The position numbers and the translations under genes are program-made. DNA of 64,000 nucleotides, taken from the NCBI RefSeq assembly GCF_013387475.1, contig NZ_VWNB01000007.1:62001-126000 (forward strand), given 5' to 3'. Positions 1 through 64,000 of the stretch are shown piece by piece. How positions within the stretch are numbered: the stretch's first letter is position 1; every line of letters begins with the position of its first letter. The stretch comes from Mariprofundus sp. KV (lineage in GTDB: Bacteria; Pseudomonadota; Zetaproteobacteria; Mariprofundales; Mariprofundaceae). The notes below the pieces were generated by a model. That model made no database searches. It was not told the origin of the DNA and worked only from the letters and a program-made list of their open reading frames with translations.

Positions 1-1078
1 CCGGGATTTCGTCCAATCGGTAGGCAAAACTTTCATTTTCTTCTTTGGCTACAAATACAGTCCTATACTTACCCAACACATCTAAAACTTCAGTGTTATG
101 AGTTGAGAAAACCAATTGTGCATTATTTGGATTGGTCTCTTCATCAGTAAATAATTTTATCAGCCATGGAAGGATGTCAGGGTGCAAATTTATATCAAAT
201 TCATCTAAGACTAAAACCCCCCCCATCTCTAGCATGATTTTGTATCTCCAAAGTTGCTTATACAGTGATTGAGTTCCACTAGATTCAGCAAAAATTGGTA
301 AAGGATGAACTTCTTCATCGATTTTATGCAAAAAAACAGGAATATACTCTTTCTCTTCGACTTCTGGATTAGATCCATCTTTCTGTATAACTTTTATATC
401 GTAAATAGCTTCATCAAACTTATGGATCAACTCTTTTGAAAAACCGAGAACCTCTGAATGCTCAAAATACAACTTACTAATTGCTGATTCAGTATCATTG
501 GACGCATGCATCAATCCAGCATAAGAAACATTGCTAGAAATTCGTCTAAAGAAATTATAAATTGGCTCCATGCAATCAATTTCATATTGATGAGCAGTGC
601 TTACAATTGAAGCATTAGAGCGAAGCTTCTTGATTACTCCAAGTTCTTTATACTCGTTAATACAATTCTTCAGCTTATTACCTTTTCGTTCTACTATAGG
701 AGAAAACCTTTTTTTCTTACGAAAAATACATTCAGAGATAACCTCATCTCTAGATGACACTAACTCGTATCTATAGGTTACATCATCTACAATAAACTCA
801 ACATATATAAAAGACTCATCCTTATTACGAAAAAAGGACTCATAATATATTGGCTCCTCAGGCTTCCTGCTAAACGAGTTACAGCAAAAGTTGTTTAGAA
901 AGGGAATTATCTTTAACGCATTTGTCTTACCAGAACCATTTGCACCTTTAACACAAAGAACATTGGTAAATGATTTTCCATTGGAAATATAGCCTGGGCA
1001 TTTTGAGCCTAATCTCAATGAGATTTCAACCCCTTCTTTAAAACAGAAAAAGTTTTGAGCACCAAATTCCAATAGCAT
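1..1078 (-). CDS. AAA-family ATPase, RloA/AbiL-like (partial, runs off the left edge)
   Basis: About 359 codons are visible from the ATG at 1078, preceded by a good ribosome site (AAGGGG); the 3' end lies outside the window. The product opens with MLLEFGAQNFFCFKEG, typical of SMC/RecF-like AAA ATPases. It has a Walker A motif GANGSGKTN near residue 45, a Walker B-like VLVLDEFD near 300 and a STHNTEVLD block near 335. That last block is characteristic of the AAA_15/AAA_21 ATPases found in RloAB/AbiL and related anti-phage modules. The gene is strikingly AT-rich beside the GC-balanced neighbours, which suggests horizontal transfer. The partner gene, if any, would lie to the left of the window. 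A defence role is inferred from family resemblance only. Confidence 0.8.
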   Translation of the reverse strand, partial: MLLEFGAQNFFCFKEGVEISLRLGSKCPGYISNGKSFTNVLCVKGANGSGKTNALKIIPFLNNFCCNSFSRKPEEPIYYESFFRNKDESFIYVEFIVDDVTYRYELVSSRDEVISECIFRKKKRFSPIVERKGNKLKNCINEYKELGVIKKLRSNASIVSTAHQYEIDCMEPIYNFFRRISSNVSYAGLMHASNDTESAISKLYFEHSEVLGFSKELIHKFDEAIYDIKVIQKDGSNPEVEEKEYIPVFLHKIDEEVHPLPIFAESSGTQSLYKQLWRYKIMLEMGGVLVLDEFDINLHPDILPWLIKLFTDEETNPNNAQLVFSTHNTEVLDVLGKYRTVFVAKEENESFAYRLDEIP

Positions 1079-1191
1079 TAAGAACCCCTTGTTGATTGAT
1101 TTCGCCTAAACCCTACATTTGACAATCAATATTTCAACATTTAAAGCCTACTTTCCGTCACCATCTGTCACGTTATCGAAATACAGCTGCC

Positions 1192-1302
1192 CTAATGTGC
1201 CTCATAGATTATATCATATCCACTATCTGTTTTTTCCGTAAGTAGCGTCGCGCCTACCTCAAGACGGCCAAGAGTATCTGGCCAATCACCACAGGCAACC
1301 AT
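1192..1302 (-). CDS. Possible 36-aa ORF or remnant of a displaced gene
   Basis: This frame begins MVACGDWPDTL and ends IIYEAH then TAG. It also stays open upstream of the ATG for more than a dozen codons (including EYRYWS) into the end of rluC, and its composition looks protein-like. There is no convincing ribosome site at the ATG. It lies in the gap between the AT-rich ATPase gene and rluC, so it may be the 3' stub of a gene cut by insertion of the left island. I do not recognise the family. Confidence 0.25.
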   Translation of the reverse strand: MVACGDWPDTLGRLEVGATLLTEKTDSGYDIIYEAH

Positions 1303-1333
1303 CGACCAATAGCGGTATTCGATGTCAGCTGAA

Positions 1334-2272
1334 TTACTTATGAAGAAGTGGGTTCCAGTTGGCTGGCCAGTCGGCTTTTAGTTCGAGAGACTTACCGGTA
1401 ATCGGATGATCAAAACGAAGACGCCAGGCGTGTAGCATGAGGCCTTTGCCGCCGAGGGATTTGTAGGCGGTGAGTTCATCCTTTTCGGCATATTTGCCAT
1501 CACCAAGAATGGCATGTCCCTCATTCTGTAACTGCACACGCAGCTGGTGGGTACGGCCACTATGGGGAGTAAGCGCGACCATGGCGTAATCCAACCCGGC
1601 GCGCTGATAATGTTTCATCACCTGATAATCGGTGACCGACTCTTTGCCATCTTCTGAATCAACCACCATGCGCTCACCACCGCGCACAATACCCTTGGCA
1701 AGCTTTGAGCTCATGCGTCCGGCATGGGCAAAAGGGTGGCCGCTAATCAGCGCGAAATAGGTTTTCTGCATGTCGCGTTCACGGAATGACTCGGTGAGTT
1801 TACGCAGCGCCTCCAGATTCTTGGCCATCAGCAGCACACCGGAAGTATCACGATCAAGACGGTGGGCAAGCCTGAGATCAACCAGTCCGCGCTGTTCTTT
1901 GAGCGCTTCGATCAGCCCTGCATCGTGACCGGAACCGCCATGCACTACTAAACCTGCCGGTTTATTCACCACCAGCAGCCAATCATCCTCGAACAGAATC
2001 GGCAACTGCTCCGCTTTTCTGAGCAGCGAGGCGGGAATGTGCATCGCATCCTGAGGCTCGGGTTCACGCAGGCTGACCGGCAGAAAGATCAGGTCACCAC
2101 TGCTTACACGCGACTCGGGTTTTACCCTTTTTTTGTTTACCCGAACATTGCCCTTGCGGATCAGGCGCAGGATCAGCGCGCGCTGGCCCGGGCCGAGGTG
2201 GCGGATCAGCACCCGATCAAGGCGACTTCCATCTTCATTCTGGTCTACTGTTAACATGCCGTTTTCGTGCAT
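1334..2272 (-). CDS. rluC: 23S rRNA pseudouridine synthase, RluC-type
   Basis: This is a 312-residue RluA-family pseudouridine synthase. An N-terminal S4 RNA-binding domain (about residues 8-65, RLDRVLIRHL...) precedes the synthase domain, which holds the catalytic block AHRLDRDTSGVLL (Asp in HRLDRDTSG), VVNKPAGLVVHGG and the C-terminal GRTHQLRVQL motif. RluC modifies uridines 955, 2504 and 2580 of 23S rRNA in E. coli. Divergent placement beside RNase E is the same as in E. coli rluC/rne, which supports RluC over RluD; a clear RluD lies further along. The ATG at 2272 is preferred over an in-frame TTG at 2284; the ATG at 2257 is also possible. Confidence 0.88.
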   Translation of the reverse strand: MHENGMLTVDQNEDGSRLDRVLIRHLGPGQRALILRLIRKGNVRVNKKRVKPESRVSSGDLIFLPVSLREPEPQDAMHIPASLLRKAEQLPILFEDDWLLVVNKPAGLVVHGGSGHDAGLIEALKEQRGLVDLRLAHRLDRDTSGVLLMAKNLEALRKLTESFRERDMQKTYFALISGHPFAHAGRMSSKLAKGIVRGGERMVVDSEDGKESVTDYQVMKHYQRAGLDYAMVALTPHSGRTHQLRVQLQNEGHAILGDGKYAEKDELTAYKSLGGKGLMLHAWRLRFDHPITGKSLELKADWPANWNPLLHK

Positions 2273-2284
2273 TTTTGTTGCCAA

Positions 2285-2720
2285 ACCGCCTTTGGGCTAT
2301 AGAGTCGCATCGGTATGCAGCGAGCTCCGTGTTTTCCTGCATCACACGATAATCACCAACGCACAGGCAATAGTAGTGATTTGTACTCGGGAATCCCAGC
2401 CTCCGACGAAGTAGATGGCAGGGTTACTTTTTTTTCCGGTATTGTTCTGAGCGTATCGATGTCATGTGATCGTTTGCCAACGTTGAGCCTGCATAAAATA
2501 AAAGAAAGCGTTTGAAAGACTTTAAGCTTACCAACCCGAATCAGCGCGGCTGGAAGCAAACATAGATGTGACTGAATAGTCCATAATTATCAGTAACTGT
2601 ATGGGATTTTTCTATCTTAAGCAGTGTGACTATTCGGCCTTTTGGCAGAGCTGTTCTATGCAACCGGTCTGCCACCGATCTGTAATTCAGAGGTCTCTCA
2701 AGCGCCAAAAGGATGATGGC
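2285..2720. other. Divergent rluC/rne intergenic region with long rne leader
   Basis: There are 436 bp between the divergent rluC and RNase E genes. No convincing ORF of its own is seen. It must hold both promoters and would give RNase E an unusually long 5' leader. In E. coli the rne leader is also several hundred bases and folds into hairpins that let RNase E degrade its own mRNA. A comparable autoregulatory leader is inferred here. I see short local inverted repeats but no strong promoter match or Rho-independent terminator. Confidence 0.5.
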
Positions 2721-4985
2721 GTGACTGCACCAAAAAAACTCATGCTCATCAATGCAAACCACGACGAAGAGAGTCGTGTTGCCATTGTTGAGGACGGCTA
2801 CCTGCACGAACTGGATATCGAATGTGCCAGCAAAGCCCTGACCAAAAGTAATATCTACAAGGGTAAAATCACCAAAGTCGAGGCGAGCCTGCAGGCTGCC
2901 TTTGTCGAATACGGCTCAGCCAGACAGGGTTTCCTGTCGCTGAACGAGATTCACCCCGACTACTGGAAAGATGGTGTCGATAAATCGGCTAACCCGCGCA
3001 ACCTCTCCATTCAGGATATCCTGCAACCGAAACAGGAGATTCTGGTTCAGGTGGTCAAAGAGGAGCGCGGCAATAAAGGCGCAGCCCTGACCACCCAGAT
3101 CTCTCTGGCCGGTCGCTACCTGGTCTTGAGCCCCAACACCACACGTGGCGGCATCTCGCGCAAGCTCTCCGATGAAGAGCGCCGCTCGATGAAAGAGATC
3201 CTCTCCCAGCTTGAGGTTCCCGATAACATGGGACTGATTATCCGCACTGCCGGTAAAGATCAGAACCTTGAAGCGCTGCAGCGCGACTACAGCTATCTGC
3301 GCCGTCTCTGGGATGAGATTCGTATCAAGAGTGAAACCACCCCGTCACCTGCCCTGATCTATCTTGAGGGTGATCTGGCAACACGTGCAATTCGTGACCA
3401 CTTCTCCGATGATGTACAGGAGATCTGGGTTGATAACCATGAGGTCTACACCCACACCAAAGCCTTTGTACACGCGGTACTGCCGGGTAAAGAGAAGCTG
3501 GTTAAACTCTATCGCGGTAAAGTTCCGCTGTTCCGCAGCTACAATATCGAATCGCAATGTGAAGAGATTCATGAGCGTGAAATCCGTCTTCCCTCCGGCG
3601 GTTCGATTGTGCTTGATCCGACCGAAGCGCTGACTGCGATCGACATCAACTCCTCACGCGCCACCAAAGGCAAACATATCGATGATACTGCCCTGGCCAT
3701 CAATCTGGAGGCGGCTGAAGAGATCGCCCGCCAGCTGCGTATCCGTGATATCGGAGGCCTGATTGTTATCGACTTTATCGATATGGCCAGCCGCAAGCAT
3801 GGCCAGCAGGTTGAAGAGGTATTGCGCAAGGCGTGTAAGGGTGACAAGGCTCGCATCCAGTTTGCCCGCATCTCCCGTTTCGGTCTTCTTGAGATGAGCC
3901 GTCAGCGTCTGCACCCGTCGGTACGTGAATCCACTACCGAGCCGTGCCCGCGCTGTCAGGGTCGCGGTTCCATCCGCACGGTGGAATCGATGGCACTGCA
4001 GATGCTCACCCGTATGGAAGATTGGGCAGAGGCCGGCAAGAAACCGACGCTGATCGTGCAGGTACCATCGGATACCGGCGAGTACCTTATGAACAACAAA
4101 CGCGCCAACATAGCCCGCATCGAAGAGGTCAATGAGGTTCAGATCACCCTGCAGATCAGGCCTGATCTCGATATTCCGCACTACCGCATTGAGCGTCAGT
4201 GGAGTGAAAACAATCAGCAGCGTGTTGAAGTGCTTGAAGACACCAGCAAAAAGATCAAACCACCACGTTCAGGCCGCAAGCTTAAACCTGTGAAACCGGT
4301 GGTTGGTATCCCAACACCGCCACCGCCTGAGCCTGAAGTGAAAAAAGATGGCCCACTGAAGACGTTGATCAACATCCTCACCGGTGCCAGTCGCAAAGAG
4401 AAGCTGCAGAAACAGGCGGAAGAGGAAGAGCTGCGCCTGAAACAGGAGGCGGCGGCTAACAGTCGCAAGCGCCGCAGCAGTGGCACAGGCAACAGAGGTC
4501 GCCGTCGTCCGGCTGGCAACAGTGCTGCAAAAGAGAACGAGGAAGGCACTGCAGCTCAGAACGATCAGCCGCGCAGTGAAACGCAGCGCCCCAAACGCAA
4601 ACGCAAACCCAAACCGAAGGTTGAAAAAACCGATGTGGTGCCGACTGATGTTGTACAGGCTGAAGCGGGTGACAGTGGCGAGAGCTCCGAGGCAAAACCT
4701 CGCCGTCGCCGTCGCCGTCGCCGTCGCCCTTCCGGCAACAGAGATGGTGCTCCGACCCAGGGCCAGGAGAACAGTCAGCATGATGGTGGAGAGAGCAATA
4801 CCGCACCAACTGCTCAGGCTGATGACCAGAAACCGGCCCGCACCAGGAGACCGGCTAAGGAGAAGAGCCCTGACACTGCTGCCCCTCAGGAGAACCAGCC
4901 ACAAGCTCCTACTCAGGAGAGCCAGCCACAAGCTGCTGTTCAGCAGGAGAGGAAGCCTGAAGCTGCCGCGTCACAGGGCGAGTGA
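2721..4985 (+). CDS. rne: Ribonuclease E
   Basis: Endoribonuclease of the RNase E/G family, the core of the RNA degradosome. The start is placed at the GTG at 2721, preceded by AAAAGGA, because RNase E proteins begin just ahead of the MLINA block; an in-frame ATG further upstream would add 40 untypical residues. The order is S1 domain (about 35-120), 5' sensor, then a DNase I-like catalytic domain with the two metal-binding aspartates in AIDINSSR (about residue 307) and IVIDFIDM (about 349). The Zn-link CPRCQG lies near residue 408. The C-terminal 250 or so residues are low complexity, rich in Arg, Lys, Pro and Gln and including a run of nine arginines, as expected for the disordered RNA- and partner-binding scaffold. 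At 754 residues it is shorter than the E. coli enzyme (1061) but longer than RNase G, so RNase E fits better. Confidence 0.93.
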   Translation: MTAPKKLMLINANHDEESRVAIVEDGYLHELDIECASKALTKSNIYKGKITKVEASLQAAFVEYGSARQGFLSLNEIHPDYWKDGVDKSANPRNLSIQDILQPKQEILVQVVKEERGNKGAALTTQISLAGRYLVLSPNTTRGGISRKLSDEERRSMKEILSQLEVPDNMGLIIRTAGKDQNLEALQRDYSYLRRLWDEIRIKSETTPSPALIYLEGDLATRAIRDHFSDDVQEIWVDNHEVYTHTKAFVHAVLPGKEKLVKLYRGKVPLFRSYNIESQCEEIHEREIRLPSGGSIVLDPTEALTAIDINSSRATKGKHIDDTALAINLEAAEEIARQLRIRDIGGLIVIDFIDMASRKHGQQVEEVLRKACKGDKARIQFARISRFGLLEMSRQRLHPSVRESTTEPCPRCQGRGSIRTVESMALQMLTRMEDWAEAGKKPTLIVQVPSDTGEYLMNNKRANIARIEEVNEVQITLQIRPDLDIPHYRIERQWSENNQQRVEVLEDTSKKIKPPRSGRKLKPVKPVVGIPTPPPPEPEVKKDGPLKTLINILTGASRKEKLQKQAEEEELRLKQEAAANSRKRRSSGTGNRGRRRPAGNSAAKENEEGTAAQNDQPRSETQRPKRKRKPKPKVEKTDVVPTDVVQAEAGDSGESSEAKPRRRRRRRRRPSGNRDGAPTQGQENSQHDGGESNTAPTAQADDQKPARTRRPAKEKSPDTAAPQENQPQAPTQESQPQAAVQQERKPEAAASQGE

Positions 4986-5956
4986 GCAACGCTAATTTAC
5001 CCGAGCCACTGATCATCACGGTTAGTCGTGATCAGGATGGTAAACGCGTTGATGCACTGCTTGCTGCAGTCAGTGAGCTGAGCCGCAATCACATCCAGCA
5101 ACTGCTCAAGGACGGGTGCATCGTTGATGCCTCCGGATCAGCAATCACCCAGCCTTCACGACGTGTCGTTGAGGGTGACTGCTTCACCATCAAGCTGCCG
5201 CCTGTGCAGCCGCTGGAGCTCAGTGCCGAAGATATTCCGCTGGATATCCTCTTTGAAGATGAGCATCTGCTGGTGATCAACAAGCCGGCAGGTATGGTGG
5301 TGCACCCTTCTCATGGTCATGACCATGGGACACTTGTGCATGCCCTGCTACACCACTGCTGCGATTTGCCCGGCATCAACGGCAAAGAGCGACCCGGCAT
5401 CGTGCACCGGCTTGATAAGGATACCTCTGGCAGCCTGCTGGTGGCTAAAACCGAAATCACCCATCGTCGACTCACCGAGATGTTTGCCACCCACGATCTG
5501 GATCGCCAGTACGTCGCCTGGTGTCGCGGCACAACAAACTGGCGCGTTAAACGCATTGAACTGCCGCTGGCAAGACACCCCCAGCAGCGCCAGAAGATGG
5601 CAGTCGTGCATGGTGGGCGCGAAGCGATCACCGATGCCACGGTTGAACATATCTATGGCCCCTTTTCACAGATGCGTCTGCAGCTGCATACCGGCCGCAC
5701 GCATCAGATTCGCGTGCATCTGACCCACGAAAAACTACCCATTCTCGGTGACCCGGTTTACGGCCGCAGCTTTAATCCCGGTTCCAATATACCGGAACCG
5801 ACACGCAGCCTGATCCGTGCACTGACCCGTCAGGCGCTGCACGCTGAACTGCTCGCCTTTACCCACCCTGTAACAGGTGAGGCACTGCATATCACTGCAC
5901 CCCTTCCCGAAGATCTACGCAAACTTGATAAGGCGATGCGCCAGAACTATGGCTGA
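4982..5956 (+). CDS. rluD: 23S rRNA pseudouridine synthase, RluD-type
   Basis: 324-residue RluA-family enzyme with an S4 domain (residues 15-75), the conserved VINKPAGMVVHPSHGH block, the catalytic IVHRLDKDTSG motif (about residue 140) and GRTHQIRVHL near 235. RluD makes the pseudouridines of helix 69 of 23S rRNA. The GTG start overlaps the RNase E stop in a GTGA arrangement, so the two are translationally coupled. The order rluD-pgeF with bamD next reproduces the E. coli bamD/rluD/yfiH neighbourhood, which supports RluD rather than another RluA paralogue. Confidence 0.9.
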   Translation: MSNANLPEPLIITVSRDQDGKRVDALLAAVSELSRNHIQQLLKDGCIVDASGSAITQPSRRVVEGDCFTIKLPPVQPLELSAEDIPLDILFEDEHLLVINKPAGMVVHPSHGHDHGTLVHALLHHCCDLPGINGKERPGIVHRLDKDTSGSLLVAKTEITHRRLTEMFATHDLDRQYVAWCRGTTNWRVKRIELPLARHPQQRQKMAVVHGGREAITDATVEHIYGPFSQMRLQLHTGRTHQIRVHLTHEKLPILGDPVYGRSFNPGSNIPEPTRSLIRALTRQALHAELLAFTHPVTGEALHITAPLPEDLRKLDKAMRQNYG

Positions 5957-6710
5957 ACAGCTGCTTTGCTCTGAACTGTTCAGGCAGCACACCATCACCG
6001 CAGTTTTCACACAGCGTAGCGGCGGCTTCAGCCCTCCCCCTTTCGACAGCTTTAATTTCGGTAGCGGTTTGGGCGATAGTGAATCCGCTATTAAGCGCAA
6101 CCTGAACCGCCTTGTAACTGTCGCGGGCTTGGAGAGTCAGCCGCATCAAGTGATTCAGGTTCATGGCAACACAAGTTACCGCTGTAGCGGCCCCGGCCAG
6201 ATGCACCGGCAGGAAGCCGATATCCTGATTAGCCGGGATCCGGGCACTGCCCTTGCTGTTCGCACCGCAGACTGCCTGCCGGTTCTGCTGGCAGATCCGC
6301 AAAACGGTATCATCGCGGCGGTGCATGCCGGTTGGCGTGGCACAGCTGCCGGAGTTGTCTGCCGGGCTGTGGAAGAGATGGTCACGCTTGGTGCAGCGCA
6401 GGAGCATATCATCGCCTCACTTGGCCCCTGTATCGGCCCATGCTGTTTTAAGATAGGCAGAGATGCCGCCGACCAGCTTGCCGCCAGCTGTGCCGGTGCT
6501 GACAACTGCATCGGTGATCAGCCTGAGTTACATGCGGATCTTCAGGCCATCAATCGACTGCAGCTGCTGCAGAGCGGCGTGAGTGCGCAGCGCGTGGAGA
6601 TCTTTTCTGACTGCACGGCATGTGATCCTGAGCGCTTCTACTCCTATCGCAGGGATGGCAAAAACAGCGGACGTCATCTGGGCGTTGTCGCGCTGCCCTC
6701 TACACCGTAA
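5949..6710 (+). CDS. pgeF: Purine nucleoside phosphorylase/peptidoglycan editing factor, laccase-domain YfiH family
   Basis: 253-residue DUF152/YfiH protein. The metal-binding residues of the family are visible in VHGNTSY (His), RTADCLPVLLAD (Cys) and AAVHAGWRGTAAGV (His), and the C-terminal DCTACDPERFYSYRRDG block is also typical. Homologues cleave purine nucleosides phosphorolytically and remove misincorporated residues from peptidoglycan precursors. The ATG at 5949 overlaps the end of rluD by 8 bases; a longer in-frame reading would run deep into rluD and is rejected. It follows rluD as in many proteobacteria. Confidence 0.88.
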   Translation: MAEQLLCSELFRQHTITAVFTQRSGGFSPPPFDSFNFGSGLGDSESAIKRNLNRLVTVAGLESQPHQVIQVHGNTSYRCSGPGQMHRQEADILISRDPGTALAVRTADCLPVLLADPQNGIIAAVHAGWRGTAAGVVCRAVEEMVTLGAAQEHIIASLGPCIGPCCFKIGRDAADQLAASCAGADNCIGDQPELHADLQAINRLQLLQSGVSAQRVEIFSDCTACDPERFYSYRRDGKNSGRHLGVVALPSTP

Positions 6711-6721
6711 ACTCCGCAGTC

Positions 6722-7459
6722 ATGAATATCCGCCTCTTTAGCCAACTTTCGATCGCCTCTTTACTGCTTCTCCTCTCAGGCTGTGCCACCGACGAAGCCT
6801 ATGATAAGGCGGGTGCGGAAAAACAGTACGACGCTGCCAAGCAGAAGATCAATCTGGGACAGTACAATGCCGCCGCATTTGACCTGGAAAAGTTCAGTGC
6901 CACCTTTCCTTACAGCAGTTATGCCACCAAGGGTGAGCTGCTGCGTATCTTCTCTGCCTACCGTGGTGGCGAATACACACTGACTGAAACCCTGAGCGAG
7001 AGCTTCATTGAACGTCACCCCAAACACAAACATATCGATTATGCCAAATACATGCTGGCCATGAGCTACTACATGCAGCGCAGCACCAAGGAGCATGATC
7101 AGACACACAACAAGAAGGCCATTGAGAGCTTTGAGCGACTGATCAGGGAACACCCGACAAGCAAATATGCCAAAGATGTGCAGCCGCGTATTCAGAAACT
7201 GTACAACTCAATCGGCGAACATGAACTGCTGGTCGGCAAGTACTACTTTGACCAAGATCGCTATGTGGCTGCAGCCAACCGTTTCCAGAAGGTTGTTAAA
7301 GAGTACCAGACCACATCGGCCATTGAAGAGTCACTCTACTACCTTGCAGCCTCCTATGCTGAAATGGGGTTGAGCAAGGATGCCCGCCAGATGGCACTGC
7401 TGCTCAGGCACAACTATCCCGACAGCAGATGGAGCAGCAAAGCTAAAGATTTCCTCTGA
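6722..7459 (+). CDS. bamD: Outer membrane assembly lipoprotein BamD
   Basis: 245-residue lipoprotein: signal peptide with the lipobox LLLSGC (lipidated Cys21), then about five TPR repeats (AAFDLEKFSATFP, KAIESFERLIREHP, AANRFQKVVKEYQ). Length and repeats match BamD, the essential Bam-complex subunit that binds the C-terminal signal of outer membrane proteins with BamA at the inner face of the outer membrane. It starts 11 bases after pgeF and lies near rluD, as bamD does in E. coli. Confidence 0.92.
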   Translation: MNIRLFSQLSIASLLLLLSGCATDEAYDKAGAEKQYDAAKQKINLGQYNAAAFDLEKFSATFPYSSYATKGELLRIFSAYRGGEYTLTETLSESFIERHPKHKHIDYAKYMLAMSYYMQRSTKEHDQTHNKKAIESFERLIREHPTSKYAKDVQPRIQKLYNSIGEHELLVGKYYFDQDRYVAAANRFQKVVKEYQTTSAIEESLYYLAASYAEMGLSKDARQMALLLRHNYPDSRWSSKAKDFL

Positions 7460-7478
7460 GTTGATCAGAGACTTATAA

Positions 7479-7898
7479 GTGCTCCGACACCTGCAACAGA
7501 GACCGATCCAGTGCATGGCAGTGATCCTGACGCTGCTGCTCAGTGCATGTGGTGGCGACAAACAGGATATTCATCAGCTGCTTGATGCCCGCGATCAGGC
7601 GGTCAGCAGCCGCAACATCAACAGTTACAGTGCCCTGCTGTATCATGATTACAACCATAATGGTCAAACCACCTCGGATCTGCTCGCAAGGGTGGAAGCA
7701 CTCTTTTTTCAATTCGATACGATGGAGATGAGCTCCAGTGACCGCACCATCTATTTTGTCGATGATACCCATGCCCAGTGTGAACAGAGTTACATACTCA
7801 GGGTTAAAGCTGATGATCAGTGGCGTGCCATTGCCCAGCGCGAACGCCTTGATCTGACCAAAGCAGCCGATGGCTGGAAGATCAGCGGCGGTCTTTAG
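7479..7898 (+). CDS. Small lipoprotein with NTF2/SnoaL-like fold (predicted)
   Basis: 139 residues with a signal peptide and lipobox LLSAC (Cys24). The mature part (DIHQLLDARDQAVSSRNINSY... YFVDDTHAQCEQSYILRV...) has the layout of DUF4440/SnoaL-like NTF2 domains: a long N-terminal helix followed by strands, ending in a WKISGG strand as in that family. The start is GTG at 7479; an in-frame ATG at 7515 would leave only a very short signal peptide. It follows bamD by 19 bases and may be co-transcribed. The substrate is unknown. Confidence 0.65.
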   Translation: MLRHLQQRPIQCMAVILTLLLSACGGDKQDIHQLLDARDQAVSSRNINSYSALLYHDYNHNGQTTSDLLARVEALFFQFDTMEMSSSDRTIYFVDDTHAQCEQSYILRVKADDQWRAIAQRERLDLTKAADGWKISGGL

Positions 7899-7915
7899 TC
7901 CGGCTTTTCAACCCG

Positions 7916-10339
7916 TCACTTCGACCACAAATCACCGGCAAAATCGTCAACCATAATCGCTTTTCGCACGGCCTCTTTTGCAGCCAACAGCAGATCAGCC
8001 TCCTCTCTGCTGATCTTCTCAGCCGTCACTGCTGTTTCGATCCATGCCGCGTAAGTGGTTTCCGGCGTATAGATAAAACCGGCAGTGCGAAGCTGCTTCT
8101 CAATCGGTTCAACCTGTATGGTCAGCGCCATAGCGTGGTGCAGGCAGCCGGTCAGGTCATCTTTATCCTCCGGGTTATAGATGCCATCAACAAGCCGCTC
8201 ACGCGCAGCTGATGGTTCGATCAGCATGCTGGCCACCTGATGTGTCAGACGATCCCCCGGCGGTTTGCGGTGCACGCCCAAGGGAAAGGCCCAGGCACGC
8301 ATTTTCCATGCCACAGGTCGCAGCGGAAAGTTGCGAATGATACCATCAAGGGCCTGCTGTACCTGATAAAGGGCAAACTGGCATGACCAGTGCACCAGCG
8401 GCAGGTCAGCTCTGCATCGCCCCTCATCCTCATAGCGTTTAAGCACAGCTGAAGTCAGATAGAGATAAGCCATGGCATCAGCAAAGCGACCTGATATCGA
8501 CTCCTTGCGTTTCAGTGCTCCTCCAAGTGTTAACAGTGCCAGATCAGCCATGGCAGCCATGGCGGCACTGTAACGGGCGATTTGCCGATAGTAGGTGGCG
8601 GTTGGCCCTGCAACCGGGGATGAGGCAAACAGAGCCCCTGAAAGGCCATAGAGCACTGCTCTGGCGGCATTGGCAATGGTGTAGCCGACATGTGACATCA
8701 GGGCGGCATCAAAGCGCAGAAGTGCTTCATCCCTATCCTCAAGCGAAGCTGCTTCAATCTCCTGTTGCAGATAGGGATGACAACGCATCGCCCCCTGCCC
8801 GAACACCATCATACTGCGAGTCAGTATATTCGCCCCCTCCACGGTGATGGCGACCGGAATCGACTGGTAGGTGCGACCAAGGTAGTTGGATGGCCCCAGA
8901 CAGATGCCGCGTCCACCATGCACATCCATTGCATCATTGATCACCACACGCATGCTCTCGGTCAAATAGCGTTTGGCGATCGCAGTCAGCACAGCCGGTT
9001 TCTCGCCCTGATCAAGTGCTGAGGTGGTTAATCGTACTGTGGCATCCATCATATAGGTCAGGCCGCCAATGCGTGCCAGCGCCTCCTCCACCCCCTCAAA
9101 GTTACCAATAGATGTCCTGAACTGTTTGCGCAGCCGGGCATAGGCGCCGGTTGTGTCACACGCCATCTTACCGGCTGCGGCACTAAGTGAAGGCAGTGAA
9201 ATACCACGGCCAATGGAGAGCCGTTCAACCAGCATGCGCCACCCCTTACCGATCATCTTCTCACCGCCAATGACCCAATCCAGCGGAATGATCACATCCA
9301 CACCACGGTTCGGGCCATTAAGAAAGGCGATATTCAACGGATCATGACGGGCACCAATCTCGATACCGGGAAAATCGGTTGGCACCAGTGCGCAGGTGAT
9401 GCCCAGATCCTCCTGATCACCCAGCAGATGGTCAGGATCATAGGCGTGAAATGCCAGACCCAGCACGGTAGCAATCGGGCCAAGGGTGATATAGCGCTTC
9501 TCCCAGTTCAGTCTGAGACCCAACCGCTGTTCTCCTTCAAACTCGATGTTGCAGACGATACCTGTATCGGGAATTGAGCCGGCATCCGAGCCGGCATCCG
9601 GGCCGGTCAGTGCAAAACAGGGCACCTCATCACCAGCTGCCAAGCGTGGCAGATAGTGATTCTTCTGTTCCTCTGTTCCATAGGCCATAAGGAGCTCGGC
9701 CGGCCCCAGCGAATTGGGCACCATCACCGTCACCGCCGCCGCACCGCTACGGCTGGCGATCTTCTGAATCACACAGGCATGTGCATAGGCTGAGAACTCA
9801 AGGCCACCGTAGGATTTCGGGATAATCATGGCGAAGAAACCATGGCTGCGAATATAATGCCACACCTCAGGTGGAAGATCGCGAAGCTCATGGTTAATCT
9901 GCCAGTCATTGAGCATGGCACAGAGCTCATTTACCGGCCCATCAAGAAAGGCCTGCTCCTCACTGCTTAACTGCGCTTTAGGGGTTTTCAGCAGGATATC
10001 CCAATCGGGATTACCCTGAAAAAGTTCTGCATCCCACCAAACAGTTCCGGCCTCTACCGCATCACGCTCAGTCTGTGACATCGGTGGTAGCACTTTACGG
10101 ATATATGTCAGAATTGGGCTACTGACCCGGCTTTTGCGAATCTCATCAAAACCGAGCAGTAAAAAAGCCAGCGCAATCAGAACAAAGAGTATGCTTCCGA
10201 TTGTCATATTCAGGCCTGCTCCGATGAGCAGGAAATCAGAGATTGTTAACAGGGCAAGCCAGATATGCAGAGAGAGTTTGGTGTTGGCCAACAGAAACAG
10301 AACACCGAAAAACAGGGCCAGAATAAGCATCCACAACAT
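7916..10339 (-). CDS. fadE: Acyl-CoA dehydrogenase FadE
   Basis: 807 residues, close to E. coli FadE (814) and longer than ordinary acyl-CoA dehydrogenases (about 380). The N-terminus has two to three membrane segments (residues 1-65). The flavoprotein dehydrogenase core follows (ELCAMLNDWQ..., ALTGPDAGSDAGS, SIGRGISLPSLS, GARGIC-like HGGRGICLGPSNYLGR) and then the FadE-specific DUF1974 C-terminal domain. It catalyses the first FAD-dependent step of fatty-acid beta-oxidation at the inner membrane. It lies downstream of fadL on the same strand, separated from it by a strong hairpin, so the two are probably separate transcripts. The beta-oxidation thiolase and hydratase genes are not in the window. 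Confidence 0.92.
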   Translation of the reverse strand: MLWMLILALFFGVLFLLANTKLSLHIWLALLTISDFLLIGAGLNMTIGSILFVLIALAFLLLGFDEIRKSRVSSPILTYIRKVLPPMSQTERDAVEAGTVWWDAELFQGNPDWDILLKTPKAQLSSEEQAFLDGPVNELCAMLNDWQINHELRDLPPEVWHYIRSHGFFAMIIPKSYGGLEFSAYAHACVIQKIASRSGAAAVTVMVPNSLGPAELLMAYGTEEQKNHYLPRLAAGDEVPCFALTGPDAGSDAGSIPDTGIVCNIEFEGEQRLGLRLNWEKRYITLGPIATVLGLAFHAYDPDHLLGDQEDLGITCALVPTDFPGIEIGARHDPLNIAFLNGPNRGVDVIIPLDWVIGGEKMIGKGWRMLVERLSIGRGISLPSLSAAAGKMACDTTGAYARLRKQFRTSIGNFEGVEEALARIGGLTYMMDATVRLTTSALDQGEKPAVLTAIAKRYLTESMRVVINDAMDVHGGRGICLGPSNYLGRTYQSIPVAITVEGANILTRSMMVFGQGAMRCHPYLQQEIEAASLEDRDEALLRFDAALMSHVGYTIANAARAVLYGLSGALFASSPVAGPTATYYRQIARYSAAMAAMADLALLTLGGALKRKESISGRFADAMAYLYLTSAVLKRYEDEGRCRADLPLVHWSCQFALYQVQQALDGIIRNFPLRPVAWKMRAWAFPLGVHRKPPGDRLTHQVASMLIEPSAARERLVDGIYNPEDKDDLTGCLHHAMALTIQVEPIEKQLRTAGFIYTPETTYAAWIETAVTAEKISREEADLLLAAKEAVRKAIMVDDFAGDLWSK

Positions 10340-10419
10340 GGCAACCTCCTGTGGTCAGGAAAAAGAAACTAACCTTTTGTCTACAGTATAGCTTCGTATC
10401 TCTCATTCACCCAACAATA

Positions 10420-10441
10420 AAGGGGGCCAGCTGGCCCCCTT
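10420..10441 (-). terminator. Rho-independent terminator after fadL
   Basis: A perfect inverted repeat with 11-bp arms (centre CCAG/CTGG, GC-rich outer stem) lies 20 bases beyond the fadL stop. On the minus strand it is followed by the T-rich TTTATTGTT, and it sits between fadL and fadE. It should end fadL transcription. Confidence 0.75.
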
Positions 10442-10460
10442 CAATCACTCATAAGACAGA

Positions 10461-11711
10461 TCAGAAACGATAACTGAGTGATGCCATGATGATATGGGCA
10501 TCACCTGTATAGATACCGTTTTTCACAGTGTTCGGTGAACCGGGGTAAGGACCTACCGCTGACGCTGTCTGGTTTCGGGTCCGGATATAAACGTAGGCAT
10601 AAGCCAGATCAATTGTCGTATCCGGATTCACATCATAACCGTGGCCGATCGATACGATATGCCGATCATTACCCGGCACAGATGGTGAGAAATCGGCATC
10701 CCTGATAGGTGTGGGAGAAAAAACATAACCGACTCGAGCTCTCAGGTGAGGAAGATACTTCCACTCTGCACCCGCTCTGAGGTCAACGGTTGCCTTCCAG
10801 TTCTGAGGCAGATCAGTTTGACCGGTAACCGGGCCTCCCAGAACACCCTGCAGCGCAGATAGCTGAGCACGGTAGAGGGCACTGTTATAACGAATGTTGA
10901 TCGCATCATAGGTTTTCCAGTTCACCCAGTCGGCATCCAGACTAATTGTCCACTGATCATTCGGCATGAAAGCAAGGCCGACATTGACCTGATCAGGCAG
11001 TGTAACAGAGGTAGTAGCCGATGAACTGGTAGCACCCGTCAACAGTGCAAAAGCGCCCAGAGCCCGTGCTGTTCCCTTCAGATCCACCTTTATTCTGCTG
11101 CGATAGTTAATACCGAAATTAAAGCCGTCACCCTTATAGAAAATTGAGGCATTACCACCCCAACCATCACCGCTACCGCTCAGATTCTGTGCTGTATTGT
11201 TCAGATCCACCTGATTCAAATAGGCATAATCTACACCTGCAGCAAAAGAGAAACGGTCAGAGAGCTGGAATACTATACTGGGATTAACCAGCACCATATT
11301 GATGCGCGAAAAGGTGTTTTTTCCGGCGAAAGGAGCTGTTGTCGGCCAGTCCGTCTCTAGACCAAACGGAGCGTTGATGCTTAAAGCCGCTCCCAACTTG
11401 GAGCCTTCATCCCAATAGGTGAAATAGGCATGGGGAACGAAAAAAGTACCATCCTTCGCTTTGGTTACTGTAGCGCGCTCATACTGATTGCTTGTGAGGA
11501 TCAGATCACTACCGACCATAATCTGACCACCCTGAGTGAATGCCACACCAGCGGGATTATGCCATGCCGCAGAAGCATCATCAGCGATGGCAGTAAAGGC
11601 ACTACCCATACCTGTCGAACGGGTGGCCATCTCGCCAATCATAAAACCACCCGCCTGCGCGCTTTGCAGACCACAACATGTCAGAATAAAAAACCATATA
11701 AAACGTTTCAT
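10461..11711 (-). CDS. fadL: Outer membrane long-chain fatty acid transporter FadL/OmpP1 family
   Basis: 416 residues. The start is the ATG at 11711, directly after GGAGGGAGTGTT; the longer in-frame version adds 30 residues with no signal character. The signal peptide (residues 1-19, ending QSAQA) exposes a mature N-terminus GGFMIGEMATRSTGMGSAFTA. That is the typical FadL hatch start with the NPAG motif (AAWHNPAGVAFTQGGQ). Many alternating beta-strands follow, ending in the aromatic SLSYRF. FadL barrels pass hydrophobic molecules into the periplasm; pairing with fadE suggests fatty acids, but aromatic or alkane substrates are possible. Confidence 0.9.
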   Translation of the reverse strand: MKRFIWFFILTCCGLQSAQAGGFMIGEMATRSTGMGSAFTAIADDASAAWHNPAGVAFTQGGQIMVGSDLILTSNQYERATVTKAKDGTFFVPHAYFTYWDEGSKLGAALSINAPFGLETDWPTTAPFAGKNTFSRINMVLVNPSIVFQLSDRFSFAAGVDYAYLNQVDLNNTAQNLSGSGDGWGGNASIFYKGDGFNFGINYRSRIKVDLKGTARALGAFALLTGATSSSATTSVTLPDQVNVGLAFMPNDQWTISLDADWVNWKTYDAINIRYNSALYRAQLSALQGVLGGPVTGQTDLPQNWKATVDLRAGAEWKYLPHLRARVGYVFSPTPIRDADFSPSVPGNDRHIVSIGHGYDVNPDTTIDLAYAYVYIRTRNQTASAVGPYPGSPNTVKNGIYTGDAHIIMASLSYRF

Positions 11712-11797
11712 AACACTCCCTCCTCCAAAGAATTCGTGTGACAGAAACAGCATAGACAGGAATTTCCCTACTTGCAAACCGGCTTTTAGGTGGTGCG

Positions 11798-13219
11798 TCA
11801 TATTTTCAACAGCAAGCTGACCACCCTGCGGGTAGCGCTGGAGAAGAGTTTGTCTGTGTAAAAACGTCCTGCAATGCGTTTATTGGCTTCAGCCAATGTC
11901 GGGTATGGCGCAATCATTGAGGCCATAGCCCCGATCTTCATTTTCTGGCTTATGGCCAGGATCCACGGCTGAATCAATTCACCGGCGTGCAGTCCAGCGA
12001 TACCTGCACCAAGGATTACGCCTTTCGGCGTTGTAATCACCTTGATCATCCCTTCGCTCCGTCTCTCGGCCTGAGCACGGTCATTCTCAGCAAAGCTCCA
12101 GCGCAGCACACGAATCGCTATTCCCGTCTTAACTGCATCTGCTTCAGAGAGTCCGACATGGGCAAGCTCAGGGTCTGTGAAGGTCACCCATGGCACTGCC
12201 GAATAATCCACTTTGGCAGGCAACTTGAAGAGCATGTTACGAATCACAATACCAGCCTGATAGGCAGCCATATGGGTAAACTGGTATGGGCCTGCCACAT
12301 CACCAATGGCAAACACCTTTTTGTTACTGGTGCGCAGACGGGCATCAACATCAACACCATGCGGTGAGTATCTGATGCCTGCTGTTTCAAGATTCAGACC
12401 ACTGACATTGGCACGGCGACCAGTGGCAATCAGCAGATGAGATCCGATAACGCACTGCGCCCCGCCATCGGTGTTACAATATGCTGCGATTCTTCCATCA
12501 GCGGTTTTCTCAAGCCGGAGGTCTCGCCCCCCTTCATGAAATTCAACCCCCTCCTGCTGCAGCCTCTGAATAACGATCTTCGTCAATTCCGGGTCATCTT
12601 TCATCAGCAGACGGGCCATCTCCATCACCGTCACTTTGGCACCAAGGCGCCTGTGTGCCTGCGCCATCTCTATACCAATCGGACCGCCACCAATGACAAT
12701 CAGGTGTTTTACGGCTTCACGATTAGAAAAAAGATTCTCATTGGTGAGATAGGGAACCTCGTTCAACCCTTCAATCGGTGGAACAAAAGGTGATGAGCCG
12801 GTCGCAAGAACAAAGTACTTCGCCCTGATCAGTTGATCTCCGGCTCTGACCGTATCGCTATCGATAAAACTTGCAGCGGCACGAATCACGGTGACACCCA
12901 AACCCTCAAAGCGTTCCTGTGAATCATTCGGTGCAATCGATGCAATCACCTGCTGCACATGCCTATTCACTGTTGACCAGTCGACCAGCGGTTCTGTGCC
13001 CTGGATGCCAAACTGTGCCGATTCACGGCATGTGTGTGCGACATGGGCCGCAGCAAGCAGCGCCTTGGAGGGCACGCAGCCCGCATTCAGACAGTCGCCG
13101 CCCATCTCACCCTTTTCAATGAGTGCCACTTTCGCCCCCATCTGGGAGGCACCGGCAGCTACGCTCAATCCCCCCGATCCGGCACCAATCACACAGATAT
13201 CTACATGGATCGTATCCAT
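11798..13219 (-). CDS. FAD-dependent pyridine nucleotide-disulfide oxidoreductase, MerA/Lpd-like
   Basis: 473 residues. N-terminal FAD-binding GAGSGGLSVA; redox-active disulfide GGDCLNAGCVPSK (Cys43 and Cys48); NAD(P)-binding GGGPIGIEMA (about 175); second FAD motif FAIGDVAG (about 305); C-terminal dimerisation domain. The catalytic His of lipoamide dehydrogenase (HPTLSE) is replaced by Tyr (APYPTLAE). This points away from a true dihydrolipoyl dehydrogenase and toward the MerA-like branch often linked to TVP38 membrane proteins; the distal CC pair of mercuric reductase is also absent. It overlaps the TVP38 gene stop, so the two are coupled. The substrate is unknown; a thiol or disulfide redox role is inferred. 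Confidence 0.82.
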   Translation of the reverse strand: MDTIHVDICVIGAGSGGLSVAAGASQMGAKVALIEKGEMGGDCLNAGCVPSKALLAAAHVAHTCRESAQFGIQGTEPLVDWSTVNRHVQQVIASIAPNDSQERFEGLGVTVIRAAASFIDSDTVRAGDQLIRAKYFVLATGSSPFVPPIEGLNEVPYLTNENLFSNREAVKHLIVIGGGPIGIEMAQAHRRLGAKVTVMEMARLLMKDDPELTKIVIQRLQQEGVEFHEGGRDLRLEKTADGRIAAYCNTDGGAQCVIGSHLLIATGRRANVSGLNLETAGIRYSPHGVDVDARLRTSNKKVFAIGDVAGPYQFTHMAAYQAGIVIRNMLFKLPAKVDYSAVPWVTFTDPELAHVGLSEADAVKTGIAIRVLRWSFAENDRAQAERRSEGMIKVITTPKGVILGAGIAGLHAGELIQPWILAISQKMKIGAMASMIAPYPTLAEANKRIAGRFYTDKLFSSATRRVVSLLLKI

Positions 13220-13935
13220 TACTTTATCTCCTCTGCTGCAGGCTTGCGAAAACGTTTGTAGATTACGGGCATCAGGCTCAACAGAGCCAGACCAAACAGC
13301 GCCCCGAGAATTTCAGGGGTCATCACCCCCTGCAGTGAAATCTCACCACCCTGATCGAGCAGACTGCCAATCCCTGATCCGGCCAGTGCAAAGACAAAGG
13401 TGGCCGGCATAATCCCGAAGAAGGTGGCGATCAGATAAACCCTGAGCGGCACACCAAGGAACGCAGGTACCAGATTGACCAGAAAAAACGGGAAGATTGG
13501 CACCAACCTCAGCACAAGCATGTAACTCATTGCATTATCAGCAAACCCCTTCTGCATTCTGGTCACTGAATCACCGGCTTTGGCCAGCAGATAGTCACCC
13601 AGTGAACTCTTGGCGAGCAGAAACAGCAACACGGCCCCAACCGTTGCTCCGACAACCGTATACAGCCCTCCGGCAACAGCACCGAACAGAAATCCGCCAG
13701 TCACTGTCATCACCAGCCCTCCCGGCAGTGAAAAAGCGACGACCGCAACATAAACAAGCATGAAAAGTAGCGGAGCAAGAAGTGCATGCTCGGATACCCA
13801 GACGGAGAGCAGCATACGATGCTCTCTTAAGGCTTCAAAACTGAGATAACGCCCCAGATCAAAAAACAGGAACAGCCCCAGGACCAACAGCAGCAATATA
13901 AGTGGCATTAAACGTTTCAACATAAGCAGACTCAC
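13219..13935 (-). CDS. TVP38/TMEM64 (DedA-like) family membrane protein
   Basis: 238 residues with about six membrane segments. The SNARE-associated/VTT domain signature is visible: FSLPGGLVMTVTGGFLFG near residue 75, then TVVGATVGAVLLFLLAK, and RLVPIFPFFLVNLVPAFLGV near 145. These proteins are reentrant-loop lipid or solute transporters or scramblases. The stop overlaps the start of the flavoprotein gene, and its own start overlaps the secreted-protein gene. In other bacteria the TVP38 and MerA-like domains occur fused in one polypeptide, which supports a joint function. Confidence 0.85.
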   Translation of the reverse strand: MSLLMLKRLMPLILLLLVLGLFLFFDLGRYLSFEALREHRMLLSVWVSEHALLAPLLFMLVYVAVVAFSLPGGLVMTVTGGFLFGAVAGGLYTVVGATVGAVLLFLLAKSSLGDYLLAKAGDSVTRMQKGFADNAMSYMLVLRLVPIFPFFLVNLVPAFLGVPLRVYLIATFFGIMPATFVFALAGSGIGSLLDQGGEISLQGVMTPEILGALFGLALLSLMPVIYKRFRKPAAEEIK

Positions 13936-14372
13936 TCCACAATCAGCAGATAATCGGGCGTTGGGTTCAGGGGGCAGGCGTAGCGATATTCACCCGCTTC
14001 AAGACTCACCCTATAATCCTTTGTAGCACCTGTATGCAAACCACCACCAGACGTTGAAGGAAGTGTATATCTGGAGAGGCCGGCACCACGCAACCAGAAA
14101 CCCAGGGCATAGGGAACATCCCAGTTGCTTACCCGGAATATATAATCTCCGGCTTTCAGACGCAGTGCAGTTGCCTTCTGCAGTCGTAACTCGCCGGTTT
14201 TCTCATTCACTGCTGCACACGCATCGGCTGAATATGCCTTGTAGTGCACCGTATCCGCCTCTGCCTCAATGATCTGACAGGCTGTCTGCGTTAAGGTAAT
14301 CACCTCGGCTGCCTGCGCATAAGGAAGTGGCAACAGCAGCAAAAGGGTCATCGTACTCCATATCTCTCTCAT
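13932..14372 (-). CDS. Secreted protein of unknown function heading the TVP38-flavoprotein operon
   Basis: 146 residues. A clear Sec signal peptide (residues 1-21, ending AQAAE) is followed by a mostly beta-strand domain with three cysteines in the mature part. It ends EYRYACPLNPTPDYLLIVE, a pattern reminiscent of cupredoxin-like folds, but the His/Met copper ligands are not in place. Its stop overlaps the TVP38 start, so it is the first gene of a tightly coupled three-gene operon. I do not recognise the family; an exported partner of the membrane/flavoprotein pair is inferred. Confidence 0.7.
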   Translation of the reverse strand: MREIWSTMTLLLLLPLPYAQAAEVITLTQTACQIIEAEADTVHYKAYSADACAAVNEKTGELRLQKATALRLKAGDYIFRVSNWDVPYALGFWLRGAGLSRYTLPSTSGGGLHTGATKDYRVSLEAGEYRYACPLNPTPDYLLIVE

Positions 14373-14476
14373 GTTGATCTCCGTACCCTCTCAGTCGTGA
14401 CTCTTCAAAATATATTACACAGTCCACAATCACCCTTTGCTTATGTAGACTGCGCGCCTTCGCAGGAGAGAGTCAC

Positions 14477-16069
14477 ATGAGTTTGCAGTCTGAAATCGAG
14501 AAACGTCGCACCTTTGGTATTATTTCGCATCCGGATGCGGGTAAAACCACGCTGACAGAGAAACTGCTGATGTTCGGTGGTGCGATTCAGATGGCCGGTG
14601 CTGTAAAAGCACGAAAAGCGAGTAGGCATGCCACATCGGACTGGATGAAAATCGAGCAGGAGCGCGGTATCTCTGTCGCCTCATCGGTGATGAAGTTCAA
14701 CTATAAGATCGGCAAACGAGATTTTGAGGTCAACCTGCTTGATACACCGGGCCATCAGGACTTCTCCGAAGATACCTACCGCGTCCTCACTGCTGTGGAC
14801 TCAGCCATGATGGTGATCGATTCAGGTAAAGGCGTGGAGCCGCAGACCGAGAAGCTGATGGAGGTGTGCCGCATGCGCAACACCCCTATCGTCACCTTTA
14901 TCAACAAACTCGACCGTGAAGGGCTGGAGCCGCTCGATATTCTTGCCGATATTGAAGAGAAACTGCAGATCGAGTGCACCCCGATGACCTGGCCGATCGG
15001 CATGGGCAAATCGTTTAAGGGTGTTTACAACCTGTATAAGAAGGAGATCAACCTGTTTAAGGCAGGCTCTGAAACCGCCGACATCAAGAGCATCCATATC
15101 GAAGATCTGAATGATCCCAAGCTCGATGAACTTCTTGGTTCGCAGGCCGATGAGCTGCGTGAAAACATCGAACTGCTGGAGGGTGCTGCTGATCCGTTTG
15201 ATCTTGAGCACTTCCTGGCCGGCAGTCAGTCTCCTGTATTCTTCGGCTCTGCCGTCAATAACTTCGGTGTTAAAGAGCTGCTCGATGCCTTCTGTGAACT
15301 GGCTCCCCACCCCGGCCCGCGTGAAGCAATGCAACGCTCCGTGAATCCGGATGAGGAGGCCTTCTCCGGCTTCTGCTTTAAAATTCAGGCGAATATGGAT
15401 CCGGCCCATCGTGACCGTATCGCATTCTTCCGCATCTGCTCAGGTAAATTTACCAAGGGGATGAGCGTGCGTCACCACCGCATCGGTAAAGATGTGAAGA
15501 TCCCCAATGCCACCATCTTTATGGCACAGGATCGTGCCCATGTGGAAGAGGCCTATGCCGGTGACATCATCGGTATCCATAACCACGGCACGATAAAGAT
15601 CGGCGACACCTTTACCAGCAAAGAGGAGCTGAAATTCACCGGCATTCCGAACTTCGCTCCTGAACTATTCCGCCGCGTGCGGCTGATCGATCCGATGAAA
15701 CGTAAACAACTGCATAAAGGATTGATCCAGCTCTCTGAAGAGGGCGCGGTACAGGTATTCAAAACCAACATGGGCGGTGACTATATTCTTGGCGCCGTAG
15801 GTGTACTGCAGTTTGATGTTACCGTAGCACGCCTGAAGGCTGAATATAAGGTGGATGCAGATTACGTCGCAACCGACTTTCAGGTTGCCCGCTGGGTTAC
15901 ATCTGATAATGAGAAGAAACTGGCTGAATTCACCCGTCTGTTCGACTCCGCCCTGGCAGAGGATGCCGATGGCTTCCTGGCCTATCTGGCACCCAGCGCC
16001 TGGAAACTCAGCTATACAGAAGAGCAGTGGCCCGATATCACCTTCCACAAAACCCGTGAGCACATCTGA
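14477..16069 (+). CDS. prfC: Peptide chain release factor 3
   Basis: 530-residue translational GTPase, matching the RF3 length. The P-loop [14 protein letters not shown] starts near residue 18. G3 is [14 protein letters not shown] (about 93), G4 is NKLDRE (about 147), and the RF3-specific C-terminal domains are present ([14 protein letters not shown]). RF3 recycles RF1/RF2 from the ribosome after peptide release. The start follows AGGAGAG by 6 bases. It is divergent from the secreted-protein operon and stands apart from darP downstream. Confidence 0.95.
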
Positions 16070-16073
16070 ATTA

Positions 16074-16176
16074 GACACAGATAAACGCAGATATTCGCAG
16101 ATAGAAAAAACTTAAAAACAGAAGCTACCATTCACCAAGCTGCCATGTGTTTCTCTTACTGATCTTTATCTGTGTC
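16074..16176. repeat. Interspersed-repeat-like element with 12-bp inverted ends
   Basis: GACACAGATAAA at 16074-16085 is matched in inverted orientation by TTTATCTGTGTC at 16165-16176. The left arm continues as a 10-11-base periodic pattern (ACACAGATAA, ACGCAGATAT, TCGCAGATAG). This ACAGATAAACGCAGAT pattern resembles short interspersed repeats seen in many proteobacterial intergenic regions. A small 6-bp dyad (TTGCGC..GCGCAA) follows near 16187. No ORF of note is present. Confidence 0.5.
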
Positions 16177-16279
16177 CACAGGTGAATTGCGCTTGCGCAA
16201 GAGAGAGTGCCCTGGGGCTTCTGCGTAAATCTAAAAATTTGCATAGGACAGCTTGGAGAAGGCTCGCTACACTTGCCGC

Positions 16280-16795
16280 ATGTATGATACAGAGAGTGAA
16301 GAGTTTCAGGGCGTTGAACGTTTAAACAGAACCCAGCAGAAGCGGGAGATTTCAGAGCTGCATGATCTGGCTCGAAGCCTCTCCAGGCTTGATCCGGTTG
16401 CACTGGAGAAGATGGATCTGCCTAAAGAGCTGTTCAATGCGTTGATCAGTGTGCAGAAGATGAAACATGGCGCCGAAAAACGGCAGTTCAAGTTCATCGT
16501 CAAGCTACTACGCCAAAGTCAGGATGATACCGACTCCTTCCTTGAAACCATTTCAGAGCTGGATGCCAAAAAGGAAGAACAGGATAAGAACTTTCACCGC
16601 ACCGAGCGCTGGCGTGATCGTCTGATCGCCGATGGCCACGATGCAGTAACCGAATTCATGGCTACCTATCCACAGGCTGATGTCAGTCAGATCAGGCAGC
16701 TGGTTCGCAATGCCAACAAAGAGCTGTTGCAGAACAAACCTCCCAAATCATCACGCGCCCTGTTCAAACTACTGCGTGATGTGATCTGCCAGTAA
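16280..16795 (+). CDS. darP: Ribosome biogenesis factor DarP (YjgA, DUF615)
   Basis: 171-residue DUF615 protein: highly charged and helical, with the family blocks LNRTQQKREISELHDLA, GAEKRQFKFIVKLLR, WRDRLIADG and the C-terminal NKPPKSSRALFKLLRDV. E. coli YjgA/DarP associates with late 50S precursors. The ATG at 16280 is used, although an in-frame TTG at 16253 with AGGA upstream is also possible. It stands alone, downstream of prfC and the repeat element. Confidence 0.88.
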   Translation: MYDTESEEFQGVERLNRTQQKREISELHDLARSLSRLDPVALEKMDLPKELFNALISVQKMKHGAEKRQFKFIVKLLRQSQDDTDSFLETISELDAKKEEQDKNFHRTERWRDRLIADGHDAVTEFMATYPQADVSQIRQLVRNANKELLQNKPPKSSRALFKLLRDVICQ

Positions 16796-17055
16796 AAAAG
16801 AGAGTCTGTTATTCGCGCTTGGCTGCTTTCGCCTCATTTTTTGAAATCCAGTCAGCCCGCTCTTTGTTGATCTGCTCCATGCAGTTTCCGGCTATGATAC
16901 GCCCCCCACAGGCATTACTATTACTTTTTCAGGCCATTTTCTCGCTGTTGCAAACAGGAAACAGCCTTAAATGCTGTCACTGCCTGATCAGGAGGTGAAG
17001 TATCTGCATCAATTATGATAGGGTATATGCCACTTTAAACAGTGAGAGGTTTTCC

Positions 17056-17445
17056 ATGAAACGCGTTGTTATTTCGGCACTATCGATCTTTCTTGCAACA
17101 GGCCTGAGCGCCTGTGGCGATGGCGGCAACAGCAACGACATTGTCGGCAAAACCTTGCAGAATCTGGCTAATGAGTCTCTTCCGGGTGCTGATATCACAC
17201 GCAGAGAGTGCGGCTCCTGTCACTATCTCGATAAAAATGTGCGCAAAGTCGGCCCATCACTACAGGGCATCTATGGACAGACTCCGAAAACCAAAGGTAT
17301 ACCTGTTGAAGTATGGGATGAGGCCTCTCTTGACGCATGGATAGAGAACCCTACGGGTGTAGATCCGAAAACACGCATGAAGATCCCCGGCATCAAAGAT
17401 GCTGAAAAACGGGCTCAGATCATCGAATATCTAAAACTGCTTTAA
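17056..17445 (+). CDS. Monoheme cytochrome c lipoprotein (class I)
   Basis: 129 residues. The signal peptide ends in the lipobox GLSAC (Cys20). A single heme site CGSCH (Cys52, Cys55, His56) is followed by VGPSLQGIYG and the likely axial Met in TRMKIPG (Met108), as in class I c-type cytochromes of the cytochrome c5/c552 size. It should be a membrane-tethered periplasmic electron carrier, possibly feeding the oxidases further along. It is monocistronic and convergent with the next gene. Confidence 0.85.
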   Translation: MKRVVISALSIFLATGLSACGDGGNSNDIVGKTLQNLANESLPGADITRRECGSCHYLDKNVRKVGPSLQGIYGQTPKTKGIPVEVWDEASLDAWIENPTGVDPKTRMKIPGIKDAEKRAQIIEYLKLL

Positions 17446-17855
17446 CCCTGATCGACAGCTGCTGAAAGGCCTTCGACCATAATAAACAGCATCATTCTGA
17501 ATTTCACATAGAGCACGGTAATCAGTGTGGTACTGATTGCCGTAATGGCGATCGGATTCATCTCGGAGTCTCGCATCACCAGTCGGGGCATCAGTATCGC
17601 GCCACCCATGACACCGGAACCGATTGACTGCAGCACCAGCAGAAACACCTTGATCACCGGCATCGATGGTACCGCATCCAGACTACCGAAGATCACCAGC
17701 GTGAGAGCCACAAACCCAACCCATGGCAGGTAGATAAAGAGATATTCGATAAAGTGAAAATGCACATCTTTGCGATGGCCGAGCATGATAATGGTGACAG
17801 CGATGATATTGGCCGGCACCAGATAGAAGAGCAGCGAGAGGAGATAATCGTTCAT
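17442..17855 (-). CDS. Membrane protein of unknown function, four predicted TM segments
   Basis: 137 residues, mostly hydrophobic, with about four membrane helices (LLSLLFYLVPANIIAVTIIM, YLFIYLPWVGFVALTLVIF, VIKVFLLVLQSIGSGVMGG, PIAITAISTTLITVLYVKF). A His-rich cytoplasmic or periplasmic turn (GHRKDVHFHF) follows the first helix. Its 3' end overlaps the convergent cytochrome c gene by 4 bases. I do not recognise the family. Its place between cytochrome c and sco genes hints at a respiratory role, but nothing in the sequence proves it. Confidence 0.7.
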   Translation of the reverse strand: MNDYLLSLLFYLVPANIIAVTIIMLGHRKDVHFHFIEYLFIYLPWVGFVALTLVIFGSLDAVPSMPVIKVFLLVLQSIGSGVMGGAILMPRLVMRDSEMNPIAITAISTTLITVLYVKFRMMLFIMVEGLSAAVDQG

Positions 17856-17949
17856 AGGTTCATCTTCCCTCCTGTATTCCCTGCATGCAGATGTTATGCT
17901 TCGTTCTCAGCAAAGGCCACTTCCACCCTTTTATGGAGTAACCCACCAC

Positions 17950-18546
17950 ATGAGCAACAACATCGGTAAGTTCCCAATTATTGTCCTGATTCTGGCCATC
18001 TCCATGATTGGCTTTGGCGTCTATAATCTGAACAAGATGCCTGATACAAAGTATCCGCAGTTTAATGCGGAATTCACACTACATAATGCTGAAGGCACGG
18101 TCTCTTTCTCTGATCTGGCAGGAAAAGTAAGCGTCATCTTTTTCGGATATACCCACTGCCCGGATATATGCCCTGCCACCCTGCTGAATTTCGGCAAAGC
18201 TCTTAAACTACTTGATGAAGATGAACAGAAGCTGGTACGCGCCGTATTCATCTCACTCGACCATGACCGCGACACCCCGGAGATGCTGAGTAAATACACC
18301 CGATATTTTCACCCGGACATCATCGGTCTGACCGGCAACGAAGCCGAGATAACTGCTGCTGCCAAAGCCTTTATGGTTCCCAAAGAGAAGAACAAACCCA
18401 ATGCCAAGGGCAACTACACCATGAACCACGGAACCTATCTCTATGTGATGCGTCCTGATGGCAAACTGGGCGAGTTGGCCAGTCATCAGGATCCTCCGGA
18501 GAAGATCGTTGCCTCCCTGCGCGCCTGGATCAAGTGGGCTGAATAG
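17950..18546 (+). CDS. Sco1/SenC/PrrC family copper chaperone, membrane-anchored
   Basis: 198 residues from the ATG at 17950 (GGAG 10-15 bases upstream). There is one N-terminal membrane anchor (residues 8-27), then a thioredoxin-like domain with the copper site CPDIC (Cys70, Cys74) in FFGYTHCPDICP and the distal His in MNHGTYLY. These proteins deliver copper to the CuA site of subunit II of cytochrome oxidase or act as thiol reductants. It is one of three Sco homologues in the window and is not beside an oxidase gene. Confidence 0.88.
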   Translation: MSNNIGKFPIIVLILAISMIGFGVYNLNKMPDTKYPQFNAEFTLHNAEGTVSFSDLAGKVSVIFFGYTHCPDICPATLLNFGKALKLLDEDEQKLVRAVFISLDHDRDTPEMLSKYTRYFHPDIIGLTGNEAEITAAAKAFMVPKEKNKPNAKGNYTMNHGTYLYVMRPDGKLGELASHQDPPEKIVASLRAWIKWAE

Positions 18547-18709
18547 TCTTTAGCTTTAGGTATGAGATGAATGATCCCTACTATCGACTTCACACAGGCG
18601 CAGACGTGAATATTACCTTCTAAATCAATAGCGTAAGAGATACCTATAACCATCGAATAATAGTATTGAGCAGTCGTGATACTATTTATAACTGATCAGC
18701 CTGAAACTC

Positions 18710-20062
18710 TTATTTGCCGATTAAGGCCATCACATGCTGTTGATCGAACAGCTTTTTATCTACTTTCAGGTAGGCGACACCATCTTCCGGAATCACTTTC
18801 ACTTCATGTACGCCAGCAAGTTGTTTGATCTGCTTAGCCAGTTGCTCAGCAGCAGCGTCATCGTGAACTTGGACATGAACCATAAACGAGGAGAGATAGG
18901 CAGGCACCTTCATACCGAGTGCCAGTAGAAGCCAGCCAAGTGCGATTGCAGCACAAACGTAAAAAACGGCCTGCATGCCGAATGCGCCGGAGAGCCAGCC
19001 GCCACCTGCGCCACCGATAAAGGCGCCGAGGAACTGGGAGGTGGAGTAGACACCCATGGCGGTGCCCTTACTCTCTACCGGCGCCATGCGTGAGATCAGT
19101 GACGGCAGACTCGCCTCCAATACATTGAATGCTGTGAAGAAGAGTAGCAGGCCGAAACCCACGGCAATGAGCGAACGCTGATCGGTACCCAGCATCACCT
19201 CGGCAATCACCATCAACAGAATCGAACCGAGAAACACCTGTTTCATCTTCTGCCTCTTCTCGGCAAGCATCACCAGAGGAGCCATGCCGAGCACTGAGAT
19301 CATCAATACAGGCAGATAGAACCAGGCGTGCTGATCTGTCGGCAAGCCCAGTTTATCCCTGAGCACAAAGGGAAGAGCGGTAAACATCGCCATCATAATA
19401 CCGTGTTGAATCAGAATACCGACATCAAGTCTGAACAGCTGCGCATTAAATAAAATCTGCTTGAGCTGGGCAGGAACGGTCTCTACCTCACGATGAAAGT
19501 TCAGATGTTCGGGTTCCGGAACCAGCAGATAGAGAATAGCGATACCGGCTGCTGCCAGCACGGCAGTCATCCAGAAGATACCATCAACACCGATGGCACT
19601 ATTGAGCAGCGGGCCAACCATCAGTGCCAGTGTGAACGACATACCGATAGAGACACCCATAATCGCCATCGCTTTGGTACGCTCCTCCTCCCGGGTCAGA
19701 TCAGCCATCAGTGCCATCATGGCGGCAGCAATGGCTCCTGAGCCCTGAATAGCCCGGCCGATAATCACGCCCCAGATCGAGTCGGACATGGCGGCGACCA
19801 CACTACCGATGGCAAACAGCAGCAGACCAAGGGTAATGATCGGCTTGCGACCGAAACGATCTGATAACATACCAAAGGGGATCTGGAAGATCGCCATGGT
19901 CAGCCCGTACACACCGAGTGCCAGACCGATCAGCATCGGGGTTACCCCCTCCAGCCCTTCGGCATAGAGCGAGAAGACCGGCAGGATCATAAACAGCCCG
20001 AGCATGCGCAGGCCATAGATACCCGCCAGCGAGAAGACGCTGCGCCGTTCGAACAGGTTCAA
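18710..20062 (-). CDS. MFS transporter of the YajR type with C-terminal ferredoxin-like domain
   Basis: 450 residues, almost the length of E. coli YajR (454). Twelve membrane helices carry MFS motif A (GMLSDRFGRKP, about residue 65) and motif B (IIGRAIQGSGAIAA). A cytoplasmic C-terminal beta-alpha-beta domain follows from about residue 385 (SFMVHVQVHDDAAAEQLAKQIK...VHEVKVIPEDGVAYLKVD). This matches the YAM domain that sets YajR apart from other drug/proton antiporters. Its substrate is not known. It lies 10 bases after ctaA and is probably co-transcribed with the oxidase-like gene and ctaA. Confidence 0.82.
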   Translation of the reverse strand: MNLFERRSVFSLAGIYGLRMLGLFMILPVFSLYAEGLEGVTPMLIGLALGVYGLTMAIFQIPFGMLSDRFGRKPIITLGLLLFAIGSVVAAMSDSIWGVIIGRAIQGSGAIAAAMMALMADLTREEERTKAMAIMGVSIGMSFTLALMVGPLLNSAIGVDGIFWMTAVLAAAGIAILYLLVPEPEHLNFHREVETVPAQLKQILFNAQLFRLDVGILIQHGIMMAMFTALPFVLRDKLGLPTDQHAWFYLPVLMISVLGMAPLVMLAEKRQKMKQVFLGSILLMVIAEVMLGTDQRSLIAVGFGLLLFFTAFNVLEASLPSLISRMAPVESKGTAMGVYSTSQFLGAFIGGAGGGWLSGAFGMQAVFYVCAAIALGWLLLALGMKVPAYLSSFMVHVQVHDDAAAEQLAKQIKQLAGVHEVKVIPEDGVAYLKVDKKLFDQQHVMALIGK

Positions 20063-20072
20063 AGATTAAGGC

Positions 20073-21113
20073 CTATTTATCAGTGGATTGAAGCATGCGC
20101 AGGGTAAACAGCGAGAAAGCAAACAACACCATCGCACCACCCTGATGTGCCACCCCCAGATGCAGCTGCACGACAGAGAGCAGCGTGGCTACACCAAGAC
20201 AGAACTGGATCACAACCATGCCCAGCATCAGATGCATGCCCACTTTGGCAGCACCAACCAGCTCAAATTTGCGCGAGTAGAGGAATGTTCCGATCACCAG
20301 CAGCAACACCGTTTCAGCCAGCAGGCGATGATTAAATTGAACCGCAGCAATATTTTCAAACCAGTTCAAATAATAGGGCTGCAACATGCCATAACCCTCT
20401 GGAATGAAGTTACCACCCATGAACGGGAAGGTGTTGTAGGCAAAACCCGCCTTCAGACCCGCTACAAAGCCGCCTGCAGCCACAGTAACGGCAATCAGTA
20501 GCGTAACCAGGGCAACGACTGAAAACAGCGGCTTAACGCTGTAGAGCGATGGTTCACGTTTAGGGAAGAGCAGCCCTGCCGCAACCCAGAGGATATAGGC
20601 AAAGATCGCAAACGCCGCCATCAGATGGGCGGTCAGTCGATACTGACTCACATGCGCCTGATCAAAACCACTGCTTACCATGTACCAGCCCAACACACCC
20701 TGCATGCCACCGAGCAGGAACATGATCACCAACTGCGGACGCAGAGGCTTGCTGATCTTGCCGGCAAACAGGAAGTAGAGGAATGGCAGCAGGAAGAAGA
20801 TACCGATCAAGCGACCCCAGACACGGTGGATATACTCAAGCATAAAGATGCCCTTATACCCTTCCAGATCCATATTCGGATTCAACTCATAAAATTCAGG
20901 AATCTGCTTGTAATGTTTGAATGACTCCAGCCATGCCGCTTCGCTCATCGGCGGGATCCAGCCCATCAGCGGATCCCATGTCATCATTGAGAGACCTGAA
21001 TGGGTCAGGCGAGTTGCTCCGCCAATCACCAGCATAATGAAGATGGCGGCACAGACGAAAAGTAACCAGTAGGCGATCTGCCTGTCGTATTGAACCTGAT
21101 CGGAATGACTCAT
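20073..21113 (-). CDS. ctaA: Heme A synthase, COX15/CtaA type 2
   Basis: 346 residues and eight membrane helices in the two-fold repeat of CtaA/COX15. The alpha-proteobacterial/mitochondrial signature GGATRLTHSGLSMMTWDP lies near residue 32. Heme-ligand histidines occur in EYIHRVWGR, RLTAHLMAA, QFNHRLLAE and LGVAHQGGA. It oxidises the C8 methyl of heme O to make heme A for the aa3 oxidase at 29024-33166; CtaB at 28018-28908 makes the heme O. It starts 5 bases after the oxidase-like gene, so the two share a transcript. Confidence 0.92.
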   Translation of the reverse strand: MSHSDQVQYDRQIAYWLLFVCAAIFIMLVIGGATRLTHSGLSMMTWDPLMGWIPPMSEAAWLESFKHYKQIPEFYELNPNMDLEGYKGIFMLEYIHRVWGRLIGIFFLLPFLYFLFAGKISKPLRPQLVIMFLLGGMQGVLGWYMVSSGFDQAHVSQYRLTAHLMAAFAIFAYILWVAAGLLFPKREPSLYSVKPLFSVVALVTLLIAVTVAAGGFVAGLKAGFAYNTFPFMGGNFIPEGYGMLQPYYLNWFENIAAVQFNHRLLAETVLLLVIGTFLYSRKFELVGAAKVGMHLMLGMVVIQFCLGVATLLSVVQLHLGVAHQGGAMVLFAFSLFTLRMLQSTDK

Positions 21114-21118
21114 CTCTA

Positions 21119-22483
21119 TTACGCTCCGTTAACCAGTTTATTGCGCCCTTTCAGCATCACAGGCAACACTACAAATGCAAACAGAAGACCACTGAGTACA
21201 GCAATCACACCACCAATACCAACCAGATCCTGTGGCGTGATCATACTCTGCAGACCGATATCCTGCGTGGTACCAACCACCTTACGTTTCATGCCATGTC
21301 CACCGCCCCAGGCCAGCCCGACAATATGCATGATCTGACCGACGGCATAGGCGTAAACCTGAATACGCGCCCACTTCAGGTTTGGCGTGGCAAAACCGAA
21401 CTGCGGCAACCAGTAGTAGGTCATCGCCATAAAGGCCATGGTTACCGCCACAATGGAGCCGTGATAATGGGCTGTGATCAGCGTGCTGCTCTCGCCGATA
21501 AACAGACCGAGCACGCCACCCATGGCAAACAGGATGATCGAGAAGATCAGTGCCGCATAGAGATGGCGGGAAGCCTTATCTGCAGCCGACTGGGTGAGTA
21601 GTGCCCAGACTACAGGCAGACCAATCAGCAGTGGTGCAACACCATTACCATCACGCATCAGCCAGACATACCAGCTCATAAATTCAGGGCCACCAATATC
21701 ATAGGCCAGGAAAGGCCACGGCATCATCAACACCGGAGCAACACCGATGGCAAAGGCTGCCATCAGATAGAGCGGCTTGGCTTTTACCTCAAGACCACAG
21801 GCCTGAGCGATCCAGAGCCAGGCGACACAGATCAGGGCGGTATGGGCAAACTGCAGAATGTGGCCACCGGCCCAGTAGAGGCTCTCATAGTAGGAGCGGC
21901 CACTGGCAATCGGGGTGTCGGTAAAGGTCCAGATCAGCGCGATCATGGCGATCAGAGTGGCGATAGCTGCGGTCAGCGTACCAAAACGAATAGCCCCCTC
22001 ACCGCTGTTCTCGCGTGATTCCTTACACTTCAGTGCCCACATCGAGCGCAGCACAAGCAACAGCACACCACCACCAAAGACAATAAGACCTTTGATAAAC
22101 ATGCGATTTTCCAGCATAGGAACATAGTTGTTGGTCAGTGGATTGGCATCACCGGTTAAAGGGGAGACACCAATCACAACACCACCAAAGACTACCAGAA
22201 ACAGCGATAACCAGCCGGTCATCACCTGTCTGCCGCCGGTATTCAGTGTCCAGAAGACACCGGCAATGGCAATCAGCCACCACAACACGGTGAAATCGAC
22301 ATGCAGCACCAGTGCGGTATAGAAGAAATCTTTCCAGGGCATCTCATAGGTGGTCCTGGCCAGTGCCAGCAGCAGCGGATAGATACCCGATGCCAGCAGA
22401 AATCCAACTGCAACATAGAGCCAGCCTACAGCCAGCTTGCTCTGTGGTGATTCGGTAATGGGAAGAGAGAACTTGGTCGTCAT
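21119..22483 (-). CDS. Heme-copper oxidase subunit I homologue lacking the paired CuB histidines
   Basis: 454 residues with about twelve membrane helices, resembling cbb3/NOR-like subunit I. His61 (helix II, VLHVDFTVLWW) and the AHYHG pair (His339, His341, helix X) occupy the positions of the heme ligands. His208 (WAGGHILQF) corresponds to the helix VI copper ligand. The HH pair of helix VII is missing: the segment reads FMSWYVWLMRDGNGVAPL. The cross-linked Tyr (HPxVY) is replaced (HILQF). It therefore probably binds two hemes but has an altered or absent CuB, so ordinary O2 reduction is doubtful; NO reduction or a sensing/electron-transfer role are alternatives. It heads an operon with ctaA and yajR-like genes. 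Confidence 0.8.
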   Translation of the reverse strand: MTTKFSLPITESPQSKLAVGWLYVAVGFLLASGIYPLLLALARTTYEMPWKDFFYTALVLHVDFTVLWWLIAIAGVFWTLNTGGRQVMTGWLSLFLVVFGGVVIGVSPLTGDANPLTNNYVPMLENRMFIKGLIVFGGGVLLLVLRSMWALKCKESRENSGEGAIRFGTLTAAIATLIAMIALIWTFTDTPIASGRSYYESLYWAGGHILQFAHTALICVAWLWIAQACGLEVKAKPLYLMAAFAIGVAPVLMMPWPFLAYDIGGPEFMSWYVWLMRDGNGVAPLLIGLPVVWALLTQSAADKASRHLYAALIFSIILFAMGGVLGLFIGESSTLITAHYHGSIVAVTMAFMAMTYYWLPQFGFATPNLKWARIQVYAYAVGQIMHIVGLAWGGGHGMKRKVVGTTQDIGLQSMITPQDLVGIGGVIAVLSGLLFAFVVLPVMLKGRNKLVNGA

Positions 22484-22643
22484 CGGAAATCCTGTTCTGC
22501 TTTATTGACTACAGTGCATTTTTGGCCGCGCATCCTAACACCAGCCTTAACCCGACGCAGCAGATTTATCCTTTTGCCACTGCTGGATAAGAGAACCATT
22601 TCAGCTCTTCCCAATTGCTTAAGTTCTGTAAAGAGTGGCGCCC

Positions 22644-23231
22644 ATGAGATATGAAAAAAGCATACGCATCCTGCACATCCTGCTGCTACTGACAGTGCTT
22701 AGCCAACTTGCAACCGAGCTGTTCATGCAAGTGCCCAAACCGGGGGAAGCAGCTGATCACTTCGCACTCTTCCTCTTCTCGATTCACTGGGTCATTGGCT
22801 TCTTCGTGTTGATCATCGCCCTCTCCTACCTGATGCTGGTTATGGACAAAGATGATCATCGCAACCGTCTGTTCCCGTGGCTTGAGAAGGATCTGCGCGC
22901 AGCTCTGCTAGTAGAGGCCAAACGCGATATTCCAGGCTGGTTCAAGGGCAAACTCCCCGCCCCTGATCAGGTTCACCTGATTGCAGGTACGGTACACGGA
23001 TTGGGGCTGCTGCTGGCAACTGGCCTTGGCACAACCGGTGTAATCATCTATCTCGGCATCAAGCATGACGGCAGCATGCCGCCAGCGATTCACTTTATCA
23101 GAGAGATACACGAGGTGCTGGGTATCATGTTATGGCTCTTCTTTATCGGTCACCTGAGTATGGCAATTCTGCATCAGATCAAAGGACACAGGGTTTTTCA
23201 GGCTATCTTCACTGCAGAGCAGAAGCAGTGA
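22644..23231 (+). CDS. Cytochrome b561-like membrane protein
   Basis: 195 residues with four predicted membrane helices and histidines placed as in the cytochrome b561/Ni-hydrogenase b family: RILHILLLL (helix 1), FSIHWVIGFF (helix 2), GTVHGLGLLL (helix 3) and FIGHLSMAILHQIKGH (helix 4). It should bind two b hemes and pass electrons across or along the inner membrane. The ATG at 22644 is used; a GTG lies 9 bases upstream. It is divergent from the oxidase-like gene and convergent with the PAS gene. The electron partners are unknown. Confidence 0.8.
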   Translation: MRYEKSIRILHILLLLTVLSQLATELFMQVPKPGEAADHFALFLFSIHWVIGFFVLIIALSYLMLVMDKDDHRNRLFPWLEKDLRAALLVEAKRDIPGWFKGKLPAPDQVHLIAGTVHGLGLLLATGLGTTGVIIYLGIKHDGSMPPAIHFIREIHEVLGIMLWLFFIGHLSMAILHQIKGHRVFQAIFTAEQKQ

Positions 23232-23238
23232 ATCTCAT

Positions 23239-24288
23239 TCACGATAACTGCTGACGCAGCACAACAAAGGAGGGTGAAAGGGTTCGATCCATCAGCGGTG
23301 AAACAGTGATACCACAGTGATAGCCATCGCCCTGAATATTGAGCATGCGCACATCACCCTGCCACTGCCTGCCACTGCTTGCCTCACTCAACGCCTGAGC
23401 TACCCAGCCACTCTCATCAATACTCAAATCACTTACCGGTTTGCCGATCACAGCATCGCACTCCAACCCGCTAAACTCATAAAAACGCAGATTGGCGTAC
23501 TCAATAATACCTGCAGCTGAGAGGATCAGCAGCGGATCAGTTGCCTGCTCTGTGGCTTGCGATGTGAGATAGATATCAGCCAGACAGCTCTCCTGCTGGC
23601 GATTAAGTTTGCGCCATTTGATAAACATGTAACCGGCAAGAAGTGTAAATGCGACAAGCAGCAGAAGAAACAGCCTGCGCTGAGGAACAAGCCCCTCCTT
23701 AATCATCGCATGAATGCGCTCATCACAGAACGCTGCAGATTTTATCGCCTCGTCAAGCAGTTCAGCATCCACCACAGAGTAGCTGAATGACTGGTACGCA
23801 TCCTCCTCAAGCTCCGGCCTCAGGTGTTCATCAAGCTCATCAACCATGGTCGTTAACAGCTCAACCCTGCTACTCAGCTCATCATCACTGACCTGCTTCA
23901 CCTCAATATCACTGAGCGTGACCGAACCCATTGTTGCAGTGCCCTTCTGCAGCATGGCCACATTTGATTTGAGCATCTGCATGGTAGCAAAGTAACCATC
24001 CACACCTTCGATCAAACGATCATGACTCTCCTGAAGCTGATCGGCATCGCCTTTAATGGCTTGTAAATTTTTCAGCTCTTTCTCAATCTGAAACAGCAAC
24101 AGGTGGACATGCTCGAGGTCAACCCGCACTTCCATTGCCAGATCAAGAAGCGGAACCTCTTCAACGGTCTGTTTATTCCATGAGAAGAAGGCAAATGCGA
24201 CAACAACAATGGCCAGCATTGAAGGCGCCATCAGCATGGCACCGGCATGTTTGCTCAGCTGGCTCCAGGTGGAAAACATCGAATTCAT
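23239..24288 (-). CDS. Membrane sensor with periplasmic helical domain and C-terminal PAS domain
   Basis: 349 residues. TM1 (about 18-35) and TM2 (about 207-222) flank a long helical periplasmic region of the four-helix-bundle type. A C-terminal PAS domain follows (about 245-345: TDPLLILSAAGIIEYANLRFYEFSGLECDAVIGKPVSDL). No kinase, GGDEF, HAMP or methyl-accepting module follows, so output must go through a partner. The start overlaps the cNMP-binding gene by 4 bases, which suggests the two work together. Confidence 0.75.
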   Translation of the reverse strand: MNSMFSTWSQLSKHAGAMLMAPSMLAIVVVAFAFFSWNKQTVEEVPLLDLAMEVRVDLEHVHLLLFQIEKELKNLQAIKGDADQLQESHDRLIEGVDGYFATMQMLKSNVAMLQKGTATMGSVTLSDIEVKQVSDDELSSRVELLTTMVDELDEHLRPELEEDAYQSFSYSVVDAELLDEAIKSAAFCDERIHAMIKEGLVPQRRLFLLLLVAFTLLAGYMFIKWRKLNRQQESCLADIYLTSQATEQATDPLLILSAAGIIEYANLRFYEFSGLECDAVIGKPVSDLSIDESGWVAQALSEASSGRQWQGDVRMLNIQGDGYHCGITVSPLMDRTLSPSFVVLRQQLS

Positions 24289-25211
24289 GACTGCTCTCCT
24301 CGCTCTGTTTTGTCATTTTCACTTTTAGCATCTGCCTGCTGAGGCTGCTTCTCATCGGCAAACAGTTCATCGACATCAAACTGCTCATCCTGATCAAACA
24401 CCCTCTCCTTCTCTACTTCTGTATCAGCCTCGACCGCCTCTTCAATATCAACCACACTCATACCCAGCTCCCGCAGTTCAACGGCAAATTCAGGATGGGC
24501 TGACACCTCACCCCAGAGCGCATCAACCGGTATAGCAAAGGCAAGCACACGGCTTTTGGCGATCACATCCGCCACCGGCAGACTCAGGCCCACAGCCGAG
24601 ACCTCACCAAAAATATCGCCTGAACGTAATCGGGCCACATCTTCGCCATCGCGAATCACCACAGCTTCACCTTTGGCCATCAGGAAGAGGTAGTAGTTGA
24701 ACTCGCCCTTTTTGATCAGTGCTGCACCGGGTTCCACCTCCATCACAGTAGACTGGTCAGCAAGGCTCAAACGCGATTTCATCGGTAAGGACTGGAACAG
24801 TGAGTGCTCTGTAATCAGGCGGTTAAGCTGATCCATCGATGACTCAGCCTGCACAATACGCATCCATTTCGCATCGCTGGAGCGGCTGATCGATTTACTA
24901 TGGGTTGCCCCGTCCATAAGCAGGAAAACAGCGATAGCGAGGTAATATGAGCCTGTGAGCATGCCAAAGATGGCAGCGAAAACAGAGATACTGATCCAGC
25001 GCAGGATATTGGAGTCAGCTTCCTGCTTAAGGTAGGTGAGAAACATGCCGATCGCTGGCACAAAAACCAGTGAGGCAAAAGAGAGTTCAATATTAAATCC
25101 AAGCTTATAGGCACCGAATGCGGTGAAGATACCGCCACCCACCAGTTTGAGGATAAACAGCCGGTCATGCCTGGATACACCGGAGATATGTTCTTTGGAC
25201 AGAAGATCCAT
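24285..25211 (-). CDS. Membrane protein with cyclic nucleotide-binding domain
   Basis: 308 residues. Three to four membrane helices occupy residues 20-100. A cNMP-binding (CRP-type) domain lies at about 130-245, with the beta-roll and phosphate-binding cassette visible as LRSGDIFGEVSAVGLSLPVAD. The C-terminal tail is very acidic (EEAVEADTEVEKERVFDQDEQFD). There is no helix-turn-helix, so it is not a CRP-type transcription factor. It is coupled to the PAS gene downstream and lies after the CuA subunit gene. Ligand and output are unknown. Confidence 0.75.
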   Translation of the reverse strand: MDLLSKEHISGVSRHDRLFILKLVGGGIFTAFGAYKLGFNIELSFASLVFVPAIGMFLTYLKQEADSNILRWISISVFAAIFGMLTGSYYLAIAVFLLMDGATHSKSISRSSDAKWMRIVQAESSMDQLNRLITEHSLFQSLPMKSRLSLADQSTVMEVEPGAALIKKGEFNYYLFLMAKGEAVVIRDGEDVARLRSGDIFGEVSAVGLSLPVADVIAKSRVLAFAIPVDALWGEVSAHPEFAVELRELGMSVVDIEEAVEADTEVEKERVFDQDEQFDVDELFADEKQPQQADAKSENDKTERGEQS

Positions 25212-25238
25212 TTATAGCACCACTACTATTCCATTTTA

Positions 25239-25271
25239 CAGTCAGTGCTTAGATACTCATAAGCCTGACTG
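25239..25271. other. Intercistronic hairpin between CuA and cNMP-binding genes
   Basis: CAGTCAG ... CTGACTG arms (7 bp) enclose GCTTA/TAAGC (5 bp), with a one-base bulge and an 8-base loop. It has no T-run on either strand, so it looks more like an mRNA processing or stability element, or an attenuating hairpin, than a full terminator. It lies in the 64-base gap between the two minus-strand genes. Confidence 0.4.
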
Positions 25272-25275
25272 CAAC

Positions 25276-25836
25276 TCATTGCGGCGAAGCTACACCCTGA
25301 GCAGGTGCTGCCACTGTGTTATCGGTCACAATGATTGACCCGACCATACCCGCATGGCCCGAGCCACAAAATTCACCACACAATATTTGAAATGTTCCCG
25401 CTTTGATGGGAGCGAACTCAATCGTCTTGAATTCACCGACTTTAATCCTGTTCATCAACCTCAGCTCACGTACCACAATAGCGTGTTTCATATCCAGTGT
25501 AGCCAGGTGCAGCCGGTAGGTTACCCCCTTCTCCAGCTCCAGTGTGTACTTGCCCCAGTCATAATTTTTGGCCAGCAGATAGATGTCTGAACCAGCCGGT
25601 GGATGCACGACAGGCAGATCACCATCGCTGCGCACGGTGTAGCTATCCACCATCTGCTTCACCTTAGCCTGAAAACCGACAAGATCAGCGCGGGTTATCT
25701 TCTCTTTGGTGACAATAATATCCGGCTGACTGCTTTTCATGTTCAGATAGACCGGCACAACAATCGCCACAGCAAAAACAATGGTTACCAGAAGCAGTTT
25801 ATAGTTTAGTCCTTTTTTCGCATGTGTGTCACTCAT
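25276..25836 (-). CDS. CuA-domain cytochrome oxidase subunit II-like protein, single TM
   Basis: 186 residues. One N-terminal membrane anchor (residues 13-31) is followed by a cupredoxin domain with a complete CuA site: His118 (DMKHAIVV) and CGEFCGSGHAGM (Cys153, Cys157, His161, Met164). A single anchor is typical of ba3-type subunit II rather than the two-helix aa3 type (CtaC at 30733-31515). It has no subunit I immediately beside it; the nearest candidate partner is the altered subunit I homologue at 21119-22483. It is followed on the same strand by cNMP-binding and PAS sensor genes. Confidence 0.85.
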   Translation of the reverse strand: MSDTHAKKGLNYKLLLVTIVFAVAIVVPVYLNMKSSQPDIIVTKEKITRADLVGFQAKVKQMVDSYTVRSDGDLPVVHPPAGSDIYLLAKNYDWGKYTLELEKGVTYRLHLATLDMKHAIVVRELRLMNRIKVGEFKTIEFAPIKAGTFQILCGEFCGSGHAGMVGSIIVTDNTVAAPAQGVASPQ

Positions 25837-25996
25837 TTCAGGTCAGATCCTTTTTCAATAATGTCAGCAAACTACTATGAAACAGAAGAAAGATAAAAAG
25901 AATAAGCTGATCACGCTTTACCGATCAGCCCAATCAAAATAAGATGCGTGATCCTACAACTACTTACCCATACTCAACAACAGGATGTGATTAACA

Positions 25997-26560
25997 ATGG
26001 CCGAATCGAAGAAGGACAACCCAATCTCTCCAAAGATGCTCATTCTCACGCTCGTTGCCATGATCATTACACTCGGTGGCGGCGCTTCTGTGATGCTCTA
26101 CCTTGGTGCCTTTAAAGACCCGGAGGTCTATCGCTCTGTAACCCAGGAGTACCATTTTGCCTATATCAGTCATAAAGGCCCCTACACCAACATTGATCCT
26201 ATTCTGGAAGAGGTTGCCAAACATCTGAAAGAGTCAGATATCCAGGCTGTTACACCATGTGCCATGTTCATGGACAGTGTTTCAGAGGTACAGGAGGCAG
26301 ACCGCCAGAGCAAAATCGGCTATCTGGTTCAACGTAATGACTATATCGCCGCACCGCTGGAGCAGATGAGCATCCCCTCCCGTGAGGTGGTCGTAGCCAC
26401 ATTTGAGGGTGGCACGCTGCTTGGCTCCCATAAAGCTTACACCGGCATGCGCGACTGGGCACGGGCCAACGGTTACCAGCTGATGCTGCCAGCCTTTGAG
26501 ATCTATCACCCGGAGGGCAAGGTAGAGTACCAGCTGCCCATCCAGAAGAAGCAGTACTGA
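25997..26560 (+). CDS. Membrane-anchored GyrI-like (effector-binding) domain protein
   Basis: 187 residues. One membrane helix (about 13-36) is followed by a GyrI/AraC-effector-binding-type domain (YHFAYISHKGPYTNIDPILEEV ... VVVATFEGGTLLGSHKAYTGM ... WARANGYQL...AFEIYHPEG). That fold binds small molecules and is related to SOUL heme-binding proteins. It is divergent from the CuA gene. The ligand is unknown; a role in respiration or stress sensing is inferred from its place only. Confidence 0.75.
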   Translation: MAESKKDNPISPKMLILTLVAMIITLGGGASVMLYLGAFKDPEVYRSVTQEYHFAYISHKGPYTNIDPILEEVAKHLKESDIQAVTPCAMFMDSVSEVQEADRQSKIGYLVQRNDYIAAPLEQMSIPSREVVVATFEGGTLLGSHKAYTGMRDWARANGYQLMLPAFEIYHPEGKVEYQLPIQKKQY

Positions 26561-26567
26561 TTAAAGC

Positions 26568-26634
26568 GTTAATTGCAGAACAGACAGTAAGGCACCAGAG
26601 CTGTTTAGGCTCTGATGCGTCAGTAACAATTAAC
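26568..26634. terminator. Nested inverted repeats between convergent genes, possible bidirectional terminator
   Basis: The outer arms GTTAATTG (26568-26575) and CAATTAAC (26627-26634) are perfect. Inside lies a hairpin GCACCAGAGC/GCTCTGATGC (26592-26618, one mismatch, 7-base loop). It sits between the GyrI-like gene and the small convergent gene, whose stop codon is inside the right outer arm. There is no strong T-run, so efficiency is uncertain. Confidence 0.4.
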
Positions 26635-26752
26635 CAGGGATATGAGAAATCAGGTAGTAGAGAAACCAGCCAAATACAATTGCAGTCAGCCCAAGGCCAG
26701 CTAAAACCTTCTTCTTCTCTTTGGCCTTCTCTTCTCTGTTCAGGTCGTTCAT
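26630..26752 (-). CDS. Small single-pass membrane protein, 40 aa
   Basis: The frame encodes a charged Lys/Glu-rich N-terminus (MNDLNREEKAKEKKK) followed by one membrane helix (VLAGLGLTAIVFGWFLYYLI) and a short tail SHIPG. The ATG at 26752 follows an excellent ribosome site (AGAGGAGATTAGAAA). Size and layout resemble small accessory subunits of respiratory complexes. It lies between the CuA/GyrI pair and the Sel1 lipoprotein-Sco-ctaB genes. The function is unknown; an accessory subunit is a guess from context. Confidence 0.7.
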   Translation of the reverse strand: MNDLNREEKAKEKKKVLAGLGLTAIVFGWFLYYLISHIPG

Positions 26753-26793
26753 TTTCTAATCTCCTCTGTTATATGTCGGTATAAAGCTATCTA

Positions 26794-27345
26794 TCAGTGA
26801 AGGCTGACACGTTTAAGCTTCAGATCCTTCGGCACCTTTTTCATTAACGCTTGAGACAAAACTTTCGCATCGCCAATTTCAACAGCTGTCAGGCGGGGTG
26901 CCACAGTCTTCAGACGAGTTTCTGCAAAACGTTCGCCAAGGGTTGTAGCGGTCCAGAACCAGGCCATTGCGGTGACATGATCAACAGGCGTGCCATCGCC
27001 GTGCACATACATCTCGCCGAGATGATACATCGCCTTGGGGTGGCCGCCTAAAGAGGCTTTTTCCAGCCACTTAAAAGCCTTGTCAAAGTCCTGAGTTACA
27101 CCTTCACCACGCGCATAATAGAGACCGAGGAAATATTGTGCAGGTCGGTTACCCTGATCAGCTGCCTGCTGAAAAAGTGCAGCAGCAGCAGCGTGCTCAC
27201 CTTTACTGGCAAGCAGTAACCCCTGATCTGCAATCGCCTCACCTGGGTCATTCACGCCTGTAACCTGTGGCGCAACAGGAGCATCGGAGCCGCATGAGAT
27301 AAGGGCCAAACAGATAAGCATAAGAGCAATTTTCTTAAACATCAT
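26794..27345 (-). CDS. Sel1-repeat lipoprotein
   Basis: 183 residues. The signal peptide ends in the lipobox ALISC (Cys18). About three Sel1/TPR-like repeats follow (AAALFQQAADQGNRPAQYFL, KAFKWLEKASLGGHPKAMYH, TAMAWFWTATTLGERFAE). Such repeats mediate protein contacts. It lies 39 bases after the Sco gene on the same strand and may be co-transcribed with it and ctaB. Its partner is unknown. Confidence 0.82.
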   Translation of the reverse strand: MMFKKIALMLICLALISCGSDAPVAPQVTGVNDPGEAIADQGLLLASKGEHAAAAALFQQAADQGNRPAQYFLGLYYARGEGVTQDFDKAFKWLEKASLGGHPKAMYHLGEMYVHGDGTPVDHVTAMAWFWTATTLGERFAETRLKTVAPRLTAVEIGDAKVLSQALMKKVPKDLKLKRVSLH

Positions 27346-27384
27346 TTCTCCATTGGAACCGGTAGCATAAAGCTGTAAACATCA

Positions 27385-27963
27385 TTATTTTTTTAAATCA
27401 GAATTAAGCCACTTACGCAGTGCAATAGCAATATCGTCGGGTTCGGTATGGTGGCTCATCACATCAAGAATTTTTCCTTTGCTGTTAATCAGAAAAAGCA
27501 TGCTGGTATGGATCATCTCATAGCCCTCGCGTCCCTCACTGACCTGCTTGAAGAACTCGGCATCATAGGCACCGGCAGCCCGTTTAATTTCATCAGCAGA
27601 GCCGGTTAGCCCTGTAATATTAGGATGAAAAAAAGCGACATACTTTGCCAGGTGCTCCGCACTATCACGTTCAGGATCCACAGTAATAAACAGCACCTTC
27701 ACGTTATCAGCATGATCTTTAAGGCTACGCAGTGCAGTGGCCACATTATTCATGGTAGCAGGACAGATATCGGGGCAGTGCGTATAGCCAAAGAAGAGCA
27801 GTACAGTTTTATCACTGAAATCATGCAGTGATACAGGGCCATTCACTGACTGCAGGGTGAAATCTTTGGCATCGGCTTGTGGCTCAGAGCTACACCCTGA
27901 CAGCAGAAATAGTGCAACTGTGATAACGAGTGTTAGTTTTTTATAAAGTAATGATATATCCAC
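27385..27963 (-). CDS. Sco1/SenC family copper chaperone lipoprotein
   Basis: 192 residues with the lipobox LLSGC (Cys24) and the copper site FFGYTHCPDICP (Cys63, Cys67), plus a distal His in MIHTSMLFL. It lies 54 bases after ctaB on the same strand and near the aa3 operon, so it is a likely assembly factor for the CuA site of CtaC or of the second CuA subunit. It shares the CPDIC core with the Sco at 17950 but is anchored by lipid rather than by a helix. Confidence 0.9.
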   Translation of the reverse strand: MDISLLYKKLTLVITVALFLLSGCSSEPQADAKDFTLQSVNGPVSLHDFSDKTVLLFFGYTHCPDICPATMNNVATALRSLKDHADNVKVLFITVDPERDSAEHLAKYVAFFHPNITGLTGSADEIKRAAGAYDAEFFKQVSEGREGYEMIHTSMLFLINSKGKILDVMSHHTEPDDIAIALRKWLNSDLKK

Positions 27964-28017
27964 GTGCCTGATACTAGCACAGCAACATTAAAGTGGGATA
28001 AGTTTTACAGGCTGACT

Positions 28018-28908
28018 TTAGATTGAATCGATAATCATGATTCCGAAAAGCAGAATCAGGTAGATGATAGAGTATGCAAAAACACGCATGTCACAATCAC
28101 GATCAGAGCGATAAAACCGAACTGCCATAAACAGGAAGATCGAGCTCAGAACAATGGATGTGGCAAGATAGATAGAGCCTGCAATATCAAAATACCATGG
28201 CGTCATGGCAACCGGAACCAGAGCAATGGTATAGAGAAGAATACGCAGCTTGGTGGCATAAACACCACAGGCTACCGGAATAACCGGCACGTTTGCTTTA
28301 GCATAATCTTCACGGTATTTCAGCGCCAGAGCCAGTGCATGCGGCTGCTGCCAAACCACCATAATTGCAAACAGCACCCAGCCGGCAGCGCCCAACTCAT
28401 TGGTTACCGCTGCATAACCCACCATCGGTGGTACAGCGCCGGCAATGCCACCAAACTGATTAGCCCAGGGCGTCCTGCGCTTCATCCACATGGTGTAGAC
28501 ACCGACATATCCAACAACACCCACAGCGGTAACAGCAGCAGTCAGCGGGTTTACAACCCAGGCCATCAGAGCCAGTGATGAAACAGTCAGCAGCATGGCT
28601 ACAACAAACACACGATTGGCCGATACAGCCCCGGCAGCCAGGGCACGGTTACTGGTACGGTTCATCAATCTGTCAATATCACGATCATAGTGATTATTAA
28701 GCATGCAGGAGCCGGCAGTAGCCAGTCCAAGGGTGAGGAAGGTCCAGGCGATCAGCTCCCAGTGCGGCATAACGCCATGGTTACCAAAGTAGATACCGGT
28801 CAACGCAGCAACAAGGGTCAGGCCGACAATGCCAGGTTTTGACATCGACACATAATCCGAAATAACGGAACGGGTCGTAATATGCTGTTCAGCTATGGAT
28901 TGACTCAT
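28018..28908 (-). CDS. ctaB: Protoheme IX farnesyltransferase (heme O synthase)
   Basis: 296-residue UbiA-family prenyltransferase with about nine membrane helices. The first Asp-rich motif NNHYDRDIDRLMNRTSNRAL (about residues 70-90) and the second loop YREDYAKANVPVIP are the heme O synthase forms. It adds farnesyl to heme B, making heme O, which CtaA then converts to heme A. It lies downstream of the ctaD terminator and probably has its own promoter in the 115-base gap. Confidence 0.94.
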   Translation of the reverse strand: MSQSIAEQHITTRSVISDYVSMSKPGIVGLTLVAALTGIYFGNHGVMPHWELIAWTFLTLGLATAGSCMLNNHYDRDIDRLMNRTSNRALAAGAVSANRVFVVAMLLTVSSLALMAWVVNPLTAAVTAVGVVGYVGVYTMWMKRRTPWANQFGGIAGAVPPMVGYAAVTNELGAAGWVLFAIMVVWQQPHALALALKYREDYAKANVPVIPVACGVYATKLRILLYTIALVPVAMTPWYFDIAGSIYLATSIVLSSIFLFMAVRFYRSDRDCDMRVFAYSIIYLILLFGIMIIDSI

Positions 28909-28981
28909 TGGTAAAAACCCTCTCCTTGTTTAAACCTGATAAACTGATCAATTCGACCGGCTTACCGCGTTTAAGCAAATG

Positions 28982-29009
28982 AAAAGGTGGCCTCCCGAAG
29001 GAGGCCACC
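28982..29009 (-). terminator. Rho-independent terminator after ctaD
   Basis: A perfect 10-bp stem (GGTGGCCTCC/GGAGGCCACC) with a TTCG tetraloop on the minus strand is followed by TTTTC. It lies 15 bases beyond the ctaD stop and ends the ctaE-sco-ctaC-ctaD transcript. Confidence 0.88.
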
Positions 29010-29023
29010 AGTCATCTTACTAC

Positions 29024-30706
29024 TTAGTGATGCCCACCAGTATGGCCAGGGTGTGGCTCAAACTCAGGCTTCGGATTGTCGATGAAGTTATATGGATGCC
29101 AACCTTCTGGCACGCTTACCGGAGTCGGGAAGTTACCCTGACCTGGAATGATAGCAGTAGCTGTGAATTCCAGGGACTGTGAACCCCAAGGGTTCGCAGA
29201 GGTAGCTTTCTCGCCTGCGATAGCGCCATGCAGCCATACAACGATCATCAGCAGAGCACTTACGAAAGTGATGTAGATGCCGATAGTTGACCAGTGCTGT
29301 GCACTAACGATGGTCGCGTTATCCGCGTACATCTGGTAGTCCATGTAACGACGTGGCATGCCTTCCATACCAGCGAAGTAGAGTGGACCCATCACGATGT
29401 TCATGCCGATGAAGAAACCAGCAGCAGTCAGCTTAGTCATGAAGCTGTTGCACATACGACCGGTCAGTTTAGGGAACCAGAAGAATACGCCAGCGAAGAT
29501 CGCCATACCACCGGATACCGCCATTACGTAATGGAAGTGAGACATAATTACGTAAGAGTCAGAGATACCATAGTCAATTGCAGAAAGTGCGTTTGGAATA
29601 CCGGTCAACGCGCCGATGATCAGCATGAAGAAGGCACCAACAGCCCACCACATTGGACCAGTGTAACGAATCGCACCGCGGTACATAGTACCGGTCAGTG
29701 AGAGCATCAACAGGCCGAATGGCAGAGAGATCAGCAGGGTTGTGAATGTCTGCAGCAGACGCAGCCAGTCTGGCAGGCCTGCAACGTATGCGTGATGCAC
29801 CCAAACGTCAGAAGATACTGGGATAAATGCGATAGTCGCCCAAACAGTAGCTTTGTAGTTGAATACGTCGTTGCGTGCAGATACTGCGAAGATCTCGAAC
29901 AGAATACCCATGAATGGAAGCAGAATTACGTATACCGCTGGATGTGAATAGAACCAGAAGAGGTTCTGATACAGCAGCACGTCGCCACCAACTTCAGGAT
30001 TGTAGAAACCGAAGCCGAGGTATTTGTCCATAGAGAGCAGCAGTACTGATGCAGCCAGTACAGGTACGAAGATCAGCTGAATCACGTTTGCAGTGAATAC
30101 ACACCATACAGTCAGAGGCATCTGGAACCAGCCCATGCCTTTGCAGCGCATGAATGCAACAGTACAAGCCAGGTTAACCGCACCGAATACAGATGACATA
30201 CCCAGGATGATTACTACTGAAGAGTAGAGTGCAGTGTTACCTACAGCGTCAGTCAGTGAGTATGGTGGGTAACCGGTCCACATGCCGTTGTATGAATCTG
30301 GAATCACCAGGTTCAGCAGAGCAAGCAGGATACCGGACCACAGCAGCCATACAGACATTGCGTTAACACGTGGGAACGCCATATCTTTACCGCCAACCAT
30401 GATAGGCACAGCCCAGTTAGCTACGAAGCCCAGCAGGGCAGGAATCTGGAAGCCCAGAATCATTACGGCACCGTGCATTGTCAGCCACAGGTTGTAGATA
30501 TCACCGTTGTCAGTGATGTCCGGACCTACGGAGCCCAGTTCGATACGCATTGCAGTTGCAGCAAGACCTGCAACAACGAAAGATGCGATCGACCCAATCA
30601 GGTACCATACACCGATGACCTTATGGTCAAGGGTAAATACCCACTCTTTTACTGTTTTTGGCTGACCCGGCTTACCGTCCGGCTCATGTCCCATAAAACC
30701 ACTCAT
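29024..30706 (-). CDS. ctaD: Cytochrome c oxidase subunit I, aa3 type (A2 subfamily)
   Basis: 560 residues and twelve membrane helices with all metal ligands: His78 (heme a), His255 (CuB), His304 and His305 (CuB), His390 (heme a3) and His392 (heme a). The helix VI motif is YSHPAVY: it keeps the cross-linked Tyr259 but replaces the D-channel Glu (HPEVY) with the YS pair that defines A2-type oxidases such as the Rhodothermus caa3 enzyme. It has a His-rich C-terminus (HPGHTGGHH). It reduces O2 to water and pumps protons. It is the last gene of the ctaE-sco-ctaC-ctaD operon and is followed by a strong terminator. Confidence 0.96.
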   Translation of the reverse strand: MSGFMGHEPDGKPGQPKTVKEWVFTLDHKVIGVWYLIGSIASFVVAGLAATAMRIELGSVGPDITDNGDIYNLWLTMHGAVMILGFQIPALLGFVANWAVPIMVGGKDMAFPRVNAMSVWLLWSGILLALLNLVIPDSYNGMWTGYPPYSLTDAVGNTALYSSVVIILGMSSVFGAVNLACTVAFMRCKGMGWFQMPLTVWCVFTANVIQLIFVPVLAASVLLLSMDKYLGFGFYNPEVGGDVLLYQNLFWFYSHPAVYVILLPFMGILFEIFAVSARNDVFNYKATVWATIAFIPVSSDVWVHHAYVAGLPDWLRLLQTFTTLLISLPFGLLMLSLTGTMYRGAIRYTGPMWWAVGAFFMLIIGALTGIPNALSAIDYGISDSYVIMSHFHYVMAVSGGMAIFAGVFFWFPKLTGRMCNSFMTKLTAAGFFIGMNIVMGPLYFAGMEGMPRRYMDYQMYADNATIVSAQHWSTIGIYITFVSALLMIVVWLHGAIAGEKATSANPWGSQSLEFTATAIIPGQGNFPTPVSVPEGWHPYNFIDNPKPEFEPHPGHTGGHH

Positions 30707-30732
30707 AAGTTTTCCTCCTCTATTATTTTAAA

Positions 30733-31515
30733 TTAAATCTGGTCAGCAGCAGTTGCAGCTTTAGCAACGCCGGTTACAGACGGAACAGATGCAGTCTGCT
30801 CAGCAACATAAGCATCGTAATCAGCTGCAGACTTCACGATAATCTTACCGTACATGCCAGAGTGCTGAGTACCGCAGTACTCACGGCAGGTCGCAACAGA
30901 CTCGCCGAGCTGATCAGGCATGAACCACTGCCAGGTAATACGACCAGGCATCAGATCCTCGGTTACACGGTAACGAGTCATATAGTGCGAGTGCAATACA
31001 TCGTCAGAAACCATGCGCAGAACAACAGGAGTACCCTGTTTGACTACAAGCTCGTTATCAGAGTCGATGCCGTTGACATCAACGTAGTTCCAGTTCCACA
31101 TAGAGCCGGTAAGTTTCACTTCAACAGCGTTGGTTGGAACTTCACGGTAGTGGTTGTGCAGGTCGAAACCTTTCACATACAGGAACAGATCGTCGCCCAG
31201 GAACAGCATACAAGGGATAACAACCCAGCCGATTTTAGCCTGGTTGGTCAGCGAAGGCAGCTTGCCGCGCTCACCGTGGCCTTTGCGAACATACATAACC
31301 ATGAACGCAATAGTGATAATAGCAAAGACAACACCGAGAACGGTGATGTCCAGCATGGTCTCGTGCCATACAGCGTCCCAGTGCTCGTGTGGAGTCCAGC
31401 CGTTGTAGTCAGCACGACGTGCAGGTGCAGCTTGGAATGCATGCGCCAGTGACGGTATCAGAGGCAGTGCAAGCATTGCCGCCATCACTTTATGCATAAG
31501 TGATTTAAATTTCAT
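30733..31515 (-). CDS. ctaC: Cytochrome c oxidase subunit II, aa3 type
   Basis: 260 residues. A signal peptide (about 1-26) precedes two membrane helices (about 55-75 and 92-112) and a periplasmic CuA cupredoxin domain. The CuA site is complete: His175 (VLHSHYM) and CREYCGTQHSGM (Cys210, Cys214, His218, Met221). No C-terminal cytochrome c domain is fused, so this is not a caa3 enzyme. It receives electrons from cytochrome c. Its start overlaps the Sco gene upstream by 11 bases, and ctaD follows after 26 bases. Confidence 0.95.
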   Translation of the reverse strand: MKFKSLMHKVMAAMLALPLIPSLAHAFQAAPARRADYNGWTPHEHWDAVWHETMLDITVLGVVFAIITIAFMVMYVRKGHGERGKLPSLTNQAKIGWVVIPCMLFLGDDLFLYVKGFDLHNHYREVPTNAVEVKLTGSMWNWNYVDVNGIDSDNELVVKQGTPVVLRMVSDDVLHSHYMTRYRVTEDLMPGRITWQWFMPDQLGESVATCREYCGTQHSGMYGKIIVKSAADYDAYVAEQTASVPSVTGVAKAATAADQI

Positions 31516-32380
31516 GTTTTACCCTCCTAAATTTCATATACGAAAAACTTCCAACAATCAGTGATAACCCGAAGATCAATGCGCCAGCGGCGACGAAAAG
31601 CGGGATATTGACTGTGTATTTACCATCTTTGTAGTTATAGCTGTAACAGGCACCAACAACGAAATCAATGACGTTGGCGGCAGCGATCTTTTCACCTTTA
31701 GCCTTGGTAATGGCCAGTTCCATATCCAACGGAGTAATCGTGCCGCCGTAGAGGTAACGGGTTACCCGCCCTTTCGGAGACAGCATGATATATACGTTAG
31801 GATGCAGAAACATGGCATCACGCGGAGACCAGAAATATTTAAAACCCATCGAACCGGTGAGTTTGTCGATATTTGCCTTCTCCTGCATGGTGGTCATTTT
31901 CCAGCCTGATGGCAGACCATCTGCGAATCCAGCCTCTTTCATAAAGTTCGCCAGCGTTGCAGGTGTATCGTTTTTGTCAAAAGAGACTGTCAGTACGTTA
32001 TAGTCCTGGCCGATCTTCCAACGCTCTACACCCTTCAGTGTCTCAGAGAGGTTTTTATTAATCACTGAGCAGGCTCCGTCGCAGGTGTAGTAGCTAAACG
32101 CCAGCACCAGCGGCTTACCCAACATTGAACCCAGTTTAAAGTCCGCGCCGGTCTCATCCTGGAGGACGAAATCGTAATCAGCCTTTTCACCCAAGAACTT
32201 GATCTCTTCGATCTTGAGAATACTAGGATCAACCACTGAATCTTTGCTCACATTACCGTAAGCGGCATGTGCACCATTTGCGAACCCCAGCAAAGCCACA
32301 GCAGACACCGCCATGGTCAGAGCCAGCTTGCGCAGGCCAGACCATGACGGGGTCACTGAGTATGAGGAGGTATGATTCAA
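31505..32380 (-). CDS. Sco1/SenC family protein with C-terminal membrane anchor
   Basis: 291 residues. A signal peptide (to about residue 39, ending AHAAY) leads to a thioredoxin-like domain with the metal site YYTCDGAC (Cys100, Cys104) and the distal His in MFLHPNVYIM. A C-terminal membrane helix (about 262-280, FVAAGALIFGLSLIVGSF) follows. The C-terminal anchor and the CDGAC spacer set it apart from the two CPDIC-type Sco proteins in the window. Its place inside the oxidase operon, overlapping ctaC, makes it the likely CuA chaperone for CtaC. Confidence 0.88.
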   Translation of the reverse strand: MNHTSSYSVTPSWSGLRKLALTMAVSAVALLGFANGAHAAYGNVSKDSVVDPSILKIEEIKFLGEKADYDFVLQDETGADFKLGSMLGKPLVLAFSYYTCDGACSVINKNLSETLKGVERWKIGQDYNVLTVSFDKNDTPATLANFMKEAGFADGLPSGWKMTTMQEKANIDKLTGSMGFKYFWSPRDAMFLHPNVYIMLSPKGRVTRYLYGGTITPLDMELAITKAKGEKIAAANVIDFVVGACYSYNYKDGKYTVNIPLFVAAGALIFGLSLIVGSFSYMKFRRVKHEI

Positions 32381-32407
32381 TTTAGTTACAGTCTCTATCT
32401 ACGTTGC

Positions 32408-33166
32408 TTACCAGAAATAAACCTGGAGCAGAACCCAGAAGCCAAGCACGTTCACAAAGTGAACATACATGGTCATAGAACGGGTGTATGAGAAGCTCAG
32501 GCGACCTTTAAACGCAGACGGAATACAGGTCAGCATTACCAGAACACCCATGACCAGATGGGCCATGTGAATACCGGTAAAGCCATACAGTGAAGTTGCA
32601 AATGCGTTAACACCTATGGTGAAGCCCTGTGCAGCCAGATCAGACCAGGAGCCGATCAGCATGTAGGCAAACACTGCCCAGATTGCTACTGAGATAAGAG
32701 TGAATGTTGCGAAGCCGGAAGCATCACCATTGATCTCTTTCTTACGTGCAATACCGATTGTGAAGCTTGACACCATCAGGATCAGTGTAGAAATTACCGC
32801 TTCGTTTGTACCGATGTTTTCAGGAGTACCTTCAGGTGGCCATACAGGTGCGCCCAGACGAGCAACCCAGTAACCAGCAAGAACGCCGCCGATGGTCATG
32901 ATTTCAGTACCGATGAACATAAACATAGCCGATGGAGACCAGTTCTCGTCGTCAATCACGCCGATGGTTTCAGCTGCCCAGCCAAGACCACCCATAATTG
33001 TCATGCCGGCACCAACTGCCAGAATAACCAGTGCCGCAGTATCCATCTGATAGACGAACTGCGCCATGAAAGCCAATGGTAAGAACAGACCTGCACCGAA
33101 ACCTACTAGTAACGGGTTAGGACTGGTATGCCAATGGGCCGTATAATGTTTTATCTCTTCACTCAT
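32408..33166 (-). CDS. ctaE: Cytochrome c oxidase subunit III
   Basis: 252 residues, seven predicted membrane helices. Family blocks are visible: MFMFIGTEIMTIGGVLAGYW, GTNEAVISTLILMVSSFTIG, YGFTGIHMAHLVMGV and the C-terminal YVHFVNVLGFWVLLQVYFW (HFVDVVW-type). It is an integral subunit stabilising the aa3 oxidase. It is the first gene of the operon, with a strong ribosome site (GAGGAGGG), and the Sco gene follows after 27 bases. Confidence 0.93.
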   Translation of the reverse strand: MSEEIKHYTAHWHTSPNPLLVGFGAGLFLPLAFMAQFVYQMDTAALVILAVGAGMTIMGGLGWAAETIGVIDDENWSPSAMFMFIGTEIMTIGGVLAGYWVARLGAPVWPPEGTPENIGTNEAVISTLILMVSSFTIGIARKKEINGDASGFATFTLISVAIWAVFAYMLIGSWSDLAAQGFTIGVNAFATSLYGFTGIHMAHLVMGVLVMLTCIPSAFKGRLSFSYTRSMTMYVHFVNVLGFWVLLQVYFW

Positions 33167-33511
33167 TTATACCCTCCTCGTATTGTTAAGCCAAAGCTTA
33201 AGTTACTACCAATATACAGTAGTCGTAACATAAGTGGTCGGCATTCTGCATATCTGAAATAGGCATATCAAGTACAATTTTAAATAAAATTTAATGTTTG
33301 TTCATGTTGGGTTCATCTGAAAACGGGGCCCACAATCACCTGTCACAAACATGCCTACTATAAAGACATGGTAATCTGCATAGTTACAAGACCGGCGCAT
33401 TGCGATCAGCAGGAGAATCAAAAAAATTTACCGGTAACATAAGAGATTGTTATAGGCCCATGATTATCGTTTATTTAATATAGATCGCACTGGAACGCGC
33501 AGGATTGAGGA
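33167..33511. other. 345-bp gap upstream of the aa3 oxidase operon
   Basis: It lies between the acetyltransferase stop and the ctaE start, both on the minus strand, and holds no credible ORF. The middle is very AT-rich (around 33270-33295), just upstream of a candidate promoter for ctaE. A small 6-bp hairpin (TTAAGC/GCTTAA, 33186-33201) lies in the ctaE leader just ahead of its ribosome site. Nothing else is recognised. Confidence 0.6.
33243..33271 (-). promoter_or_regulatory. Candidate sigma70-type promoter for ctaE operon
   Basis: On the minus strand TTGATA (33271-33266) and CAGAAT (33248-33243) are separated by 17 bases. A/T tracts lie just upstream, as in an UP element. Transcription would start near 33236, giving a leader of about 70 bases before ctaE. 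The -35 has one mismatch and the -10 has two. Confidence 0.45.
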
Positions 33512-34033
33512 TCAAAAACCGTCTATCTCAATGATCGGTTTAACCACCATCGGGCGAATAGGCGCATCAGAGAGCACCTTCTCCACGGCCACTTCATCAC
33601 AATCGGCAAAGCGGGCACAGTGCACACAGACCGTCCATACCTTATGCGGCAGACTCTCTTTTGAAACGATTCGATAACCGAGCTTGAGAAAGAAACCGGT
33701 GACATAGGTCAGCGCAAACAACTTGGCCACACCAAGTCCGACCGCCCACTGCTCACACCCCTCGACCAAAAGCCGACCCACACCATGTTTCTGGAATTGG
33801 GGGTCAACAACCAGCGAACGCACCTCAGCCAGGTTTTCACCATAGATATGAACACAGACCACACCAGCCAGCACGCCATCGTACTCAGCGACCAGAAACT
33901 CCTGCAGATGCTGAAAGATATTATCTTTATCACGCCCTAATATAATGTTTTTCTCGGCAAATGGCTTAAGCAGATGGTCTATCGCCTCGACATCGCCAGC
34001 GCCAGCAGCGCGAATGCATATTTTATGTGTCAT
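33512..34033 (-). CDS. GNAT-family N-acetyltransferase, short N-acetylglutamate synthase-like
   Basis: 173 residues. GNAT fold with the acetyl-CoA loop VDPQFQKHGVGRLLVEGCEQWA (about residues 76-97) and the conserved EVRSLVV strand. The stretch after the core (ESLPHKVWTVCVHCARFADCDEVAV) matches the KVW..C..C....CDE pattern of stand-alone short N-acetylglutamate synthases, so an arginine-pathway role is plausible. The ATG overlaps the recN stop, so it is the last gene of the cytochrome-nadK-recN operon. Confidence 0.75.
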   Translation of the reverse strand: MTHKICIRAAGAGDVEAIDHLLKPFAEKNIILGRDKDNIFQHLQEFLVAEYDGVLAGVVCVHIYGENLAEVRSLVVDPQFQKHGVGRLLVEGCEQWAVGLGVAKLFALTYVTGFFLKLGYRIVSKESLPHKVWTVCVHCARFADCDEVAVEKVLSDAPIRPMVVKPIIEIDGF

Positions 34034-35703
34034 GGCGCGTTTGCCGTTCTGCCACGAGCCAGCATCATCTCTGCGTGCCTGGATGACTCATCATCGACAC
34101 CACCCAGCATGCGGGAAATCTCCTGCTGTCGCTGATCCGCCTCCACAACTCGAAGCTGGGTTACTGTCCGCCCCTCCCGCTCATGTTTACTGATAACAAC
34201 CTGGTGACTGGCGCAGGATGCAACCTGTGGCAGATGCGAAATAACCAGCACCTGCCGCTCACGCCCCATGGCTGCCAGCAGCTCACCCACACACCACGCT
34301 GTTTCACCGCCAATGCCGGTATCCACCTCATCAAAGACAGCAATATGAGGCATCTCTGAAAGCAGACCACACCCCTTTAGTGCCAGCACCAGCCGGGAGA
34401 GCTCGCCCCCCGAAGCCACTGCTGCCAGATCTCGCCACGGCTCGCCGGGATTGGACATCACCTGCATGGTTACACTATCCCATCCATCCTCGCTCCATGC
34501 CGTCTCCTGCTGTGCATTGCCAGCGACACTGAACCGAATCTGCATGCCGGCAAGGGAGAGACGATCCATAAATGGCCGCAGCGCAGTTGCCAGCTCAGCA
34601 CCACAATCAGTGCGCGCCTCTGTCAGCGCTTGTGCCGCCTCAGCATATCGACCTCTAGCCTCTTCCAGCGATTTACCCAGTGAAGCCTCATCCCAGCCGG
34701 CAGTATCAAGCAGCGAGAGCCGCTCCTGCCACTGCTGCATCAAGGCAATCAGCCCCTCCTCATCAGTACCATGCCGGCGTTTTGCCTCAAAGAGCTGCAT
34801 CAACCGCTCCTCATTACTGCGCAGCAGAGCTTCATCAAACGACTCATCCAGCAGCGCACTCAATTCAGGGCTCAACTCACCCAGCAGCGCATCAATCTGT
34901 TCAACCAGCTCAACCGCCGCCCTCAGACCGGCATGGTAGGAGGCTGCCGCCGCCACCTCATGGCCAGCCCTGGCAACCAGCTGACGCGCATTTGGCTCCC
35001 CCTCATCGAGCAGCTGCAACGCCTGATTTGCCGCGTGCTGAATCTGGGCATAATGACGTCCCGCTTCGACTTCAGACTGCAGCAGTTCACCAAGGCCAGG
35101 CTCCAGCTCCAGAAGCTGCAGACTGTTTAACTGTTCACGCATCCACGCCGCCTGCTGCTCACTCTGACCACGCTCAGACTGCAGATCGTGAAGGCGAAGC
35201 CTGATCTGCTGCCACTGCTCATAGGCAGCCCTTACAGCTTGCTGCAGCGTGCCACTCAGCCTCGCATCCAGCAGCGAGCGCTGAAATCCCGGCTGCATCA
35301 GAATCTGATGTTCATGCTGGCCGTGCAGATCAAGACAGATCGCACCCAGCTGCTGAAGCAGCTTCAGAGCTACCGGCGTACCGTTAATGTAGGCGCGTGA
35401 GCGGCCATCCCTGCTGATCAGCCGCCTCAGAATCAACTCATCTTCAGGTTCAATCTCCTGCTCAGCAAGCAGCGCATTGATCCTGGCATCTTCACCATCC
35501 CAGATGGCAATCACTTCGGCCTTCTCGGCACCATGACGCACCCAGTCGGAGCTGGCACGAGCGCCAAATACCGCCCCCAGCGCATCCACCAGCATCGACT
35601 TGCCGGCGCCGGTTTCACCGGTAAATACGGTCATGCCCGACGCCAGCTCCAGCTGGGCCTTCTCAATCAGTGCAAACTGTTTAACCGTAAGCGAGGTTAG
35701 CAT
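34030..35703 (-). CDS. recN: DNA repair protein RecN
   Basis: 557-residue SMC-like ATPase matching RecN. It has Walker A GETGAGKSMLVDALG (about residue 30) and long coiled-coil arms in the middle. The signature SGGELSRLVLALK (about 460) and Walker B AVFDEVDTGIGG (about 485) follow, then the switch segment VISHLPQVASCA. RecN helps repair double-strand breaks by holding DNA ends together. It follows nadK by 9 bases; the nadK-recN pair is common in proteobacteria. Confidence 0.95.
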   Translation of the reverse strand: MLTSLTVKQFALIEKAQLELASGMTVFTGETGAGKSMLVDALGAVFGARASSDWVRHGAEKAEVIAIWDGEDARINALLAEQEIEPEDELILRRLISRDGRSRAYINGTPVALKLLQQLGAICLDLHGQHEHQILMQPGFQRSLLDARLSGTLQQAVRAAYEQWQQIRLRLHDLQSERGQSEQQAAWMREQLNSLQLLELEPGLGELLQSEVEAGRHYAQIQHAANQALQLLDEGEPNARQLVARAGHEVAAAASYHAGLRAAVELVEQIDALLGELSPELSALLDESFDEALLRSNEERLMQLFEAKRRHGTDEEGLIALMQQWQERLSLLDTAGWDEASLGKSLEEARGRYAEAAQALTEARTDCGAELATALRPFMDRLSLAGMQIRFSVAGNAQQETAWSEDGWDSVTMQVMSNPGEPWRDLAAVASGGELSRLVLALKGCGLLSEMPHIAVFDEVDTGIGGETAWCVGELLAAMGRERQVLVISHLPQVASCASHQVVISKHEREGRTVTQLRVVEADQRQQEISRMLGGVDDESSRHAEMMLARGRTANAP

Positions 35704-35712
35704 GCGGGTTCC

Positions 35713-36585
35713 TTAGCTGTTTTCAACCTGGCCTGCCCACTTCAACTTGGTTCTGAGCACTTCGTAGTAGTGATGGCGATCAGGCAGATAAACCAGAGAG
35801 ATGTAACCATTTTTACGTACCACAATGCGATCATTCTGCTCCAGTCGAAGCATCTCTATGCCGTCAAGATTAAGTGCAGCACCCTGTGATGAGGATTCTA
35901 CCAGATGCAGCTCAATCTGTTCATCAGCCGGAATCACAACAGGGCGATTAGAGAGCGTGTGCGGGCAGACAGGCACCACACTGATCGCGTCAACGGCAGG
36001 ATGTACGATAGGCCCACCAGCCGAAAGTGCATAGGCAGTCGAACCGGCCGGTGTAGCCAGAATCAGACCATCGCCACGCATGCGGAAGACAAAACGTTCA
36101 TTCACACACATCTCAAAACCGATCATGCCACCCCGACGCTCAAGCACGACATCATTCATCGCCCTGCTGCTCATCAGCTTTTTATCACCACGCCACACCT
36201 CAGCATGAAGACTGAAATGGCGCGTAGTTTTCAGATTTCCGGCAAGAATCTGCTCTACCACATCAAACATATGGCCAATCGGCGTATCCGTGAGAAAACC
36301 GAGTCGTCCGAGATTGATGCCGAGAATAGGTGTTTCCGAACCGATAAAATCACGCGCTGCGTGCAGCAGTGTGCCATCGCCACCGAGCACAATCATCAAC
36401 TCAACCTTATCGGGCATCTCGGCAACAGGCAGTCGATCACAGCCCGTCGCGCAACCGATACAGGTCTCCAGCTTTTGATCGACAAAGACCGCGCACTCTC
36501 GCTCAACCAGCCAGCGATGCAGCTCACAGAGCAGCGCACAGGCACGCGCATCATTAGGCTTAATACTGATTCCGATACGCTTCAC
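35713..36585 (-). CDS. nadK: NAD kinase
   Basis: 290 residues, starting at GTG 36585, which overlaps the upstream cytochrome stop as GTGA. It carries the diagnostic motifs LGGDGTLLHAAR (about residue 68), the NDVVLERR segment and GSTAYALSAGGPIVHP (about 175). It phosphorylates NAD to NADP. A reading six residues longer from further upstream is disfavoured because the GTGA overlap explains the start. It is coupled to recN downstream. Confidence 0.94.
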   Translation of the reverse strand: MKRIGISIKPNDARACALLCELHRWLVERECAVFVDQKLETCIGCATGCDRLPVAEMPDKVELMIVLGGDGTLLHAARDFIGSETPILGINLGRLGFLTDTPIGHMFDVVEQILAGNLKTTRHFSLHAEVWRGDKKLMSSRAMNDVVLERRGGMIGFEMCVNERFVFRMRGDGLILATPAGSTAYALSAGGPIVHPAVDAISVVPVCPHTLSNRPVVIPADEQIELHLVESSSQGAALNLDGIEMLRLEQNDRIVVRKNGYISLVYLPDRHHYYEVLRTKLKWAGQVENS

Positions 36586-36863
36586 TTGGCAGCACCCACC
36601 CACTTTTCAGGCTGGGTATGACATAAAAAACATTTATCAACCTGCGTATGCTTTGCGGATTGGGGATAGACACCCTGAGGGCCATGACAACTCATGCAGG
36701 CAGCCCTTGATGTGGAGGTACGATGCGCCTCATCATCCGGCACAGGCGTGGTCTTCCTCTCACTGGTACCCAGCACCAGTGCCAACACCACGGCAGCTAC
36801 CATACCGAGAAAAAACAGATCTCTTTTGCCCGGCTTCCATGAACTCTTTTGCTGATTCGCCAT
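36582..36863 (-). CDS. Small diheme cytochrome c, membrane-anchored (NapB-like heme region)
   Basis: 93 residues. One N-terminal membrane helix (residues 15-32) precedes two CxxCH heme sites: CMSCH (56-60) and CFLCH (78-82). The spacing and flanks (ACMSCHGPQG...VDKCFLCHTQPE) resemble NapB-type diheme cytochromes, but the protein is shorter and kept as a membrane anchor. It may pass electrons to a periplasmic or membrane partner. The stop overlaps the nadK start, an unexpected pairing of a cytochrome with NAD kinase. Confidence 0.82.
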   Translation of the reverse strand: MANQQKSSWKPGKRDLFFLGMVAAVVLALVLGTSERKTTPVPDDEAHRTSTSRAACMSCHGPQGVYPQSAKHTQVDKCFLCHTQPEKWVGAAK

Positions 36864-37115
36864 CCCGTCTCCCCGTGGAGGTATAGTTTTTTATGCCTTT
36901 GCCGCCCTGGCAAAACCTGAGCAATACTTATCCATCTGCAACAGCGATTCCACCTGCAATTTTATATCCAGCATCATTCAGGACAATTGTCTCACAACAG
37001 AAAGGGGCAAAATCTGCCGCTATCAACTTTTTATTTATGGCGTCAACTGCTAGCCTGCCGCATATAGTGTACCAACAAGGCACACATACCAAAGTTTTGA
37101 AGTAGAGGATATGAC

Positions 37116-37292
37116 ATGAACGTTGATCAACATTTGAAAGTTGCACAGTGGCACATCGAACAGGCCCGTCTGCACGCCACATCACAGCACGCCTGTGGCT
37201 GCCCTGCCAACGAGCACTACCAGAAAATCATTGATGAAGTTGAAGCTGGCACCAAGATCGAAGAAGAGCTGGTCTGCTCAACCGAAAAGTAA
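37116..37292 (+). CDS. Small Cys/His-containing protein, 58 aa, unknown function
   Basis: 58 codons from the ATG at 37116 (AGAGGA six to seven bases upstream) to TAA. The product is hydrophilic and helical (MNVDQHLKVAQWHIEQARLH) with a central CGCP (Cys27, Cys29), a third Cys near the end (VCSTEK) and five His, so it could bind a metal. It is followed at once by a strong terminator, so it is a monocistronic gene. I do not recognise it. Confidence 0.75.
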   Translation: MNVDQHLKVAQWHIEQARLHATSQHACGCPANEHYQKIIDEVEAGTKIEEELVCSTEK

Positions 37293-37312
37293 CGCGACAC
37301 CAAATCGCTTTT

Positions 37313-37342
37313 AAAAGCCGCCCCGCAAGGGCGGCTTTTTTT
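37313..37342 (+). terminator. Rho-independent terminator after the 58-aa gene
   Basis: An 11-bp stem (AAAAGCCGCCC/GGGCGGCTTTT) with loop CGCAA ends in a run of seven T at 37336-37342. It lies 20 bases after the stop codon and separates this gene from the flagellar region. Confidence 0.92.
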
Positions 37343-37434
37343 GTCTCTCTCAACCGTGCCTTTGCTCCTGCCAACAACCTGATCCGCCTCTGCTACATAC
37401 CTCCAGCCACACAAAACCCAATCCGCTCAAAAAT

Positions 37435-37450
37435 TAGCACGCTTCTTGCT
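37435..37450 (+). promoter_or_regulatory. Candidate sigma54 promoter for the motA-fli operon
   Basis: TAGCACGCTTCTTGCT matches the sigma54 pattern TGGCAC-N5-TTGCW except for A in place of the first G at -24. The GC at -12 has correct spacing. Transcription would start near 37462, about 60 bases before motA. No obvious enhancer-type dyad was found upstream. Confidence 0.5.
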
Positions 37451-37523
37451 AACTTGTGATAAAAGTAAAACGCCCATCGCTATGAAGGGCCATGAATCAT
37501 AAGACGTCTTGTGGGAGGTTACT

Positions 37524-38282
37524 GTGGATATTGCAACTCTGATCGGCATTGTAGTCGCATTCGGCCTGGTGGTCAGTGCCATTGGTGGAGGTATCTCAAG
37601 TTTCATTGATCCCCCTTCTATGCTTATTGTTATTGGCGGTACGGTCGGCGTACTGCTGGTTGGATATCCTCTTAAAAACTGTATCGGCGTTATCGGCGTG
37701 GTCATGAAAACCTTCATGTACAAAGTCGACACCGGGCCTGAAGTGATCAGTAAACTGGTAGAGCTTGCACAGATTGTACGCAAAGACGGAATTTTGGCGC
37801 TTGAGAGTGAAGTCAAAACCATCGACAACGCCTTCATGGCCAAAGGGCTGCAGATGGCCATTGACGGCCAGGAGCCTTCAGCCATTGAGGATATCCTCTA
37901 CATGGAGATGGATAAAGTTTCCGAACGCCACTCCAGGGGTGCAGATATGTTCACCGCCCTTGGCACCTACGCCCCATCGATGGGCATGATCGGTACGCTG
38001 GTCGGTCTGGTGTTGATGCTGCAAAACATGAGTGACCCCTCATCGATCGGCCCCTCGATGTCTATCGCACTACTGACAACCTTTTATGGCGCCCTGATGG
38101 CCAATATTCTTTTCCTGCCCATGGCAGGCAAGCTCAAGACACGCAGCAAAGAGGAGCTGCTGATTCATGAGATTGTGCTGGTTGGCATTCAATCACTCGT
38201 GATTGGTGAGAATCCCCGCATCATGGAGTCCAAACTGCTCGGCTATCTGCCTCCGAAAGAGCGCGTCTCCTCCTTCGAATAA
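37524..38282 (+). CDS. motA: Flagellar motor stator protein MotA (PomA-like length)
   Basis: 252 residues from GTG 37524, which follows GGAGG by six bases; an in-frame TTG 15 bases earlier is less likely. Four membrane helices are predicted: two near the N-terminus, then a cytoplasmic loop, then the TM3/TM4 pair. The conserved prolines are present in YAPSMGMIGTLVGLV (TM3) and FLPMAGKL (TM4). MotA forms the ring of the stator around the two MotB chains. The size is closer to PomA (253) than to E. coli MotA (295). Two motB-like genes follow. Confidence 0.93.
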   Translation: MDIATLIGIVVAFGLVVSAIGGGISSFIDPPSMLIVIGGTVGVLLVGYPLKNCIGVIGVVMKTFMYKVDTGPEVISKLVELAQIVRKDGILALESEVKTIDNAFMAKGLQMAIDGQEPSAIEDILYMEMDKVSERHSRGADMFTALGTYAPSMGMIGTLVGLVLMLQNMSDPSSIGPSMSIALLTTFYGALMANILFLPMAGKLKTRSKEELLIHEIVLVGIQSLVIGENPRIMESKLLGYLPPKERVSSFE

Positions 38283-38306
38283 GGCTGTCGACGGGAACCA
38301 CAAGCC

Positions 38307-39080
38307 ATGGCTAAAAAAGATAAAAAACCGGCACCTCTGCCCTATCCCGCTGATCCGGGTGCAGCTCTGTTTCTGGAGCTGATGATGCAGATGCTGGCCT
38401 TCTTTATCCTGCTCACCTCCTACGCGGTGATTGTGGAGGATAAGCGTCTGGCTGCGATGGGCTCACTGGCTGGCACATTCAACCCGATGCCTCGCGGCGC
38501 CAACCTCTCTGATGGTGAAGGGCCGGCCCTGCCAACCCGTGATATTGTCGATGGCTCCACCGCACCGAAACGGACCGCCAAAGAATTGACAGACATCTCC
38601 AAAGATCTCGGCATGGAGAACTCAGTGCAGGTGTTGCCACTGGATCAGGATACCGTGCAGGTTCGCTTCGATGAACATATCGCCTTCACCTCAGGCGGTG
38701 TTGAGCTGGCTGCCGAAGCGATGCCGTTGATTGATCAGTTGGCAAACAGCTTTAAAAAGCCGGAAGTGATCGAAATTCAGGTCGAAGGCCATACCGATGA
38801 CACACCACTACGTGGCGGCAGCTACCCCTCCAACTGGGAGCTTTCGGCAGCCCGTGCGATGAGTGTGTTCCATGCTCTGGCAGAACGGGGCGTTCCGGTC
38901 GGTCGCATGACTGCAGCCGGCATGGGCGACAAACACCCCGTCAAAGATCGACCGGATCTGAGCAGGCGGGTCGATATTACCCTTAAGTTCCGTCCTGTTA
39001 CAGATGACTCTCCAATCCAGAAAGGCAATATTCAGCAGCTGCAACGTCCGGCGATTGCACCACCACGGAGCTCCTTCTAA
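38307..39080 (+). CDS. MotB-like stator protein with Glu at the proton-binding position
   Basis: 257 residues. One membrane helix (about 21-43) and a C-terminal OmpA-type peptidoglycan-binding domain (VEGHTDDTPLRGG, NWELSAARA, SRRVDI). Aligned on the helix with the second copy (FLELMMQMLAFFILL versus FADLVSLMLTFFILL), the position of the universal channel Asp is Glu24. Its stop overlaps the next motB gene by one base, so the two are made together. It could form heterodimers with the second MotB, or be a structural or tuning subunit. The name motB is withheld because of this change. Confidence 0.85.
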   Translation: MAKKDKKPAPLPYPADPGAALFLELMMQMLAFFILLTSYAVIVEDKRLAAMGSLAGTFNPMPRGANLSDGEGPALPTRDIVDGSTAPKRTAKELTDISKDLGMENSVQVLPLDQDTVQVRFDEHIAFTSGGVELAAEAMPLIDQLANSFKKPEVIEIQVEGHTDDTPLRGGSYPSNWELSAARAMSVFHALAERGVPVGRMTAAGMGDKHPVKDRPDLSRRVDITLKFRPVTDDSPIQKGNIQQLQRPAIAPPRSSF

Positions 39081-39778
39081 TGGCCAAGCGGAAAAAGTGG
39101 CCGGTCGAATACCAGCCCAACACCGAAGCGTGGATGACCACCTTTGCCGATCTGGTCAGCCTCATGCTCACCTTTTTCATCCTGTTGATCTCCATGTCCA
39201 CGATGGATAAAACCGGCCTTGCCGATATCGAATCCTCATTCACCAAAGCCGTATCTGTGCTTAACGCCGGTTCAAAAACCGAGCTGCAGATCATGCCGCC
39301 CATTGCCATGCAGAAGCTGGTCTCGGCCAAAGAGCTGATGCTGGCCATGCGCCAGAACAGCAAGGCGATGCTGCAAAACAGCACCCTCGAGCACAAAGTG
39401 AAGGGCGTCATCATCAAAGATCGTCTCTATCTGCGCATTCCTGACACCACCCTGTTTGAGAAGGGCTCTGCCGAACTTAAGCCGGATCATATTGAAGCAC
39501 TGAAAAAACTAGCCCAGATGCTGGCTATCACACCGGGAAACATACGCATTCAGGGACATACCAACGAGAATCTTGATCTGGCTGACAGCCAGTTTGCAGA
39601 CCCCTGGACACTCTCACTGGCCAGAGCGGCATCAGTCTTGCATATACTCGAAGATGAAGGGGTCAATCCGGGGCGTTTGTCTATGGTTGGCTACGGTCCT
39701 TCGCAGCCGATTTCGACCGAGGCAACCCCTTTCGGACGCAGTAAAAACCGGCGCGTAGAGATTATGGTTTATAAATAA
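39080..39778 (+). CDS. motB: Flagellar motor stator protein MotB (canonical)
   Basis: 232 residues. The membrane helix FADLVSLMLTFFILL has the canonical ion-binding Asp24, followed by a plug/linker and an OmpA domain (IRIQGHTNENLDL, PWTLSLARAASVL, SKNRRVEIMV). It anchors the stator to peptidoglycan and carries the ion through the channel. It is coupled to the preceding Glu-type copy. Whether H+ or Na+ is used cannot be told from sequence alone. Confidence 0.92.
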   Translation: MAKRKKWPVEYQPNTEAWMTTFADLVSLMLTFFILLISMSTMDKTGLADIESSFTKAVSVLNAGSKTELQIMPPIAMQKLVSAKELMLAMRQNSKAMLQNSTLEHKVKGVIIKDRLYLRIPDTTLFEKGSAELKPDHIEALKKLAQMLAITPGNIRIQGHTNENLDLADSQFADPWTLSLARAASVLHILEDEGVNPGRLSMVGYGPSQPISTEATPFGRSKNRRVEIMVYK

Positions 39779-39826
39779 TGGGCGTACATCATAAGTACAA
39801 CCACACGATGAACGTGGAGGAGCATC

Positions 39827-40348
39827 ATGGCAGATAAAGAGGAAAAGAAAGAGGAAGGCAAATCATCAGGTGGCGGGCTACTTCCGATCATCAATCTTGT
39901 GCTGCTGGTGCTGGTGCTTGCCGTGGGTGGATTTATTGCCTGGAAAATGATCAGCATGGACTCAGCCCCCACCAGCAGTGATAAAGCAGCCGTTGAGCAG
40001 ACTGATGATACCGCCATCCCTGAAGCTGAGGATGAGAGTGATGAGCCACCGGTGCTGATCGACATTGAAAATATCACGGTCAACCTTGCCGATACCGACC
40101 AGAGCCGCTTTCTACGTGCCCAGATCAAACTTGAGGTGCGTAACGAAGAGGCAAAGCTGAAGGTTGATGAGAACATGGTTAAAATCAATGACATGATCAT
40201 CACCATCCTGGCCAGTAAAACATTTGATCAGATCAGAACTCCGCAGGGTAAATATGCCCTGAAAGAGGATCTGATCTACCGTATGAACCGGATTGTCGGT
40301 GGTAAGCCGATCAAGAATCTCTACTTCACCGACTTTGTATCACAGTAA
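39827..40348 (+). CDS. fliL: Flagellar basal body-associated protein FliL
   Basis: 173 residues: short charged N-terminus, one membrane helix (about 21-43, LLPIINLVLLVLVLAVGGFIAW), an acidic linker and the periplasmic FliL domain (LIDIENITVNLADTDQSRFLRAQIKLEV...LASKTFDQIRTPQGKYALKEDL). FliL rings surround and stabilise stators. It has a strong ribosome site (GGAGGAG) and sits between the motor genes and fliM, as in many bacteria. Confidence 0.93.
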   Translation: MADKEEKKEEGKSSGGGLLPIINLVLLVLVLAVGGFIAWKMISMDSAPTSSDKAAVEQTDDTAIPEAEDESDEPPVLIDIENITVNLADTDQSRFLRAQIKLEVRNEEAKLKVDENMVKINDMIITILASKTFDQIRTPQGKYALKEDLIYRMNRIVGGKPIKNLYFTDFVSQ

Positions 40349-40376
40349 TGAAAGCGACTGTTAAAAGAGGCCTGGT

Positions 40377-41369
40377 ATGAGTGAACCCATCCTTGCACCG
40401 GAGGAGATTGAGGCGCTGATGGCAGAGGTCGGGCCATCTGAGCATGCTGATGCAATTTTTGCCGCTCTGCCTCCGATCAAGCAGCCTGAAAAGGTCGACA
40501 AATTTCTCTTTGCTGGCAGCGATGAGGATAGTCCCGAACGATATCCGATGTTTGTTAATCTGCAGGAGCGACTGACCGAGATGCTCGATGAGCAGTGGAA
40601 AGAGCTGTTTAGACGCGATATCTCTGTGCATGTGCAGGAGCTTGCCAGCTCTGTTTATAAAGATCTGATCACCACCGATACCCCCCAGGTCTATTTTGTA
40701 TTTGAAGTAGAAGGCAATGGCCGCATGATGGTCACCTTTGACACCGCCATGATTGTCGCATTCGTTGATGCCATGCTCGGTGGTGATGGCGAGTCCAGTG
40801 AAAACCCTCAAACCCTTTCGCCTGTTGAACTCAGGCTCAGCAGGCGCATCGCAGAGAAGATCGGCAACACCCTGAGCAACCTCTGGAAGCCGGTTCAGCC
40901 GCTAACATTTGAAGTCTACAAGCTCGACTATGACCCGCAGTTTCTGGCGGTAACCAGTGCGATGGAGAAGTGCTTCTCAACCCTTTTCGATGTAAAAATC
41001 AGTGAATCCCAGACAGGTAAGCTCGGCGTACACTACCCACGGCCATTCCTTGAACCGATGCTGGAGAGTCTGCGCGTCACCGTGAGTGATGAACCTTCAG
41101 AAACCGACACCGAGTGGACTGATGCCCTGATGGATCGCCTCTCAAGCACACCTGCCTCCCTGCGCTTTGAGCTCGATCGCTGCCAGATCAATATCGGCAC
41201 ATTTCTGGCACTCAAGCCGGGAGACTTTTTACCCATCAAAACCAAAGCCAATGACCCCTGCAAACTGTGGATTGAAGATATCCCCATCTTCAAGGCCCGC
41301 CCCGGTGAAAGCGACGGCGTACTGGCTGCAGAGCTTATAGAACCCATTCATTCCGGAGGTAAGTCATGA
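40377..41369 (+). CDS. fliM: Flagellar motor switch protein FliM
   Basis: 330 residues. The N-terminal CheY-P-binding peptide ILAPEEIEALMAEV resembles LSQAEIDALL of E. coli, so CheY control is expected. The middle CheC-like domain (about 60-240) includes the GGDGE motif (LGGDGESSENP), and the C-terminal domain is of SpoA type. It is part of the C-ring that sets rotation direction. Its stop overlaps fliN. Confidence 0.95.
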   Translation: MSEPILAPEEIEALMAEVGPSEHADAIFAALPPIKQPEKVDKFLFAGSDEDSPERYPMFVNLQERLTEMLDEQWKELFRRDISVHVQELASSVYKDLITTDTPQVYFVFEVEGNGRMMVTFDTAMIVAFVDAMLGGDGESSENPQTLSPVELRLSRRIAEKIGNTLSNLWKPVQPLTFEVYKLDYDPQFLAVTSAMEKCFSTLFDVKISESQTGKLGVHYPRPFLEPMLESLRVTVSDEPSETDTEWTDALMDRLSSTPASLRFELDRCQINIGTFLALKPGDFLPIKTKANDPCKLWIEDIPIFKARPGESDGVLAAELIEPIHSGGKS

Positions 41370-41668
41370 CTGATGAACCACATACTGCTGAAGCAGACAA
41401 CGCTCAAAAAGCCAACCTTGAGGCTATTATGCATGTGCCTCTGGAGATCAGCGTGGAGCTGGGGCGCATTCAGCTGCCGCTGCATGTTATCGCCCGCATG
41501 AACAGAGGCATGGTGATCGAGATGAACAAGGACGCCAATGCAGAGGTTCAGATCCTGGCCAACGGCAGCATCTTCGCTAAAGGTGAGGTTGTTTCAACCG
41601 GTGACAAACTCGGTGTACGCATCACCGAAATCGTTCCTGCCTCAGCCCGTATCGACACGCTCTCCTGA
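41366..41668 (+). CDS. fliN: Flagellar motor switch protein FliN
   Basis: 100 residues, essentially one SpoA (surface presentation of antigens) domain: MHVPLEISVELGRIQLPLHVI ... LANGSIFAKGEVVSTGDKLGVRITEIV. It forms the lower C-ring with FliM. The start overlaps the fliM stop by 4 bases (ATGA). Confidence 0.95.
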   Translation: MTDEPHTAEADNAQKANLEAIMHVPLEISVELGRIQLPLHVIARMNRGMVIEMNKDANAEVQILANGSIFAKGEVVSTGDKLGVRITEIVPASARIDTLS

Positions 41669-41688
41669 AACCATCCCTGCGCTGAACC

Positions 41689-42000
41689 ATGGACACAAAC
41701 CTCATTTCGATGGTCTTACAATCGCTGCTGGCACTAGCAGCGGTGTTAGGGCTGTTTGCCCTGATGATCTGGGGTATGAAACGTTTTCAGCTGCATACAG
41801 GCGGCCCTGTTCAGCGTGACTTCAAGGTTGTTCAGCGTATCCATATTGATAACAAAAACAGCATCATCGAGGTGCGCCATCGCGGCGTTCACTATCTGCT
41901 CGGCCTCTCTCCCGGAGGCATGACCCAGTTGCGGGCAGAAGATGCCCTGCCTGCAAGCAGCCAGATCAACGAATCCACTGCCGAGAAGAAGGTTTCATGA
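41689..42000 (+). CDS. fliO: Flagellar biosynthesis protein FliO
   Basis: 103 residues. One N-terminal membrane helix (about 7-28) and a cytoplasmic beta-rich domain (FKVVQRIHIDNKNSIIEVRHRGVHYLLGLSPGG) typical of FliO. It helps assemble the FliP/FliR core of the export gate. Its stop overlaps the fliP start by 4 bases. Confidence 0.88.
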   Translation: MDTNLISMVLQSLLALAAVLGLFALMIWGMKRFQLHTGGPVQRDFKVVQRIHIDNKNSIIEVRHRGVHYLLGLSPGGMTQLRAEDALPASSQINESTAEKKVS

Positions 42001-42746
42001 AAAAAGAGCTACTGCTACTACCGCTGATCCCTGCTGCGCTTATTTTCCCTCAGCTGGTCGCTGCGGCTGATATTCCAACCCTCTCATTAAGTCTCGGTGA
42101 GGCAGAAGATCCGGATTCATGGTTCACCGGTCTGAAGATTATTGCACTGATGACAGTGCTGACTCTGGCCCCCTCCATTCTGGTGATGATGACATCCTTC
42201 ACACGTGTACTGATTGTATTTGCCTTCCTGCGTCAGGCGCTGGGAACCCAGCAGTCCCCACCCAACCAGATTCTTGTTGGCCTGGCTCTTTTTCTTACCC
42301 TGTTCATTATGATGCCAGTGTGGCAAAAAATTGACACAGAGGCATTGACTCCCTATCTCAATGAAGAGATCAATCAGTCTGTTGCTGTCGATCGTGGCAT
42401 AGCTCCGCTACACCATTTTATGATGAATCAAACCCGCGAAGATGATCTGATCCTGTTCCTCAATGCAGCCAAACTGGAGAAGCCGGAAAAGGTTGAGGAT
42501 ATGCCACTGCATGTGCTTATCCCCTCGTTTGTCATCAGTGAGCTGCGCACTGCTTTTGAGATCGGCTTTCTTATCTATATCCCCTTTGTTGTGCTTGATC
42601 TGGTGGTAGCCAGCGTATTGATGAGTATGGGTATGATGATGCTACCCCCCATCATGATCTCACTGCCGTTGAAAATTATTCTTTTCGTACTGGTCGATGG
42701 TTGGCATCTGATCACTGCCAATTTATTGGCAAGTTTCAAATTCTGA
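41997..42746 (+). CDS. fliP: Flagellar export gate protein FliP
   Basis: 249 residues with a cleavable signal peptide (about 1-22, ending VAAAD), as is usual for FliP, and four membrane helices. Conserved blocks: TSFTRVLIVFAFLRQALGTQQSPPNQ (about 68), HVLIPSFVISELRTAFEIGF (about 170) and the C-terminal MMMLPPIMISLPLKIILFVL. FliP forms the pentameric core of the gate with FliQ and FliR. Confidence 0.96.
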   Translation: MKKELLLLPLIPAALIFPQLVAAADIPTLSLSLGEAEDPDSWFTGLKIIALMTVLTLAPSILVMMTSFTRVLIVFAFLRQALGTQQSPPNQILVGLALFLTLFIMMPVWQKIDTEALTPYLNEEINQSVAVDRGIAPLHHFMMNQTREDDLILFLNAAKLEKPEKVEDMPLHVLIPSFVISELRTAFEIGFLIYIPFVVLDLVVASVLMSMGMMMLPPIMISLPLKIILFVLVDGWHLITANLLASFKF

Positions 42747-42822
42747 TCGCTATAACCAGCCAATAGTCGACAATAAAAGCGAAATTCAGCTTTGGCCCCT
42801 GCCTTGCTTTTAAAGGTTTATT

Positions 42823-43092
42823 ATGGGACCTGATTCAGTTATTCAGATAGGAAGTGAAGCCATTAAAATGGTGCTGCTGATCTCCATGCCGATGCTCGGT
42901 GTGGCACTGGTTGTCGGTATCGCCATCTCCCTGTTTCAGGCCGTTACACAGATTCAGGAGATGACCCTGACCTTTGTTCCCAAAATTATTGCCGTATTTG
43001 CAGCCATTATCTTTGCTGCCCCCTGGATGACGGAGAGGATGGTAAGCTTCACACAGAACCTGTTTGCCATGATTCCCAACCTCACCAACTGA
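42823..43092 (+). CDS. fliQ: Flagellar export gate protein FliQ
   Basis: 89 residues, two membrane helices forming a helical hairpin (IKMVLLISMPMLGVALVVG; FVPKIIAVFAAIIFAAPWM), with the family block LFQAVTQIQEMTLTFVPK. FliQ packs around the FliP/FliR core. A 76-base gap separates it from fliP. A sigma54-like match in that gap lies too close to the start codon to serve it and is discounted. Confidence 0.95.
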   Translation: MGPDSVIQIGSEAIKMVLLISMPMLGVALVVGIAISLFQAVTQIQEMTLTFVPKIIAVFAAIIFAAPWMTERMVSFTQNLFAMIPNLTN

Positions 43093-43105
43093 CCGGATTT
43101 AAGCG

Positions 43106-43888
43106 ATGAATCTCCCCTGGCCTGAAATCGAACAGATTACCGTCGGCCTGCTCATTCTCCTGCGTGTAGGCGCCCTGGTGATCTTTCTGCCGGTACTGGG
43201 TCACCAACTGGTGCCACAGCAGGTAAAAGTCGGCTTGATTGTTCTGTTGAGTATTATCATCTATCCGATTGTCTCAGGCAGCGTCACGCTGATCCCGCTT
43301 GATCCGATTGCCTTCGGTGCCATTGCCATTCAGGAGATTCTGATTGCCGGTGCCATTGCCCTGTTCGGTCAGCTGATCTTTGCATCAGCTCAGTTTGCCG
43401 GTCAGCTCATCAGCTTCCAGATGGGTATGACCGTGGCCAATGTGTTTGATCCGACCACGCACAGTCAGCAGTCGGTTATCGGCCAGCTGGCCATGACACT
43501 GGCCATGCTGTTATGGGTTACAGTTGGCGCCCACTACATCTTTATCAGTGCCCTGATTGAGTCCTTCAGACTCTTCCCCATTGATCAGCCCTGGTCATTT
43601 CCCGGCCTGCTTGCACTCACCGATGCTGCGGCAGCAATGTTTGTACTCTCCCTTAAAATTGCCGCTCCGATCATGTTGCTGCTCACCTTTGTCTATATCG
43701 CGCTGGGTCTGGTCTCGCGTGCCGTACCACAGATTCAGGTCTTTTTTGTCAGCTTCCCGCTTACTGTCGGTCTGGGGCTTCTCGCCTTCGGTATCGGCAT
43801 GCCCGCCTTCATCTACCTGATGCACAACGCCTATGAGTCACTTGCTATGCAGGTGCCCATGTTTTTACGCCATCTGAGCGGCATATAA
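43106..43888 (+). CDS. fliR: Flagellar export gate protein FliR
   Basis: 260 residues, about six membrane helices, with family features: RVGALVIFLPVLG near residue 20, the QFAGQLISFQMGMTVANVFDP block (about 95) and a C-terminal region ending in AYESLAMQVP. FliR completes the FliP5QR export channel. It lies 13 bases after fliQ and 9 bases before flhB. Confidence 0.95.
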   Translation: MNLPWPEIEQITVGLLILLRVGALVIFLPVLGHQLVPQQVKVGLIVLLSIIIYPIVSGSVTLIPLDPIAFGAIAIQEILIAGAIALFGQLIFASAQFAGQLISFQMGMTVANVFDPTTHSQQSVIGQLAMTLAMLLWVTVGAHYIFISALIESFRLFPIDQPWSFPGLLALTDAAAAMFVLSLKIAAPIMLLLTFVYIALGLVSRAVPQIQVFFVSFPLTVGLGLLAFGIGMPAFIYLMHNAYESLAMQVPMFLRHLSGI

Positions 43889-43897
43889 GGAGCCCTG

Positions 43898-44968
43898 ATG
43901 GCTGAAGAACAGGATAAGAGTCAACAGACCGAAGAGGCATCTCCGAAGAAAATCGAAGATGCCCGAAAAAAAGGTCAGGTACCCAACAGTAAGGAGCCAT
44001 CCACGGCCATCACTTTTCTCACCCTCAGTCTGATTGTCGTTACCGGACTCGGCAGTTTTCTCGGCAATGCCATGATGGAGCTGATGCAGTTCCATCTGTC
44101 GGGGCAATCACACCTGGATGCCACCGGCGAAGGGGTACAGGCGCTGCTGATTATGGCCGGTGCTGATATCGCCACCATTGTACTGCCTATTGCCATCCCC
44201 ATTGTCATGCTGGGTGTTCTGGTCACCTTCATGGTGGCAGGGCCTGTATTCACCTTTGAGACCCTGAAACCGAAAATGGAGAAGATAAGCCCGATGAAGG
44301 GCTTTAAGCGCCTCTTCTCCACCAAATCACTGGCTGAATTCATCAAATCGGTTCTCAAAATGGTCGTTATCGGCGTTGCCTGTGCCACCGTGGTTGAAGG
44401 TTTATATGATGAGATCCAGCGCTCCTCATTCAAGGATCCCGAAGCGATCGCGGCACTGGCGATCGATGGCGGCATCCAGATTGTGACGCTGGCCGCCATT
44501 ATTTTCTTCTTTATCGCACTTGCCGATGTGCTCTATCAGCGCTGGGAGCATATGAAATCGATGCGCATGTCCAAGAAGGAGATCCGTGATGAGCATAAGG
44601 AGCAGGAGGGTGATCCGCAGCTGAAATCGAAGATCCGTCAGATACAGATGCAGCAGGCCCATAACCGTATGATGTCGGATGTGCCCAATGCTGACGTGGT
44701 TATTACCAACCCTACCCGTCTGGCCATTGCCCTCTCCTATAAACCAGGAACACCCGGAGCACCGAAGGTTCTGGCCATGGGCAAAGGCCATATCGCGGCA
44801 AAAATCAGAGAGATCGCACAGGAAAATCACATTCCGATGCGCGAAAACAAGCCTTTGGCAAGATCCTTGTTTAAGCAGGTAAGGGTTGGCGATGAAATTC
44901 CAGAGGAGATGTTTGAAGCCGTCGCCATTCTGCTTGCGGAGATCTTCCGTCTGAAGCAGAGATATTGA
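43898..44968 (+). CDS. flhB: Flagellar export switch protein FlhB
   Basis: 356 residues. The N-terminus QTEEASPKKIEDARKKGQVPNSKE is typical. Four membrane helices follow, then the cytoplasmic domain with the autocleavage motif NPTH, seen here as VVITNPTRLAIALSY: the residue after NPT is Arg rather than His. FlhB switches export from rod/hook to filament substrates after self-cleavage between N and P, which are both present. Confidence 0.95.
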   Translation: MAEEQDKSQQTEEASPKKIEDARKKGQVPNSKEPSTAITFLTLSLIVVTGLGSFLGNAMMELMQFHLSGQSHLDATGEGVQALLIMAGADIATIVLPIAIPIVMLGVLVTFMVAGPVFTFETLKPKMEKISPMKGFKRLFSTKSLAEFIKSVLKMVVIGVACATVVEGLYDEIQRSSFKDPEAIAALAIDGGIQIVTLAAIIFFFIALADVLYQRWEHMKSMRMSKKEIRDEHKEQEGDPQLKSKIRQIQMQQAHNRMMSDVPNADVVITNPTRLAIALSYKPGTPGAPKVLAMGKGHIAAKIREIAQENHIPMRENKPLARSLFKQVRVGDEIPEEMFEAVAILLAEIFRLKQRY

Positions 44969-45002
44969 GACGTTTGAGCGCAATAGAGGAGAAACTGAGC
45001 AG

Positions 45003-47087
45003 ATGCAAAAAACTGCAGCATTAACATTACAGAAGATCGGCAGACAGCCGGACCTGCTGCTGGCCATCGGTGTGCTCGGCATTCTGCTGGTAATGATGGT
45101 GCCGATGCCACTCTGGCTGATGGATGTGCTGCTGGCCGCCAACATCACCATCGGCATCCTGATTCTGCTCACCTCCATCTATGTGTTGAAGCCACTGGAG
45201 TTCTCGGTCTTCCCGTCCCTGCTGCTCTTAACCACCCTCTTCAGGCTGTCGCTGAACGTTGCCACAACACGTCTCATCCTGCTGCACGGGCAGGAGGGCC
45301 CTGCCGCTGCAGGCCATGTTATTGAAGGCTTTGGCCACTTTGTCGTCGGTGGTAATACCGTTGTCGGCCTGATCATTTTCATCATTCTGGTACTGATCAA
45401 CTTTGTCGTTATCTCCAAAGGCTCCACACGTATTGCCGAGGTGGCTGCCCGCTTCACCCTCGATGCGATGCCCGGCAAACAGATGGCCATTGATGCAGAC
45501 ATGAATGCAGGTCTGATCAACGAGGCGGAAGCGCGCAAGCGGCGTGAAAATGTTGCTCGTGAGGCAGAGTTCTACGGTGCTATGGATGGTGCATCCAAGT
45601 TTGTACGCGGTGATGCTGTGGCCGGTCTGATCATCACCATGATCAACCTGATTGGCGGCCTGATTATCGGTGTGATGCAGCATGGCATGCCGATCTCCGA
45701 TGCGATGTCAGTATTCAGCCTTTTGACGGTAGGTGACGGTCTGGTGTCACAAATCCCCGCTCTGGTGATCTCCACCGCGGCAGGTATCATCATTACCCGT
45801 GCCAGTAGCAACAAGGCACTGCCATTCGAACTTAAAACACAGTTCACCAACCATCCCAAGGTACATTTTGTCGCCAGTGGTGCCCTGCTGATGATGAGTC
45901 TGGTGCCCGGTCTGCCATTTCTGCCATTTCTCGTGCTTGCACTCGGACTCGGTGCCAGTGGCTGGTATCTGCATCTGGGAGAGCAGCAGCGCGAACTGAT
46001 GCCTGTGGCTGAAGAGGTCACAGAGGTTGCCGAACCGACACCTGAACAGGTACTCGATGAACTGCTGGTTGAAGACCCGATCCGCCTTGAGATCGGTTAT
46101 GGCCTGATCGACATGGTTGAGAACAGCCGCGAAGGTAATCTTCTTGATCGCATGAAAAAGGTGCGCCGTCAGATCACTCAGGAGATCGGTTTTGTACTGC
46201 CTCCTGTGCATATCAAGGATAACCTGCAGCTGGGTGTCTCCGATTATCAGATTCTCATTCGCGGTGCTGTGGTGGGCAAAGGTGAGGTTCGGCCCCGCAA
46301 CCTGCTGGCTCTGGAGAGTCAGATTACCGGCCCCGCTGTTGAGGGTATTGCAACACAGGAGCCGGCCTTCGGTCTGCCTGCGGTGTGGATTTCAGAAGAT
46401 AAGCGGCAACAGGCTGAACTCTCGGGTTACACCGTGGTTGAGCCATCAACCGTTATTATCACCCACCTGACTGAACTGCTGCGCTCCCAGGCCTCTGAGA
46501 TGCTCGATCGCACGCAGGTGCATGAGCTGCTTGATAAATTTTCACAGCGGCATCCGAAAGTGGTTGAAGAGATCGTACCGGCACAGGTGTCGGTTGGTCT
46601 GCTGCAGAATGTACTGCAACAGCTGCTGGCAGAGTGGGTACCGATTCGCGATCTGATGATTATCCTCGAATCACTCTCCGACAGCTCCGGCGGCAACAAC
46701 TCGCTGGATGATATGATAGAGAAGGTTCGTGTTCGCCTTGGCCGCACCATTACACAGCGTTACCTCAATGCTCAGGGCGAGCTCAACGTATTCATGCTTG
46801 ATGGCGAGCTGGAGCAGCGCATGACAGAGCGCGTCATGCAGCAACCGGGCTGGTCACTGCCGCTGGATATGGCGGAGTGGCAACGCTTTATCTCTCGCCT
46901 GAATGAGATCACCATGCAGTATGATGTGGATATTCCGGTGCTGCTGACCACGCCGCAGATCCGCTCCCATCTCTCACAATCACTGCGCAAAGTGATGACC
47001 CGGATTGTTGTACTCTCAATTACCGAAATCCCGCCACAGACCAATGTCCAGTCGCTGGCAAAAGTGAGCCTCTACGATGCGCATTAA
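45003..47087 (+). CDS. flhA: Flagellar export gate protein FlhA
   Basis: 694 residues. An N-terminal part of about eight membrane helices contains the FHIPEP-type blocks (LLTTLFRLSLNVATTRLIL, and a cytoplasmic loop MPGKQMAIDADMNAGLI...AREAEFYGAMDGASKFVRGDA). The C-terminal cytoplasmic domain (about 340-694) forms the nonameric ring that receives chaperone-substrate complexes. The 3' end overlaps flhF by 11 bases. Confidence 0.96.
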   Translation: MQKTAALTLQKIGRQPDLLLAIGVLGILLVMMVPMPLWLMDVLLAANITIGILILLTSIYVLKPLEFSVFPSLLLLTTLFRLSLNVATTRLILLHGQEGPAAAGHVIEGFGHFVVGGNTVVGLIIFIILVLINFVVISKGSTRIAEVAARFTLDAMPGKQMAIDADMNAGLINEAEARKRRENVAREAEFYGAMDGASKFVRGDAVAGLIITMINLIGGLIIGVMQHGMPISDAMSVFSLLTVGDGLVSQIPALVISTAAGIIITRASSNKALPFELKTQFTNHPKVHFVASGALLMMSLVPGLPFLPFLVLALGLGASGWYLHLGEQQRELMPVAEEVTEVAEPTPEQVLDELLVEDPIRLEIGYGLIDMVENSREGNLLDRMKKVRRQITQEIGFVLPPVHIKDNLQLGVSDYQILIRGAVVGKGEVRPRNLLALESQITGPAVEGIATQEPAFGLPAVWISEDKRQQAELSGYTVVEPSTVIITHLTELLRSQASEMLDRTQVHELLDKFSQRHPKVVEEIVPAQVSVGLLQNVLQQLLAEWVPIRDLMIILESLSDSSGGNNSLDDMIEKVRVRLGRTITQRYLNAQGELNVFMLDGELEQRMTERVMQQPGWSLPLDMAEWQRFISRLNEITMQYDVDIPVLLTTPQIRSHLSQSLRKVMTRIVVLSITEIPPQTNVQSLAKVSLYDAH

Positions 47088-48132
47088 GGTCTTCTCCGCC
47101 CCTCACCTGCATGAGGCACTGGCCAAGGTACGCCAGAATATGGGTCCTGAGGCCCTGATCCTTGACCGTCAGCAAACCACCGATGCCGCAGGTGGCAGCC
47201 TCTGGCATGTACATGCCGCGCTCGACAATGTGGCACCACCGAAAAAAGAGAAGGTGGAGCTTAAAAAGCCGGCAACTGAAACTGCTCCACAACCAAACCA
47301 TGCAGATGAGACCCTCAAACGCCTTGAACGCATTGTTGAAGGCTTGGGCAACAAGGAGTCGGCAAGCCTGCGCACATCCCTGCCTTCTGCCAAAGATCAG
47401 GAGGCATTTGATCAGCTGATCCGCCTCGGCATATCAGCCTCTCACGCCTTTGATATGGCCAACGACTTTTCGCATCACAAAGCGATCAGCTTTAAAGCGC
47501 TGCGCTGGAGCAGACGTATCAATCCGGAGGAGCAGAACAGCTCTATCCTCTTCACCGGCCCTACCGGCAGCGGTAAAACCACGCTGATTGCCAAGCTGGC
47601 CGCCCACTACAGTCTTAAAGGCATCCGCGTCGCACTGGTTAGCACCGATACCGAACGCATGGGCGGCCTGGAGATGCTAAAGAGCTACGCCAACACCCTC
47701 GGCATCCCCTTTTTCGCAGTCAGAAAGAGAGAAGATGCTGAAAAGGTGCTGCAAAAAACACAATCGGCACAACTCCTGCTAATAGACACTGAAGGCTGGA
47801 GCCCACGCCGCGATGTCTGCCTGAAAAGACAATCGCCACTGTGGAGCGAATTGAACTGTACACGTCGTATTATGGTTATTCCGGCCAATATGGATGAGGA
47901 GGATGGCATGCAGCAACTGACCCATCATGGGAGCACAGCCCTGACGGATATCGCCTTCACCAAACTCGATGAGACCCGTACGCCCGGTAAAGTGGTAAAC
48001 TGGTCCATCGCCGGTGATCTGCCGATGAGTTACTGCAGCTTTGGTCCAGAGGTGCCTGAACAGATGGGCTGGCTTACAGCGCATGCACTAACCACCCTGC
48101 TCAGCAAAAATGAGAGGGGCATGGCAGCATGA
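47077..48132 (+). CDS. flhF: SRP-type GTPase FlhF with altered G3 motif
   Basis: 351 residues: N-terminal FlhF region, helical N domain (about 75-150) and SRP-like GTPase domain with P-loop FTGPTGSGKTTL (161-168), DTERMGGLEMLKSYA (about 191) and G4 FTKLDETRTPG. FlhF places polar flagella. The G3 motif, normally DTAGR, reads IDTEGWSPRRD (237-241), replacing the conserved Ala and Arg, which could change GTP hydrolysis. It is flanked by flhA and flhG with overlaps on both sides; this order is shared with polarly flagellated bacteria. Confidence 0.92.
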   Translation: MRIKVFSAPHLHEALAKVRQNMGPEALILDRQQTTDAAGGSLWHVHAALDNVAPPKKEKVELKKPATETAPQPNHADETLKRLERIVEGLGNKESASLRTSLPSAKDQEAFDQLIRLGISASHAFDMANDFSHHKAISFKALRWSRRINPEEQNSSILFTGPTGSGKTTLIAKLAAHYSLKGIRVALVSTDTERMGGLEMLKSYANTLGIPFFAVRKREDAEKVLQKTQSAQLLLIDTEGWSPRRDVCLKRQSPLWSELNCTRRIMVIPANMDEEDGMQQLTHHGSTALTDIAFTKLDETRTPGKVVNWSIAGDLPMSYCSFGPEVPEQMGWLTAHALTTLLSKNERGMAA

Positions 48133-48995
48133 ACGCTTCTGCACTAAAAAGCGCAAGCCCACGCGTCATCTCGGTCAGTAGTGGCAAAGGTGGCGTTGGC
48201 AAAACATTTATGACGGTGCATCTGGCTGCACAGGCGGCCCGCAATGGTTTGAAGGTACTGGTCATCGATGCCGATCTGGGATTGGCCAACGTTGATGTGA
48301 TGCTTGGCATTCACACCACCGGCACGGTACGCGACCTGCTTACTGAGGGCGCTGTTCTTGACGATCTTATTGTCCACTGTCCTCAGGGTTTTGACGTTCT
48401 GCCAGGTGGCAGCGGCATCTATGAACTGACCAGCCTCAATACCGGTGAACAGCAGCTGATTCTCGATACGCTGCGTGATGCAGGCCATCTCTATGATCTG
48501 ATTCTGATCGATACAGCCGCTGGCATCGGCGACAATGTACTCTACTTTGCTTCCGCCTCTGAGACCGCGCTTGTGGTACTCACCCCTGATCCGACCTCAC
48601 TGACGGATGCCTATGCACTGATCAAGGTGCTCTCGCAGCAGCGCGATGTACACCGCTTTATGGTACTGGTGAATCAGACCGATGAGATCGAAGGCCACAT
48701 CACCTTTAAACGCCTGCTCTCAGTGACTGACCGTTACCTCGACGTCTATCTCGATTTTGTCGGTTATGTGCCGCAGCACCCGTCGGTACGCAAAGCGATC
48801 CAGCAGCAGCGACTGCTCACCGACATGGACAGTGCTGTCGGCCCGCATCTGAACAGACTGTTCGACAAACTACTGGATCGTCCGCGTGACACCTCTCGCT
48901 CCAGCGGCCTGCAATTTTTCTGGGAGCACTCTCTGGCCTCTACGCTGGACGATAACCCCGGCGATACCATGCAGGCCCAGGGAGCCTCACAATGA
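48129..48995 (+). CDS. flhG: MinD-like flagellar number regulator FlhG (FleN)
   Basis: 288-residue ParA/MinD ATPase with a deviant Walker A KGGVGKTFMT (about residue 18), switch I VIDADLGLANVDVMLG (about 48) and switch II LIDTAAGIGDNV (about 125). FlhG/FleN limits flagellar number by acting on FlhF and on the flagellar master regulator. It overlaps flhF by 4 bases and the next small gene by 4 bases. Together with FlhF it suggests one or few polar flagella. Confidence 0.93.
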   Translation: MNASALKSASPRVISVSSGKGGVGKTFMTVHLAAQAARNGLKVLVIDADLGLANVDVMLGIHTTGTVRDLLTEGAVLDDLIVHCPQGFDVLPGGSGIYELTSLNTGEQQLILDTLRDAGHLYDLILIDTAAGIGDNVLYFASASETALVVLTPDPTSLTDAYALIKVLSQQRDVHRFMVLVNQTDEIEGHITFKRLLSVTDRYLDVYLDFVGYVPQHPSVRKAIQQQRLLTDMDSAVGPHLNRLFDKLLDRPRDTSRSSGLQFFWEHSLASTLDDNPGDTMQAQGASQ

Positions 48996-49210
48996 CACCA
49001 ACGCACGCCGCCACTTCGGGCGCACTGATCGGGCTGATGCTCGGCATCGCCATCTGCCTGATTCAGGCGATCCCCATTACCGATGCACTGTTACGCATCG
49101 CCATTCTTACTTTTGTCGGCGCCTGGATGGGGCTGCTACTGGCCTGGCTGAATCAGCTGCTGCCAAACAAACAAGACGATAACAAGGGACATCGAGATAC
49201 AGGAATATGA
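48992..49210 (+). CDS. Small two-TM membrane protein between flhG and fliA
   Basis: 72 residues with two hydrophobic helices (GALIGLMLGIAICLIQAI and LLRIAILTFVGAWMGLLLA) and a charged tail (NKQDDNKGHRDTG). Both ends overlap their neighbours by 4 bases (ATGA type), so it is part of the flhF-flhG-fliA translational chain and not a chance ORF. I do not recognise the family. Confidence 0.8.
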   Translation: MTPTHAATSGALIGLMLGIAICLIQAIPITDALLRIAILTFVGAWMGLLLAWLNQLLPNKQDDNKGHRDTGI

Positions 49211-49944
49211 CCGCCAATCCACAATATGCGCACGTTTCTGCTCCAACTCCGGATGAGCTGCTGGAGGAGTATCTGCCTCTGGTGCGTTACCACGCCGATC
49301 AGCTGATGCGCCGTACACCCGACTCCATTGAGCTGGATGATCTGATCAATGCCGGTGTTCTCGGGCTGCTTGACGGAGCCCAGCGCTTTGATCATAACCG
49401 GGAAGTGCAGTTCAAAACATTTGTCTCCTACCGTGTGCGCGGTGCGATGATTGATTATCTGCGGGCTTTTGACTGGATGCCGCGTGGTCTGCGCGATCAT
49501 GCCAAGGAGATGCAGGTCGCGTTTCATGAACTTGAGCAGCAGTATGGCAGGCCTGCAGATGAGATTGAAATTGCCAAACATCTCGGCATTACACTCGATG
49601 AGTATCGCCTGCGTCTGAATCAGGTGCGCAGCATGTCTGTGGTTCACTTTGATGATCTGCCCATCACCGGTAATCAGGATGAAGATCTGAGTATTCTTGA
49701 AACCCTTGAAGGCGACCCCATGCTGATGCCTGAGTCGCAAAACAGCATGTTGCAGTTTGTCAGCATGCTGGCTGAGGCGATCTCGGCACTGCCGCCACGT
49801 GAAAACATTCTGATCACCCTCTACTACTACGAAGAGCTCACCATGAAAGAGGTTGCGCTGATTCTGGGACTGACCGAGTCACGTGTCTCACAGCTTCACT
49901 CACAAATGGTGCTGCGCCTGCGTAGCCTGATGAATCTCGAGTAG
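49207..49944 (+). CDS. fliA: Flagellar sigma factor FliA (sigma28)
   Basis: 245 residues with sigma regions 2 (LVRYHADQLMRRTPDSIELDDLINAGVLGLLDG ... VSYRVRGAMIDYLRAFDWMPR), 3 and 4 (LITLYYYEELTMKEVALILGLTESRVSQLHSQ). It directs late flagellar promoters of the TAAAGTTT-N11-GCCGATAA type and is held by FlgM, encoded at 57044. It overlaps the preceding small gene. Confidence 0.95.
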   Translation: MTANPQYAHVSAPTPDELLEEYLPLVRYHADQLMRRTPDSIELDDLINAGVLGLLDGAQRFDHNREVQFKTFVSYRVRGAMIDYLRAFDWMPRGLRDHAKEMQVAFHELEQQYGRPADEIEIAKHLGITLDEYRLRLNQVRSMSVVHFDDLPITGNQDEDLSILETLEGDPMLMPESQNSMLQFVSMLAEAISALPPRENILITLYYYEELTMKEVALILGLTESRVSQLHSQMVLRLRSLMNLE

Positions 49945-49956
49945 GTCTGTAATTTC

Positions 49957-50433
49957 ATGGAAACAACACTATCCGACATCATGAGCAACAATGGCCAGAT
50001 GATCAGCCTGCTTATCGATATTGCCGTCATAGCCGGGCTGTTTGCGCTCTGGCTGGTCTGGTACAGAAACGGCAACCGCCAGAAAAAGCTTGAGCAGTTG
50101 CTGGCTGAGACCGCCCGTCAGCTTGATGAGGCCACGCAGCATCTGAATCAGGCCACACTGATGATTGAACAGCTCAAGCGGCAGGAGGAGAAACCGCGCA
50201 GCGCAGAGCCTGAAGCTTACCGGGAGCCCGTCCAGAAACCGGTTCGCAACAGCCCGGCCAGAGCGCAGGAGCCGCCAGCCAAACTGCCACCGGAGAACAG
50301 TACCCAGGCAACCATGGTGCTGCGCATGCACCGCGAAGGCGAAGAGCCCGAAGCCATTGCTGACCGGCTCGATATCCCGCTGGCACAGGTCAAACTCCTA
50401 CTAAAGCTCTATGCCTCAAAATCAGCTGCATAG
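49957..50433 (+). CDS. Membrane-anchored coiled-coil protein with C-terminal HTH-like domain (DUF2802/DUF6115-like)
   Basis: 158 residues. One N-terminal membrane helix (about 16-37), a coiled coil (about 42-80, KKLEQLLAETARQLDEATQHLNQA), a Pro/Glu-rich linker and a short C-terminal helical domain (MVLRMHREGEEPEAIADRLDIPLAQVKLLLKLY). That last part looks like the HTH-like end of DUF2802/DUF6115 proteins, which are often encoded next to flagellar operons. It follows fliA by 12 bases. The function is unknown. Confidence 0.75.
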   Translation: METTLSDIMSNNGQMISLLIDIAVIAGLFALWLVWYRNGNRQKKLEQLLAETARQLDEATQHLNQATLMIEQLKRQEEKPRSAEPEAYREPVQKPVRNSPARAQEPPAKLPPENSTQATMVLRMHREGEEPEAIADRLDIPLAQVKLLLKLYASKSAA

Positions 50434-50469
50434 TAGTGCCATGAAAGCAGGCTTTTACATCAGCAACCA

Positions 50470-52119
50470 TTGCCGGAACGGATATCTTCTTTGAACGCCC
50501 CTACCGACGCAACGGCGGTTCTGCTTACTGACAGCAACTCCCGGATCACCCGTATCAATCCTGCATTTACTGCATTAACCGGATATGCGGCTGAAGATGT
50601 AATCGGGCAGCGTTCAGCAACAGTCTACCTTCCTGCAGAGAACGAACCTGCCCATAGCTGCGTGGAACTTGAGACACTTAAGGAAAAAGGCATATGGAGT
50701 GGCAACATCACCCTGAAACATGCCAGTGGCAAGATCATCAACGGGCTGCAGACCACCGTCTCCATCGACAATGAGGCCGGAGAGATCTCCCACTTTATCC
50801 ATATCATTCAACCCCCGGAGTCTATGCCAGGGGAGCATCATCAAAAGAGCCAGCTGCCCAATCGTCAGCTGTTTAAAGAGGTGTTATCACAGGAGCTGAA
50901 AAACGCCCGCCGTAAACAGACCCAGCTTGGCGTGCTGTTGATAGATGTCGATCACTTTAAGGTAATCAATAATTTCCTCGGCTTTGAAAAAGGTGATGAA
51001 CTGCTGCAGATGATTTCCGAGCGCCTGAATAAGCAGCTGCGCGGCAATGATCTGCTGGCCAGCCTTGGCAGCAACCAGTTTGCCGTGCTGCTGCCCGAGC
51101 TCGCCCACCCTGAAGATGCAAGCATCGTTACCCGCAAGCTGATGAAAACACTCGAACGTGCATTTCAGATTGGCGGACAGGATGTTGTAGTCACCTTAAG
51201 TACCGGTATCGTCATCTTCCCCGGTGACGGCGACAATAGCGAATCACTTCTGCAACACGCCGAGAAATCGATGTACGACGTTAAAGCCGCAGGCCGTAAC
51301 GGCTATCAATTCTTCGAAGCATCCATTCATAACTCTGCACTCAATCGTCTGAGCATGGAAAGTGAGATGCGCAAGGCGATCGAACGCGAAGAGTTTGTGC
51401 TCTTTTACCAGCCACAGATCGATATTGAGAGTGGTTTGGTTGTCGGCATGGAGTCACTGATCCGCTGGATACATCCTGAAAAAGGCATGGTTCCCCCCTT
51501 CCACTTTATCCCGATTGCCGAAGAGACCGGCCTGATCGGCCCGATTGGTGAGTGGGTTATTTATGAGGCGTGCCGCCAGACCAAAGCCTGGCAGGAGGCC
51601 GGTGTGGGTGGCCTGAAAGTCGCCGTCAATCTCTCAGGTCGCCAGTTCACCGACAAACAGCTGCTTGAGAAGATCGCCACAACGCTTAAACAGACCGGAC
51701 TGGCGCCGGATTACCTTGAGCTGGAGATCACCGAAAGCACCATCATGAATGATATCGAGAGCACCATTAAGGTGCTGGAGGAACTCTCAGAGATGGGCAT
51801 GGCACTGGCCATTGATGACTTCGGTACCGGTTACTCCTCACTGAGTTATCTCAAACGCTTCCCCATCAATAAACTGAAGATCGATAAATCGTTTATCGAT
51901 GATGTGATCACCAGTGATGACGATGCCACCATTGTTGCGGCCATTATCGGCCTCTCACACAACCTCAAACTCAATGTCATCTGCGAAGGCGTTGAAGACA
52001 TTGATCAGCTTCACTGGCTGAAAGAGAACAAGTGTAATGAGATCCAGGGATACTTCTTCAGTAAGCCGCTTCCAGCCGATGAGTTCGAAGCCTTCGTCCG
52101 CGAAAGAAACGGCCTCTAA
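50470..52119 (+). CDS. PAS-GGDEF-EAL protein, likely c-di-GMP phosphodiesterase
   Basis: 549 residues. PAS (about 10-110, TDSNSRITRINPAFTALTGYAAEDVIG); a GGDEF domain (about 130-285) whose signature reads LGSNQF, so it is not expected to be a cyclase; and an EAL domain (about 300-549). The EAL domain keeps the catalytic set: GMESLIRW, NLSGRQF, ELEITES, IDDFGTGYSSL, KIDKSF, CEGVED and EIQGYFFSKP. It should hydrolyse c-di-GMP, favouring motility. No ATG fits; the start is a TTG at 50470, or at 50491. It is the last gene before the 361-bp regulatory gap. Confidence 0.88.
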   Translation: MPERISSLNAPTDATAVLLTDSNSRITRINPAFTALTGYAAEDVIGQRSATVYLPAENEPAHSCVELETLKEKGIWSGNITLKHASGKIINGLQTTVSIDNEAGEISHFIHIIQPPESMPGEHHQKSQLPNRQLFKEVLSQELKNARRKQTQLGVLLIDVDHFKVINNFLGFEKGDELLQMISERLNKQLRGNDLLASLGSNQFAVLLPELAHPEDASIVTRKLMKTLERAFQIGGQDVVVTLSTGIVIFPGDGDNSESLLQHAEKSMYDVKAAGRNGYQFFEASIHNSALNRLSMESEMRKAIEREEFVLFYQPQIDIESGLVVGMESLIRWIHPEKGMVPPFHFIPIAEETGLIGPIGEWVIYEACRQTKAWQEAGVGGLKVAVNLSGRQFTDKQLLEKIATTLKQTGLAPDYLELEITESTIMNDIESTIKVLEELSEMGMALAIDDFGTGYSSLSYLKRFPINKLKIDKSFIDDVITSDDDATIVAAIIGLSHNLKLNVICEGVEDIDQLHWLKENKCNEIQGYFFSKPLPADEFEAFVRERNGL

Positions 52120-52311
52120 ACCCCAGCGCCTTTAACATCTGCTTCCGTTTACTCACGGCTGAGGGAAATAAACAGCTCCTCCAGGCATCTTGCCGGAAAC
52201 ACCTTTGATTAATATTTGATTCTTATTTTGTTTAAAGTCAAATAACAAAAGGTCGCGTTGAGCCTCCCCCGAATGGGGGACAATTCAGCACTAATCAACA
52301 TCCCACAAACA

Positions 52312-52373
52312 GGAAAAATTGTTCCATTCAAAGCGGAAAAAAGTTCCCCTTTGCACATATGGAATGTTTTTCC
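52312..52373. promoter_or_regulatory. Three GGAA-N5/6-TTCC dyads, candidate enhancer sites for a sigma54 activator
   Basis: GGAAAAATTGTTCC (52312-52325), GGAAAAAAGTTCC (52335-52347) and GGAATGTTTTTCC (52361-52373) lie at centre spacings of about 22 and 26 bases, close to two and two-and-a-half helix turns. They would be about 80 to 135 bases upstream of the predicted start, the usual distance for enhancer-binding proteins such as FleQ/FlrC-type activators. The regulator is not identified. Confidence 0.5.
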
Positions 52374-52422
52374 ATGCTATATAAACCATTGATATATATT
52401 AACTTTTTAAGAACTACACGAG

Positions 52423-52438
52423 TGGCAAGCTTTATGCA
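52423..52438 (+). promoter_or_regulatory. Candidate sigma54 promoter for the flgF operon
   Basis: TGGCAAGCTTTATGCA fits TGGCAC-N5-TTGCA with two mismatches outside the invariant GG (-24) and GC (-12), which are correctly spaced. Transcription would start near 52450, about 30 bases before flgF and upstream of its ribosome site. Confidence 0.6.
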
Positions 52439-52480
52439 ATAGATAGGCAGGTAATAAAGGTAAAGGCAGGAGACATTATA

Positions 52481-53224
52481 ATGAATGTAGGTTTTTTCAT
52501 CTCAGGCATTGCCGGGCAGATGCAGCAGAACAAGCTCGATGGCTTGAGTCATAACCTGGCCAATGTGAATACAGTTGGATACCGCGAAGACAGAACATCG
52601 TTCTCTTCCCAGTTCTCCAGCAAGATCGGCCGCGAAGGTCAGCCGGATAAAACTTCGGCCTCATCACTCTCACTGAACAAACAGTACATCAGCACGCAGG
52701 CCGGCACGATTCACCAGACCGGCAACGAGTCCGATTTCGCTATTCAGGGCAACGGCTACTTCCGTGTGCAGATGCAGGATGGCAGCGAGGCACTGACCCG
52801 GGCAGGCAACTTCAAACTCAGCTCAGAAGGCGGTCTGGTAACCCAGAACGACCTGCCGGTGCTGGATAACGGTGGTAGCCCTATCACTCTGCCGGTCGGC
52901 TCCATCAGCGCCACCAAAGACGGAACCATCTATGTCGATGGTCAGGCGGCCTCACAATTCGGTATCGCTTCGATCATTGATGAGCGTCAAATCCAGAAGT
53001 TCGAAGGCGTTCTGATCAAGACGGCCAAGGCCAACATCGGCGAGACAGATGCCAATGTATCGATCCACAACGGTGCAGTTGAAGGCTCAAACGTCAACTC
53101 CATTCTGGCTATGGCTGAACTGGTCGAGACCATGCGTGGATACGAATCAATGATGAAAGTAGTAGAACAATATAATCAACAGGCCGGACTGCTTAGCGAC
53201 AGAGTCGGCGTAGTACAGGGTTAA
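52481..53224 (+). CDS. flgF: Flagellar proximal rod protein FlgF
   Basis: 247 residues. The N-terminal rod/hook motif (GIAGQMQQNKLDGLSHNLANVNTVGYR) and the C-terminal flagellar helix (LAMAELVETMRGYESMMKVVEQYNQ) flank a beta domain (SDFAIQGNGYFRVQ). Start after AGGAGA. As in enteric and other bacteria it directly precedes flgG. First gene of the flgF-fliW cluster, presumably under the sigma54-type promoter upstream. Confidence 0.92.
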   Translation: MNVGFFISGIAGQMQQNKLDGLSHNLANVNTVGYREDRTSFSSQFSSKIGREGQPDKTSASSLSLNKQYISTQAGTIHQTGNESDFAIQGNGYFRVQMQDGSEALTRAGNFKLSSEGGLVTQNDLPVLDNGGSPITLPVGSISATKDGTIYVDGQAASQFGIASIIDERQIQKFEGVLIKTAKANIGETDANVSIHNGAVEGSNVNSILAMAELVETMRGYESMMKVVEQYNQQAGLLSDRVGVVQG

Positions 53225-53236
53225 GGGAGTTTAGTT

Positions 53237-54025
53237 ATGATGCGAGCACTTTGGACAGCCTCAACAGGTATGGCAGCACAGAGCCTGAACGTGGATGTCA
53301 TATCCAATAATATTGCCAACGTAAACACCAACGGCTTTAAACGCGGCCGTGCAGCCTTTCAGGATCTGATGTATCAACAGGTCAAGGCGCCCGGCTCAGA
53401 AGCCAGTTCAGCAGGTACTCAGCTACCTACCGGTATTCAGGTGGGTCTGGGTGTACGCACTGCAGGTGTAGCCAGCATCTTCTCCGAAGGCAGCTTCCAG
53501 CAGACCGATAATCCGCTCGATCTGACCATTCAGGGGCGAGGCTTCTTCCAGATTCAGACACCGAACGGTGATACCGCCTATACCCGTGCAGGATCATTCA
53601 GTATTGATGCACAGGGCCAGCTGGTTACCCACAATGGTGATCTGGTTCAGCCCGGTATCACTGTGCCATCGGATGCACAGACCATTCAGGTCTCTGCCGA
53701 TGGTACCGTCTCTGCCGTGCAGCCCGGTGGCATTCAGACTGTCCTCGGCCAGATTCAGATTGCAGATTTTATCAATCCGTCAGGCCTTACCCACCTGGGC
53801 TCCAACCTCTTCCAGGTAAGCAATGCATCAGGTGAACCCACCATCGGCAACCCCAATGAAAACGGTCTTGGCTCTATCGGCCAGGGCATGCTGGAGATGT
53901 CTAACGTCAGCATGGTTGAAGAGATGGTCAATCTGATTGCCGGTCAACGGGCTTACGAAATGAACTCCAAAGCGATCCAGGCTGCTGATGAGATGCTGCA
54001 GACTGCGAATAACGTGAGGAGGTAA
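53237..54025 (+). CDS. flgG: Flagellar distal rod protein FlgG
   Basis: 262 residues, the usual FlgG length (about 260). Start [36 protein letters not shown] is the diagnostic FlgG N-terminus; the C-terminal block [31 protein letters not shown] is equally typical. It polymerises into the distal rod that crosses the P and L rings. It follows flgF by 12 bases. Confidence 0.96.
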
Positions 54026-54030
54026 TTACC

Positions 54031-54753
54031 ATGCTTCGCCACCCATTGTCTGAAAAATCCTCCAACTTGTTGCCTGCGCTGTTTCTGGCTCTGCTGCTTC
54101 CTGCCTTTACCTTACCTACCTACACATGGGCAGCTACCGATTCAGCCATGCAGCAATCTCTGGAGAAATTTTTCAACAATGGAGTGGCGCTGCGTGGTGC
54201 AACTGCTGAACTGATCCGCGTAGAGAGCTGGCCAAACAGTGCCGGTGCAATGCGCTGGTCACTGCCAAACATCAAACGAGGACACCCACAGCGCTTCTCT
54301 TTGATTGCCGAGCAGGGCAACAAAAAGTGGTATGTCCCTGTACGGGTACACTGGTGGGCCAAGGCCATAGTCATGAAAAAGAGTGTTCCGGCACGGAGCT
54401 TGCTCTCACAGGATATGATGAAACTAACTCGTGCCGATATCGCAGGCCATAATGGTTACTGGTGGGACAATAGTCGCGACCTGACAGGCATGCGCCTGAC
54501 TCGCCCACTGGCTAAAGGCGATGTGATCTTCCGCAGCCACATCAAACAGCCACCCATGATCAAACGCGGTGATATCGTACAGATCATTCTTGATACCGGA
54601 CGCATCAGTATCCGCTCCGAAGGCAAAGCGATGCGCAATGCCAGCCGGGGTGATCGCATTCTGGTAAAAAACATGCGCAGCAACGAAGTGATCCAGGCCG
54701 TTGCCGAAGATACAGGTGTTGTGCGCATCTCATTACGGGGGAATAACGGATGA
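54031..54753 (+). CDS. flgA: P-ring assembly chaperone FlgA
   Basis: 240 residues. Signal peptide (to about residue 34, ending TWAAT), then an N-terminal helical part and two SAF-like domains (VPARSLLSQDMMKLTRADIAGHNGYW; GMRLTRPLAKGDVIFRSHIKQPPMIKRGDIVQI; the end ARGD-like ASRGDRILVKN). FlgA helps FlgI form the P ring. Here flgA lies between flgG and flgH in the P/L-ring cluster, not divergent as in E. coli. It overlaps flgH. Confidence 0.9.
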   Translation: MLRHPLSEKSSNLLPALFLALLLPAFTLPTYTWAATDSAMQQSLEKFFNNGVALRGATAELIRVESWPNSAGAMRWSLPNIKRGHPQRFSLIAEQGNKKWYVPVRVHWWAKAIVMKKSVPARSLLSQDMMKLTRADIAGHNGYWWDNSRDLTGMRLTRPLAKGDVIFRSHIKQPPMIKRGDIVQIILDTGRISIRSEGKAMRNASRGDRILVKNMRSNEVIQAVAEDTGVVRISLRGNNG

Positions 54754-55445
54754 AATCCTCGATCTTAATCACGCTGCTGGCGCTCTCCTCTTTTACCTTC
54801 ACCGGCTGCATGCCACACACAACCGGCGACCTGGATAATGAAGAGAAAGCCTCGCTGGAACATGCCCTGAACGCACAGCAGGCAGACACCTCCAACTCCG
54901 GCTCACTCTGGGCCAATGGCGGCGCAGGCCTGCTCTCTGATCCCAAAGCAGCTCGCCTTGGCGATCTTGTCACCGTGCTGGTACAGGAGACAGCCAAAGC
55001 AACCCGCTCACTGGGCTCCAACCAGAGTAAAAGCTCATCCCGCGATGCCGGCCTCACTGGCAACCTCAGCTTCTCGGGTAATCAGCGCACTTCAGGCGTT
55101 ACCAGCTCCGGCAATGTCGGCATGACCAACTCAAAATCCTTTAATGGCAGTGGCTCCACCAACAACTCGGATACCCTGACTGCCAGCGTCACCTCAGTGG
55201 TCACCAAGGTCTACCCCAATGGTAACCTCTATATCGTGGGTAAGCGCAAGCTCACCATCAACCATGAACCGCAGGAAATTACATTTTCGGGCATCATCCG
55301 TCCGATTGATATCTTACCTGATAACTCCATCTCTTCAGCCAAGGTAGCCCAGGCTCGTATCAGCTACGGTGGTGCAGGTGCACTGGCAACAGTGGCCCAT
55401 GAAGGGTGGTTCTCTCAGACACTGGATCAGATATGGCCATTCTAA
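54750..55445 (+). CDS. flgH: Flagellar L-ring lipoprotein FlgH
   Basis: 231 residues with the lipobox TFTGC (Cys20) and FlgH blocks: GSLWANGGAGLLSDPKAARLGDLVTVLVQETAKA, LTASVTSVVTKVYPNGNLYIVGKRKLTINHEPQEITFSGIIRP, and YGGAGALATVAHEGWFSQTLDQIWPF. It forms the outer membrane L ring. Its last codons overlap the flgI start by 13 bases. Confidence 0.95.
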   Translation: MKSSILITLLALSSFTFTGCMPHTTGDLDNEEKASLEHALNAQQADTSNSGSLWANGGAGLLSDPKAARLGDLVTVLVQETAKATRSLGSNQSKSSSRDAGLTGNLSFSGNQRTSGVTSSGNVGMTNSKSFNGSGSTNNSDTLTASVTSVVTKVYPNGNLYIVGKRKLTINHEPQEITFSGIIRPIDILPDNSISSAKVAQARISYGGAGALATVAHEGWFSQTLDQIWPF

Positions 55446-56551
55446 ATTCAACCCGACTCCCTATTCTCCTCACCATGCTGGCAGCCATGCTTCTGGCATC
55501 AACCCAGGTCAACGCGCAACGGGTTAAGGATATTGCCGACATTGAAGGTGTGCGTGGCAATGCCCTGATCGGTTACGGCCTCGTTGTCGGCCTCAATGGC
55601 ACCGGCGACTCCGGCACCTCATCACCATTCACCATCAACAGCATCACCGCACTGCTTGAACGTCTGGGTGTAAATGTCAGGGCCGACATCAGCAAGATGA
55701 AACCAAAAAACATCGCCGCTGTGATGGTCACCTCCGAACTGCCTGCTTTCTCCCGTCCGGGTCAGCAGCTGGATGTCACCGTATCAAGTATCGGTGATGC
55801 AAAAAGCCTGCGTGGCGGCACACTGCTGGTTACCCCGCTGCTTGGTGGTGATGGCAACCCCTATGCTGTTGCTCAGGGCGGTCTCTCTGTCGGCGGTTTC
55901 TCCGCTGAGGGCAAGGGTGGCGGTCAAACCAAAAATCATCCTACTGCAGGTACCATTCCCAATGGCGCACGTGTTGAAAAAGCTGCCCCTTATGGTCTCT
56001 CTCCCGATCAGGATCGCATTACTCTGAGTCTGCGTCGTCCCGACTTCACTACCGCCAAGAGCCTGCAGGATGCGATTAACCGTCAACTTGGCGAAGGTAT
56101 GGCGCGTGCCATCAACCCCTCCACCGTGCAGGTATGGAATCCCAACAGCAATACCGTCGAGCTGATCGCCTCACTGGAGCAGATCGATGTCTCTATCGAT
56201 CATGCTGCTGTAGTCATTGTTGATGAGCGTACCGGCACCATTGTCATGGGCCAGGATGTGCGCATCGACACTGTTGCAGTAGCTCATGGTAATATCACCG
56301 TCAGTGTGGCTGAAAATCCTGAGGCTTCACAGCCCCACGCCTTTGGTGCAGGCCAGACTCAGGTGCTTGATCGCACCCAGGTCAATGTTGATGAAGAGCA
56401 GGCACGGCTTGTTGTTCTGCCTAAACAGGTTTCACTTTCCGAACTGGTTGGCGCACTTAATGCAGTCGGTGCCACACCGAGTGATCTGATGGCTGTACTG
56501 CAGGCGATCAAGGCAGCAGGTGCTCTGCATGCCGAACTGAGGACCATGTAA
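55433..56551 (+). CDS. flgI: Flagellar P-ring protein FlgI
   Basis: 372 residues from the ATG at 55433, which gives a proper signal peptide ending QVNA (cleavage about residue 28); an upstream in-frame start would add nine residues before it. FlgI blocks are QRVKDIADIEGVRGNALIGYGLVVGLNGTGD and GGTLLVTPLLGGDGNPYAVAQG, then NVDEEQARLVVLPKQVSLSELVGALNAVG. It forms the periplasmic P ring around the rod. Its last base is the first base of flgJ. Confidence 0.95.
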   Translation: MAILNSTRLPILLTMLAAMLLASTQVNAQRVKDIADIEGVRGNALIGYGLVVGLNGTGDSGTSSPFTINSITALLERLGVNVRADISKMKPKNIAAVMVTSELPAFSRPGQQLDVTVSSIGDAKSLRGGTLLVTPLLGGDGNPYAVAQGGLSVGGFSAEGKGGGQTKNHPTAGTIPNGARVEKAAPYGLSPDQDRITLSLRRPDFTTAKSLQDAINRQLGEGMARAINPSTVQVWNPNSNTVELIASLEQIDVSIDHAAVVIVDERTGTIVMGQDVRIDTVAVAHGNITVSVAENPEASQPHAFGAGQTQVLDRTQVNVDEEQARLVVLPKQVSLSELVGALNAVGATPSDLMAVLQAIKAAGALHAELRTM

Positions 56552-57054
56552 TGAGAGACCTCGTCGAATTCGTTATCGACGGCATCATGCAGCATGAACG
56601 CATGCAGGAGCAGTCGCAGCGTCAGCAGGCCCATGCTTCTCGCATGAAGCAGCGCCAGCCGCTGGCTGATCAGCCAGTCCGGGTAGATGGCGTCGGCCAC
56701 CAGGTTGAGGCCTCATCAAAGGATAAAAATCAGGCGCTCTGGAAAGCCAGCCTGCAGTTTGAAGCCATCTTTGTGCAGCAGATGATGACAAGCATGCGTA
56801 AAACCGTGCACAAGTCCGATTTTATGCCCAGTGGCTTTGCTGAGGATATGCACGCCTCGATGATGGATGAAGCGATCGCCCAGGCCAGTACCAAGCACAG
56901 TAATTTCGGCCTTGCCAAATCTATCTACAGACAGCTTGAAGCTGCCGAGAGCACCCGGACTCAACCCATTTCTGCTCAAGAAATTTCCAGGGTTGCCGAT
57001 AAGTTGAAGATGACTGATGAGTTGACTATGGAGGCGACCAGAAATGCGCATTGA
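56551..57054 (+). CDS. flgJ: Rod-binding protein FlgJ, without muramidase domain
   Basis: 167 residues. Contains the rod-binding region (LWKASLQFEAIFVQQMMTSMRKTVHKSDFMPSGFAEDMHASMMDEAIAQA), but ends before any glucosaminidase domain, unlike the 313-residue E. coli protein. A separate peptidoglycan hydrolase must therefore serve the rod. Its 3' end overlaps flgM and also carries the flgM promoter-like element. Confidence 0.85.
   Translation: MRDLVEFVIDGIMQHERMQEQSQRQQAHASRMKQRQPLADQPVRVDGVGHQVEASSKDKNQALWKASLQFEAIFVQQMMTSMRKTVHKSDFMPSGFAEDMHASMMDEAIAQASTKHSNFGLAKSIYRQLEAAESTRTQPISAQEISRVADKLKMTDELTMEATRNAH
56976..57002 (+). promoter_or_regulatory. Candidate sigma28 (FliA) promoter for flgM, inside flgJ
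   Basis: TCAAGAAA-N11-GCCGATAA: the -10 box is a perfect match to the sigma28 consensus, and the -35 keeps TcAAG. Spacing is exactly 11. Transcription would start near 57009, about 35 bases ahead of the flgM start at 57044. A FliA-driven flgM promoter is established in enteric and pseudomonad systems. Confidence 0.6.
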
Positions 57055-57331
57055 ACGTACAGGTGGCCCAGCTGAAATTCACAAGACCAAAACAGCGGGC
57101 AAAGCCAAAGGAAAACATACCTCTTCCAGCAGCTCAGGCGACTCTGTACAGGTCACCGACTCCGCATCACTGCGTGAGAAGGCACTGACCATGCTGGCAG
57201 ATATGGATGCTGTGCGAATGGATCGGATTGAAGAGATCCGGGATGCCCTTGAGAGCGGCACCTACAAATCGGACAGTAAAAAAATTGCCGCGCAGATTGT
57301 CAGTAACGCGCTGGCGGAGCACCCATGGTAG
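57044..57331 (+). CDS. flgM: Anti-sigma28 factor FlgM
   Basis: 95 residues. A low-complexity Ser/Lys N-terminal half (KTAGKAKGKHTSSSSSGDSVQ) is followed by the conserved C-terminal sigma-binding helices (REKALTMLADMDAVRMDRIEEIRDALESGTYKSDSKKIAAQIVSNAL). FlgM binds FliA until the hook is finished, then is exported. It overlaps flgJ by 11 bases and flgN by 7. Confidence 0.92.
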   Translation: MRIERTGGPAEIHKTKTAGKAKGKHTSSSSSGDSVQVTDSASLREKALTMLADMDAVRMDRIEEIRDALESGTYKSDSKKIAAQIVSNALAEHPW

Positions 57332-57783
57332 TCAATCAACTCTCCTCCTCTGTGATGCAGGAGCTTCGCATCCTGCTGGAACATATGAACGTCTGTGCAC
57401 TTGCCCTTGAAGAGATCAGCAAGCAGGAGCAGAAGGCGATCCACATTCTCGATTCCGACCGCATTATGCTGCTGGCAGACAGGCGGGTAGATGCCCACCA
57501 GAAGCTGGGGCAGCTGGAAGCGGAGTGTCACGCCCTGCTGAAACAGCAGAACATTCCATCGGATATGACACTGGAGATGGTGATCGATATGTATGGTGGT
57601 GCCGAAGCACGTGATCTGCAGGCGATTCGCCGCAAACTCTACAACCGCGTTCTCAGTGTAGATAAAGGCACTCAGGAAACCCGTCTGCGTCTGCTGGCAG
57701 CTTACAGTGTGACCTCTACAATCCTGCAGTCACTCGGGCTCACCCAGAGCAACAACACCTATAACAGAAGTGGTGCAAAATGA
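57325..57783 (+). CDS. flgN: FlgK/FlgL export chaperone FlgN
   Basis: 152 residues, all-helical and charged, with the FlgN layout (ELRILLEHMNVCALALEEISKQEQKAIHILDSDRIMLLADRRVDAHQKL...). FlgN delivers FlgK and FlgL to the export gate. It lies between flgM and flgK, overlapping both. The start could be ATG 57325 as used. Confidence 0.87.
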   Translation: MVVNQLSSSVMQELRILLEHMNVCALALEEISKQEQKAIHILDSDRIMLLADRRVDAHQKLGQLEAECHALLKQQNIPSDMTLEMVIDMYGGAEARDLQAIRRKLYNRVLSVDKGTQETRLRLLAAYSVTSTILQSLGLTQSNNTYNRSGAK

Positions 57784-59510
57784 TTTTCCCCAGCCTTACG
57801 ATCGCATCCAGCGCCCTGCAGGCACAACAGTCGGCTATTGATGTTGTTGCGCATAACATTGCCAATGCCAACACTCCCGGTTATTCGCGTCAGACTGCGG
57901 GACTAGCCACCCTTTCACCTGAAAAAATCCAGAACCTGACATTCGGCCGTGGCGTTGAGCTGCAGAGCGTGCAGCGCGTTGTTGACCCGATCATCAACGA
58001 TGCGATGGTCGTCAACAGCTCGCAAACCGCCTACTGGAGCTCTCTCAATGATGGTCTCAATGCTGTGGAAAATGTCTTTGGCAGCCTCTCCAGTACAGGT
58101 CTTGCCTCTGCACTGGACGAGTTTTTCCTCTCATGGCAGCAGATGAGTAACAATCCGCAGGACAGCGGCCAGAAGTTCAATGTGCAGGCCAAAACTACAA
58201 CCGTGATCAATAATATTGTCACCATGAGCAGTCAGCTCTCCAATGCTCAGGCCAGTGCCGATACCAAAATCAATGACAGCATCGCCCAGGCCAACCTGCT
58301 GATGACCAAGATCGCCTCACTCAATGGCCAGATCACCCGTCAGGAGAATGTGGCTCAGGGTGGTACAGCTTCAGCCAATGACCTTCGCGATCAGCGTGAC
58401 ACCGCCATCCGGGACCTCAGTAAGATCATCCCGCTGCAGGTCGTTAACAGCAATGAAAATGGTGTTCTGATACAATCAGCCAATGGTGACCTGCTGGTGC
58501 AGGATAATGTTGCCCGTCAATTCGGGCGCGGCCCTGTTGGTGCCAATGGTTTCGGCTCTATTATCATTGCTGATACAGGTGCCACGATCAGTGGTACACT
58601 GGCAGGCGGTGCCATCGGTGGTCTGCTTGAACTCAGAGACACAAAACTTAATAACTATCTGACACAGATCGACAGTATCGCTGCCAACATGATCTTTGCG
58701 GTCAATCAGGCCCATGCCAACGGCAATCCCGGAACCGGACTGACCTCTATCACCTCGCAAGAGACAGGCAATGCAACCATTCCACTGAATGATCCACTGC
58801 AGGTTGCTCCGTTTGCGGCGCTGGTTCAGAACGGCAGCTTTAAGGTACACACCTATGATGCTGCAGGTGTAGCGACACCTCCTGGTGGCACTACCATCAA
58901 CATCACTGCAGCCACATCAACGATGACAACATTGGCAGCCGATATTTCTGCCGTTGCTGGTGTCACAGCAACGATCGGAGGCAATGGTCAGCTAACCATT
59001 ACAGCTGATGCAGGAACCACCTTTGCCCTCTCTGATGATACCAGCAACGTACTGGCAGCCTATGAGATCAACAACTTCTTCCACGGCTCCAATGCGGGAA
59101 CCATCGCCCTCTCAGCCAATGTTCAGGCCAGTGCAACCAACATCAATACAGGCAGAGCTGTCTCTGCTACATCTGAGATTCAGATTGGCGACAGCAACAC
59201 AGCCATCGCCATTCTTGCCTTGCAGAATCAGTCCATCACCTATGATGGTACCACCTCGGCCAGTCTGCATGATCGCACCACCCTGATCTCATCCACCTAC
59301 GGAACAGACGTCACGATCTCAACGCAGCAGCTACAGTATCGCACTGCTGAAGCCGACTCCCTGAGCTCACAGCGAGAGGCGATTTCAGGCGTGAATATTG
59401 ATGATGAACTGGTGACCATGATCAAATTCCAGCGAGCCTATGAGGCCTCGGCCAAGGTTATTAGCACCTCGAATACAATGCTTGACTCGCTGCTGGGGCT
59501 GATACGATGA
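57780..59510 (+). CDS. flgK: Hook-associated protein 1 FlgK
   Basis: 576 residues with the flagellar rod/hook N-terminal motif (LQAQQSAIDVVAHNIANANTPGYSRQ), a coiled-coil D1 region (about 130-200) and the C-terminal motif (VNIDDELVTMIKFQRAYEASAKVISTSNTMLDSLLGL). It forms the first hook-filament junction layer. The middle Ala/Thr/Gly-rich part (about 340-470) is the variable surface domain. It overlaps flgL by 4 bases. Confidence 0.95.
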   Translation: MIFPSLTIASSALQAQQSAIDVVAHNIANANTPGYSRQTAGLATLSPEKIQNLTFGRGVELQSVQRVVDPIINDAMVVNSSQTAYWSSLNDGLNAVENVFGSLSSTGLASALDEFFLSWQQMSNNPQDSGQKFNVQAKTTTVINNIVTMSSQLSNAQASADTKINDSIAQANLLMTKIASLNGQITRQENVAQGGTASANDLRDQRDTAIRDLSKIIPLQVVNSNENGVLIQSANGDLLVQDNVARQFGRGPVGANGFGSIIIADTGATISGTLAGGAIGGLLELRDTKLNNYLTQIDSIAANMIFAVNQAHANGNPGTGLTSITSQETGNATIPLNDPLQVAPFAALVQNGSFKVHTYDAAGVATPPGGTTINITAATSTMTTLAADISAVAGVTATIGGNGQLTITADAGTTFALSDDTSNVLAAYEINNFFHGSNAGTIALSANVQASATNINTGRAVSATSEIQIGDSNTAIAILALQNQSITYDGTTSASLHDRTTLISSTYGTDVTISTQQLQYRTAEADSLSSQREAISGVNIDDELVTMIKFQRAYEASAKVISTSNTMLDSLLGLIR

Positions 59511-60688
59511 GAATTACAAGCGCACAACTCTATAACAACCTGCTGGCAGGCGTGCAGCAGCAGATGGATATCCAGGCGAAAGGTGATGCCAAAATCACCT
59601 CCGGCACCCGCTATCAGACACCTGCTGAGGCTGCGCTTGACTACCGTACCTCACTCGATATCAGACACGCACAGAGGGGTGTTGATGGTGGCCTTGAAGC
59701 ATTGGCCATTGCCGAATCACGACTCAGCGTCAGCCAGAATCACCTGATGACCATGAACAATGTTTTTTCGCGTGCTCAGTCACTGGCGATTCAGCAGTCC
59801 TCTGCTCAGGTCTCCGCTACCGAACGGCAGGCTGCCATCTCGGAGATCACCCATCTGACCACTGCGCTCCTCAACAGTGCCAATCAGCAATGGCAGGGTC
59901 AGTCACTCTTCTCCGGTGCGGCAGTAGATAAAGTGGCCTTTATAAGTAACCCCTTCAATGCCGGTACTGCTGTTTATGCAGCTGGCACCAATACATCGAT
60001 CACCAATGTGACGCAAACGGCTAATCCGGCAGCGGTCAATGATGCCTACACCATCACCCTTGATGCTGCAGGCACCAACATCACCAGCATTACCAACGGC
60101 GCTTCAGTCAATCTGCTGGCTGCACCCGTTACACTTGCAGCCGGTGCCAACAGTGTGACCCTGAGCAACAGTGTTCAGTTAAGTGTAACCTACAGCGGCA
60201 CTCCCGTAGCCGACCCTGCAGCTGGAACGATCACTGTAAGCGGGGCAATTCAGGATGGCAGTGTGACCTACAATGGCAGCAGCCAGGATCGTGTCGTCAA
60301 TATTGATCCCGCCCTTCAGGTAGTCAGTAATGCACGCGGCGATGATCCCGCCTTTACTGCGGCTTTTCAGGCCATTGTCGATTTCAAGGCTGCACTTCTG
60401 GCCAATGATACCACCGCCATCAGCGCATCGATCGCATCATTGAACAGTGCCGGTAATGGCATGATCGACCTGACTGCCGATATCGGCGCAAGACTGGATG
60501 CACTCTCCATCACCAAAACCACCTATGAGGAGATGAAGGCGCACTTTGCCATACGCCTGAACACCCATGAAGGGGTGGATCTGGCTGCCGTAGTTACAGA
60601 GATGAAGCTCTCTGAGGTCTCTCTGCAGGCGACATACAGCCAGATCTCCCGCTTATCAAGCCTCTCGCTTATCAACTTCCTGCGCTAA
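59507..60688 (+). CDS. flgL: Hook-associated protein 3 FlgL
   Basis: 393 residues. Flagellin-like N-terminus (LYNNLLAGVQQQMDIQAKGDAKITSGTRYQTPAEAALDYRTSLDI) and C-terminal helix (LAAVVTEMKLSEVSLQATYSQISRLSSLSLINFLR) around a Thr/Ala/Gly-rich surface domain (about 155-270). It forms the second junction layer, below the filament. Longer than E. coli FlgL (317) through the middle domain. Confidence 0.93.
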   Translation: MRITSAQLYNNLLAGVQQQMDIQAKGDAKITSGTRYQTPAEAALDYRTSLDIRHAQRGVDGGLEALAIAESRLSVSQNHLMTMNNVFSRAQSLAIQQSSAQVSATERQAAISEITHLTTALLNSANQQWQGQSLFSGAAVDKVAFISNPFNAGTAVYAAGTNTSITNVTQTANPAAVNDAYTITLDAAGTNITSITNGASVNLLAAPVTLAAGANSVTLSNSVQLSVTYSGTPVADPAAGTITVSGAIQDGSVTYNGSSQDRVVNIDPALQVVSNARGDDPAFTAAFQAIVDFKAALLANDTTAISASIASLNSAGNGMIDLTADIGARLDALSITKTTYEEMKAHFAIRLNTHEGVDLAAVVTEMKLSEVSLQATYSQISRLSSLSLINFLR

Positions 60689-60694
60689 ATTCAG

Positions 60695-60952
60695 ATGCTG
60701 ATTCTGCGCAGAAAGATCGGTCAGGTGATTACGATCAACGATAACATCCGGATTATTATCCAGGATGTGCAGAATGAGCATATTGTGCGTATCGGCATTG
60801 AGGCTCCCCCTGACATTCCGGTACATCGTATGGAAATTTATAACCTTATTCAGCAAGAGAACGCATCTGCCGGCGGCGGCGGTGCACTAAACTGGTTAAA
60901 AGGAGCGTCGAGTGATGGCAGCAACAGCGACGAAAACAGTGATGAAACCTGA
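60695..60952 (+). CDS. csrA: Carbon storage regulator CsrA with acidic C-terminal extension
   Basis: 85 residues. The first 55 match CsrA (MLILRRKIGQVITINDNIRI ... VRIGIEAPPDIPVHRMEIY), including the RNA-binding Leu4/Arg-type strand and the VHR motif. A Gly/Ser/Asp-rich tail (SAGGGGALNWLKGASSDG...) extends about 24 residues beyond the E. coli protein (61); such extensions are typical of FliW-regulated CsrA. It follows flgL by 6 bases, and its tail overlaps fliW. Confidence 0.95.
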   Translation: MLILRRKIGQVITINDNIRIIIQDVQNEHIVRIGIEAPPDIPVHRMEIYNLIQQENASAGGGGALNWLKGASSDGSNSDENSDET

Positions 60953-61340
60953 AGCTAACGAAGCCTTCTACTTTCCACAGGGACTGGCCGGTTTCAGCGA
61001 TGCCCATGAGTTCGGATTTATCTACGAAGGACATGGCGACATTGTCTGCCTTCAGTCTATCGACAGTCCGGAAGCGGCTTTCCTGCTGACACCATGGGAT
61101 GAAGAGCGCCTTGGTGCTGCACCGAAACTTCCTAATGAACAGTGCAGCTGTATCAATATCGACGAGCAGAGTCAGATTATGTGGATGCTGGTGCTCAACC
61201 CCTTTGCCGACAAACAGTGGGTTACCGCCAACCTCAGGGCCCCTATCGCCCTGAATCTGGAGGCACGCATGGGAGTGCAGTGCATCCGTGCAGATTCAGA
61301 GCTTGAAATCCGCTATCGCTGGATGAAACAACCCGCCTGA
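60915..61340 (+). CDS. fliW: Flagellar assembly factor FliW
   Basis: 141 residues. FliW blocks: FYFPQGLAGFSDAHEFGFIYEGHGDIVCLQSIDSPEAAFLLTPW and NPFADKQWVTANLRAPIALNLEARMGVQ. FliW binds CsrA and relieves repression of flagellin mRNA; flagellin in turn sequesters FliW. The start is ATG 60915 (AGGAG upstream; a GTG at 60912 is equally possible). It overlaps csrA by 38-41 bases, so the two are made in step. Confidence 0.93.
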   Translation: MAATATKTVMKPEANEAFYFPQGLAGFSDAHEFGFIYEGHGDIVCLQSIDSPEAAFLLTPWDEERLGAAPKLPNEQCSCINIDEQSQIMWMLVLNPFADKQWVTANLRAPIALNLEARMGVQCIRADSELEIRYRWMKQPA

Positions 61341-61352
61341 TCCCGAACTTCC

Positions 61353-61384
61353 AGGTAAATGCTCATGAAGTTGCCTCTTTTTTT
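61353..61384 (+). terminator. Likely terminator after fliW
   Basis: A short stem AGGTAA/TTGCCT (one G-T pair, 12-base loop) is followed by a run of seven T at 61378-61384. It would end the flgF-fliW transcript. The stem is weak. Confidence 0.5.
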
Positions 61385-61434
61385 CTCCATACAAAACATT
61401 AAGCTGGGGAACTGAAGCAGATTGAGGAGCAACT

Positions 61435-62814
61435 ATGGCCGGTTCCACTAAACCGACAACTATTAAACAGCTATCCAAACTTCTGGAGATGGATGTGGCA
61501 GATATTGCCAGCCTGCCTTCTCTCTATCGCCATGCCACCCACCTGCTCCGCCTCTCCTACCGGGTAATCGGACGCTTCATTGCAGATAAATGTATTCAGC
61601 GCGCTTCGGCTCTGGCTTATGCCTCACTGCTGGCGATTGTGCCGATGGTGGCTCTCGGCTTCTCGGTATTTACCAGCTTTCAGGCTTTTGATGCTGTGGC
61701 CGGCAGTGTCAGCGATGCCCTGCTCGACTACCTGATGCCGACCAGTCAAAAAGCGGTGCAGGATTATCTCGGTACAGTTGCTGATAAAACTACGGCCATC
61801 TCTGTGTTCGGTGTTATCGGCCTGCTCTTCACCGCCACGGCACTGCTCAATACCATTGAAGAGGCGTTTAACGATATCTGGCGTATCACCAGGGCACGCG
61901 CCTGGCTCTCCAAATTCATCACCTTCTGGGCGACCCTGACACTGGCACCTATTCTGATTGGTGCCTCCATCAGTATCACCTCCTATTTCACCGCACTACC
62001 GGTCATTAAAGAGGTAGCAGAGGGTGCATCCTACATTCGTGAAGCACCTTTTCTTGTGCCCTGGCTGATGTCATCACTGGCCATGGCAACACTGTACAGC
62101 GTGCTTCCCAATACCTCTGTTCCGTTTCGCTTTGCTGCCATCGGCGGTCTGGTTGCAGGTGCCCTGTTTGAGTGGACCAAAGCAGGGTTTGCCTATTATG
62201 TCACAGAGGTTGCCAATTATGAGCAGCTCTACGGTGCACTCTCCACCCTCCCTATATTCCTGATCTGGATCTATCTGATCTGGGTGATTGTACTGCTGGG
62301 CTCTGAAATCGCCTTCTGCGTACAACATCCTGAGCAGTCACACCGCCAGAAGAGCAGCTTCCAGAAATCCGGCATCCGTCAGTTCTATTCACATCTTATC
62401 CTGCTGCGCGCAGCCCAGGCCCTGCATGCGGGCACAACGCTGAAGATGCGTGATCTGATTGAGGAGACCGATCTCCCCAGCAATATCCTGCAGGAGTGGC
62501 TCGATCAGCTTTGTGTAAATAAACTCCTGCGCTTTACCGAAGCCAACGATGAGGAGTCCGGCTGGCTGCCCGGTTTCGATGCCGATCAGATGAGCCTTTA
62601 TGAGATATTCCATCGTCTTAATGAGACACCGATGGAGGTGCCCGAAGAGTGGCAGGAGAGCTCACTCGGCAGACAACTGGCCGGTCTCTACTTCCGCCTC
62701 GGCAGGGAGCGGTCGGATCTGCTGAAGAGCTTGAATATCCGTGACATCATGGAGCGCGAGAAGGAGCGAGAGGACGCCAGAGAAGATGTTCTGAACGATA
62801 CACTGCATGAGTGA
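61435..62814 (+). CDS. YihY/BrkB family inner membrane protein (formerly RNase BN)
   Basis: 459 residues. A YihY domain of about six membrane helices (about 50-300) with family blocks RASALAYASLLAIVPMVALGFSVF, LFTATALLNTIEEAFNDIWRI and YGALSTLPIFLIWIYLIWVIVLLGSEIAF. A cytoplasmic C-terminal region of about 160 residues resembles a winged-helix/LysM-less tail (LQEWLDQLCVNKLLRFTEAND). The old RNase BN name is a misassignment. Cellular function unknown. Its stop overlaps the peptidase start by 8 bases. Confidence 0.9.
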   Translation: MAGSTKPTTIKQLSKLLEMDVADIASLPSLYRHATHLLRLSYRVIGRFIADKCIQRASALAYASLLAIVPMVALGFSVFTSFQAFDAVAGSVSDALLDYLMPTSQKAVQDYLGTVADKTTAISVFGVIGLLFTATALLNTIEEAFNDIWRITRARAWLSKFITFWATLTLAPILIGASISITSYFTALPVIKEVAEGASYIREAPFLVPWLMSSLAMATLYSVLPNTSVPFRFAAIGGLVAGALFEWTKAGFAYYVTEVANYEQLYGALSTLPIFLIWIYLIWVIVLLGSEIAFCVQHPEQSHRQKSSFQKSGIRQFYSHLILLRAAQALHAGTTLKMRDLIEETDLPSNILQEWLDQLCVNKLLRFTEANDEESGWLPGFDADQMSLYEIFHRLNETPMEVPEEWQESSLGRQLAGLYFRLGRERSDLLKSLNIRDIMEREKEREDAREDVLNDTLHE

Positions 62815-63946
62815 TTCAACAGCTTCTGCCCGCCTGATTATTGCCGATTCTGAACATGATGCCGACATGCTCTATGTCAGCGGCATGTTTGTACCCGATG
62901 CCTTTATCGCCATTGCACTCAATGGTCAGTGGCATGGCCTCTTCTCCCCGCTTGAGGTGGATCGCGCCCGCAAAAATTCAAAGTTTTCACAGGTGCATCT
63001 TGATGCGCCATACCGATTAAGCGCTGAAAACAGAAACCGCAGTGGCCTGGCTGCAGTCGCAGCTGCATTTCTTGATGGCCATGCAGTTACAGCGCTTGAG
63101 GTTCCACCCCACTTCCCCTTCGCCTACGCCGAGCAGCTGAAAACGTGGGGGTTTGAGGTCAAGGCCAGTGATGGAGCCTTCTTTCCTGAGCGCGCTGTTA
63201 AAAACGAAACAGAGATCAGACACTTGGCTCATGCAGAAAAACTGACCCGACAATCGATGATACAGGCTGAAAGGTATCTGGCCGCTTGCAGCATTGGCGA
63301 TGATGGTATCCTGCGTGATGGCATCTCTGCTAAAAAGGTGAAAGCAGCTGATCTGCGTCGTGCCATTGAGACCTTTCTGATCGGTAACGGTGCCATGCCT
63401 GCCCACACCATTGTCGCTTGTGGCAGAGAGGGTGCAGACCCGCACAATATCGGCACAGGTTTCATTCGCGCCCATCAGCCGATCATTATCGACATCTTCC
63501 CGCGCGTGCTTGCAACCGGATACTGGGGAGATATGACCCGCACCTATGTCAAAGGCAGCGCCACACCTGAGGTGAAAAAGATCTATAACACCGTCCGTGA
63601 AGGTCAGGATATCGGCCTCTCCATGGTTCAGAATGGGGTTGAAGGCTTTACCATTCACAAGGCCATCACTGACTATTTTGATAGACAGGGATTTCCGACA
63701 AAGATGGTGCGCGGCAAACAGACCGGCTTCTTCCACGGCACCGGCCACGGCGTCGGCCTGCAGATTCATGAAGCGCCGGGCATCTCCACCCGCCCAGGCA
63801 CCTTAAAAGCAGGTCAGGTGGTGACTGTAGAGCCGGGCCTCTACTATCCGGGCTTAGGTGGTGTACGCATCGAAGATATGGTCGTCGTCCGCGACAACGG
63901 CTGTGACAACCTCACCAAACATAAACGACGATTAGAAATCGCGTAG
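62807..63946 (+). CDS. M24-family Xaa-Pro aminopeptidase
   Basis: 379 residues: creatinase-like N-terminal domain (about 1-130) and pita-bread catalytic domain with the five metal ligands visible in IIIDIFPR (Asp), GDMTRTY (Asp), FFHGTGHGVGLQIHE (His), TVEPGLYY (Glu) and VRIEDMVV (Glu). It removes N-terminal residues that precede proline. Translationally coupled to the yihY-like gene. PepP/PepQ assignment cannot be settled from sequence alone. Confidence 0.9.
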   Translation: MSDSTASARLIIADSEHDADMLYVSGMFVPDAFIAIALNGQWHGLFSPLEVDRARKNSKFSQVHLDAPYRLSAENRNRSGLAAVAAAFLDGHAVTALEVPPHFPFAYAEQLKTWGFEVKASDGAFFPERAVKNETEIRHLAHAEKLTRQSMIQAERYLAACSIGDDGILRDGISAKKVKAADLRRAIETFLIGNGAMPAHTIVACGREGADPHNIGTGFIRAHQPIIIDIFPRVLATGYWGDMTRTYVKGSATPEVKKIYNTVREGQDIGLSMVQNGVEGFTIHKAITDYFDRQGFPTKMVRGKQTGFFHGTGHGVGLQIHEAPGISTRPGTLKAGQVVTVEPGLYYPGLGGVRIEDMVVVRDNGCDNLTKHKRRLEIA

Positions 63947-64000
63947 CGATTCACTCTCTTTATGATTTTTCCTTTTGCAGGATATTGGTGTCACCGAGTT

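Follow-up and report, generated by a model that had tools for sequence, protein, structure and literature searches.

The flagellar gene cluster of Mariprofundus sp. KV encodes, behind a single motA gene, two unlike MotB-type proteins, the first of which (here MotB') lacks the channel aspartate that the second (MotB) retains. We favor, with moderate confidence, the reading that the two are obligate partners in a heteromeric stator (probably MotA5-MotB-MotB') that would have a full ion site and a neutral or weak one. Both genes are genuine, intact ORFs on the plus strand of the window (the whole 64-kb stretch of DNA analyzed). motB' occupies 38307 to 39080 (257 aa) and motB occupies 39080 to 39778 (232 aa); the stop codon of the former and the start codon of the latter share one base within TAATG at 39078 to 39082. 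They follow a PomA-like motA (37524 to 38282, plus strand; MotA_ExbB, E = 2.9e-31), whose best NCBIfam match is PomA, at a score under the PomA cut-off. A tandem of translationally coupled motB genes behind a single motA had been described in a first-pass annotation and was confirmed. Because GGAGG sits just before it, the motA start is probably GTG at 37524 and not the TTG at 37509 of the ORF list. Upstream of motA, a candidate sigma-54-like promoter site, TTAGCACGCTTCTTGCT (37434 to 37450, plus strand), is the best match in the window and the sole one in 64 kb with a single mismatch; at up to two mismatches, the pattern gave 7 matches against 4.6 expected over the 64 kb, and we treat the site before motA as a lead only. 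The order motA-motB'-motB-fliLMNOPQR-flhBA continues with more flagellar genes up to about 60.7 kb, and the ORFs from 39827 to 47087 (plus strand) are those that we take, from family knowledge plus matching, to be fliL, fliM, fliN, fliO, fliP, fliQ, fliR, flhB, and flhA. At 50470 to 52119, between fliA-like and flgF-like genes, lies a gene for a GGDEF/EAL-like protein with a PAS-like start. Elsewhere in the genome (L002:949-2561, contig 22 of G000), a third stator pair is made up of a MotA-like gene and a MotB-like gene, the latter with YLDLMTLLLALF and the Asp present.

The two B proteins share 25% identity, and each has an OmpA-like peptidoglycan-binding domain (PF00691; E = 7.6e-16 in MotB' and 4e-17 in MotB). 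The Pfam MotB_plug model scored MotB at 61.2 bits, above its cut-off, and MotB' at 21.7 against a cut-off of 24. MotB' is thus a motA-adjacent product of a flagellar cluster with the wall-binding domain of a canonical MotB, lacking the channel Asp and falling below the MotB_plug cut-off. Their transmembrane helices align ungapped, which places Glu24 of MotB' (FLELMMQMLAFFILL; codon GAG at 38376 to 38378, plus strand) and Asp24 of MotB (FADLVSLMLTFFILL) in one column, as the first-pass annotation had proposed; the two residues also share a column of a gapless helix in a joint alignment of 76 proteins. A slip of the alignment by one helical turn was ruled out, as the helix has no gap and the FF motif is in register across all groups. 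An AlphaFold model of MotB' alone was of low confidence (pLDDT 62); in a fold search restricted to the periplasmic domain, the model matched structures of MotB, PomB, and MotS.

The first relatives found were Zetaproteobacteria, such as Mariprofundus ferrooxydans PV-1. In this class, MotB' was present in 54 of 78 genomes and the downstream MotB in 55 of 78; the only genome with MotB and not MotB' was G066, where the match, from base 3 of a contig onward, takes in no more of motB than its end. Of the 54 distinct MotB' proteins in the class, 50 have Glu at the channel site and the other four have Gln, while all 51 distinct copies of the downstream MotB have Asp24. The motB' stop and the motB start lie -1 base apart in 25 loci, and only two of 54 loci have a spacing above 6 bases. 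Mean pairwise identity reached 90% for the MotB' helix versus 62% for its periplasmic domain, and 92% versus 64% for MotB. Since the MotB' helix is conserved like that of MotB, MotB' does not behave as a decaying copy. Furthermore, the Glu is encoded by GAA in 27 and GAG in 24 of the loci read. Taken with its presence in 50 of 54 proteins and the 90% identity of the helix compared to 62% of the periplasmic domain, the use of two codons argues that Glu24 is not a chance occurrence. Its conservation, which the earlier annotation had marked for checking, therefore extends well beyond the window sequence, and the possibility of a private change or a sequencing error was rejected on the same counts. 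The four Gln-type proteins are L027, L028, L158, and L161 (from G008, G012, G083, and G057), and Gln-type genes directly precede fliL-fliM-fliN-fliO-fliP (genomes L217 and L218). In L217 and L218, the motA-motB'-motB-fliL-fliM set is more divergent than in relatives, a possible sign that the flagellar cluster has been exchanged.

OmpA-like domains grip the diaminopimelate of the cell wall through an Asp and an Arg (D271 and R286 in Acinetobacter baumannii; PMC6572160). In class MotB', Asp164, Asn176, and Trp177 are invariant (54/54), and Arg183 is found in all 53 proteins with a residue at that position. In class MotB, the Asp position is D in 24, N in 19, S in 6, and G in 1 of 50 proteins, and the Asn of the wall signature is replaced in 50 of 50, with the Arg kept. 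Judged by these alignments, each zetaproteobacterial B protein holds one feature constant: MotB the channel acid, and MotB' the wall signature. Because the signature is invariant in one protein and eroded in the other, complementary roles are indicated. In Nitrospirota and Desulfobacterota, the wall signature is mostly intact in both B proteins, so that this split of roles is not general. Invariant wall-binding residues beside a variable channel residue would also suit a MotB' that stays outside the MotA ring, as an accessory wall-binding membrane protein anchoring or positioning ordinary MotA5-MotB2 stators. We regard this as unlikely, since the MotB' helix retains the FF-containing MotB pattern and is conserved like the MotB helix, whereas an anchor would need no such helix. 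It is scarcely credible that MotB' is a dispensable relic of duplication: its score below the MotB_plug cut-off would fit, but the helix and the wall-binding residues are strongly constrained, and MotB' is present wherever a class genome has the downstream MotB, one cut-off contig excepted.

To follow the pair beyond the class, we searched further genome sets, the phylum of each being taken from the locus used as the search center. Two loci, L048 (Nitrospirota) and L047 (Troglogloeales), have the order motA-motB'-motB with Ser and Ala, respectively, at the channel site, and searches around the L048/L047 genome gave more members, in which the MotB' site is Ser or Ala and the downstream MotB has Asp. 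In Desulfobacterota (the phylum of a Syntrophobacteria locus), 12 of 297 genomes match MotB' at E = 1e-55, and the ten proteins read have Ala or Ser, with Asp encoded by the next gene. In the joint alignment, the MotB' site is E in 7 and Q in 3 Zetaproteobacteria, S in 6 and A in 2 Nitrospirota, and A in 5 and S in 5 Desulfobacterota; the downstream MotBs are all D (10, 7, and 8, respectively), as are 23 of 23 other MotBs. Every downstream copy that was checked keeps the Asp, and the order motA-motB'-motB is common to members of the three phyla (Zetaproteobacteria, Nitrospirota, and Desulfobacterota). In about 320 sampled genomes of other Pseudomonadota outside Zetaproteobacteria, no MotB' was found at E = 1e-50. 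Aquificota yielded no MotB', the best matches read being ordinary MotBs with Asp, and the best matches read in the phyla of G833 (a Bdellovibrionia locus) and G094 (a Marinimicrobia locus) were likewise ordinary Asp MotBs. In a Troglogloeales locus (L163:2186-3625), a 480-aa ORF after motB' seems to fuse an extra OmpA-like part to an Asp MotB. Another tandem motB pair, in L029 (Pseudomonadota), has Asp in both proteins, is PomB-like, and falls outside the MotB' group in the tree.

When the full-length B proteins were placed in a tree, the MotB' sequences from all three phyla clustered together (100/99); the downstream MotBs clustered separately, along with Aquificota MotB2 (95/94), save one long-branch Desulfobacterota row. 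A smaller tree without Desulfobacterota agrees with this grouping. When the transmembrane part was removed, the free search gave 3 changes and did not recover a single origin of MotB'; the tree in which MotB' was held together had the higher likelihood and was not rejected (AU test, P = 0.73). With the periplasmic part alone, the free search gave 5 changes and again did not recover a single origin. The MotAs encoded beside MotB' formed one branch (90/92), apart from the MotAs of single-MotB loci and those of Aquificota, with one long row omitted. As this branch is seen in a separate protein, it points to one complex with MotB', and no other independent evidence speaks as clearly for membership of MotB' in the MotA complex; an external anchor would not need MotA partners with a branch of their own. 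The window locus shows every trait of the MotB' group, namely, the order motA-motB'-motB, an Asp-less MotB', an Asp MotB, and membership in the shared tree group. On the evidence of sequence, MotB' is an old MotB-like family without the channel Asp, always accompanied by a canonical MotB and by MotAs of their own branch. In a MotB' tree built without the helix columns, a single origin of Glu within the class was weakly supported (67/78), and the class member that branches deepest carries Gln. This is suggestive only: Glu may have arisen inside an already Asp-less lineage, through a single base change in a Gln codon rather than from an Asp.

In the 5:2 model of the stator, two B chains bind ions in turn, with one 36-degree step per ion (PMC9389320). 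In Borrelia, a D-to-E change of the channel Asp lowers motility and D-to-N abolishes it; in work cited in the same paper, Glu reduced motility in Escherichia coli and Salmonella, and Asn led to its loss in E. coli (PMC6663468). The D22N form of Campylobacter jejuni MotB was described as a mimic of the neutralized, proton-bound state (PMC9389320). On the basis of these substitution data, a Ser, Ala, or Gln chain can be seen as fixed in the neutral state and a Glu chain as neutral or weakly active. That Glu or Asn lowers or abolishes motility in ordinary homodimeric stators counts against our reading, as a stator with a single Asp would have to work differently. The earlier annotation had suggested a Glu/Asp heterodimer. 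The conserved Glu and the coupled, co-occurring genes support this in part, and of the readings considered a heteromer of MotB and MotB' fits the data best; the part that did not hold is Glu as a second acid standing in for Asp, as the site is also Gln (four Zetaproteobacteria) and Ser or Ala (Nitrospirota and Desulfobacterota). For the same reason, the shared feature is the loss of the ion-carrying Asp from one B chain.

Could the two B proteins instead form alternative homodimeric stators with one MotA (MotA5-MotB2 and MotA5-MotB'2), of which the Glu form runs more slowly or suits another ion or pH? Dual-stator species are known, and D-to-E stators keep reduced motility in Borrelia and, in the work cited there, E. 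coli and Salmonella (PMC6663468); nonetheless, such an arrangement is unworkable for the Gln, Ser, and Ala forms, and no class genome has one gene alone, save one cut-off contig. We consider it quite unlikely. Homodimers of the Ser, Ala, or Gln chains would have no ion-binding acid and are not expected to conduct, so that another chain is needed. It is very unlikely that MotB' serves as a nonconducting competitor or brake that regulates torque through idle stators. Asp-less B chains are expected to block ion flow, and Borrelia D24N stators still partly assemble (PMC6663468); on the other hand, the gene shares an operon with the adjacent motB in three phyla and shows no sign of being regulated separately, and complementary erosion of MotB is not expected of a brake.

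The strict pairing, the overlapping or close genes, the separate branch of the MotAs, and the constrained helix thus argue for a heteromer with MotB. In the heteromeric stator that we propose, MotB' would act as a stator protein of the B type, one that combines a MotB-like helix with a wall-binding domain and lacks the channel Asp. Its translation would be coupled to that of MotB, and the two would pair inside a single MotA ring (MotA5-MotB-MotB'). Asp24 of MotB would provide one full ion-binding site; MotB' would supply a second axle helix, neutral (Ser, Ala, or Gln) or at most weakly ion binding (Glu, as in the window genome), as well as a strong peptidoglycan anchor. As the ring turned, each MotA subunit would then account for a single main power stroke, and a full turn would take about 5 ions rather than 10; alternatively, the cycle would limp. 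We infer the physical pairing, the stoichiometry, and the ion steps alike from sequence, and the PomA-like MotA suggests Na+ as the coupling ion. More tentative, and in our estimate a little short of an even chance, is the broader proposal of an ancient, widespread stator class, an obligate heterodimer in which an Asp chain is joined by a permanently neutral or weak one (Ser, Ala, Gln, or Glu), so that ion sites and ions per turn are both halved.

Several known systems resemble the cassette in part. Dual stator systems carry two separate motAB pairs; like the window genome, with its third motB and that gene's own motA, they have more than one MotB per genome. They differ in having an A protein per B and Asp in each, whereas in the window two unlike B genes share one motA. 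The operon of Aquifex aeolicus has one motA with two motB genes (PMC4525482), and its MotA-MotB1-MotB2 is alike in that a tandem motB pair follows one motA; moreover, Aquificota MotB2 groups with the downstream MotB of the zetaproteobacterial cassette (96/89). However, both Aquificota MotBs read have the channel Asp, compared to one in the window cassette, and Aquificota MotA and MotB1 fall outside the MotB' cassette groups in the trees. The transmembrane and N-terminal regions of A. aeolicus MotB1 and MotB2 are reported to be 97% identical (PMC4525482). The 5:2 stators (Vibrio PomAB and the MotAB of Campylobacter and Clostridium) share the MotA/PomA-like A subunit and single-helix B chains bearing an OmpA-like domain, but their two B chains are identical and both have Asp, whereas the window pair has one Asp-less chain. 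In Myxococcus, one MotA-like protein, AglR, goes with two different MotB-like proteins, AglQ and AglS, which may form heterodimers (PMC9389320). The likeness lies in a single A protein with two unlike B proteins; by description rather than by sequence comparison, AglQ and AglS both have the Asp and belong to a gliding motor (PMC9389320).

Two motB genes per motA are thus already known from Aquifex; what is likely new here, though unproven, is a MotB-like partner without the channel Asp. In the titles, abstract openings, and passages on MotB paralogues or heterodimers of open papers, we found no Asp-less MotB, and since the literature covered was that of open papers, the novelty is graded in this way. 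A 2025 survey of MotAB evolution speaks of duplication for the A subunit only and makes no mention of a tandem, D32, or aspartate (PMC12505986), and a search of the open literature found no paper on D32N dominance. Asp-less MotBs may be missed, because the MotB set of a reconstruction study was limited to FAD, YAD, or LAD at the site (PMC7787011) and because MotB' scores below the Pfam cut-off.

Altogether, a residue thought universal for ion carriage is absent from a second MotB-like protein in three phyla. This suggests that cassette bearers drive their motors with lopsided stators in which only a single ion site is full, whereas the 5:2 model presumes two equal B chains that alternate as ion carriers. 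If this is true, a natural stator with a single full site would test the need for both Asp residues; it would set the ions per turn and the step size, at 72 degrees rather than 36, and would offer an evolutionary route to a change of gear ratio.
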